NCBI GenBank assembly: GCA_001899305.1
Contig: MKWL01000022.1
Coordinates: forward strand, 229,697 to 265,725
Origin: Thiobacillus sp. 0-1251
Lineage (GTDB): Bacteria > Pseudomonadota > Gammaproteobacteria > Burkholderiales > Thiobacillaceae
Reading direction: 5' to 3'
Length of the DNA: 36,029 bases
Shown here: positions 1 to 36,029 of the stretch, one piece after another
Numbering within the stretch: position 1 is the stretch's first letter
Layout: each line of letters starts with the position of its first letter
Notes under the pieces: model-generated
Told to the model about the DNA's origin: nothing
The model's input: only the letters and a program-made list of their open reading frames with translations
Databases searched by the model: none
Made by a program: the position numbers and the translations under genes

Positions 1-161
1 GCTTTCTTGGCTGCGGGCTTGGCTGCCGGTTTTTTGGCGACGACCTTTTTAGCCGGTGCTGCCTTTTTGGCTGCCGGCTTGGCGGCGGCTTTCTTGGCGG
101 CGGGCTTGGCTGCCGGTTTTTTGGCTGCCGGTTTGGCAGCGGGTTTCTTTGCTGTTGCCAT
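1..161 (-). CDS. Histone H1-like lysine/alanine-rich nucleoid protein (partial)
   Basis: The minus-strand frame starts at the ATG at 161-159 and runs open through the left edge, so only the first 53 codons are present. The visible protein is almost entirely Ala, Lys and Pro in repeats of the PAAKPAAKK type. This resembles bacterial histone H1-like (HC1/HC2, AlgP-like) proteins, which bind DNA through a disordered basic tail. A strong ribosome site (AAGGAG) lies 5-10 bases upstream of the ATG at about 166-172, which fixes the start. The repeat is also visible in the DNA, and such tracts vary in length between strains. The C-terminus is outside the window, so an AlgP-like protein cannot be separated from a short H1-like one. 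Confidence 0.75.
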   Translation of the reverse strand, partial: MATAKKPAAKPAAKKPAAKPAAKKAAAKPAAKKAAPAKKVVAKKPAAKPAAKK

Positions 162-462
162 CTAACACTCCTTAGAAGTTGAACACATTCACTTATCACT
201 ACAGCTTGATGCCACGTGCAGTCAGAATTTGCACTTCCAAAGCGTGGTACCGACAGGCAACTGATTTGCCCGAAACCCGCTAGAAACGGGCGATACCGAG
301 GCTCCGCTTGGTGAGCCTCATTCTAGTTACTTTTCTTCTGTGTTCAATGAATAGTCAAGGGATGGTGGGAATAATTCGATAAAAGATGTCGCGGTCAAGC
401 AAAATGTATCGAACCGATACCAATATCCGGATAAATTTCAGACCCACATAATTCTATGAAAG
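162..462. other. Intergenic region between the histone-like gene and lysA
   Basis: No coding frame of note. It holds a perfect 7-bp hairpin, GAGGCTC/GAGCCTC (298-319, 8-base loop), and next to it a weaker CCCG/CGGG stem at about 275-289. A 6-bp GTATCG/CGATAC inverted repeat lies at 406-420. On the minus strand the 406-420 hairpin is followed by ATTTTG and could weakly end lysA transcription. The 298-319 hairpin would sit in the 5' leader of the histone-like mRNA. Confidence 0.5.
320..347 (-). promoter_or_regulatory. Possible sigma-70 promoter for the histone-like gene
   Basis: On the minus strand TTGAAC (347-342) and TAGAAT (325-320) are separated by 16 bases and face the histone-like gene. 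These match the -35 and -10 consensus at 4/6 and 5/6 positions. If real, transcription starts near 312 and leaves a 5' leader of about 150 bases. That leader would begin around the GAGGCTC/GAGCCTC hairpin (298-319). Assigned by eye only. Confidence 0.3.
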
Positions 463-1707
463 TCAGTCTACAAGCCGTTCTCCGGAAATCATGCTGTCCT
501 GCGTCTCGCGTTCCCTGATGAGATGGATTTCATTCTTGTCGATCAACACTTCTGCGGCGCGTGGGCGCGAATTGTAGTTCGATGCCATGCTCATGCCATA
601 GGCGCCCGCCGAAAGCAGGGCCAGAAGATCCCCTTCCTCGATCGCCAGATCGCGCGCAAAGCCAAGAAAATCGCCGGTTTCGCAGATCGGGCCGACGATG
701 TCGTAGCGCCGGACTGGCGTTGTCCGTTGGTCGACGGCGACGATGTCGTGATACGCCTCGTAGAGTGCTGGCCGCATCAGGTCGTTCATTGCGGCATCGA
801 CGATGGCGAAATTCCGGTCTTCGCCTGGCTTCAGATATTCGACGCGGGTGAGCAGGAGACCCGCGTTGCCGACCAGCGAACGTCCCGGCTCCAGTAGCAG
901 TTTTTCGCGGCGCCCGGCAAAGCGCCCAGCCAGCTCGCGGCCGTAGGCGGCGAGATCGGGCGGCGTTTCGTCTCGATAACGGATGCCGACGCCGCCGCCG
1001 AGATCGATGTGGTGCAAGACGATGCCTTCGGCTGCCAGCGCATCGACCAGCGCGAACACGCGGTCGGCTGCATCGGCGAGCGGCGACAGATCGGTCAACT
1101 GGGAGCCGATGTGGCAGTCGACCCCCGTGACCTTCAGGTTGGGCAGGCTCGCGGCGAGGCGGTACAGCGCGGGCGCGTCGGCGATCGGCACCCCGAACTT
1201 GTTCTCCTTGAGGCCGGTAGAGATATAGGGGTGCGTCTTGGGGTCGACATCAGGGTTGACGCGGAACGAGATCGGCGCGACCTTGCCCAATGTGCCAGCC
1301 ACGCGGTCGAGCCGGTGCAGTTCGCTGACCGATTCGACATTGAAACAGAGGATGCCGGCGCTGAGGGCAGCACGCATCTCGTCGGCAGTCTTGCCGACAC
1401 CGGAGAATACGACCTTGCTCGGGTCGCCGCCGGCAGCCAACACGCGAGCCAGTTCGCCGCCGGAGACGATGTCGAAGCCGGCGCCGAGTCGGGCGAACAG
1501 GTTGAGGATGGCCAAGCTGGAATTGGCCTTGACCGCATAACAGATCAGATGCGGCGTATCCGCAAATGCCTGGGCGTAGTCTAGGTAGGCCATCTCGAGC
1601 GCCTGCCGGGAGTAGACATAGAGGGGGGTGCCGAAGCGTTCGGCAAGCGTGTCCAGTGCCACGTCCTCAAGATGGAGGCGGCCGTCGATGCGATGCAGGG
1701 TGTTCAA
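463..1707 (-). CDS. lysA: Diaminopimelate decarboxylase
   Basis: Decarboxylates meso-diaminopimelate to L-lysine, the last step of lysine synthesis. It is a cytoplasmic PLP enzyme of the alanine-racemase-like fold. The 414-residue protein is of normal family length. The PLP lysine is in CYAVKAN (about K60), a CHIGSQ motif lies near residues 198-203, a glycine-rich phosphate loop (DLGGGVG) near 239-245, and the catalytic CETGD cysteine is in the C-terminal third. The start is TTG (1707-1705): no ATG gives a family-like N-terminus, and the residues that follow (DGRLHLEDVAL) match the usual beginning. The TTG overlaps the stop of lptM as TTGA, so the two genes are translationally coupled. The lptM-lysA order is common in proteobacteria. 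Confidence 0.96.
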   Translation of the reverse strand: MNTLHRIDGRLHLEDVALDTLAERFGTPLYVYSRQALEMAYLDYAQAFADTPHLICYAVKANSSLAILNLFARLGAGFDIVSGGELARVLAAGGDPSKVVFSGVGKTADEMRAALSAGILCFNVESVSELHRLDRVAGTLGKVAPISFRVNPDVDPKTHPYISTGLKENKFGVPIADAPALYRLAASLPNLKVTGVDCHIGSQLTDLSPLADAADRVFALVDALAAEGIVLHHIDLGGGVGIRYRDETPPDLAAYGRELAGRFAGRREKLLLEPGRSLVGNAGLLLTRVEYLKPGEDRNFAIVDAAMNDLMRPALYEAYHDIVAVDQRTTPVRRYDIVGPICETGDFLGFARDLAIEEGDLLALLSAGAYGMSMASNYNSRPRAAEVLIDKNEIHLIRERETQDSMISGERLVD

Positions 1708-1829
1708 TTGGGAGTCCGTTGCGGTGCGGCAGGATTTTCGGGAAGATACAGGTCACCCTTGGAGCCGCAGGCCGTCAGACCGAGCCCGCATAGCAGCAGG
1801 GACACTATATATAAGGTGCGCAGTTTCAT
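1704..1829 (-). CDS. lptM: LptM/YifL-type small lipoprotein
   Basis: A 41-residue lipoprotein precursor starting at the ATG 1829-1827. It has a short basic N-terminus, a hydrophobic stretch (LYIVSLLLCGLGLTAC), a lipobox LTAC with the modified Cys at residue 21, then GSKGDLYLP, the signature of the family. In E. coli, LptM (formerly YifL) helps the LPS translocon LptDE form its native disulfides in the outer membrane. That role is taken from the family, not shown here. The stop codon overlaps the TTG start of lysA, the usual genomic partner. A longer frame reaching 2105 exists, but it is a shadow of the opposite cyaY gene. Confidence 0.85.
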   Translation of the reverse strand: MKLRTLYIVSLLLCGLGLTACGSKGDLYLPENPAAPQRTPN

Positions 1830-1854
1830 GCGCGAAATGTTAGCACGGGACATC

Positions 1855-2178
1855 ATGATGCAAAGCGAATCAAACGAGGCCGACTTCACGAAGGCTGCCG
1901 GTGCAACCCTGGCCCGTATCGAACAGGTACTGGAAGACGCTGACCTGGATTTCGAGACACCGGCCGACGGCATCATCGAGGTCGAGTTCGACGACGGCAG
2001 CAAGATCATCATCAATCGCCACGGCGTGGCGCGTGAAATCTGGGTGGCCGCCCGCTCGGGCGGCTTCCATTTCAAACCGCAGGATGCCGGCTGGTTCGAC
2101 ACCAAGAGCGGCGAGCCGCTCTACGACAAGCTGGCTGCGCTGATCGCCGCGCAGGGCGGCGTCATGGTCCGCTTCTAG
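1855..2178 (+). CDS. cyaY: Frataxin-family iron donor CyaY
   Basis: Bacterial frataxin: it binds iron and modulates iron-sulfur cluster assembly on IscS in the cytoplasm. From the ATG at 1855 it is 107 residues (106 from the tandem ATG at 1858), the normal family size. The acidic first helix is visible (EADFTKAAGATLARIEQVLEDADLD split across residues 8-32). The beta-sheet core follows, with FDDGSKIIINRH, EIWVAARSGGFHF and a GWFDTKSGEPLYDKL segment. It is divergent from lptM, whose start lies only 25 bases away, so the two promoters must overlap the opposing coding sequences. The MarR-like gene follows after 6 bases on the same strand. Confidence 0.93.
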   Translation: MMQSESNEADFTKAAGATLARIEQVLEDADLDFETPADGIIEVEFDDGSKIIINRHGVAREIWVAARSGGFHFKPQDAGWFDTKSGEPLYDKLAALIAAQGGVMVRF

Positions 2179-2184
2179 ACGCAT

Positions 2185-2775
2185 TTGAAAAGCCAGGCGC
2201 TCACCCTGTTCGACCTGGTCGAGCGGCTGTCGCTGCTGACCCGGGCCGACCTCAGGCAGGCGGGCGCGGCGCAGGGCCTGCAGCCGGTGCACCTGCAGGT
2301 GCTGTTCTACCTGAACCAGGCCAATCGCTTCAGCAACACGCCGCAGGCGCTCACCGAATATCTCGGGCTGACCAAGGGCACGGTGTCGCAGACGGTGCTG
2401 GTACTGGCGCGCCGACGCCTGATCTCGCGCTATGCCGACCCGCGCGACGGCCGGGTGGTGCGGCTGATCCTGACCGAAGGCGGTACCAACCTGTTGAAAA
2501 CCCTGAGCGCCGGCGGCGCTTGGCGCGACATCGTGCAGACGGCGAGTCCGGCGCGGGTGACCTCGGCAATGGTGGTGCTACGGCAGGTGCTGGCGCAGGT
2601 GCAGGCGCAAAGCGGAAAACGCAGCTTCGGCGTGTGCGCCACCTGCCGCTATAACCAGCGGTTAGGCCCACGCAGCTATTTTTGCGGACTGATGCAGGAA
2701 AAGCTCAGCAGTCCCGAGGTGCGGCGGATCTGCCGCGAGCATGCGCCGCCGGTGGCGCTGGCTGAATCTCCCTAG
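2185..2775 (+). CDS. MarR-type winged-helix regulator with a C-terminal cysteine cluster
   Basis: A 196-residue protein read from a TTG start at 2185, six bases after cyaY. Residues 1-115 look like a MarR winged helix, with a recognition-helix region ([21 protein letters not shown]) and a wing containing [16 protein letters not shown]. The unusual part is the C-terminus. Four cysteines are spaced C-x2-C-x12-C-x15-C within about 33 residues (CATC, YFC, RIC). That pattern suggests a metal or iron-sulfur site, so the regulator may sense iron, redox or oxygen. Being next to cyaY fits an iron/cluster theme, but this is inference. Its TAG stop shares the bases CTAG with the argH stop on the other strand. 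Target genes are unknown. Confidence 0.75.
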
Positions 2776-4172
2776 ATCCGCTTCCGGGCGCGGGCGATGG
2801 CAGCCCGCACCTGCGCCGGCGCGGTGCCGCCCATATGGTCGCGGGCGGCGAGCGAGCCTTCCAGCGTCAGCACGGCGTAGACATCGTCCGCGATCACCGG
2901 GCTGAAGGCCTGCAACTCGGCCAGCGGCAGGTCGGCCAGGTCGCGCCCGGACATTTCCGCTGCCCGTACCGCACGCGCCACGACCTCGTGCGCATCGCGG
3001 AAGGGAACGCCCTTTTTCACCAGGTAATCGGCCAGGTCGGTGGCGGTGGCGAAGCCCTGCATCACCGCGGCGCGCATGGCGTCGGGCTTCACGGTCACCC
3101 CGCGCAGCATGTCGGCATAGATCGCCAGCGTGTCGTTCAGGGTGTCGACGGTGTCGAACAGCGGCTCCTTGTCTTCCTGGTTGTCCTTGTTGTACGCCAG
3201 CGGCTGGCCCTTCATCAGGGTCAGCAGGGCGACCAGGTGGCCGTTGACGCGCCCGGTCTTGCCGCGCACCAGTTCGGGCACGTCGGGATTCTTCTTCTGC
3301 GGCATGATGCTGGAGCCGGTGCAGAAGCGGTCGGCCAGGTCGATGAAGCCGAAGCGCGGGCTCATCCACAGGATCAGTTCTTCCGACAGGCGGGACAGGT
3401 GGGTCATCACCAGTGCGGCGGCGGCAGAAAACTCGATGGCGAAGTCGCGGTCGGACACGGCGTCGAGCGAGTTCTCGCATACCGCTTCGAAGCCGAGCTG
3501 GTCGGCGACGAACGGGCGGTCGATCGGGTAGCTGGTGCCGGCCAGGGCGGCGGCGCCCAGCGGCAGCCGGTTCACGCGGCGGCGGCAGTCGCCCATTCGC
3601 TCGGCGTCGCGCGCCAGCATCTCGAAGTAGGCCAGCAGATGGTGGCCGAAGGTCACCGGCTGCGCCACCTGCAGGTGGGTGAAACCCGGCATCACGGTGT
3701 CGGCGTGTTGCTCGGCGAGGTCGACCAGCGAGGTCTGGCAGGCGCGGAGCCCACCCAGGATGCGGTCGATCGCGTCACGCAGGTAGAGGCGGATGTCGGT
3801 CGCCACCTGGTCGTTGCGGCTGCGTCCGGTGTGCAGGCGCTTGCCGGCGTCGCCGATTTTTGCGGTCAGCGCGGCCTCGATGTTGAGATGGACGTCTTCC
3901 TTGTCCAGCGACCAGGTGAACTGGCCGCCGCGAATCTCGGCCAGCAGTTCGGCCATGCCGGAGCGGATCGCCTCCAGATCGTCCTTGGACAGGACGCCGA
4001 CGTGGTGCAACATGGCGGCGTGTGCCAGCGAACCCTGAATATCGAACTCGGCCAGCCGATAATCGAAGGGAATCGACGCGGTATAGCGTTTGACGATTTC
4101 GGAAACCGGCTCGGAAAAGCGGCCGGACCAAGCGGCGGGCGCGCCGTCCGGCGGTGTCGATGACGTGCTCAT
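2772..4172 (-). CDS. argH: Argininosuccinate lyase
   Basis: Cleaves argininosuccinate to arginine and fumarate, the last step of arginine synthesis (fumarase/aspartase superfamily, tetrameric, cytoplasmic). From the ATG at 4172-4170 the protein is 466 residues, matching the family. The N-terminal WSGRFSEP is the typical ArgH beginning. [14 protein letters not shown] (substrate binding), [14 protein letters not shown] with the catalytic-base His, and the flexible signature loop [11 protein letters not shown] with the catalytic Ser are all present. The frame extends 23 codons further upstream, but those residues do not look family-like. The start is only 15 bases from the divergent algZ start. 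The argH-algZ-algR arrangement is conserved in many beta- and gammaproteobacteria. Confidence 0.96.
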
Positions 4173-4187
4173 GGGACAAAACGGGGA

Positions 4188-5234
4188 ATGAAAAGAAGGA
4201 ATCATAACAACCGGCAGGTCGAATTGCCGAACTTCTGTCACCTAGGGGTGAACCTGCGCATCGCGCTGACGGTGGAGGCGGCGCTGGTGGCGGGCGTGGT
4301 GGCGCGGGTGGCGGACGCTCAGGCATTCTGGGCCGAATTCATCGGACTGTCGGCGCTTGCGCAACCTGCCTTGTTGTTGACCCTGCTGGCACTGTGTGCG
4401 GCGGGACGCTGGTTGCGCAGCCAACCTTACCGGTTGGGGGTGGCATTCACGCTGGCATTGGGTGTCGCGGTGCCGATGCTGGTCACGTTGTGGTTGAGTC
4501 CGGTGCTCGCCGGCGGGGAGGCGTATCCCCCCATCGGCGTGGCGCTATTTTCTCTGTTACTTGGTGCAGGCCTGCTGGCCTATTTCAATTTGCGCGCCCG
4601 CGCGCTGTCGCCCGCGATCACCGAGGCGCGCCTGCAGGCCTTGCAGGCCCGTATCCGCCCGCATTTCCTGTTCAACAGCTTGAATGCCGTACTGTCGCTG
4701 GTGCGCAGCGACCCACGCCGTGCTGAACGCGCGCTGGAAAACATGGCCGACCTGTTTCGGGCGTTGATGGGAAACGCCAGCCAGCTGGCGCCGCTGGAAG
4801 ACGAAGTCGCGCTCACCCGTGCCTATCTGGAACTCGAGCAGTTGCGCCTGGGCGATCGCCTGCAGGTCGCCTGGCATATCAATAAAATGCCGGCCGACGC
4901 GCTGATCCCCCCCCTGGTGATCCAGCCGCTGGTGGAAAACGCGGTCTACCACGGTATCGAGCCGCTACCGGGCGGTGGCGAAATCAGCCTCAATCTCTAC
5001 CGCAGCGCCGACAAGGTCCACATCGTCGTGCGCAATCCGATCGCCACCGATGCGAGCCATCACAAAGGCAACCGCATCGCCCTGGCGAACATCCGCGAAC
5101 GTCTGCTGCTGCATTTCGACCTCGACGCCCAGCTCAAGTTGGAACCGCTGGGTGCCGTTTATCAGGTGCACATCGTGATTCCCTATACCCGTGAACGTAC
5201 CCAACCCGCCCCTGCGCGTCCTCATCGTCGATGA
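4188..5234 (+). CDS. algZ: LytS/AlgZ-family sensor histidine kinase
   Basis: A 348-residue membrane sensor kinase. The N-terminal [14 protein letters not shown] segment is typical of AlgZ/FimS proteins. It is followed by about four hydrophobic helices to residue 135. The His_kinase domain of the LytS type then begins, with phosphoacceptor H159 in [10 protein letters not shown]. An ATPase region follows, with [17 protein letters not shown] (N box) and NIRERL. There is no separate periplasmic sensory domain. The stop lies inside the next gene (44-base overlap with the response regulator), indicating coupled translation. In Pseudomonas the AlgZR system controls alginate and type IV pili; the targets here are unknown. 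The ATG at 4188 is chosen because it preserves the conserved N-terminal motif. Confidence 0.9.
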
Positions 5235-5955
5235 CGAGGCCCCGGCGCGCCGCCGTCTGCGTGACGTGCTGGCGGATTGTGCCGACCAGTTGCCGGTCGA
5301 CATCGTCGGCGAAGCGGGCAACGGGCTGGATGCGCTGAACCAGATCCAGCAGCACCCGGTCGACGCGGTATTGCTCGACATCCGCATGCCCGGCATGGAT
5401 GGCCTGGAATGCGCGGCCCACCTCAATACACTGGACAAACCACCGGCCGTCATCTTCAGTACGGCCTACGAAGCCTATGCCTGCCAGGCGTTCGATCTCA
5501 ATGCGGTCGACTATCTGCTGAAGCCCGTGCGTGCCGACCGCCTCCTCCGCGCCCTGTCACGCGCACATAGCCTGAGCGATAGCGTGCTGGAACGATTGCG
5601 AGCCGTGCATCCCAAGGCGCGCACGCATCTTTCGGTCAATGAAAAGGGCCGTATCGTGCTGATCCCCGTCGCGGATATCCTCTACCTCAAGGCGGAGCTC
5701 AAGTACGTCACCGTGCGCACCGCCGCCCGTGAATTCCTGATCGAAGAATCGCTCACCCGCCTGGAAAGTGAATGGGGCGACACGTTCCTGCGCATCCACC
5801 GCAACTGCCTGGTTGCGCGAGCGCGCATTCGGGAAATCGGCAAGTTGCCTGGCGAAGACGATGGCCACTTCCTGCGTCTGGACGGATTGGACGAACGGCT
5901 GATGGTCAGTCGGCGACAGTATTCCACGTTGCGCGAGACCTTCAAATCCGCCTGA
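5191..5955 (+). CDS. algR: LytTR-domain response regulator (AlgR-type)
   Basis: A 254-residue response regulator read from GTG at 5191. The receiver domain (residues 8-125) shows the acidic pocket D14/D15, the phosphoacceptor D63 in LLDIRMPGMDG, and the conserved Lys in YLLKPV. A LytTR DNA-binding domain follows (about residues 145-250), with the pattern LYLKAELKYVTVRTAAREFLIEESL broken over two strands and FLRIHRNCLVAR. It overlaps algZ by 44 bases and is surely its partner. In Pseudomonas and many betaproteobacteria hemC follows algR. Here it does not: the next features are a putative small RNA and a NUDIX gene. Confidence 0.92.
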   Translation: MNVPNPPLRVLIVDDEAPARRRLRDVLADCADQLPVDIVGEAGNGLDALNQIQQHPVDAVLLDIRMPGMDGLECAAHLNTLDKPPAVIFSTAYEAYACQAFDLNAVDYLLKPVRADRLLRALSRAHSLSDSVLERLRAVHPKARTHLSVNEKGRIVLIPVADILYLKAELKYVTVRTAAREFLIEESLTRLESEWGDTFLRIHRNCLVARARIREIGKLPGEDDGHFLRLDGLDERLMVSRRQYSTLRETFKSA

Positions 5956-6052
5956 GGGGCGGGCATGCTCATACGGTAGTGGTGGGATGTCCCTGCTTTT
6001 CGGGGTGGGGCTTAAAATAAATTCCTTTTCTATCATGCCCTTAGGCCGCGCC

Positions 6053-6068
6053 TACAACTAAAGTTGTA
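6053..6068. repeat. 16-bp perfect palindrome
   Basis: TACAACT and AGTTGTA flank a central AA, forming a perfect inverted repeat 98 bases after algR and just upstream of the apparent small RNA. It could be a protein-binding operator for that RNA, or a short hairpin. No matching second copy was noticed in the window. Confidence 0.5.
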
Positions 6069-6069
6069 T

Positions 6070-6193
6070 AGCCGGATTTCGTTCTCCTTCGTAGGATGAC
6101 TGGGCTTGCTGTTTCGCAGTGAGCAGAAGTTCTCCGCAATGAGGAACGTGTCTCCTCAATTCTGCCGGGTTCGCAAGAACCCGGCATTTTTTT
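6070..6193 (+). ncRNA. Candidate small RNA with UCUCC motifs and an intrinsic terminator
   Basis: The 262-base gap between algR and the NUDIX gene has no convincing ORF. It ends in a textbook terminator (6164-6193). Upstream of that, a stem GCTTGCTG/CAGTGAGC (6104-6111 with 6117-6124) can form. Three C/U-rich motifs (TCTCCTT near 6083, TCTCC near 6131, TCTCCTC near 6151) are complementary to Shine-Dalgarno sequences. Separate anti-Shine-Dalgarno motifs are known in several bacterial regulatory RNAs, so a trans-acting sRNA is plausible. The 5' end is not fixed, since no clear -10/-35 pair was found. The alternative is a long 3' UTR of algR. It does not look like 4.5S, 6S or tmRNA. Confidence 0.5.
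6164..6193 (+). terminator. Intrinsic terminator, GCAA tetraloop
   Basis: Perfect 9-bp stem GCCGGGTTC/GAACCCGGC closed by GCAA (6173-6176), followed by A and seven T residues (6187-6193). This is a strong Rho-independent terminator for plus-strand transcription. It lies 209 bases after the algR stop and 24 bases before the NUDIX start. Confidence 0.9.
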
Positions 6194-6217
6194 GCCCGTG
6201 CCAGCTATCATGCGGCT

Positions 6218-6850
6218 ATGAAGAAAGACATCACGGATCAGAACCCGCAAGGGGTAGGCCTTGGTTGGCCCCGCGATGGGGAGACCCCTTCGGATCGCGC
6301 GTCGACAACCGGGCTCACCGAAATCGAACTGGCCAGCGAAACCGTTTTCAAGGGGCGGCTGATGCACGTCAAGTGCGATCGCGTGCGCCTGCCCAACGGC
6401 GGCGAATCGACTCGCGAATACATCATCCACCCTGGCGCCGTCGTGATCATCCCGGTGTTCGAGAATGGCGACCTGCTGCTGGAACGTCAGCATCGCTATC
6501 CGCTGCGGCGCGATTTCATCGAGTTGCCAGCCGGAAAAATCGACCCCGGCGAGGACGATCTGACCTGCGCAAAGCGCGAACTGGAAGAGGAAACCGGCTA
6601 CACCGCTGCCGAATGGCGCGAGGTCACCACCATCTATCCCTGCATCGGCTATTCCGATGAGCGCTTGGCGTTCTATCTGGCGCGCGGACTGACACCCGGC
6701 AACCATGGCCGCGATCCCGACGAATTCCTGGAAATCCTGCGAGTCCCGTTCGGCGAGGCGATGGATTGGCTACGCAGTGGAACGATCTGCGAAACCAAGA
6801 CCGTGATCGGGCTGTTCTGGTTGGAGAAGATGTTGGAGCAAGGCTGGTAA
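6218..6850 (+). CDS. nudF: NUDIX hydrolase, ADP-ribose pyrophosphatase type
   Basis: A 210-residue NUDIX protein, probably hydrolysing ADP-ribose or related nucleoside diphosphate sugars to AMP and a phosphosugar. The NUDIX box is complete: G106-KIDPG-E112, then RELEEETGY at residues 120-128, supplying the Mg2+-binding glutamates. The preceding strands (IIHPGAVVIIPVFENG) and the LERQHRYPLRRDFIELPAG stretch are typical of the ADP-ribose pyrophosphatase subfamily. The first 30 or so residues are not family-like. A downstream start is possible, but none with a good ribosome site was seen. The gene starts just after a strong terminator, so it should have its own promoter. The membrane-protein gene follows after 3 bases. 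Confidence 0.87.
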   Translation: MKKDITDQNPQGVGLGWPRDGETPSDRASTTGLTEIELASETVFKGRLMHVKCDRVRLPNGGESTREYIIHPGAVVIIPVFENGDLLLERQHRYPLRRDFIELPAGKIDPGEDDLTCAKRELEEETGYTAAEWREVTTIYPCIGYSDERLAFYLARGLTPGNHGRDPDEFLEILRVPFGEAMDWLRSGTICETKTVIGLFWLEKMLEQGW

Positions 6851-6853
6851 CGC

Positions 6854-7227
6854 ATGGCGCATTCTGCCCGCCTGGCCCTGTCGGTCGCCGCGTTTTTCGG
6901 GGCGTGGCTGCTGATGTTCTTCTTGTCACTGATGGTGCTGCCCGAGTCCCTGCACTGGCTGCAGCCCATCGTGGCACTGGGGTTTGCGATCTGGGGCGCG
7001 CGTCGGGTGTGGCGGCAACTCGAGGACGTCGCTGCAACCGGCCTGCCGGTGTTCGTCGGCACGGGGGCGCTGGCGCTCGGCGGTCTCGGGTTCGTGCTGG
7101 GATTTTTCGGCCCCATGATCTTCGCGCCCGAGGCGAATCAGGGGCCGATGCTCGGCATCTTCATCACCGGCCCGGGCGGCGCGGTGCTGGGAGCGGTCGC
7201 CGGCTGGATCGCCTGGCTGAAGCGCCG

Positions 7228-7231
<4 letters not shown>
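6854..7231 (+). CDS. Small multi-pass membrane protein of unknown function
   Basis: A 125-residue protein with three to four hydrophobic segments: about residues 5-30, 36-48, 66-90 and 100-121. Two glycine-rich helices ([20 protein letters not shown] and [20 protein letters not shown]) are the most distinctive part. There are no enzyme motifs and the family is not recognised. It is 3 bases behind the NUDIX gene and probably cotranscribed with it. Its TAG stop is embedded in CTAG, shared with the metH stop on the other strand. It ends in a short basic tail (KRR), suggesting a cytoplasmic C-terminus. Confidence 0.75.
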
Positions 7232-10920
<3,689 letters not shown>

Positions 10921-11070
10921 GATGCAGGCGGATGCGGACAAACCTGAATGGTATCACTGCCGGGCCGGAGCCCTGCCGGCGACTGTTGACATGTCGACAT
11001 CGCTATCGGGTTTGCCACATGGCGGAATGCGGCGTCCCGAGCGGACAGGCCTGGCAAGCGCCGACCGGAC

Positions 11071-11086
11071 TGGTCTGATCCTTGCA
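11071..11086 (+). promoter_or_regulatory. Sigma-54 promoter before prsT
   Basis: TGGTCTG-ATCC-TTGCA fits the -24/-12 consensus, with exact GG-N10-GC spacing and a perfect -12 box. The -24 box deviates at three positions. The expected start is near 11097, about 40 bases before the prsT ATG. PEP-CTERM genes are often under a sigma-54 activator (PrsR), which supports the call. Confidence 0.55.
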
Positions 11087-11135
11087 GTGCTCTTGCCATG
11101 CAAAATGCAAGGTACTCGATCTCACGAGCATTCGG

Positions 11136-13862
11136 ATGACGACAAAAAAACACGTGACCCCAATCCTGCTGGCCCTCTTGTTGGGTGTACTGTCTCCTCA
11201 TCCGGCATGGGCGGCCGACCGTGCGGTGCAGGCCTCGGACTTTTACGAGGATGCATTGGTCCGGATGCAGAACAAGGACACCAAGGGCGCCATCGTCCAG
11301 TTGAAGAATGCCTTGCAGCAGGACAGCAAAATGCTGCCGGCCCTGGTCCTGCTGGGCAAGGCCTACCTCGACAGCGGCGCGCCCTTGGGCGCGGAACGCG
11401 TGCTGGCGGATGCGGAGCGGCTGGGGGCGGACCGGTCGCAGATCATCGCCATGCAGGTCGAGGTCTACAACCTGCTGGGCAAGAATCAGGCGCTGCTGGA
11501 GCGCTTTTCGCCTGACGGACTTCCGCCCGAGGTGAAATACAAGGTGCTGGTCACGCGCGCCTATGCGCAGATCGACCTCGAACAGACGCGCGCGGCGATC
11601 CAGTCGCTGGAACAGGCCCGGCAGCTCGAGCCCAATAATCCGGCCGCGTTGGTTGCGCAATCGATGGCCTATTTGCGCAGCGGAAACTTTGCGGATGCGG
11701 CGGCCATGGCGCAGTTGGCCATCACCAAGAAACCGGACGATCCCGCCGGCTGGAACATGAAAGGCTCGATCGCCCATGCGCAGGGGAATGCCCCGGATGC
11801 GCTGGCAGGCTATGGCAAGGCGCTGGTACTGAAGCCCGATTATCTGGATGCGCTGATCGCCCGGGCGTCCTTGCTGTTCGATCTCAACCGCGACAAGGAA
11901 GCGGCTCGGGACGTGGCTGTGCTGAAGCAGAAGTTTCCGGACGATCCGCGAAGCGCCTATCTGCAGGCACTCCAGGCCGGACGGCAAGGAAAGGATACGG
12001 AAGCGCGCAATGCGCTCACTGCGGCGGCGAGTGCGCTGGATGCCCTGCCCTTCGAGGCAGTGCAGACGCGTCCGCAACTGGTGCTCCTGGGCGGCATTGC
12101 CCATTACAGCCTGGGCCAGAATGAAAAAGCCAAGACCTATCTGGGCAGTTACCTCAAGAAATATCCCCAGCACATGGGCGCGCGCAAAATCATGACCGCC
12201 ATCCTCATGAGCGAGAAGGATTACGCCAAGGCAATCGCGTTTCTGGAAGGACCGGCGCGGGCGCGGCCCAACGATCCCCAGGCGCTGTCCATGTTGGCGA
12301 CGGCGTACATGGCGCTGGGCCAGCATTCCAAAGCGGTTTCGCTACTCGAGCAGGCCGAGGGGATGAGCGGCGGCAATACGCCGGATATCGCCGCGAATTT
12401 CGGCCTGAGCCTGATTGGGGTCGGGCAGGAAACGCAGGGTATGGCGCAGCTGCAAAAGGCCTACGCAAAAACCCCTGGCCGTGCCTACTCGGGCGTTCCG
12501 CTGGCCATCATGTATCTCAAGAAGAACCAGGCCAAACCGGCCATACAGGTGCTGCAGGCCGTGCTCAAGAACGAACCGCAGAATCTGACCGTGCTGAACC
12601 TCCTGGCGGTGGCGCGCGGTGTGTCGAAAGACACGGCTGGCGCCCGTAAAACCTATGAGCAGGTGCTGGAGAAGAACCCAAACTTTACCCCGGCCAAGCT
12701 CAATCTGGCGCGTTTGGACCGATATGAAGGCAAGCCGGAGGACGCGCGCCGCCGTCTGCTGTCCGTGCTCAAGGACCAGCCGAAGAACCTGGATGCGCTG
12801 TATGAGCTGGCTCAACTGGAGCTGGCTGCCGGGCGCACGCAGGATGCGGTGCGCTGGCTGGAGAAAGCGCGTTCGTTCAACCCGCAGAGCCTCAGACCCA
12901 ACCTCATGCTGGTCGATCTGTATCTGGGCACGGGCGACGCGCAGAAAGCATTGAACATCGCCAAGGACGCGCAGGCATCCAATCGGGATAATCTGCCGGC
13001 CCTGGCGGCGCTGGGCCGGTGCTATCTGGCCATCGGCAATCGTGGCCTGGCGCGCGAGAACTTCAAGCGCATTACCCAGCTGGCGGGGTTCGATGCCGAT
13101 TGGCAGCAGCGTGCGGCCGAGTTCCAGATCAGCGCGGGCGACTACGAAGGCGCGCGCTATTCGCTGGACAAGGCCTTGCTGAGCAAACCGGGCTACTTCC
13201 CGGCGCTGCTGCTCAAGGCCGGCCTTGAAAAATTCTCGGGCAACCTGGAGGCGGCCGACAAGCAGGCGCGTGCCCTGGCTGCCCAGTATCCCCGAGCTGC
13301 CGCCGTGCAGCAGCTGCTCGGCGACATTGCCATGCAACGCCAGCGTTACGGGGAAGCCATCACGGCTTACGGTGCCGCATACAATCTCGAGAAAAATGCG
13401 ACGCACGCGATCGGTTTGTACAACGCCTACAATGCGTCGGGCAACCCGGCCAAGGCGCTGGCATTCATCCAGTCCTGGGTCGGCAGCAATCCGGCGGATC
13501 CCGCTGCCCGCCGCGTCCTGGCCGGGGCCTATGTCCAATCAGGACGGCTGGATCTCGCACAACAGCATTACGAAACCCTGAGCCGGCAACTGCCCAACGA
13601 CGCCGGCATCCACAACGACCTGGCCTACGTCATGCTCAAGCGGCGTCAGCCCGGCGCGCTGACCGTGGCGGAACGGGCCTATCAACTGGCGCCGAACGAT
13701 GCCAATGTGGCCGACACCCTGGGCTGGGCCTTGGTGGAGGCCGGGCAGGTCGAGAAAGGCCTGCGCTACCTGCGCGAAGCCCAGGTGCGGTCGCCGGAAA
13801 ACCCCGAGATACGCGACCATCTGGCCGAAGCGCTGAAACGCAAGCAGGCGGGCAGCAAATAA
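11136..13862 (+). CDS. prsT: PEP-CTERM system TPR-repeat protein PrsT
   Basis: A 908-residue exported protein made almost wholly of tetratricopeptide repeats, with many A-x3-Y/L-x7-P type repeats from about residue 30 to the end. Its length and composition match PrsT, the TPR protein tied to PEP-CTERM/exosortase protein sorting and extracellular polysaccharide. The adjacent PEP-CTERM protein strongly supports this. The start is the ATG at 11136, which gives a clean signal peptide (ILLALLLGVLSPHPAWA, then A-D). An upstream extension of 18 codons has no signal character. Many PrsT homologues are annotated as lipoproteins; no lipobox is seen here and cleavage looks like signal peptidase I. The exosortase itself is not in the window. 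Confidence 0.85.
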   Translation: MTTKKHVTPILLALLLGVLSPHPAWAADRAVQASDFYEDALVRMQNKDTKGAIVQLKNALQQDSKMLPALVLLGKAYLDSGAPLGAERVLADAERLGADRSQIIAMQVEVYNLLGKNQALLERFSPDGLPPEVKYKVLVTRAYAQIDLEQTRAAIQSLEQARQLEPNNPAALVAQSMAYLRSGNFADAAAMAQLAITKKPDDPAGWNMKGSIAHAQGNAPDALAGYGKALVLKPDYLDALIARASLLFDLNRDKEAARDVAVLKQKFPDDPRSAYLQALQAGRQGKDTEARNALTAAASALDALPFEAVQTRPQLVLLGGIAHYSLGQNEKAKTYLGSYLKKYPQHMGARKIMTAILMSEKDYAKAIAFLEGPARARPNDPQALSMLATAYMALGQHSKAVSLLEQAEGMSGGNTPDIAANFGLSLIGVGQETQGMAQLQKAYAKTPGRAYSGVPLAIMYLKKNQAKPAIQVLQAVLKNEPQNLTVLNLLAVARGVSKDTAGARKTYEQVLEKNPNFTPAKLNLARLDRYEGKPEDARRRLLSVLKDQPKNLDALYELAQLELAAGRTQDAVRWLEKARSFNPQSLRPNLMLVDLYLGTGDAQKALNIAKDAQASNRDNLPALAALGRCYLAIGNRGLARENFKRITQLAGFDADWQQRAAEFQISAGDYEGARYSLDKALLSKPGYFPALLLKAGLEKFSGNLEAADKQARALAAQYPRAAAVQQLLGDIAMQRQRYGEAITAYGAAYNLEKNATHAIGLYNAYNASGNPAKALAFIQSWVGSNPADPAARRVLAGAYVQSGRLDLAQQHYETLSRQLPNDAGIHNDLAYVMLKRRQPGALTVAERAYQLAPNDANVADTLGWALVEAGQVEKGLRYLREAQVRSPENPEIRDHLAEALKRKQAGSK

Positions 13863-13977
13863 GGGGTTGGCGTTGGGCCGGGCCGCAGTCGGTTTTTTTT
13901 ACACCATGCACCCGAAAGCACGGAGCGGCGTCTGGCGATTCTGTTTATCTATTTGATAATTAATGAAAAACAATTTT

Positions 13978-13993
13978 TGGTACGGCTGTTGCT
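13978..13993 (+). promoter_or_regulatory. Sigma-54 promoter of the PEP-CTERM gene
   Basis: TGGTACG-GCTG-TTGCT is a near-ideal -24/-12 element with exact GG-N10-GC spacing. It lies 44 bases upstream of the ATG at 14038, so the predicted start is near 14004. An AT-rich stretch just upstream (13945-13977) could accept IHF or an activator. Confidence 0.85.
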
Positions 13994-14037
13994 TAAAGTA
14001 AAGCGTGTATTCCTTGGATAAGTAAGGACCAATCAAA

Positions 14038-14913
14038 ATGACTAGAAAATTCTGGCAGGCAATCAGGGTGGCGAGCGTTATGGCAATCGGGCTGGGGGTC
14101 ATGAACACCGCCCAGGCTACCTACTCCGCCAGTCACACGAGTAATTGCGGCGGGGGTGGCACGAGTAACCCCAATTGCGATACCTGGACGTTCAACAACC
14201 AGACCAGCAATACGCAGGGCGGCATCACGGCCACGGCTTCCGGATGGTCCAATACGGTCGGTTCCGCCAATGTCCTGCTGGACAGCGCCTACATCACCTT
14301 GAACGGCAGCAGCGGCCTCGGGGTCCGGAACAACGATTGCAGCGGCTTTGCCAATTGCACGGGCGGCACCTCCGGCAGGGACACCAACGAGGGGACCAGC
14401 CCCGAACATGCGATCGACAACAATGGACGCACGGACTCCATCCTGTTCTCGTTCACGGACAAGGTGAATCTCACGTCCTTCTCCGCAGGCTGGGTCTCGA
14501 CCGACTCCGATTTTTCGGTCCTGGCGTATACGGGGGCCGGCAACCCAGCCACGCTGGCCGGTCAGTCCTATACGGATCTGCTGTCCAACGGCTGGTCGCT
14601 GATCGGAAATATTCTCGCGGGTTCCAGCACGGGTGCGCATGACTTCACCAACAGCACCTATTCCAGCTACTGGCTGATCGGCGCATTGAACACCATGGTC
14701 GGGGGCGACTCGACCAAGGCCGGGAATGACTATTTCAAGTTGATTTCCCTGGCGGGCTGTACCTGCGACAACGCTCCGCCCGGAACCCCGGGTTGCAGCA
14801 CGGGCGGTGGCGGCGGTGGCGTCCCGGAACCTGGCACCCTGTTGTTGATGGGGGCAGGGCTGCTCGGCCTGACACGTTTCAAGGTCCGGCGCACAATGCA
14901 CGTTGCTGCCTGA
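14038..14913 (+). CDS. PEP-CTERM exosortase-dependent surface protein
   Basis: A 291-residue secreted protein. It has a signal peptide (residues 1-27, ending TAQA), then a Ser/Thr/Asn/Gly-rich body with paired cysteines (NCGGGG, NPNCD, NDCSGFANC, GCTCD). A Gly-rich linker leads to a C-terminal sorting signal: VPEPG at residues 262-266, a hydrophobic helix (TLLLMGAGLLGL), and a basic tail (RFKVRRTMHVAA). Exosortase would cut at PEP and release or anchor the protein at the surface. The SYWLIGALN segment and overall layout resemble the XDP1/EDSAP-1 class, but I recall that only by pattern. It has its own sigma-54 promoter and a strong terminator, so it is a single-gene unit. The molecular function is unknown. 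Confidence 0.88.
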   Translation: MTRKFWQAIRVASVMAIGLGVMNTAQATYSASHTSNCGGGGTSNPNCDTWTFNNQTSNTQGGITATASGWSNTVGSANVLLDSAYITLNGSSGLGVRNNDCSGFANCTGGTSGRDTNEGTSPEHAIDNNGRTDSILFSFTDKVNLTSFSAGWVSTDSDFSVLAYTGAGNPATLAGQSYTDLLSNGWSLIGNILAGSSTGAHDFTNSTYSSYWLIGALNTMVGGDSTKAGNDYFKLISLAGCTCDNAPPGTPGCSTGGGGGGVPEPGTLLLMGAGLLGLTRFKVRRTMHVAA

Positions 14914-14932
14914 CGACATTCGCCAGAGTACA

Positions 14933-14965
14933 CAGGGCCCCGCTTGTCGGGGCCCTGGTTTTTTT
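14933..14965 (+). terminator. Intrinsic terminator after the PEP-CTERM gene
   Basis: Perfect 9-bp stem CAGGGCCCC/GGGGCCCTG (14933-14941 with 14949-14957), 7-base loop, then G and seven T residues (14959-14965). It separates the PEP-CTERM gene from the rhodanese gene. Confidence 0.93.
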
Positions 14966-15020
14966 GGGGCATTGAAACCGATCTGCTAGGGTGGGTAAGA
15001 ACGTCACTGCGGAGCGCACC

Positions 15021-15407
15021 ATGAAACATATGACCCCCCGGGAATCCCATGAGTTTTTGCAACTGCATCCTGAGGCGGTGTTCATCGATTGCCGTTCGGA
15101 AATCGAATACCTGTTCGTCGGCCATCCGGTCGGCGCAATCCACATTGCCTGGCAGGACGGACCGGATTGGGACGTCAATCCCGATTTTCTAGGGCATGCG
15201 CGCAAGGCGGCATCGGTCCATCGGCCCGTAGTGCTGATCTGCCGTTCAGGGCGGCGCTCGATGGAAGCGGGACGTTACCTCGAGAAATACGGGTTCCCCG
15301 AGGTCTACAACGTGCTGCACGGGTTTGAAGGCGATATGGATGAAACGCGTCATCGCAGCACAAAAAATGGCTGGCGCCATGACGGCTTGCCCTGGGAGCA
15401 AACCTGA
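15021..15407 (+). CDS. Single-domain rhodanese-like protein
   Basis: A 128-residue rhodanese-fold protein, probably a sulfur transferase in the cytoplasm (no signal peptide). The catalytic cysteine is C74 in the loop CRSGRRS, preceded by RPVVLI. The substrate-side motif IDCRSEIEY (residues 22-30) and the HPVGAIHIAW segment are typical. The ATG at 15021 is preferred over the upstream GTG at 14991 because GGAG lies 7 bases before it and the family begins with a TP-E-h-L motif right after. It is monocistronic between a terminator and a convergent gene. The sulfur donor is unknown. It could belong to sulfur oxidation if the host is a Thiobacillus-like organism, but nothing here proves that. Confidence 0.85.
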   Translation: MKHMTPRESHEFLQLHPEAVFIDCRSEIEYLFVGHPVGAIHIAWQDGPDWDVNPDFLGHARKAASVHRPVVLICRSGRRSMEAGRYLEKYGFPEVYNVLHGFEGDMDETRHRSTKNGWRHDGLPWEQT

Positions 15408-15522
15408 GCCTTCCATTCATGGAACGTCCCAAGCAAGGTTGAGCGAACTTATTGTCGCCGCCCATTCGGCCACGATTTCCTGTCTCAGGCATGTACCCTG
15501 GGATTCTCCGTGGACAGAACGC

Positions 15523-16554
15523 TCAGCCCAGCGACACCCCCAGCCAGGCACCGATGAAATAGGTGGCCAGTCCCGCCGCGCCGCCGATGCCCAGCATGCG
15601 CAGGCCGCTCAGGAGGGCGTGACGGCCGGTGAACAGGCTCATGCTGGCGCCGACGGCGAACAGTCCCAGTGCCGTCAGCCCGATCGAGAGAGGAAGCGCC
15701 TGGTCGTAACCGAACAGGAAGGGCAGTAAGGGCAGCGCCGCGCCTGCCGTGAAAGCGGCAAACGACGAGATGGCCGCCACCCACGGCGAGCCGAGTTCGT
15801 CGGGGTTCAGGCCGAGTTCCTCGCGTGCCAGGGTATCGAGCGCGCGTTCGGGATCCTGCATCAGGGTGTCGGCCAGCCGCCGCGCCTCGGCTGCGTCCAT
15901 GCCCTTGGCGGCATAGATCAGCGCCAGTTCGGCGGCTTCCTCCTGGGGGTATTCGTCCAATTCGTCGCGCTCGAGGCCGATCTGGTATTCGAACATTTCG
16001 CGCTGCGAGCGGACCGACACATACTCGCCCGACGCCATCGAGAATGCGCCCGCCAGCAAGCCGGCCACGCCGGTCAACACGATGATCGAGGGCTCCGGGG
16101 CGGCGCCTGCCACGCCATAGATCAAGGCCGCGTTCGATACCAGACCGTCGTTGACGCCAAACACCCCTGCACGCAAGGCATTGCCCGCGGCACCGTTCTG
16201 GTGGCGCTTGCCGATGTCGTCGCGCCGTAGCGGCATGGGATGCGGCGGGTTTTGCGTATAAAGCGCCATGCCGCGTACCTTCATCGCCGCCAGCACGCCG
16301 CGCATGGCACGCGGCTTGAATCTGCGGGTGAGGGTGGCGACGACGCGCGCGCGCAGATCGGGCCGGAACGCGGCGGGCGGTTGCCCGCCCTTTTGCATAA
16401 TGGCGGCCAGCCATATTTCCGCCTGGTCGTCGGCCGCCTGCGCCAGTTCGTTGAATAACGCTTCGCGCGTCGTGCCGCGCTCGCATTCCGCGACGATGCG
16501 GTACAACCAGGCCGACTGCTTTTCTTCCTGCCAGGATTCGTAGGGATCGCTCAT
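15523..16554 (-). CDS. VIT1/CCC1-family Fe/Mn transporter with an N-terminal rubrerythrin-like region
   Basis: A 343-residue membrane protein. Residues 1-125 are a soluble, mostly helical region with Glu/Gln-rich stretches, resembling the ferritin/rubrerythrin-like N-terminal domain found in MbfA-like proteins. The VIT domain begins near residue 133 with RAGVFGVNDGLVSN and continues with GLLAGAFSMASGEYVSVRSQRE, the conserved metal-channel helix. A cytoplasmic helical insert (the GLERDELDEYPQEEAAELALIY region, rich in metal-binding acids) follows, then the last three helices. Such proteins export Fe2+ or Mn2+ from the cytoplasm. Its ATG overlaps the comM stop as ATGA, so it is the last gene of a ubiK-comM-VIT cotranscribed set. 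Confidence 0.85.
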   Translation of the reverse strand: MSDPYESWQEEKQSAWLYRIVAECERGTTREALFNELAQAADDQAEIWLAAIMQKGGQPPAAFRPDLRARVVATLTRRFKPRAMRGVLAAMKVRGMALYTQNPPHPMPLRRDDIGKRHQNGAAGNALRAGVFGVNDGLVSNAALIYGVAGAAPEPSIIVLTGVAGLLAGAFSMASGEYVSVRSQREMFEYQIGLERDELDEYPQEEAAELALIYAAKGMDAAEARRLADTLMQDPERALDTLAREELGLNPDELGSPWVAAISSFAAFTAGAALPLLPFLFGYDQALPLSIGLTALGLFAVGASMSLFTGRHALLSGLRMLGIGGAAGLATYFIGAWLGVSLG

Positions 16555-18041
16555 GCGGGAGGCCGTCGGTATTGAATGGCTTCGGCGAGATGCGCCGGTG
16601 CAATCGCGTCGCTGTCAGCCAGGTCGGCCACGCTGCGCGCGAGCTTGAGGACGCGGTGATAGGCGCGCGCGGACAGGTTCAGCCGCGCGATCGCCTGCTT
16701 CAGCAAGTTTTCCCCAGCGGTATCCAGTTGGCAGAACTGTTCGATTTCCTGCGTACCGAGCGAGGCATTGGGTTTGTCCTGTCGCTGCATCTGGCGTGCG
16801 CGCGCCGCCTGCACGCGGCCGCGGATGGCCGCGCTGGGTTCGCCGGCGCTGGCCTGCATCAGTTCGGCTTGCGTCAACGCCGGCACGCTGATCTGGATGT
16901 CGATGCGGTCGAGTAGCGGTCCCGAAATGCGTCCACGGTAGCGCGCAATCTGGTCCGGCGTGTCGCGGCAGGCCTGGGTCGGGTGGCCGAGGTAGCCGCA
17001 GGGACAAGGATTCATTGCGGCGACCAGCTGGAAGCGCGCCGGGAAATCGGCCTGCCGAGCGGCGCGGGAAATCGTGATGCGCCCGGTTTCCAGCGGCTCA
17101 CGCAGCACCTCCAGTACCTGTCGGGAGAATTCCGGCAGTTCGTCGAGAAACAGCACGCCATGGTGGGCCAGTGAAATCTCGCCCGGACGCGGGTTGCCGC
17201 CGCCACCCACCAAGGCCACCGCCGAGGCCGTGTGGTGCGGCGCGCGAAAGGGGCGGCGCTGCCAGTGTTCGTGGCGGAAACCGCCATTGAGCGAAGCGAC
17301 CGCGGCCGCTTCCAGCGCCTCGGTCTCGTCCATCACCGGCAGAATGCCTGGGAAGCGTGCGGCCAGCATTGACTTGCCGGTGCCGGGCGGGCCTGACATC
17401 AGGATCGAATGTCCCCCGGCGGCGGCGACTTCGAGCGCGCGCCGGGCGGCGGCCTGGCCTTTGACGTCGGCGAAGTCGGGATAGTCGGGCGTCAGAGGGA
17501 GGGCGCCCGATTCGGGCGCGGAGAGCGCGGCCTGCCCTGCGAGCCAGGCACAGACATCGAGCAGGCTCGCCGCCCCCAGCGTCTCGACGCCGCTGGCGAG
17601 CGCCGCTTCGCTCGCCGAGGCGCTGGGCAGCACCAGTTGCCGGCCTGCCGTGCGTGTCGCGAGTGCCATCGCCAACGCGCCGCGCACCGGACGCAATTCA
17701 CCGGTCAGTGCGAGTTCGCCCGCGAATTCGGCGTGTTTGAATTTGTCGGCCGGAACCTGCCCTGAAGCGGCGAGGATCGCCAGCGCGATCGGCAGGTCGA
17801 AACGTCCGGATTCCTTCGGCAAATCGGCCGGCGCGAGGTTGACCGTGATGCGGCGCGCAGGGAATTCATAGCGTGCATTCTGGATCGCCGCCCGTACGCG
17901 GTCGCGCGCTTCCTTCACCTCGGTTTCCGGGAGGCCGACCAGCGTGAACGCTGGCAGGCCGTTGGCCAGATGCGCCTCGACCACCACCTCCGGCGCATGC
18001 ATGCCGTTCAGCGCCCGGCTTTTGACGACGGCAACGGCCAC
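16551..18041 (-). CDS. comM: YifB/ComM-family Mg-chelatase-like AAA+ ATPase
   Basis: A 496-residue AAA+ protein of the ComM family, a helicase that drives branch migration during natural transformation in species that have been tested. The N-terminal ChlI-like domain (ALNGMHAPEVVVEAHLANGLP split over residues 10-30) is followed by Walker A GPPGTGKSMLA, Walker B-like GVLFLDELPEF, the NPCPCGYLGHP cysteine motif, and a C-terminal helical lid ending SDAIAPAHLAEAIQYR. The start is GTG at 18041, directly after the ubiK stop (TAA-GTG with no spacer). The stop overlaps the next start (ATGA). Presence of comM is compatible with natural competence, but no other competence gene is seen here. Confidence 0.93.
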   Translation of the reverse strand: MAVAVVKSRALNGMHAPEVVVEAHLANGLPAFTLVGLPETEVKEARDRVRAAIQNARYEFPARRITVNLAPADLPKESGRFDLPIALAILAASGQVPADKFKHAEFAGELALTGELRPVRGALAMALATRTAGRQLVLPSASASEAALASGVETLGAASLLDVCAWLAGQAALSAPESGALPLTPDYPDFADVKGQAAARRALEVAAAGGHSILMSGPPGTGKSMLAARFPGILPVMDETEALEAAAVASLNGGFRHEHWQRRPFRAPHHTASAVALVGGGGNPRPGEISLAHHGVLFLDELPEFSRQVLEVLREPLETGRITISRAARQADFPARFQLVAAMNPCPCGYLGHPTQACRDTPDQIARYRGRISGPLLDRIDIQISVPALTQAELMQASAGEPSAAIRGRVQAARARQMQRQDKPNASLGTQEIEQFCQLDTAGENLLKQAIARLNLSARAYHRVLKLARSVADLADSDAIAPAHLAEAIQYRRPPA

Positions 18042-18305
18042 TTAGGCGTCTTGGCTCTGCTGCTTTTCCAGTTCGGTCAGCCGCGCCTCGAGTTGCGCGA
18101 GCTTCGCGCGCGTGCGCGCCAGCACTTCGGTCTGCACGTCGAATTCCTCGCGGCTCACCATATCCAGCTTGCCGAGCATCGACGTGACGCCGGCCTTGAG
18201 ATTCTGTTCGATGTCCTTGGCGGGGGATTGCTTCATGACCTCGCCCAGCTTGCCGACCAGATCGTTGATGAATGCAGGGGTGGGGAATTTCGGATTCGGG
18301 TTCAT
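18042..18305 (-). CDS. ubiK: Ubiquinone biosynthesis accessory factor UbiK (BMFP family)
   Basis: An 87-residue protein starting with MNPNPKFPTPAFINDLVGKL at 18305. It has an amphipathic membrane-fusogenic N-terminal half and a C-terminal coiled coil (TEVLARTRAKLAQLEARLTE, residues 57-76), as in UbiK/BMFP proteins. UbiK works with UbiJ to support the aerobic ubiquinone hydroxylases at the membrane. The frame opens further upstream, but those 26 residues include a CCCC run and are not family-like. comM follows immediately on the same strand. The torF-glnK-amtB unit lies divergently upstream, so the 246-base gap carries both control regions. Confidence 0.88.
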   Translation of the reverse strand: MNPNPKFPTPAFINDLVGKLGEVMKQSPAKDIEQNLKAGVTSMLGKLDMVSREEFDVQTEVLARTRAKLAQLEARLTELEKQQSQDA

Positions 18306-18379
18306 ACGGCCTCCATGACAGGGAGAGTGTAACAAGCACTGCCCTGGTGGCGTACAGCAGCAACAGATCGAAGCATGCG

Positions 18380-18394
18380 GCACGAAGAGGGTGC
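18380..18394 (+). promoter_or_regulatory. NtrC-like binding site 1
   Basis: GCAC-N7-GTGC, the core geometry of NtrC enhancer sites, lies 108 bases upstream of the sigma-54 -24 element. A matching second site is 16 bases further on. Confidence 0.6.
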
Positions 18395-18410
18395 ATGACG
18401 ATTTGATGGT

Positions 18411-18425
18411 GCACCATGAAAGTGC
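18411..18425 (+). promoter_or_regulatory. NtrC-like binding site 2
   Basis: GCAC-N7-GTGC inside TGCACCATGAAAGTGCG, close to the enterobacterial NtrC consensus. It is centred about 70 bases upstream of the -24 element and 31 bases (about three helical turns) from site 1. That phasing suits cooperative binding. Confidence 0.65.
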
Positions 18426-18487
18426 GGACTATTCTGGGTTGGGCGGATTGATTGATTTAACTGTTTGTTTTTAAACGAAATAAATAT

Positions 18488-18503
18488 TGGCATGGCTTGT
18501 GCT
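18488..18503 (+). promoter_or_regulatory. Sigma-54 promoter of torF-glnK-amtB
   Basis: TGGCATG-GCTT-GTGCT has an almost perfect -24 box and exact GG-N10-GC spacing; the -12 box differs by one base (GTGCT instead of TTGCT). The predicted start is near 18514, with the porin ATG at 18552 preceded by AGGAGA. Confidence 0.8.
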
Positions 18504-18551
18504 CATTGTGGAGTGCGATTTTGCGCGCCCTTATTCAAACAGGAGAAATTC

Positions 18552-19340
18552 ATGAAAAAACTCGTACACGCTTTGGTTCTGACCGGTCTGGTGGGCGCGC
18601 CCACCTTCGCCATGGCCGATGAACCCGCTTCGCCGCATACCTTGAGCGCCAATGTCAGCCTCACCTCCAATTATGTTTTCCGTGGTATTTCGCAAACGGG
18701 CGGCGAGCCCGCCATCCAGGGTGGCCTCGACTATTCGCACAGCAGCGGTTTCTACCTCGGCACCTGGGGTTCCAACGTAGGCTGGCTGACTGAATTCCAA
18801 GGATATGACAGCGGCAGCATGGAACTCGATCTCTATGGCGGCTACCGCAACAGCATCGGGCCAGTCAGCTATGACGTGGGTGCGATCCGCTACATGTATC
18901 CGGGCAGCAAGAACAACACGAATCCTGCCAATACCACGCTTCCCGGGGCCTGGACTTCGGAAGCCTATGTTTCCGCAGGCTGGAAATGGTTCACCGCCAA
19001 GTATTCCTACTATCTGAGCGATTCGGTGTTCGGCGTCGGCCCGAATGCCAATGGTTCCTACTATTTCGATCTTTCCGGCAGCCTGCCCGTTGGTGAAACC
19101 GGCCTGACCCTGGGCGCGCACTGGGGCACCTTCCACTTCAAGAACGTGAGCACGGCGAACTACGACGACTGGAAAATCAGCGCAGCCTACGACATGGGCA
19201 AGCTGGGCAAGCTGGGTGACGGGGTCACGCTTGGGGTGGCTTACACCGACACCAATGCCGACAAAGGTTTCTGGACACAAGGGAATGGCGAATACCTGGG
19301 CAAGGGCACGACCACCGTGTCGATTTCCAAGGCTTTCTAA
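18552..19340 (+). CDS. TorF-family putative outer-membrane porin
   Basis: A 262-residue exported beta-barrel. The signal peptide is residues 1-22 (LVLTGLVGAPTFAMA, then D). The mature start LSANVSLTSNYVFRGISQTGGEPAIQ matches the TorF/TIGR02001 family of unknown-substrate porins. Alternating hydrophobic/polar strands with many Tyr, Gly and Trp continue to a final aromatic residue (SISKAF), the usual outer-membrane barrel ending. The frame extends 29 codons upstream across the sigma-54 promoter, but AGGAGA sits 5-10 bases before this ATG. Two NtrC-like sites, the sigma-54 promoter and the following glnK-amtB genes suggest that the porin lets ammonium or another nitrogen source through the outer membrane during nitrogen limitation. 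The substrate is inferred. Confidence 0.85.
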   Translation: MKKLVHALVLTGLVGAPTFAMADEPASPHTLSANVSLTSNYVFRGISQTGGEPAIQGGLDYSHSSGFYLGTWGSNVGWLTEFQGYDSGSMELDLYGGYRNSIGPVSYDVGAIRYMYPGSKNNTNPANTTLPGAWTSEAYVSAGWKWFTAKYSYYLSDSVFGVGPNANGSYYFDLSGSLPVGETGLTLGAHWGTFHFKNVSTANYDDWKISAAYDMGKLGKLGDGVTLGVAYTDTNADKGFWTQGNGEYLGKGTTTVSISKAF

Positions 19341-19748
<408 letters not shown>

Positions 19749-19759
19749 GGAGCCTGAAT

Positions 19760-21175
19760 ATGAAAAAGCTATTTGCTTCGTTGGGCCTGATGTTTGCCCT
19801 CCTGTCTCCCAATCTCGTTCTGGCGGAAGACGCGGCCCCGGCCCCGGAAGCGGCTGCGGTCGAATCCGCCGCGCCTGCGATGGCAGCACCGGCTGAGGCC
19901 GCCGCGCCGGCCGCCGAGGCACCCGCACCCGCTCCCGCAGCCGAGGTGCCCAAGCTGGATTCCGGCGCCACGGCTTGGATGCTGACGTCCACCGCCCTGG
20001 TGCTGCTGATGACGATTCCCGGCCTGGCCCTGTTTTACGGCGGCATGGTGCGGAAGAAGAACGTCCTCGGCACCATGATGCAAAGCTTCGCCATCACCGC
20101 CATGATCACGGTGTTGTGGATGGTGGCGGGCTACAGCATCGCCTTCGACACGACGGGGATGGCGAAAGGGGTCACCAACTTCTATTCCTTCTTCGGCAGT
20201 CTTTCCAAGGCCTTCCTGGCCGGCATGGGCAAGGACAGCCTGACCGGCGTCATCCCCGAGTCGGTGTTCATGACCTTCCAGATGACGTTCGCGATCATCA
20301 CGCCGGCCCTTATTACCGGTGCATTCGCCGACCGCATGAAGTTCTCGGCGATGATGTGGTTCACTGGCCTGTGGTCGCTGCTGGTGTACGCGCCGATCGC
20401 GCACATGGTCTGGTCCGGCGACGGCGGCTTCATGTGGGACATGGGCGTGCTGGACTTCGCCGGCGGTACCGTGGTGCACATCAACGCCGGTGTGGCAGGC
20501 CTGGTCGCCGCCCTGGTGCTGGGTCCGCGCCTCGGCTACGGCAAGGAGCCCATGGCGCCGCACAACCTGACCCTGACGGTGATCGGCGCGGCCATGCTGT
20601 GGGTGGGCTGGTTCGGCTTCAACGCGGGTTCCGCGGTGGCTGCCGATGGCCGTGCGGGGATGGCCATGGCCGTCACCCAGATCGCCACCGGTGCGGCCGC
20701 GCTGGGCTGGATGTTTGCGGAATGGATGAGCAAGGGCAAGCCGAGCGTGCTGGGCATCGCCTCCGGCGCAGTCGCCGGTCTGGTGGCCATCACGCCGGCG
20801 TCCGGTTTTGTCGGTCCCACGGGCGGTCTCGTCATCGGCCTCGTCGCCGGCGCGGTCTGCTTCTGGTCGGCCACGTCGCTCAAGCGTATGCTGAAGTATG
20901 ACGATTCGCTGGATGCCTTCGGCGTGCACGGTATCGGCGGTATCGTCGGCGCAATCCTGACCGGCTACTTCGCAGTCGAATCGATCGGCGGCACTGCTGG
21001 CAGCATGGCCCAGGTCGTGACCCAGATCGAAGGCGTGCTCATCACCATCGCCTACACCGCGATCGGCACCTACATCATCCTGAAGGTGCTGGATCTGGTC
21101 ATGGGCCTGCGTGTGACCGAAGAACAGGAACGCGAGGGTCTGGACATCGCCCTGCATGGTGAACGTGTAGAGTGA
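19760..21175 (+). CDS. amtB: Ammonium transporter AmtB
   Basis: A 471-residue ammonium channel of the Amt/Rh family with 11 expected helices. The signature VVHINAGVAGLVAALVLGPR carries the first pore histidine and the nearby Asp (VLDFAGG). The second pore histidine is in FGVHGIGGIVGA. A cleavable signal peptide is visible (residues 1-23, ending VLAEDA). An Ala/Pro/Glu-rich low-complexity segment of roughly 40 residues follows before the first helix (TAWMLTSTALVLLMTI). That periplasmic spacer is longer than in E. coli AmtB. The start is the ATG at 19760 with GAGGAG upstream. The operon ends at the hairpins at 21184-21249. Confidence 0.95.
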   Translation: MKKLFASLGLMFALLSPNLVLAEDAAPAPEAAAVESAAPAMAAPAEAAAPAAEAPAPAPAAEVPKLDSGATAWMLTSTALVLLMTIPGLALFYGGMVRKKNVLGTMMQSFAITAMITVLWMVAGYSIAFDTTGMAKGVTNFYSFFGSLSKAFLAGMGKDSLTGVIPESVFMTFQMTFAIITPALITGAFADRMKFSAMMWFTGLWSLLVYAPIAHMVWSGDGGFMWDMGVLDFAGGTVVHINAGVAGLVAALVLGPRLGYGKEPMAPHNLTLTVIGAAMLWVGWFGFNAGSAVAADGRAGMAMAVTQIATGAAALGWMFAEWMSKGKPSVLGIASGAVAGLVAITPASGFVGPTGGLVIGLVAGAVCFWSATSLKRMLKYDDSLDAFGVHGIGGIVGAILTGYFAVESIGGTAGSMAQVVTQIEGVLITIAYTAIGTYIILKVLDLVMGLRVTEEQEREGLDIALHGERVE

Positions 21176-21183
21176 TGCAAGCA

Positions 21184-21249
21184 GGGGGAGGGATCCTCTC
21201 CCCCGCCCGCTTCAGAGTACATTTTCAGGGCGCCTTCGGGCGCCTTTTT
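21184..21249 (+). terminator. Terminator region after amtB
   Basis: Two consecutive hairpins. The first is GGGGGAG/CTCCCCC (21184-21190 with 21198-21204). The second is GGCGCC-TTCG-GGCGCC (21229-21244) followed by five T residues (21245-21249). The second is a classical intrinsic terminator with a UUCG tetraloop. Confidence 0.88.
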
Positions 21250-21467
21250 CATTGGCCGCCTCATGGCTGCAGCGACACGCGTTCGCGGCCGGTCTGCGCC
21301 GTCCTGATTGAAAGCTTGCCGCTTGGGTGGCGTGCTGCGCGTACCTTTCAAGAACGCCAAAACAGTGCGTTTGCGCACTAAAAGAATGCTCGCAGGATGC
21401 TGGAAGTACAGGGGTTTTCTGCTGATTTTTCCTTTTTATTCATGGTGATAGATGTGGGTTGATGGTG
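21250..21467. other. Control region upstream of the ABC/guanidine operon
   Basis: No gene is seen. It holds the AGTGCG/CGCACT inverted repeat (21364-21379) and the overlapping NtrC-like site (21375-21389). T-rich tracts follow between 21414 and 21440. No guanidine-I, -II or -III riboswitch pattern was recognised. Confidence 0.5.
21375..21389 (+). promoter_or_regulatory. NtrC-like binding site of the ABC/guanidine operon
   Basis: GCAC-TAAAAGA-ATGC keeps the GCAC-N7-GTGC geometry with one mismatch and has the A-rich centre of strong NtrC sites. It lies 79 bases upstream of the -24 element. It overlaps a perfect 6-bp inverted repeat, AGTGCG/CGCACT (21364-21379). Confidence 0.5.
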
Positions 21468-21483
21468 TGGCATGGGGGTTGCT
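21468..21483 (+). promoter_or_regulatory. Sigma-54 promoter of the ABC/guanidine operon
   Basis: TGGCATG-GGGG-TTGCT is an essentially ideal -24/-12 element with exact GG-N10-GC spacing. The predicted start falls near 21493-21495, right at the left edge of the 25-bp inverted repeat. Confidence 0.85.
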
Positions 21484-21490
21484 AATTAGG

Positions 21491-21515
21491 AAGTGAATAT
21501 TACGAATATTCACTT
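21491..21515. repeat. Perfect 25-bp inverted repeat at the predicted transcription start
   Basis: Two 11-base arms (AAGTGAATATT and AATATTCACTT) flank the centre ACG and match exactly. It starts 8 bases after the -12 box and ends 29 bases before the first ATG. It could be the operator of a local repressor, for which the NikR-like protein of the same operon is a candidate, or a stabilising hairpin at the 5' end of the mRNA. Confidence 0.8.
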
Positions 21516-21544
21516 TGGTAATACCCAACATCAAGGAGCCCACC

Positions 21545-22543
21545 ATGAATGTGAAGCATCTCGGCAGCACCCTGAAGTCTTTGTTCATCCGGCTGGTGAT
21601 CCCCGCTGCCGCCGCCCTGTCCATTTCGGCCCACGCAGCCCAGCCGCTCAAGATCGGCTACAGCGACTGGCCGGGCTGGGTCGCCTGGCAGGTCGCCATC
21701 GACAAGGGCTGGTTCAAGGAAGCCGGCGTCGCGGTCGATTTCGAATGGTTCGACTACTCCGCGTCGATGGACGCTTTCGCGGCCGGCAAGATCGATGCCG
21801 TGACCATGACCAACGGCGACGCCCTGGTGACCGGGGCGGCCGGCGGCAAGAGCGTCATGATCATGCTGACCGACTATTCCAACGGCAACGACATGATCGT
21901 CGCCAAGCCCGGCATCAAGTCGCTGAAGGATCTCAAGGGCAAGAAGGTGGCGGTCGAAGAAGGCCTGGTCGAGCACCTGCTGCTGCTCAACGGCCTCAAG
22001 AAGGCCGGCATGAAGGAATCCGACGTGACCCTGGTCAACGCCAAGACCAACGAGATGCCGCAGGTCCTCGCTTCCGGCGACGTTGCCGCGGTCGGCGCCT
22101 GGCAGCCGATCGCCGGCCAGGCCATGAAGGCCGTACCCGGATCGCGTCCGGTCTATACCTCGGCCAACGAACCCGGCCTGATCTACGACGTGCTTGCCGT
22201 CAGCCCGGCCAGCGCCAAGCAGAACAAGGCCGAATGGGCGAAGGTCGTGAAGGTCTGGGACCGCGTCGTCCACTACATCAATGATCCCAAGACCCAGCCC
22301 GACGCAGTGAAGATCATGGCTGCCCGGGTCGGCGTCACGCCGCAAGTCTATCTGCCCCTGCTCAAGGGAACCCATCTGCTGAGCCTGGCCGACGGCAAGA
22401 AGATCTATGTCAAAGGACCTGGCTTCGCGTCGCTGCATGGCTCCTCCAAGGTGGCTGACGACTTCAACGTGGCGAACGGGGTCTACAAGGCGCACCAGGA
22501 CATCGACAGCTACCTCGATTCGTCTTTCACCAACGCCAAGTAA
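21545..22543 (+). CDS. NitT/TauT-family ABC transporter substrate-binding protein
   Basis: A 332-residue periplasmic binding protein. A signal peptide spans residues 1-32 (ending SAHAAQ). The mature protein begins with [23 protein letters not shown], the typical start of NitT/TauT (SsuA/NrtA-like) type II binding proteins. An inter-lobe motif ([19 protein letters not shown]) follows. The ATG at 21545 has AAGGAG 7-12 bases upstream and is the first gene of the operon. Family members bind nitrate, sulfonates, bicarbonate or amines. Sequence alone does not tell the ligand. The downstream carboxylase and deiminase genes, and the known link of this transporter group with guanidine riboswitches in other bacteria, favour guanidine or a related cation. 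Confidence 0.88.
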
Positions 22544-22563
22544 AACCGGAGCACGGAGCGGAA

Positions 22564-23529
22564 ATGAGCACGACTTCCAAATGGCTGGGCAGCGTGGATG
22601 GGGATGCGCGCAAACGCATGCTGCTGGGAATCGGCTCGTTTCTGCTGCCATTGCTGGTCTGGTGTCTGGTCAGCTATGTGCCCTTCGTTTGGCATCCCAA
22701 GGTACACGTCATCGATCCTGGCGGCGTGGACTATTTCCAGGTCGATATGCTGGTCGACAAGACCATGTTCGCGGATGAAGTCGCCAACATGGAACGCGAG
22801 CACCTGGCTGTTCCGACCGGAAAATCCGCCAACCCGATCTATCTGCCGGCGCCCGATCAAGTGGCGAGGGCTTTCTACAACGGCTTCGTCAATCCGCCCC
22901 AGAGCAAGGACGTGCCCTCGATGCCGGCCAGCCTGTGGCACAGCATCCAGATCATTTTCTGGGGTTTCCTGATCTCGTCGATCGTCGGCGTGCCGCTGGG
23001 CATCCTGTCCGGCACCTATACCCTGATGGGACGGCTGAGCGAGCCGTTCATCGAATTCTTCCGCTATCTGCCGGCGCCGGCCTTCGGCGCCCTGGCAGTG
23101 GCCATCCTCGGCATCTACGATGGGCCCAAGATCGCCATCATCGTCATCGGCACCCTGTTCCAGCAGGTGCTGATCATCGCCAATACCACGCGCAAGCTGG
23201 AGGTCACCCTAATCGAGGCCGCCCGCACCCTGGGCACGCGCAATATCAAGCTGCTGAGCAAAGTGGTGGTGCCCGGCATCCTGCCCGATCTGTATCGCGA
23301 CCAGCGCATCCTGCTTGGCTGGGCCTGGACCTATCTGATCGTCGCCGAGCTGATCGGCACGAGTTCCGGCATCACCTGGTTCATCACCCAGCAGGCGCGC
23401 TACCAGCATTTCGACAACGTCTATGCCGCCATCATGACCATCGGCATCATCGGCTTCGGCACCGACCTGATCCTGGCCCGGCTCGGCCGCCGTCTGTTTC
23501 CCTGGGATCGCACCCAGGATCGCCGCTGA
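22564..23529 (+). CDS. ABC transporter permease (NitT/TauT type)
   Basis: A 321-residue inner-membrane permease. A first helix (about residues 21-41) is followed by an unusually long extracytoplasmic stretch of about 80 residues. The BPD_transp_1 core then follows, with helices from about residue 120 to 310. The EAA loop that docks on the ATPase is visible as [28 protein letters not shown]. Most SsuC/NrtB-like permeases lack such a long loop after helix 1. It starts 20 bases after the binding-protein gene and is followed 11 bases later by the ATPase, forming one importer. The ATG at 22564 has a GGAGCGGAA ribosome site. Confidence 0.9.
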
Positions 23530-23540
23530 GGAATCCCGCC

Positions 23541-24452
<912 letters not shown>

Positions 24453-24456
24453 TGCG

Positions 24457-25236
24457 ATGAAGTGGTCCGATCTCACCTGGTCCGAAATTCCCGACGTGCT
24501 GGCCCGCTGCGGACATTCCGCCATCCTGCCGGTCGGCGCGACCGAGCAGCATGGCCCGCATCTGGGAACGGGCGTCGACTTCGTGATCGCCGAGCATCTC
24601 TGCGCCGCCGTTGCCGCGCAGACCGGCGTGCCCATGCTGCCGACGCTGCCGTACGGCTGCTCGCTCGGCCACAGCCGGCGCTGGCCCGGCACGATCGCGC
24701 TGCCGCCCATCACCCTCATCGAACTCGTCAAGCAGATCGGCGACTGGGCGTATCACGGCGGCGTCCGCCGACTGTTCATCGTCAATGCGCATGTCACCAA
24801 CGCCGCGCCGCTGCGCTGCGCCTTGGAGATGCTGCGCGCCGAACACGACGACCTGATGGTCGCGGTGATCAACACCGCGACCCTGAGCGAACGCGTGCGT
24901 GAATTCCACGCCGCCGACGCCGCCGACTGGCACGCCAACGACGCCGAGACCTCGATCATGCTCGCCATCGCCCCCGAGGGCGTGCGCCCGGACAAGCTCG
25001 CCGAAGCCGACGATCCCGACCGCACCTGCGGCTGCATTTTCGCGCATCCCGTTAACCGCACCAGCCTCAACGGCGTCACCGGCACGCCCAGCCTGGCCAG
25101 TGCCGAGAAAGGCCAGCGCTGGTTCGACTGGCTGGTCGACGACCTCGCTGCGCTGGTTCGCACCGGCAGCGTCGAGACGCCGCCGCTGGCCCACTCCTAT
25201 TTCGGGGACGCCGTCCCCGCCGCCACCACCCGATAG
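24457..25236 (+). CDS. Creatininase-family metal-dependent amidohydrolase
   Basis: A 259-residue member of the creatininase fold, cytoplasmic (no signal). The likely metal ligands are E30 and H32 in [10 protein letters not shown]41 in GTGVD, H112 in NAHVTN, and E164 in WHANDAETS. The NGHGGN/NGHYEN motif of characterised members is replaced by NAHVTN, so substrate and metal site may differ from true creatininase. Family members hydrolyse creatinine or formamide-like amides, and also include MftE and FAPy deformylase. The place between an ABC importer and nitrogen-assimilation enzymes suggests a cyclic or acylated guanidino/urea compound as substrate. That is inference. Confidence 0.82.
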
Positions 25237-25249
25237 ACAAGGACGCATC

Positions 25250-26662
25250 ATGAACACGATCGACGATACCGCCGTACTGGAAAAACCGGACAGCAGTGCC
25301 CATCATCCGGCCGAAGCGACGGCCCAACTGCAGCGCGAGCTGATAGCCAAGGGCGTCAAGTACTGCATCGGCGCCTACGTCGACATCCACGGCGTGCCCA
25401 AGGCCAAGGTCGTGCCGATCGGCCATCTCGGCCAGATGGCAAAAGGTTCCGAGCGCTACACCGGCTACGCGCTGGATGGCCTCGGCCAAGCGCCCAACGA
25501 CGACGAGCTGACCTCGGTGCCGGACCTCGACCGCGCCATCCAGCTGCCGTGGGAACCGAAGATCGCCTGGATTCCGGCGGACAACCATTTCCAGGGCAAG
25601 CCGTATGCGCTCAACACCCGCGTCGCGCTGAAGAACCAGCTGGCCGAGGCGGCCAAGCTCGGCTATGGCATGAATCTCGGCATCGAGTGCGAGATCTTCC
25701 TCCTGAAGCAGAACGAGGACGGCAGCCTGTCGGTCCCGGTCGCCGATGACAAGCTGACCAAGCCCTGCTACGACGTGCGCGGCTTCGTCGACAACTTCTC
25801 CTGGCTGGACAAGGTGGCGACCACGATCAACGACCTCGGCTGGGACCTGTATTCCTTCGACCACGAGGACGCCAACGGCCAGTTCGAGTTCGACTTCAAC
25901 TACGCCGATGCGCTGACCACCTGCGACCGCCTGACCTTCTTCCGCTTCATGGCCAAGCACTACGCCAAGGAAGAGGGCCTGCTCGCGACCATGATGCCCA
26001 AGCCCTTCGCCGACAAGACCGGCAACGGCGCCCACTTCAACATGTCGATCTACGACCTTGCGACCGGCAAGAACCTGTTCGCCTGCGCGCCCGAGGACGA
26101 TCCGCACGGCATCGGCCTGACCCCACTCGGCTACAGCTTCGTCGCCGGCATCCTCAAGCACGGCCGCGCGCTGTGCGCGGTGTTCGCGCCGACCGTGAAT
26201 AGCTACAAACGCCTGGTGCGGCGCGGCGCCATGAGCTACTTCTCGTGGGCGCCGGTGTTCAACTCCTGGGGCTCGAACAACCGCACCAACTCCGTACGCA
26301 TCCCGGCCGGCGGCGGCCGCTGCGAATCGCGCAATGCCGACGGCGCGGTGAATCCCTACCTCGCCGCCACGCTGGTGCTGGCCGCCGGCCTCGAAGGCAT
26401 CCGCGAGGGGCTGAACCCGGGCAACCCGAACGAGGACAACCTGTACGCGATTTCCGAAGAAGAGCGCCGCGCGCGCGGCATCGCGTTCCTGCCGCAGACC
26501 CTGCAGGAGGCGGTCGCCGCCTTCGCCGCCGACCCGCTGGTCGAGGCCACCCTGGGCACGGAGCTGCGCGACGAATTCGTCCGCTACAAGACCGAGGAGT
26601 GGGAGGCCTACCACCTCGCCGTCAGCAAGTGGGAAGTGGAACGCTACAGCTACATGTTCTGA
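25250..26662 (+). CDS. glnT: Type III glutamine synthetase (GlnT-like)
   Basis: A 470-residue ligase of the GlnT branch, joining glutamate and ammonium (or another amine) with ATP. Visible parts are an N-terminal beta-grasp region ([18 protein letters not shown]), the metal-ligand motif [23 protein letters not shown], the ATP/Mg loop [16 protein letters not shown], and [11 protein letters not shown] with [17 protein letters not shown]. No adenylylation-site tyrosine segment of the GlnA type was recognised. The ATG at 25250 follows AAGGA by 7 bases. GlnT relatives include gamma-glutamylmethylamide synthetase, so the acceptor could be an amine instead of ammonium. The simplest reading is assimilation of ammonium released by the downstream pathway. 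Confidence 0.87.
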
Positions 26663-26665
26663 ACC

Positions 26666-27133
26666 ATGAAGCCGAACCGCCTGGACAGGCCTGCCACCCT
26701 CGTCAGCCGCATCAGCGTTTCGCTGCAACCCGACCTGCTGTCGGAACTGGACGGCATGGTGGAGAGCCGCGGCTACGACAGCCGCTCGCAGGCGATCGGC
26801 GAAATGGTCCAGTACCAGCTGGCCGAGCACAAGCGGTCGCTCGGCAACGAAGTCATGGCCGGCACGCTCACGCTGCTTTACAACCGTTCCACGCGCGGCC
26901 TGCAGGGGCGGCTGGCGGACCTGCAATACCAGTACATCGCCGAGGTGGTCAGCTCGCTGCACGTGCACCTGACCGAGGACCGCATGCTGGAGGTGCTGCT
27001 GGTGCAGGGACCGGCCGCCAGGTTGCAGGCCATCAGTGACGAAATGCTCGCCCAGCGCGGCGTCATCACCGGACGGCTGGAATTGCTGGCGGCGGTGATC
27101 CCGCCGCTGCATGCGCCCGGCGGCGCCCCATAA
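26666..27133 (+). CDS. NikR-like ribbon-helix-helix regulator with an incomplete nickel site
   Basis: A 155-residue protein with a NikR layout. An N-terminal ribbon-helix-helix (SRISVSLQPDLLSELDGMVESRGYDSRSQAI split at residues 14-44) is followed by an ACT-like ligand domain ending in MLAQRGVITGRLELL. E. coli NikR uses H76, H87, H89 and C95 for nickel. The ungapped match here gives Y88, H99, H101 and M107, so two of the four ligands are replaced. It may bind another metal weakly or sense something else. It starts 3 bases after glnT and lies before UAAP1, so it is an operon-local regulator. The 25-bp inverted repeat at 21491-21515 is a candidate operator. The C-terminus has an extra Pro-rich tail. 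Confidence 0.8.
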   Translation: MKPNRLDRPATLVSRISVSLQPDLLSELDGMVESRGYDSRSQAIGEMVQYQLAEHKRSLGNEVMAGTLTLLYNRSTRGLQGRLADLQYQYIAEVVSSLHVHLTEDRMLEVLLVQGPAARLQAISDEMLAQRGVITGRLELLAAVIPPLHAPGGAP

Positions 27134-27152
27134 TCTAACGACTGGATTTCAT

Positions 27153-27890
27153 ATGGCACAAGACATCAACCCCATTCCCCCGGCGCTGTTCCTGTGGGAA
27201 GAAGCTCTGCCCGGCGGCTGCCACTGGTCAGGCATCGTCCGCCGCGGCAACGCGCTCAGGCTGACCGATCTCTCCGGCCGCGCCAACGTCTCGGCGCTGT
27301 TCTACAACGCCGAGGAGAAGCTCGAGCGCTACAACATGCCCGACACCCTCAAGGCGCAGCACACTGCGCACCTGACGACGGGCCACGCGCTCTATTCGGA
27401 CATGGGCCATGTGCTGTGCTCGGTCATCCACGATACCTGCGGATGGCATGACACCGTGTGCGGCACCAGCGACGCCGGGACGGTGAAGGCGAAGTACGGC
27501 GAGGCCACCTACCAGACCCACCGCAACGCCATGCACCGCAACGGCCGCGACGGCCTGCTGGTCGAGTTGGGCAAATGGGGGCTGGGCAAGCGCGACGTGG
27601 TGCCGAATGCGAATTTCTTCAGCAAGGCCGTCGCCGACGACGCCGGCCGGTTGCACTTCGACGCGTCGAGTTCGCGCCCTGGTGCGTATCTGGACCTGCG
27701 CTTCGAGATGAACGTGCTGGTCGTGCTCTCGGCCGCGCCGCACCCGCTCGACCCGCGCCCCGACTATGCGCCGGGCGATGTCATGCTGACCGCGTGGAAG
27801 GCCGGCGCCCCAGGCGCGGATGACGTCTGCCGCAACCACTGTCCGGAAAACCAGCGCGGCTTCTATCAAACCGAAATTCTTTATCGCTGA
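27153..27890 (+). CDS. Urea carboxylase-associated protein 1 (DUF1989; probable carboxyguanidine deiminase subunit)
   Basis: A 245-residue DUF1989 protein, UAAP1. Homologues paired with UAAP2 form the deiminase CgdAB, which turns carboxyguanidine into allophanate and ammonium. Visible family motifs are [29 protein letters not shown], the metal-site segment [12 protein letters not shown] (residues about 103-114), and NANFFSKA. The ATG at 27153 is chosen because the 14 upstream codons are not family-like. It lies 19 bases after the NikR-like gene and 8 bases before UAAP2. The similarity between UAAP1 and UAAP2 (FYNA, DTCG-HDT, N-NFF) shows that they arose by duplication. Confidence 0.88.
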
Positions 27891-27898
27891 GGCCAACC

Positions 27899-28558
27899 AT
27901 GAGCACCTTCAACCTCGTCGAGAGCCCCCTCGATCCCGGCCAGGCCGTGGTCGATGCCGTCGTCAACGCCGGCGATCCGTGGATTCACGAAATCAAAAAA
28001 GGCCAGGTCTTCCGCATCCTCGACCTCGAGGGCAACCAGGCCGTCGACACGCTGTTTTACAACGCGCATGACCCCGAGGAACGCTACAGTTCCACCGATA
28101 CCGTGCGCGCGCAGGGGGCGCTCTACCTCACCGCCGGCACGCGACTGATGTCCAGCGAAGGCAGGGCCATGCTGACGATCACCGCCGACACCTGTGGTCG
28201 TCACGACACCCTCGGCGGCGCCTGCTCGTGCGAAAGCAACACCGTCCGCTATGCGCTGAACAAGCGGCCGATGCATTCCTGCCGCGACAGCTTTCTGCAT
28301 GCGCTCGCGCATTACGACGGCGGCCTGACCAAGCGCGACATCACCAGCAACATCAACTTCTTCATGAACGTGCCGGTGACGCCAGAAGGGGGCCTGACCT
28401 TCGCCGACGGCGTGTCGGCGCCCGGCAAGTACGTCGAGATGCGCGCCGAGATGGACGTGCTGTGCCTGATCTCGAACTGCCCGCAATTGAACAACCCCTG
28501 CAACGCCTACAACCCGACGCCGATCCGGGTATTGATCTGGGACGTACCAAGCCAATAA
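27899..28558 (+). CDS. Urea carboxylase-associated protein 2 (DUF1989; probable carboxyguanidine deiminase subunit)
   Basis: A 219-residue DUF1989 protein, UAAP2, partner of UAAP1. It has [22 protein letters not shown], the metal-site segment [19 protein letters not shown], and [11 protein letters not shown] followed by [19 protein letters not shown]. The conserved Cys/His set (DTCGRHD and the later CPQ-NNPC) fits a metal-bound active site. The ATG at 27899 is 8 bases after the UAAP1 stop, with a TGAGG near the overlap. A 70-base GC-rich spacer with a CGGGACGGCCCGCCG-type repeat separates it from the carboxylase gene, which could fold and tune expression of that long gene. Confidence 0.88.
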
Positions 28559-28628
28559 CAAACAATAATCCACGGCGGGACGGCCCGCCGCGGAGACTGC
28601 ACGCGGGACGACCCGCAAGGAAGCCAAC

Positions 28629-31600
28629 ATGTTCGACAAGGTTCTCATCGCCAACCGCGGCGCCATCGCCTGCCGCATCATCCGCACCCTCCGCCGCATG
28701 GGGGTGAAATCGGTCGCCGTCCATTCCGAGGCCGACCGCCATTCGCTGCACGTGCGCCTTGCCGACGAGGCGGTCGAGATCGGTCCGGCGCCCGCCGCGC
28801 AGAGCTATCTGCGCGGCGACAGGATTCTGGATGCAGCCCGGACCACCTGCGCCCAGGCGATCCACCCCGGCTACGGTTTCCTCTCCGAGAATCCCGGCTT
28901 CGCCGAGGACTGCGCCGCCGCCGGCATCGCCTTCATCGGCCCCAGCCCGGACCAGATGCGCGCCTTCGGCCTCAAACACACCGCGCGCGACCTGGCTGAG
29001 CACAACAAGGTGCCGCTCCTGCCCGGCTCCGGCCTGCTGTCCGACGCCGGCCACGCCCAGGCCGAGGCCGCGCGGATCGGCTATCCGGTGATGCTGAAAA
29101 GCACGGCCGGCGGTGGCGGCATCGGCATGCGCCTGATCTGGAGCGCCGACGAGCTGGTCGAGGCCTTCCAGTCGGTCGAGCGGCTGGCGCGCGCCAACTT
29201 CAAGGAAGCCGGCATCTTCCTGGAGAAATATGTCGAGCACGCACGCCACATCGAGGTGCAGATCTTCGGCGACGGCCGTGGCCGAGTCGTCGCGTTGGGC
29301 GAGCGCGATTGTTCCGTTCAAAGACGCAACCAGAAAGTCATCGAGGAAACCCCGGCGCCCGGCCTCACCGATGCGCAACGGTCGAACCTGCTCACCACTG
29401 CGGTGCGCCTCGGCGAAGCGGTCGGCTACCGTTCCGCCGGCACGGTCGAGTTCGTCTACGACACGCAGAGCGGCGAGTTTTATTTCCTCGAAGTGAACAC
29501 GCGGCTGCAGGTCGAGCACGGCGTCACCGAGGAAGTCACCGGCGTCGACCTGGTCGAATGGATGGTGCGCGAAGCCGCTGGCGAGCTCGATCTGACCGGC
29601 TTCAGGGCCGAACCGCAAGGCGCCTCCATGCAGGTGCGGCTCTACGCCGAAGACCCGGGCAAAGATTTCCAGCCCGCCGCCGGCGTGCTGACCGAGGCCG
29701 TGTTCCCGGCGGACGCGCGTATCGAAACCTGGGTCGAGCGCGGTTCCGACGTGCCGCCGTTCTACGACCCCATGGTCGCCAAGATCATCGTCAAGGGCCG
29801 CGACCGCGCCGAGGCGCTGGAAAAAATGCAGCAGGTGCTGGCCGGTACCCGTGTCGCCGGTATCGAGACCAATCTCGGCTACCTCGGCCAGATCGTGCGC
29901 GACAAGGTGTTCGCCGAAGGCCGTCAGACCACGCGCTACCTCAACGCCTTTCACTACCGGCCGGCGACGGTCGACGTGATCGAGCCTGGTGTGCAGTCGA
30001 GCATCCAGGACCGGCCCGGCCGCACCGGCTATTGGGACGTCGGCGTGCCGCCGTCCGGGCCGATGGACGCGCTGGCGCTGCGCCTCGCCAACAAACTGGC
30101 CGGCAATGCCGAAGGCACGGCCGCGTTGGAACTGACCGTGGCCGGCCCCACGCTGCGCTTCAACTGCAACAGCGTGATCGCGCTCGGCGGCGCCGACATG
30201 GGTGCCGAGCTCGACGGGCAGCCCTTGGCCAATTGGGCCGCACATGCGGTGAAGAGCGGCAGCCTCCTCAAGCTCGGTGCGATCCGAGACACCGGCTGCC
30301 GCACCTATCTCGCGGTGCACGGCGGCTTCGACGTGCCGGACTACCTCGGCAGCAAGGCGACCTTCACCCTCGGCCAGTTCGGCGGACACGCCGGGCGCAC
30401 GCTGCGGGTCGGCGACGTGCTGCACATTCCGGCGGCCGAGGATGCGGCCATCGGGGACGTACTGCCGGCAGCGTTGATTCCGGCCTATACCAACGCCTGG
30501 GACATTGGCGTGCTCTACGGCCCGCACGGTGCGCCGGATTTCTTTACCGACGCCGACATCGAGATGTTCTTTTCCACCGACTGGGAAGTGCATTACAACT
30601 CCAGCCGCACCGGCGTCCGATTGATCGGCCCGCGCCCCCAGTGGGCGCGCAAGGACGGCGGCGAGGCCGGACTGCACCCGTCCAACATCCACGACAACGC
30701 CTACGCCATCGGCGCGGTCGATTTCACCGGCGACATGCCGGTGATCCTCGGCCCGGACGGCCCCAGCCTCGGCGGCTTCGTCTGCCCGGCCACCATCGTG
30801 CAGGCCGAGCTGTGGAAGATGGGGCAACTGCGCCCTGGCGACACGGTGCGTTTCAAGCGTCTCTCGCAGGCGCAGGCCGAGCGTATGGAAGCGGCGCAGG
30901 ATGCCGCCATCGCCAGCCTGGTCGTGCCGGCCGCGGTGGTCGCTGATGCGGAGCCGCACGCCGAACCCGTGCTGCATCGCATCCCGGAAACCGACAACCC
31001 CGTCGCCGTCGTCTACCGTCGTGCCGGCGACAAGTACCTACTGGTCGAATACGGCCCGCTGGTGCTCGACCTCAACCTGCGCTTCCGCGTGCATGCGCTG
31101 ATGACGCGGCTGCAGGCCGATGCGGTGCCGGGCATCCTCGACCTCACCCCCGGCATCCGTTCGCTGCAGGTGCACTACGACTCGCGCGTGCTGCCGCTGT
31201 CCCGGCTGATGGATATCCTGCTGGCGGCGGAACAGGCGCTGCCCGCGATCGAGGACATGCAGGTGCCGACCCGTATCGTGCACCTGCCGCTGTCGTGGGA
31301 CGACGCGGCGACGAAATTGGCGATCGAGAAATACATGCAGTCGGTGCGCAAGGACGCGCCCTGGTGCCCCTCCAACATCGAATTCATCCGCCGCATCAAC
31401 GGGCTCGAATCGATCGAGGAGGTGAAGCGGATCGTCTTCGACGCCAGCTACCTGGTCATGGGGCTGGGTGACGTCTACCTCGGCGCGCCGGTGGCGACGC
31501 CGGTCGATCCAAGGCATAGATTGGTCACCACCAAGTACAACCCGGCACGCACCTGGACGCCGGAGAACGCCGTCGGCATCGGCGGCGCCTACATGTGTGT

Positions 31601-32237
31601 CTACGGCATGGAAGGCCCTGGCGGCTACCAGTTCGTCGGCCGTACGCTGCAGATGTGGAACCGCTGGCGGCAGACGGCGGCGTTCACCGACGGCAAGCCA
31701 TGGCTGCTGCGTTTCTTCGACCAGGTGCGCTTCTTCCCGGTGAGCGAATCTGAGCTGCTGAAAATCCGCGAGGATTTCCCGCTCGGCCGCTTCCCGCTGA
31801 AGATCGAGGAAACCACGTTCAGCCTGCGCGACTACAACGCCTTTCTTGCCGACAACAACGCATCCATCACCGCCTTCAAGACGCAGCAGCAGGCCTCGTT
31901 CGACGCCGAGCGCGAGCGCTGGCGTGCCAGCGGCCAGGCCGACTACGCCAACGACCTGACCGTGGCAGAAGCCGCGCCAGACAGCGAACTCGACCTGCCC
32001 GAGAATGGCCGTGCCCTTGCCAGCCACGTCGCCGGCAACGTGTGGAAAGTCGAAGTGGAAGCGGGCGCCGAGGTGAAGCAGGGCGACACCCTCGTCATCG
32101 TCGAATCGATGAAGATGGAGTTCGCCGTGCTGGCGCCGTGCGACGGTCGTGTCCACAAGGTGTTCTGCCGCGAAGGCGGGCAGGTGAGCGCCGGACAGGA
32201 CCTGCTGGTGCTGGTGAGCGAGGGCGGAGCCGCATGA
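28629..32237 (+). CDS. Biotin-dependent urea/guanidine carboxylase
   Basis: A 1202-residue multidomain carboxylase. Biotin carboxylase: residues 1-450, starting MFDKVLIANRGAIACRII, with the ATP loop GGGGIGMR at 161-168 and the EVNTRLQVEH active-site motif. The carboxyltransferase domain (about 455-1120) is built of the KipA-like and KipI-like (AHS2/AHS1) segments, including TGYWDVGVPPSGPMDALALR and DLNLRFRVHALM. The biotin carrier domain ends with VESMKMEF, biotinyl Lys at K1162. Such proteins were long annotated as urea carboxylase. Homologues found with UAAP1/2 act on guanidine. Specificity is not read from the sequence here; the neighbours favour guanidine. It overlaps atzF by ATGA. Confidence 0.93.
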   Translation: MFDKVLIANRGAIACRIIRTLRRMGVKSVAVHSEADRHSLHVRLADEAVEIGPAPAAQSYLRGDRILDAARTTCAQAIHPGYGFLSENPGFAEDCAAAGIAFIGPSPDQMRAFGLKHTARDLAEHNKVPLLPGSGLLSDAGHAQAEAARIGYPVMLKSTAGGGGIGMRLIWSADELVEAFQSVERLARANFKEAGIFLEKYVEHARHIEVQIFGDGRGRVVALGERDCSVQRRNQKVIEETPAPGLTDAQRSNLLTTAVRLGEAVGYRSAGTVEFVYDTQSGEFYFLEVNTRLQVEHGVTEEVTGVDLVEWMVREAAGELDLTGFRAEPQGASMQVRLYAEDPGKDFQPAAGVLTEAVFPADARIETWVERGSDVPPFYDPMVAKIIVKGRDRAEALEKMQQVLAGTRVAGIETNLGYLGQIVRDKVFAEGRQTTRYLNAFHYRPATVDVIEPGVQSSIQDRPGRTGYWDVGVPPSGPMDALALRLANKLAGNAEGTAALELTVAGPTLRFNCNSVIALGGADMGAELDGQPLANWAAHAVKSGSLLKLGAIRDTGCRTYLAVHGGFDVPDYLGSKATFTLGQFGGHAGRTLRVGDVLHIPAAEDAAIGDVLPAALIPAYTNAWDIGVLYGPHGAPDFFTDADIEMFFSTDWEVHYNSSRTGVRLIGPRPQWARKDGGEAGLHPSNIHDNAYAIGAVDFTGDMPVILGPDGPSLGGFVCPATIVQAELWKMGQLRPGDTVRFKRLSQAQAERMEAAQDAAIASLVVPAAVVADAEPHAEPVLHRIPETDNPVAVVYRRAGDKYLLVEYGPLVLDLNLRFRVHALMTRLQADAVPGILDLTPGIRSLQVHYDSRVLPLSRLMDILLAAEQALPAIEDMQVPTRIVHLPLSWDDAATKLAIEKYMQSVRKDAPWCPSNIEFIRRINGLESIEEVKRIVFDASYLVMGLGDVYLGAPVATPVDPRHRLVTTKYNPARTWTPENAVGIGGAYMCVYGMEGPGGYQFVGRTLQMWNRWRQTAAFTDGKPWLLRFFDQVRFFPVSESELLKIREDFPLGRFPLKIEETTFSLRDYNAFLADNNASITAFKTQQQASFDAERERWRASGQADYANDLTVAEAAPDSELDLPENGRALASHVAGNVWKVEVEAGAEVKQGDTLVIVESMKMEFAVLAPCDGRVHKVFCREGGQVSAGQDLLVLVSEGGAA

Positions 32238-34033
32238 GCATCTCGCTCGACATCGCCAGCCTGCGCCGCCGCTATCTATCCGGCGAGCTCACCCCGCTTG
32301 TGCTGGTGGAGGAAATGCTTGCCCGCATGGCTGGCGAGGACAGCCACGCCATCTGGATCAGCCGTCTCGACGCCGATGCGCTGCGTGCCTATGCAGGAAA
32401 TCTCGAGGGTAAGGACATCGACAGCCTGCCGCTCTACGGCATTCCCTTCGCCATCAAGGACAACATCGATCTTGCCGGCTTGCCGACCACCGCCGCCTGC
32501 CCGGAATATGCCTATACGCCGGCGCAACACGCTGCCGTCGTGCAGCGCCTGATCGACGCCGGTGCGATCCCCCTGGGCAAGACCAGCCTCGACCAGTTCG
32601 CCACCGGACTGAACGGCACGCGCTCGCCCTACGGCGCCTGCCGCAACGCCTTCGACCCGGCTTACATCTCCGGCGGCTCCAGTTCCGGCTCGGCCGTGGC
32701 CGTGGCGCTGGGGCTGGCGAGCTTCTCGCTCGGCACCGACACCGCCGGCTCCGGCCGCGTGCCAGCCGCGTTCAACAATCTGGTGGGCCACAAGCCGAGC
32801 TGCGGCGCGCTCTCCACGCGCGGCGTGGTGCCAGCCTGCCGCTCGCTCGATGCGGTGTCCATCTTCGCGCTGACGGCCGAGGATGCCGAGCGCGTGCTGG
32901 CGGTCACCGCCGGCTTCGATGCCGACGACGCGTATTCGCGCCCGCTGGCGCCGTACGGCTTCGACTTCGGCCGCGCGGCCGGTTTCCGTTTTGGTCTGCC
33001 CCGGCAAAAAGACCTGCAATTCTTCGGCAACGCCGACGCGGAACGGTTGTTCGCCGCGTCCGTGGACAGACTGAAATCGCTCGGCGGCACAGCGGTCGAA
33101 ATCGACCTTGGCCCCTTCCTCGACACCGCGCGCCTGCTTTACGGCGGCCCTTGGGTCGCCGAGCGCTACCTGGCCATTCGCGACTTCTTCGACGCACAAC
33201 CGGACACGATTTTTCCGCCCGTGCGCGAGATCATCGCCAGCGGCCGCGACATCAGCGCCGCCGACACCTTCGCCCATCTCTACACATTGCGCGCACTCAA
33301 GCGGACATGCGACGCAGTATGGAACGACATCGACGTGATGCTCACCCCGACGGCGGGGACGATCTACCGCATCGATGACATGCAGGCCGACCCGATCCGT
33401 CTCAACTCCCATCTCGGCTATTACACCAACTTCATGAATCTGCTGGACTTGACTGCTACCGCGGTGCCGGCCGGGTTCCAGAACGACGGCCTACCGTTCG
33501 GCGTCACGCTCATCGCGCCGCCGCACCAGGACGGCCCGCTGCTGCATCTGGCGTCGCGCGTGCAGCAGGCGCTCGGTGGCAAGCTGGGCGCAACCGATCA
33601 CGCGCTGCCACCAGCCGAACCGTTGAGCCTGCTGCCGGATGGCCAGGTGCGGCTGGCCGTCGTCGGCGCCCACCTGAGCGGCCTGCCATTGAACTTCCAG
33701 CTCACCGGACGCAACGCACGCCTGGTGAGCACCACGCAGACCGCCGCCAAATACCGCTTCTATGCCCTGCCAGACGGCAAGCGGCCCGGACTTGTCCAGG
33801 TGCAGGAAGGCGGTGCCGCCATCGCCTGCGAAGTCTGGGAAATGCCCGCCAGCCAGTTCGGCTCCTTCGTCGACGGCATCCCAGCGCCGCTCGGCATCGG
33901 CAAGCTGGAACTGGCCGATGGATCGGTGGTGAACGGATTCATCTGCGAAGGCGTCGGCATGACCGATGCACGGGACATTACGGAATACGGCGGATGGCGA
34001 GCGTGGCTGGCGGCGAGGGGGGATGGCTTCTAA
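32234..34033 (+). CDS. atzF: Allophanate hydrolase
   Basis: A 599-residue amidase-signature enzyme that cleaves allophanate to two ammonium and two CO2. The Ser-cisSer-Lys triad is visible: K75 in PFAIKDNIDLAG, S149 in ISGGSSSGSA, and nucleophile S173 in GTDTAGSGRVPAA. A second domain after about residue 460 (PLSLLPDGQVRLAVVGAHLSGLP) is the C-terminal module of full-length AtzF/DUR1 allophanate hydrolases. Length matches AtzF. The start overlaps the carboxylase stop (ATGA at 32234-32237), so the two last pathway enzymes are coupled. A longer open frame upstream is only a shadow of the carboxylase. It is the last gene of the operon. Confidence 0.93.
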   Translation: MSISLDIASLRRRYLSGELTPLVLVEEMLARMAGEDSHAIWISRLDADALRAYAGNLEGKDIDSLPLYGIPFAIKDNIDLAGLPTTAACPEYAYTPAQHAAVVQRLIDAGAIPLGKTSLDQFATGLNGTRSPYGACRNAFDPAYISGGSSSGSAVAVALGLASFSLGTDTAGSGRVPAAFNNLVGHKPSCGALSTRGVVPACRSLDAVSIFALTAEDAERVLAVTAGFDADDAYSRPLAPYGFDFGRAAGFRFGLPRQKDLQFFGNADAERLFAASVDRLKSLGGTAVEIDLGPFLDTARLLYGGPWVAERYLAIRDFFDAQPDTIFPPVREIIASGRDISAADTFAHLYTLRALKRTCDAVWNDIDVMLTPTAGTIYRIDDMQADPIRLNSHLGYYTNFMNLLDLTATAVPAGFQNDGLPFGVTLIAPPHQDGPLLHLASRVQQALGGKLGATDHALPPAEPLSLLPDGQVRLAVVGAHLSGLPLNFQLTGRNARLVSTTQTAAKYRFYALPDGKRPGLVQVQEGGAAIACEVWEMPASQFGSFVDGIPAPLGIGKLELADGSVVNGFICEGVGMTDARDITEYGGWRAWLAARGDGF

Positions 34034-34108
34034 CGGCCCGAAGTGGACATTCATGCGCTAGCCGGGACCGGCTGTTCCTCGGCCCAAGCGGCCTCTAAGG
34101 AAATCCAT

Positions 34109-34146
34109 GAGAGTGTCTGCTCCCGGCCAGGAAGCAGACATGCTCT
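34109..34146. repeat. Imperfect inverted repeat after atzF
   Basis: TGTCTGCT (34114-34121) and AGCAGACA (34133-34140) form a perfect 8-bp stem with an 11-base loop, extended by AGAG/CTCT with a bulge. There is no T-run, so it may be a weak or Rho-assisted stop signal for the long operon, or the boundary of the integron. The rest of 34034-34156 has no recognisable gene. Confidence 0.5.
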
Positions 34147-34156
34147 TATGCGCTAT

Positions 34157-35119
34157 TCAAAGATCGTCCAGTGGGCTTGTACCGGTTTTCATGGCCTGAT
34201 TTACATGCGTATAGATCATCGTCGTTTGAAGGCTGCGATGACCCAGGCGTAACTGGATTGTTCGGATGTCCGTGCCAGAAGCCAGCAGATGCGTAGAAAA
34301 GCTGTGACGAAGCGTATGGACACTCGCGTGCTTATGAATCCCTGTTCGGTGTAAAGCTTGTTTAAATGCCCGCTGGATCGTTGAGTCTGACGCGTGCCAG
34401 CGCACCATTCGGCCTGAGTCACCCCAGGGCCGCAATACGGCGGACGGAAGACGAACTGCCAGGAAAAAGTGGATGAGGCTGACGGGTACTTCTTGGCCAG
34501 CGCATTCGGCATAGGCGCCAGGCCCGCGCCCTGGGCCAGGTCCTCCTTGTGCAGAATCGCTACCCTGAGCAGATGCTTTTCCAGGGGGCCGCATAATTGC
34601 GCCGGCAGGACGCTAGTCCGGTCTTTGCTCCCTTTGCTGTCTCGGATGTTGACCGTCCTGGCTCCCAGATCAACGTCCTTGACCCTGAGCGTGACACATT
34701 CATGCACCCTGAGACCTGCCCCATAAATCAGCTCAGACATTAATTGTGTCGTTCCTTCCATCAATCCCAGAACTGCCTTGGTCTCTTGCTTGGTCAGTAC
34801 CACCGGAACACGATGACGCTGCTGTACCCGTTTGAGGCCTGTCATTTCCCCTAAAGGCTTGGACAAGACGCTCTCATACAGGAACACCACGGCATTCAAT
34901 GCCTGGCTTTGGGTTGAGGCAGAAACTCGGCGCTTGATCGCCAGATGATTCAGGAAGGATTCGACATCACTGGAGCCAAGTTGGGCTGGGTGCTGCTTGT
35001 TGTGAAACAGGATGTATTGCCGGATCCAGTAGCGGTATGCCTGTTCGGTTCGCTGGCTGAAATGCCGGCGACGGCAGACGACAGAGACTTGATCAAGCAG
35101 ACGGGGTTGCTGACCCCAT
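34157..35119 (-). pseudogene. intI: Integron integrase (IntI), disrupted by two apparent single-base indels
   Basis: A tyrosine recombinase of the integron type on the minus strand. The N-terminal SAM-like region (RTEQAYRYWIRQYILFH, then QHPAQLGSSDVESFLNHLA) and the catalytic domain are present: [39 protein letters not shown] (R, H-x2-R, H, Y). The IntI-specific patch [15 protein letters not shown] is also present. Two breaks are seen. Near 34446 one C of the minus strand is missing, so FVF(P) shifts frame before [21 protein letters not shown]. At the 5' end the ATG (35119-35117) is out of frame by one base in a GGGG run; losing one G restores MGQQPRLLDQV. Each break is in a short homopolymer, so sequencing error is possible. 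Confidence 0.88.
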
Positions 35120-35267
35120 GACTTTCACTCCTTTTGTGATGAAAAAAAGCACAGGGTAGGGTAGACCGAGGAAGCCAGGCTAGCTGTCAGTATTATTGGG
35201 GGTTATTATACGGACGCATGAAAACAAAAACGATTAAGAATCAGGAGGATATGTGGTTATGAGGGAC
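35120..35267. other. Presumed attI/leader region of the integron
   Basis: This is where attI and a cassette promoter are expected, between the integrase start and the first attC-like hairpin. No protein-coding frame of note is seen. A 12-base copy of TTATACGGACGC (35206-35217) recurs inside the attC-like hairpin (35284-35295), so it may be a remnant of a second recombination site. A promoter was not assigned with confidence. Confidence 0.45.
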
Positions 35268-35321
35268 GCCCTAAATAATAATGTTATACGGACGCTGATG
35301 TCCGTATATTAACTGTTAGGC
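35268..35321 (+). other. attC-like recombination site
   Basis: The right end is GTTAGGC (35315-35321), a canonical GTTRRRY core. The left end, GCCCTAA (35268-35274), resembles the partner core GCCTAAC imperfectly. Between them TATACGGAC/GTCCGTATA (35285-35293 with 35300-35308) forms a perfect stem with loop GCTGAT. Flanking GTTA/TAAC pairs with unpaired bases, like the extrahelical bases of attC. The cassette ATG follows 6 bases after the core. Confidence 0.7.
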
Positions 35322-35326
35322 AACTC

Positions 35327-35929
35327 ATGCATACCTTGGCTAAGTTCCTTTTCTTCTTGGCAAGCGCTGTCACGGTGGTCGTGATTAGCGCTTTCCTTTT
35401 CGTCGGTCTTGTCGGTGACAGCGAAAAAGCCACCTTTGCTCTTGGCTGGTTGTCTACCGTTGCCATTGCCGTCTGGCTTTCGGTCGCTGGCATCTTAGTC
35501 CTTCTGATGGCCACTACTGCAAAGGCAGGCCAAGCCAAGCTAATTGGAACGCACTCGTTCTACGAATGGGGCATTTTGGCCCTATTGCTGCTATTGGCTG
35601 CACACTTCATCAACTCAAGTTACTCGTCCGTATGGAGTGGAGTGACAGATCGTTGGTATTCCAGCCCCGTGTGGCCGATGCTGACACTCTTGGCGGGGCT
35701 GACCGCTCTAGTTGCTGGCGTTGCTCTGCTACTGAGGCACAAGTGGTCGTTGCAGCTGTTGCTGGTTGCAGTTCTTGCCCTCTTCCTTAGGTCAAACTAC
35801 GAGACTGTCCCTATGTTTCAAGCGATGCCATTCACCGCTTTCTTCGTCGGTGCTGGTATCAAGAATTTTGCGGCGATGATCGTGCTTGCCTCATATGTCT
35901 ATCTCAGGAAAAGTCAGTCAAATGCCTAA
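35327..35929 (+). CDS. Integron gene cassette: multi-pass membrane protein of unknown function
   Basis: A 200-residue protein starting 6 bases after the GTTAGGC core site, as cassette genes usually do. Its stop codon TAA lies inside GCCTAAC, the start of the next attC. About six hydrophobic segments are seen (residues about 5-28, 38-62, 80-95, 110-132, 138-155, 165-190). There is no signal cleavage site and there are no known catalytic motifs. Codon use is less GC-rich than in the rest of the window (many TTG, CTT, AAT codons), consistent with horizontal transfer. No clear ribosome site precedes the ATG. The function is unknown. Resistance, transport and stress roles are all possible. Confidence 0.75.
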   Translation: MHTLAKFLFFLASAVTVVVISAFLFVGLVGDSEKATFALGWLSTVAIAVWLSVAGILVLLMATTAKAGQAKLIGTHSFYEWGILALLLLLAAHFINSSYSSVWSGVTDRWYSSPVWPMLTLLAGLTALVAGVALLLRHKWSLQLLLVAVLALFLRSNYETVPMFQAMPFTAFFVGAGIKNFAAMIVLASYVYLRKSQSNA

Positions 35930-36029
35930 CTCTGCATATATGGACTCCCCCCAATAGCAAGAAACCCGATCGATAGTTGTGGCTGGTTGGAATTGCGTGC
36001 AGTCGTATATCCGGCATCTTGAGTGGGTT
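35924..36029 (+). other. Beginning of a second attC site (cut by the window edge)
   Basis: GCCTAAC (35924-35930) is a perfect RYYYAAC core overlapping the cassette stop codon. The matching GTTRRRY core is not found before the window ends at 36029, so the site is either long or completed outside. No gene is seen in these bases. Confidence 0.6.

What the first reader, a model, noticed from the sequence alone, without database searches (positions are those of the whole stretch)
21375..34033. A 12-kb nitrogen-controlled operon combining a guanidine pathway with an importer, creatininase-like hydrolase, glutamine synthetase III and a NikR-like regulator
Ten same-strand genes with short gaps or overlaps (the largest gap is 70 bases) join UAAP1/UAAP2, the biotin carboxylase and allophanate hydrolase with a NitT/TauT importer, a creatininase-family enzyme, GlnT and a NikR-like protein. 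The core (carboxylase, DUF1989 pair, AtzF) is known in homologues as guanidine degradation. The added creatininase and GlnT suggest a wider substrate, such as a creatinine-like or N-substituted guanidine, or in-operon capture of released ammonium.
Basis: partly seen in the sequence, partly recalled or inferred. Interest (0 to 1): 0.8.

Follow-up and report, generated by a model that had tools for sequence, protein, structure and literature searches.

The report
Guanidine operon with NikR-like switch
A bacterial gene set that probably imports and breaks down guanidine for nitrogen appears to be switched by a protein descended from a nickel sensor that has lost its nickel site, sitting where relatives use a guanidine-sensing RNA.

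Summary
The ten-gene operon is real. The full gene order recurs in 31 of 80 fetched loci.

The new part is control. The NikR-like protein belongs to a clade that has lost the nickel site (C95 in 0 of 87 members, in 22 of 22 ordinary NikRs compared). Its loci carry a fixed inverted repeat, GTATTAC-N14-GTAATAC, next to a sigma-54 promoter; in the window this is 21497-21524, the only strict copy in the genome. In 18 genomes chosen by the creatininase-like gene, promoters have this operator or a variant where the regulator exists (10 of 10) and a guanidine-I riboswitch where it does not (6 of 8; two exceptions). I infer that the protein replaces the riboswitch and responds to guanidine or a guanidine-linked signal; that effector is untested.

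"GlnT" lacks the ammonia-binding residue and resembles gamma-glutamylmethylamide synthetase, so ammonium capture is unlikely. The creatininase-like protein is not a creatininase by family cut-offs. What this pair does is open.

The parts
21365..21378 (.). enhancer-like inverted repeat GTGCGTTTGCGCAC (NtrC-site candidate), 103 bp upstream of the sigma-54 element
   Evidence: GTGCR-N4-YGCAC lies 76-112 bp upstream of the sigma-54 element in 17 of 68 promoters; none in 20 shuffles of each
21468..21483 (+). sigma-54 -24/-12 promoter element TGGCAT-GGGGG-TTGCT
   Evidence: only strict match in the window; a match of this kind lies within 45 bp upstream of the operator in 66 of 71 promoters
21491..21515 (.). 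25-bp perfect palindrome overlapping the left operator half-site; role unknown
   Evidence: its 17-bp core has one place in the own genome without mismatch and one more with 3 mismatches
21497..21524 (.). predicted NikR-like operator ATATTAC-N14-GTAATAC, roughly +3 to +30 of the inferred sigma-54 start
   Evidence: same motif and exact 14-bp gap at promoters of NikR-like loci; one strict site in the own genome
21545..22543 (+). periplasmic substrate-binding protein, NitT/TauT (NMT1/SsuA) type
   Evidence: PF09084, PF13379; best NCBIfam model TIGR03427, 158 bits, below its cut-off of 334
22564..23529 (+). ABC permease
   Evidence: PF00528
23541..24452 (+). ABC ATPase
   Evidence: PF00005; first ATG candidate after the permease,
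24457..25236 (+). creatininase-family amidohydrolase, not a creatininase by family cut-off
   Evidence: PF02633; TIGR04448 and TIGR03964 below cut-offs; E30, H32, D41, H112, E164 conserved in all 77-80 loci covering them
25250..26662 (+). 'GlnT': GmaS-like glutamate-amine ligase
   Evidence: TIGR03105; nearest solved structures; active-site residues
26666..27133 (+). NikR-like ribbon-helix-helix regulator without the nickel site
27111..27890 (+). carboxyguanidine deiminase subunit (UAAP1)
   Evidence: TIGR03425, 359.9 bits against 206
27899..28558 (+). carboxyguanidine deiminase subunit (UAAP2)
   Evidence: TIGR03424, 351.4 bits against 285
28572..28616 (+). guanidine-II (mini-ykkC)-like riboswitch just before the carboxylase ribosome-binding site
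   Evidence: Rfam RF01068 30.8 bits, gathering 32; own model 38.4 bits; covariation in 39 distinct sequences, window among them
28629..32237 (+). guanidine carboxylase
   Evidence: TIGR02712 1919.8 bits; D698 and D948 are the guanidine signature
32234..34033 (+). allophanate hydrolase AtzF
   Evidence: PF01425 and PF21986; TIGR02713 803.7 bits

Best explanation
This is a nitrogen-starvation operon for importing guanidine and breaking it down through carboxyguanidine and allophanate to ammonia. Transcription starts at a sigma-54 promoter, probably activated by NtrC. A NikR-derived regulator binds a 28-bp operator over or just after the start site and probably represses until guanidine, or a metabolite that tracks it, releases it. 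A guanidine-II riboswitch then controls translation of the carboxylase. In related operons without the regulator, a guanidine-I riboswitch usually occupies the promoter slot. Supported by sequence here: the pathway genes, carboxylase signature, internal riboswitch, sigma-54 element, operator and its link to the regulator, and loss of the nickel site. Inferred: NtrC as activator, direct binding of the regulator, repression rather than activation, guanidine as effector, and guanidine as the importer's substrate. The creatininase-like hydrolase and GmaS-like ligase are an accessory pair of unknown reaction, perhaps making and cleaving a gamma-glutamyl or other N-acyl guanidine.
For: Pathway: family models; Asp signature (rule; alignment), 63 of 63 and 65 of 65 loci where the position was covered. 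Riboswitch before the carboxylase; 97.4% of cells paired, 9 of 12 pairs with two-sided changes, 0 of 500 shuffles as high (alignment fitted to the model); a hit of the same model (E up to 0.0071) in 30 of the 31 complete operons, L040 being the miss. Operator: 70 of 75 regulator-linked promoters within 2 mismatches at gap 14, against 11 of 1620 mononucleotide shuffles; strict form 59 times in 1.45 Mb of loci, 0 in the reversed control. Swap with guanidine-I: among 18 genomes found by the creatininase-like protein, 10 of 10 with the regulator have the operator or a variant and no guanidine-I hit there, 6 of 8 without it have guanidine-I there. Nickel site; ligands. NtrC precedent: in Burkholderia cenocepacia the urea carboxylase transcript is 6-fold lower in an ntrC mutant (passages of PMC5491218).
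Against: No binding, expression or growth data. In 8 loci the importer-hydrolase-ligase-regulator block has the operator while a separate carboxylase block carries guanidine-I, so the regulator might sense something other than guanidine. L062 has both regulator and guanidine-I but no operator. G637 has the operator but no regulator was found in its draft genome; G136 shows neither. Four of the ten operators are variants. In whole genomes the strict motif is missing from 7 of 25 handles with the regulator and its reversed control hits in 8 of 48. Genomes are not phylogenetically independent. The window riboswitch scores under Rfam's gathering threshold.
Confidence: 0.66

Rival explanations
1. 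The regulator senses a different imported compound, such as an acyl- or alkyl-guanidine that the creatininase-like hydrolase and GmaS-like ligase process to guanidine; the guanidine genes are downstream of it.
For: In 10 loci the first six genes face a convergent guanidine block and in 10 others no guanidine gene was matched downstream of them (one of these, L063, has an allophanate hydrolase gene upstream); 8 separate carboxylase blocks carry their own guanidine-I riboswitch. Of 27 regulator genomes tested (22 whose locus lacks the forward guanidine block, 5 that have it), 24 encode a carboxylase over the family cut-off and 2 more in pieces; one has none. Creatininase acts on a cyclic acylguanidine (recalled).
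Against: Close orthologues of the module without the regulator (L123, 81-83% identical SBP, hydrolase and ligase) are headed by a guanidine-I riboswitch, a class found specific for guanidine over methylguanidine in Vreelandella. Some regulator operons lack hydrolase and ligase (L065, L074).
Confidence: 0.25
2. The regulator still senses nickel or another metal and tunes a metal-dependent hydrolase.
For: NikR homology over full length, with one NikR equivalog model over its cut-off (NF003381, 113 against 105); H87 and H89 mostly kept (86 and 80 of 87).
Against: C95 in 0 of 87 and H76 in 6 of 87 members, against 22 of 22 for both in ordinary NikRs; low-affinity E30 is Q in 94% (ligands).
Confidence: 0.1
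3. Ordinary urea-degradation operon; regulator and riboswitch are incidental.
For: Names of TIGR02712 and the UAAP models.
Against: Guanidine signature residues and a covarying guanidine-II element.
Confidence: 0.03

Closest known systems
Guanidine carboxylase operon of Vreelandella boliviensis (PMC12508155, passages read)
   Same: ABC importer, carboxylase, deiminase pair and allophanate hydrolase in one operon, with a guanidine-II riboswitch before the carboxylase
   Different: A guanidine-I riboswitch leads that operon; here a sigma-54 element with a NikR-like operator does. Its extra genes are methylguanidine hydroxylase and lyase, not a creatininase-like hydrolase and GmaS-like ligase
NikR nickel repressor (PMC7055735, passages read)
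   Same: Ribbon-helix-helix plus NikR_C architecture; 28-bp inverted-repeat operator (GTATGA-N16-TCATAC in E. coli)
   Different: Nickel ligands lost; half-site GTATTAC; linked to guanidine genes rather than nickel import
AmtR-linked urea carboxylase genes of actinobacteria (PMC4222082, passages read)
   Same: A protein regulator tied to a urea-carboxylase operon with two associated unknown reading frames
   Different: TetR-type AmtR, unrelated to NikR; the word guanidine does not occur in that paper (count)
Gamma-glutamylmethylamide synthetase GmaS (PMC7948447, passages read)
   Same: Asp50 missing, Trp in place of the Glu-flap glutamate, catalytic Asp177 and Glu186 equivalents present
   Different: Two pocket positions differ (Gln175 to Ser, Asn188 to Asp), and no N-methylglutamate gene was matched in the operon; substrate unknown

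Membership tests
Guanidine carboxylase | Asp at K. lactis 1330 equivalent (Asn in urea carboxylase) and Asp at 1584 | tested here: met
   D698 and D948
Guanidine carboxylase | Prefers guanidine to urea | not testable with these tools
   needs enzyme assay
Guanidine-II riboswitch (RF01068) | Rfam gathering score of 32 bits | tested here: not met
   30.8 bits, E 0.00059; hence called guanidine-II-like
Guanidine-II riboswitch (RF01068) | Two short hairpins with ACGR loops, conserved pairing | tested here: met
   loops ACGG and ACGA; covariation. The ACGR rule itself is recalled
NikR nickel regulator | Nickel ligands H76, H87, H89, C95 | tested here: not met
   window has Y, H, H, M; C95 in 0 of 87 clade members. 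Not filed as a nickel regulator
NikR nickel regulator | RHH plus NikR_C architecture | tested here: met
   PF01402 and PF08753 over cut-off
NikR nickel regulator | NCBIfam equivalog cut-offs | tested here: inconclusive
   NF003381 and NF002815 over, TIGR02793 under its cut-off
Creatininase | NCBIfam TIGR04448 cut-off of 235 bits | tested here: not met
   117.2 bits
Mycofactocin peptidase MftE | NCBIfam TIGR03964 cut-off of 172 bits | tested here: not met
   122.3 bits
Glutamine synthetase (ammonia-using) | Asp50 ammonia-binding residue | tested here: not met
   Thr at this position in 82 of 82 loci covering it, although TIGR03105 'type III glutamate-ammonia ligase' is over cut-off
GmaS-type glutamate-amine ligase | Asp50 lost, Glu-flap Trp, Asp177 and Glu186 equivalents | tested here: met
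   T71, W333, D204, E213
GmaS-type glutamate-amine ligase | Methylamine preferred over ammonia | not testable with these tools
   needs enzyme assay
Sigma-54 promoter | GG(N10)GC -24/-12 element | tested here: met
NtrC-controlled promoter | NtrC binds upstream enhancer sites | not testable with these tools
   only an enhancer-like repeat was seen

The most novel reading that the evidence does not exclude
A nickel-sensor lineage was converted into a protein sensor of guanidine (or a guanidine-derived metabolite), which stands in for the guanidine-I riboswitch at the promoters of guanidine operons across many proteobacteria; the lost nickel site, with a clade-specific Glu at E. coli position 81 and mostly Tyr, Cys or Phe in place of His76, would be the new cation-binding pocket.
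Probability: 0.42. Interest if true: 0.78.

Novelty: new variant of a known kind. Interest (0 to 1): 0.64.

Why it matters
Guanidine control is known mainly through riboswitches. A natural exchange between a riboswitch and a repurposed metal-sensor protein at the same promoter slot, with clear gene and operator predictions in cultured bacteria (Thiobacillus thioparus, Parasulfuritortus, Methylovorus), makes it directly testable how a protein can replace an RNA sensor and how a nickel site becomes something else. It would also correct annotations: nikR, glnT and creatininase are misleading names for genes in this operon.

Tried and rejected
Rejected: the first Rfam scan of the whole window at gathering threshold gave nothing and I noted 'no guanidine riboswitch'; this was wrong, since the element scores just below threshold. 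Rejected: the 25-bp perfect palindrome at 21491-21515 as the operator; it is confined to closer relatives, whereas GTATTAC-N14-GTAATAC is shared by distant ones. Rejected: genome-level mutual exclusion of regulator and guanidine-I; several regulator genomes also have guanidine-I elsewhere (G047, G226, G196, G160, G166), so the swap holds only at the promoter. Little gained: PDB search for the binding protein (no hit up to E 1e-10); family search of G014 relatives (2 of 22, both known already); one Methyloversatilis expression paper; two papers that share my search words describe no such link in the passages seen. In the order sample 7 of 8 genomes with a NikR-like orthologue, own genome not counted, encode the carboxylase, against 44 of 300 overall; kinship not corrected. 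Dropped rows: five promoters (L128, L129, L130, L133, L134) were left out of promoter counts as repeats of the same genomes; loci without a usable binding-protein match were not counted. Of the five promoters outside the 70, two (L169, L172) do have the operator on a whole-locus scan, L173 has a variant, L112 a form with two mismatches at gap 14 by eye, and L062 none. The conservation profile used 65 promoters already within one mismatch, so half-site conservation is partly by construction; the fixed gap (8-20 allowed) is not.
Full report
What is there. Ten genes on the + strand (21545-34033) are confirmed by Pfam and NCBIfam. Gaps are 3-70 bp or small overlaps. An amtB-type ammonium transporter lies just upstream (19745-21175). 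Among 80 loci fetched with a profile of the NikR-like protein (the best 80 of 445), 31 have all ten genes in the same order and strand, 10 have the first six with a convergent guanidine block, 10 have the first six with no guanidine gene matched downstream, and the other 29 are cut or variant, including L065 and L074, which lack the hydrolase and ligase.

The pathway. [quoted passage not shown] lactis positions 1330 and 1584; a review (PMC12186494, passages) gives Asn for urea carboxylases in place of the active-site Asp. Aligned to the K. lactis structure 3va7, where the first position is Asn, the window has D698 (numbering offset taken from the 3va7 and 5i8i ranges); D948 is the second. Across loci D698 is Asp in 63 of 63 and D948 in 65 of 65 where covered. 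The 70-bp gap before the carboxylase holds a guanidine-II-like element at 28572-28616: Rfam 30.8 bits against a gathering score of 32, 38.4 bits with a model built from five relatives that passed Rfam's threshold. A 41-sequence alignment, window included, keeps 97.4% of pairs with two-sided changes in 9 of 12 pairs; sliding the structure destroys this. The alignment came from 43 chosen sources, took hits up to E 0.0001 and was fitted to the model, which favours the structure.

The promoter. A sigma-54 element TGGCAT-N5-TTGCT lies at 21468-21483. Upstream, GTGCR-N4-YGCAC occurs 76-112 bp before the sigma-54 element in 17 of 68 promoters and not in shuffles. In Burkholderia cenocepacia the urea carboxylase transcript is 6-fold lower in an ntrC mutant; entries for an associated periplasmic protein and aminomethyltransferase are in the same table, marked na(m) (PMC5491218, passages).

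The regulator. The NikR-like protein is the only NikR-family protein found in this genome. Its clade separates from ordinary NikRs with 100/99 support (112 rows, few columns). E. coli NikR binds nickel by H87, H89, C95 and H76 (PMC7055735, passages). In 22 ordinary NikRs from the fetched loci each of the four is present in 22 of 22; in 87 clade members C95 is present in 0, H76 in 6, H89 in 80, H87 in 86. One further, more distant member (L179) was counted apart; it keeps H76 and has lost H87, H89 and C95.

The operator. Upstream of the binding-protein gene, regulator-linked promoters share [AG]TATTAC-N14-GTAA[TC]A. Of 75 such promoters, 57 match without mismatch, 11 with one and 2 with two mismatches at gap 14; of the other five, two do have the operator elsewhere on the locus, two have variants, and one (L062) has none. 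In the 65 promoters within one mismatch, the six core positions of each half-site carry 1.4-2.0 bits and no spacer position reaches 1 bit. The length of 28 bp equals that of the E. coli NikR operator GTATGA-N16-TCATAC. In the window it is 21497-21524, the only strict site in the genome. Of 48 genome handles searched, the strict motif occurs in 18 of 25 handles with the regulator and in 2 of 23 without it. Among the 18, two handles are the same genome and one (G160) is only a site inside an ORF far from the operon. The two without are G637, at the expected promoter, and G146, inside another ORF. The tool's reversed control hits in 8 of the 48.

Riboswitch against regulator. To avoid selecting by the regulator, I took genomes by the creatininase-like protein: 10 in the order sample of 300 at E up to 1e-40 and 8 more in the class sample of 369 at E up to 1e-45. 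Of these 18, ten have the regulator and all ten have the operator (strict in G000, G025, G116, G466, G484, G531; variants in G191, G047, G196, G424) with no guanidine-I hit there. In G531 the strict site is in front of the hydrolase gene and the binding-protein gene has a one-mismatch site; its regulator, only 39% identical, lies elsewhere on the contig. Of eight without the regulator, six have guanidine-I directly before the binding-protein gene (G014, G182, G261, G458, G579, G366), G637 has the operator though no regulator was found in a 91% complete draft, and G136 shows neither. Fisher's exact p is 0.0006 with G637 counted against and G136 left out; kinship is not corrected. L062 has both regulator and guanidine-I but no operator. 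None of the 31 complete ten-gene loci has a guanidine-I hit.

The accessory pair. The nearest solved structures to 'GlnT' are glutamate-methylamine ligase 9qur (E 2e-114) and 7cql (E 1e-99; deposited as type III glutamate-ammonia ligase), ahead of glutamine synthetases (E 6e-73 and weaker). I take 7cql to be RhGmaS because its residues fit the numbering of PMC7948447. That paper (passages) says GmaS lacks Asp50, has Trp300 for the Glu-flap glutamate and uses Asp177 and Glu186; the window has T71, W333, D204 and E213, invariant in the 82 or 85 loci covering them. The hydrolase keeps the family's metal residues (roles recalled) but is below creatininase and MftE cut-offs. I propose an N-acyl or gamma-glutamyl guanidine step with low confidence.

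In print. Ten full-text searches of the held library were made; those with NikR or creatinin(ase) as a term are 15, 75, 76, 101 and 102. None listed a paper that I could see to join NikR or a creatininase to guanidine control; lists were capped, and most papers were seen as listings only. The one paper holding NikR, guanidine and riboswitch uses guanidine as a reagent (PMC7156744, passages); the one holding guanidine and creatininase reports guanidine genes absent from its genomes (PMC12625717, passages). The primary papers of Schneider 2020 and Sinn 2021 and the Nelson guanidine-I paper (identifiers partly recalled) are not held, so prior mention there cannot be excluded. AmtR, a TetR-type regulator linked to urea-carboxylase operons in actinobacteria, is a precedent for protein control of such operons.

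Confidence by step (my judgement): guanidine pathway 0.93; internal guanidine-II-like element 0.9; regulator acts at the 28-bp operator 0.85; regulator functionally replaces guanidine-I 0.6; effector is guanidine or a close metabolite 0.42-0.5.

Noticed in passing
window 34157-34899 (-), 35260-35929: Phage-integrase-family matches in two overlapping frames (looks frameshifted), followed by an inverted repeat and GTTAGGC-like sequence and a 200-aa ORF without Pfam match: an integron-like integrase with a possible cassette just downstream of the operon (integron reading is by eye and recall).
   Followed up: partly
window 21491-21515: 25-bp perfect palindrome AAGTGAATATTACGAATATTCACTT overlapping the left operator half-site, kept in many Thiobacillaceae-like and Gallionellaceae loci; role unknown.
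   Followed up: partly
L183 2798-2825: In G166 a second strict operator with a sigma-54-like element lies in front of a permease gene of the cytosine/purine family (PF02133), suggesting a wider regulon.
   Followed up: partly
L172 4338-4365: In G466 a second operator lies upstream of the carboxylase gene itself.
   Followed up: no
L171 3876-10947 and L186: In G531 the hydrolase-ligase pair and a binding protein sit with a desaturase-, metallo-hydrolase-, isomerase- and DMT-like gene (names by eye), apart from the permease-ATPase-regulator-guanidine block on the same contig.
   Followed up: no
L086, L091: The hydrolase-ligase-regulator genes (L086) or a ligase remnant and the regulator (L091) stand before a different importer, 26-42% identical, and a guanidine-II-controlled carboxylase.
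   Followed up: no
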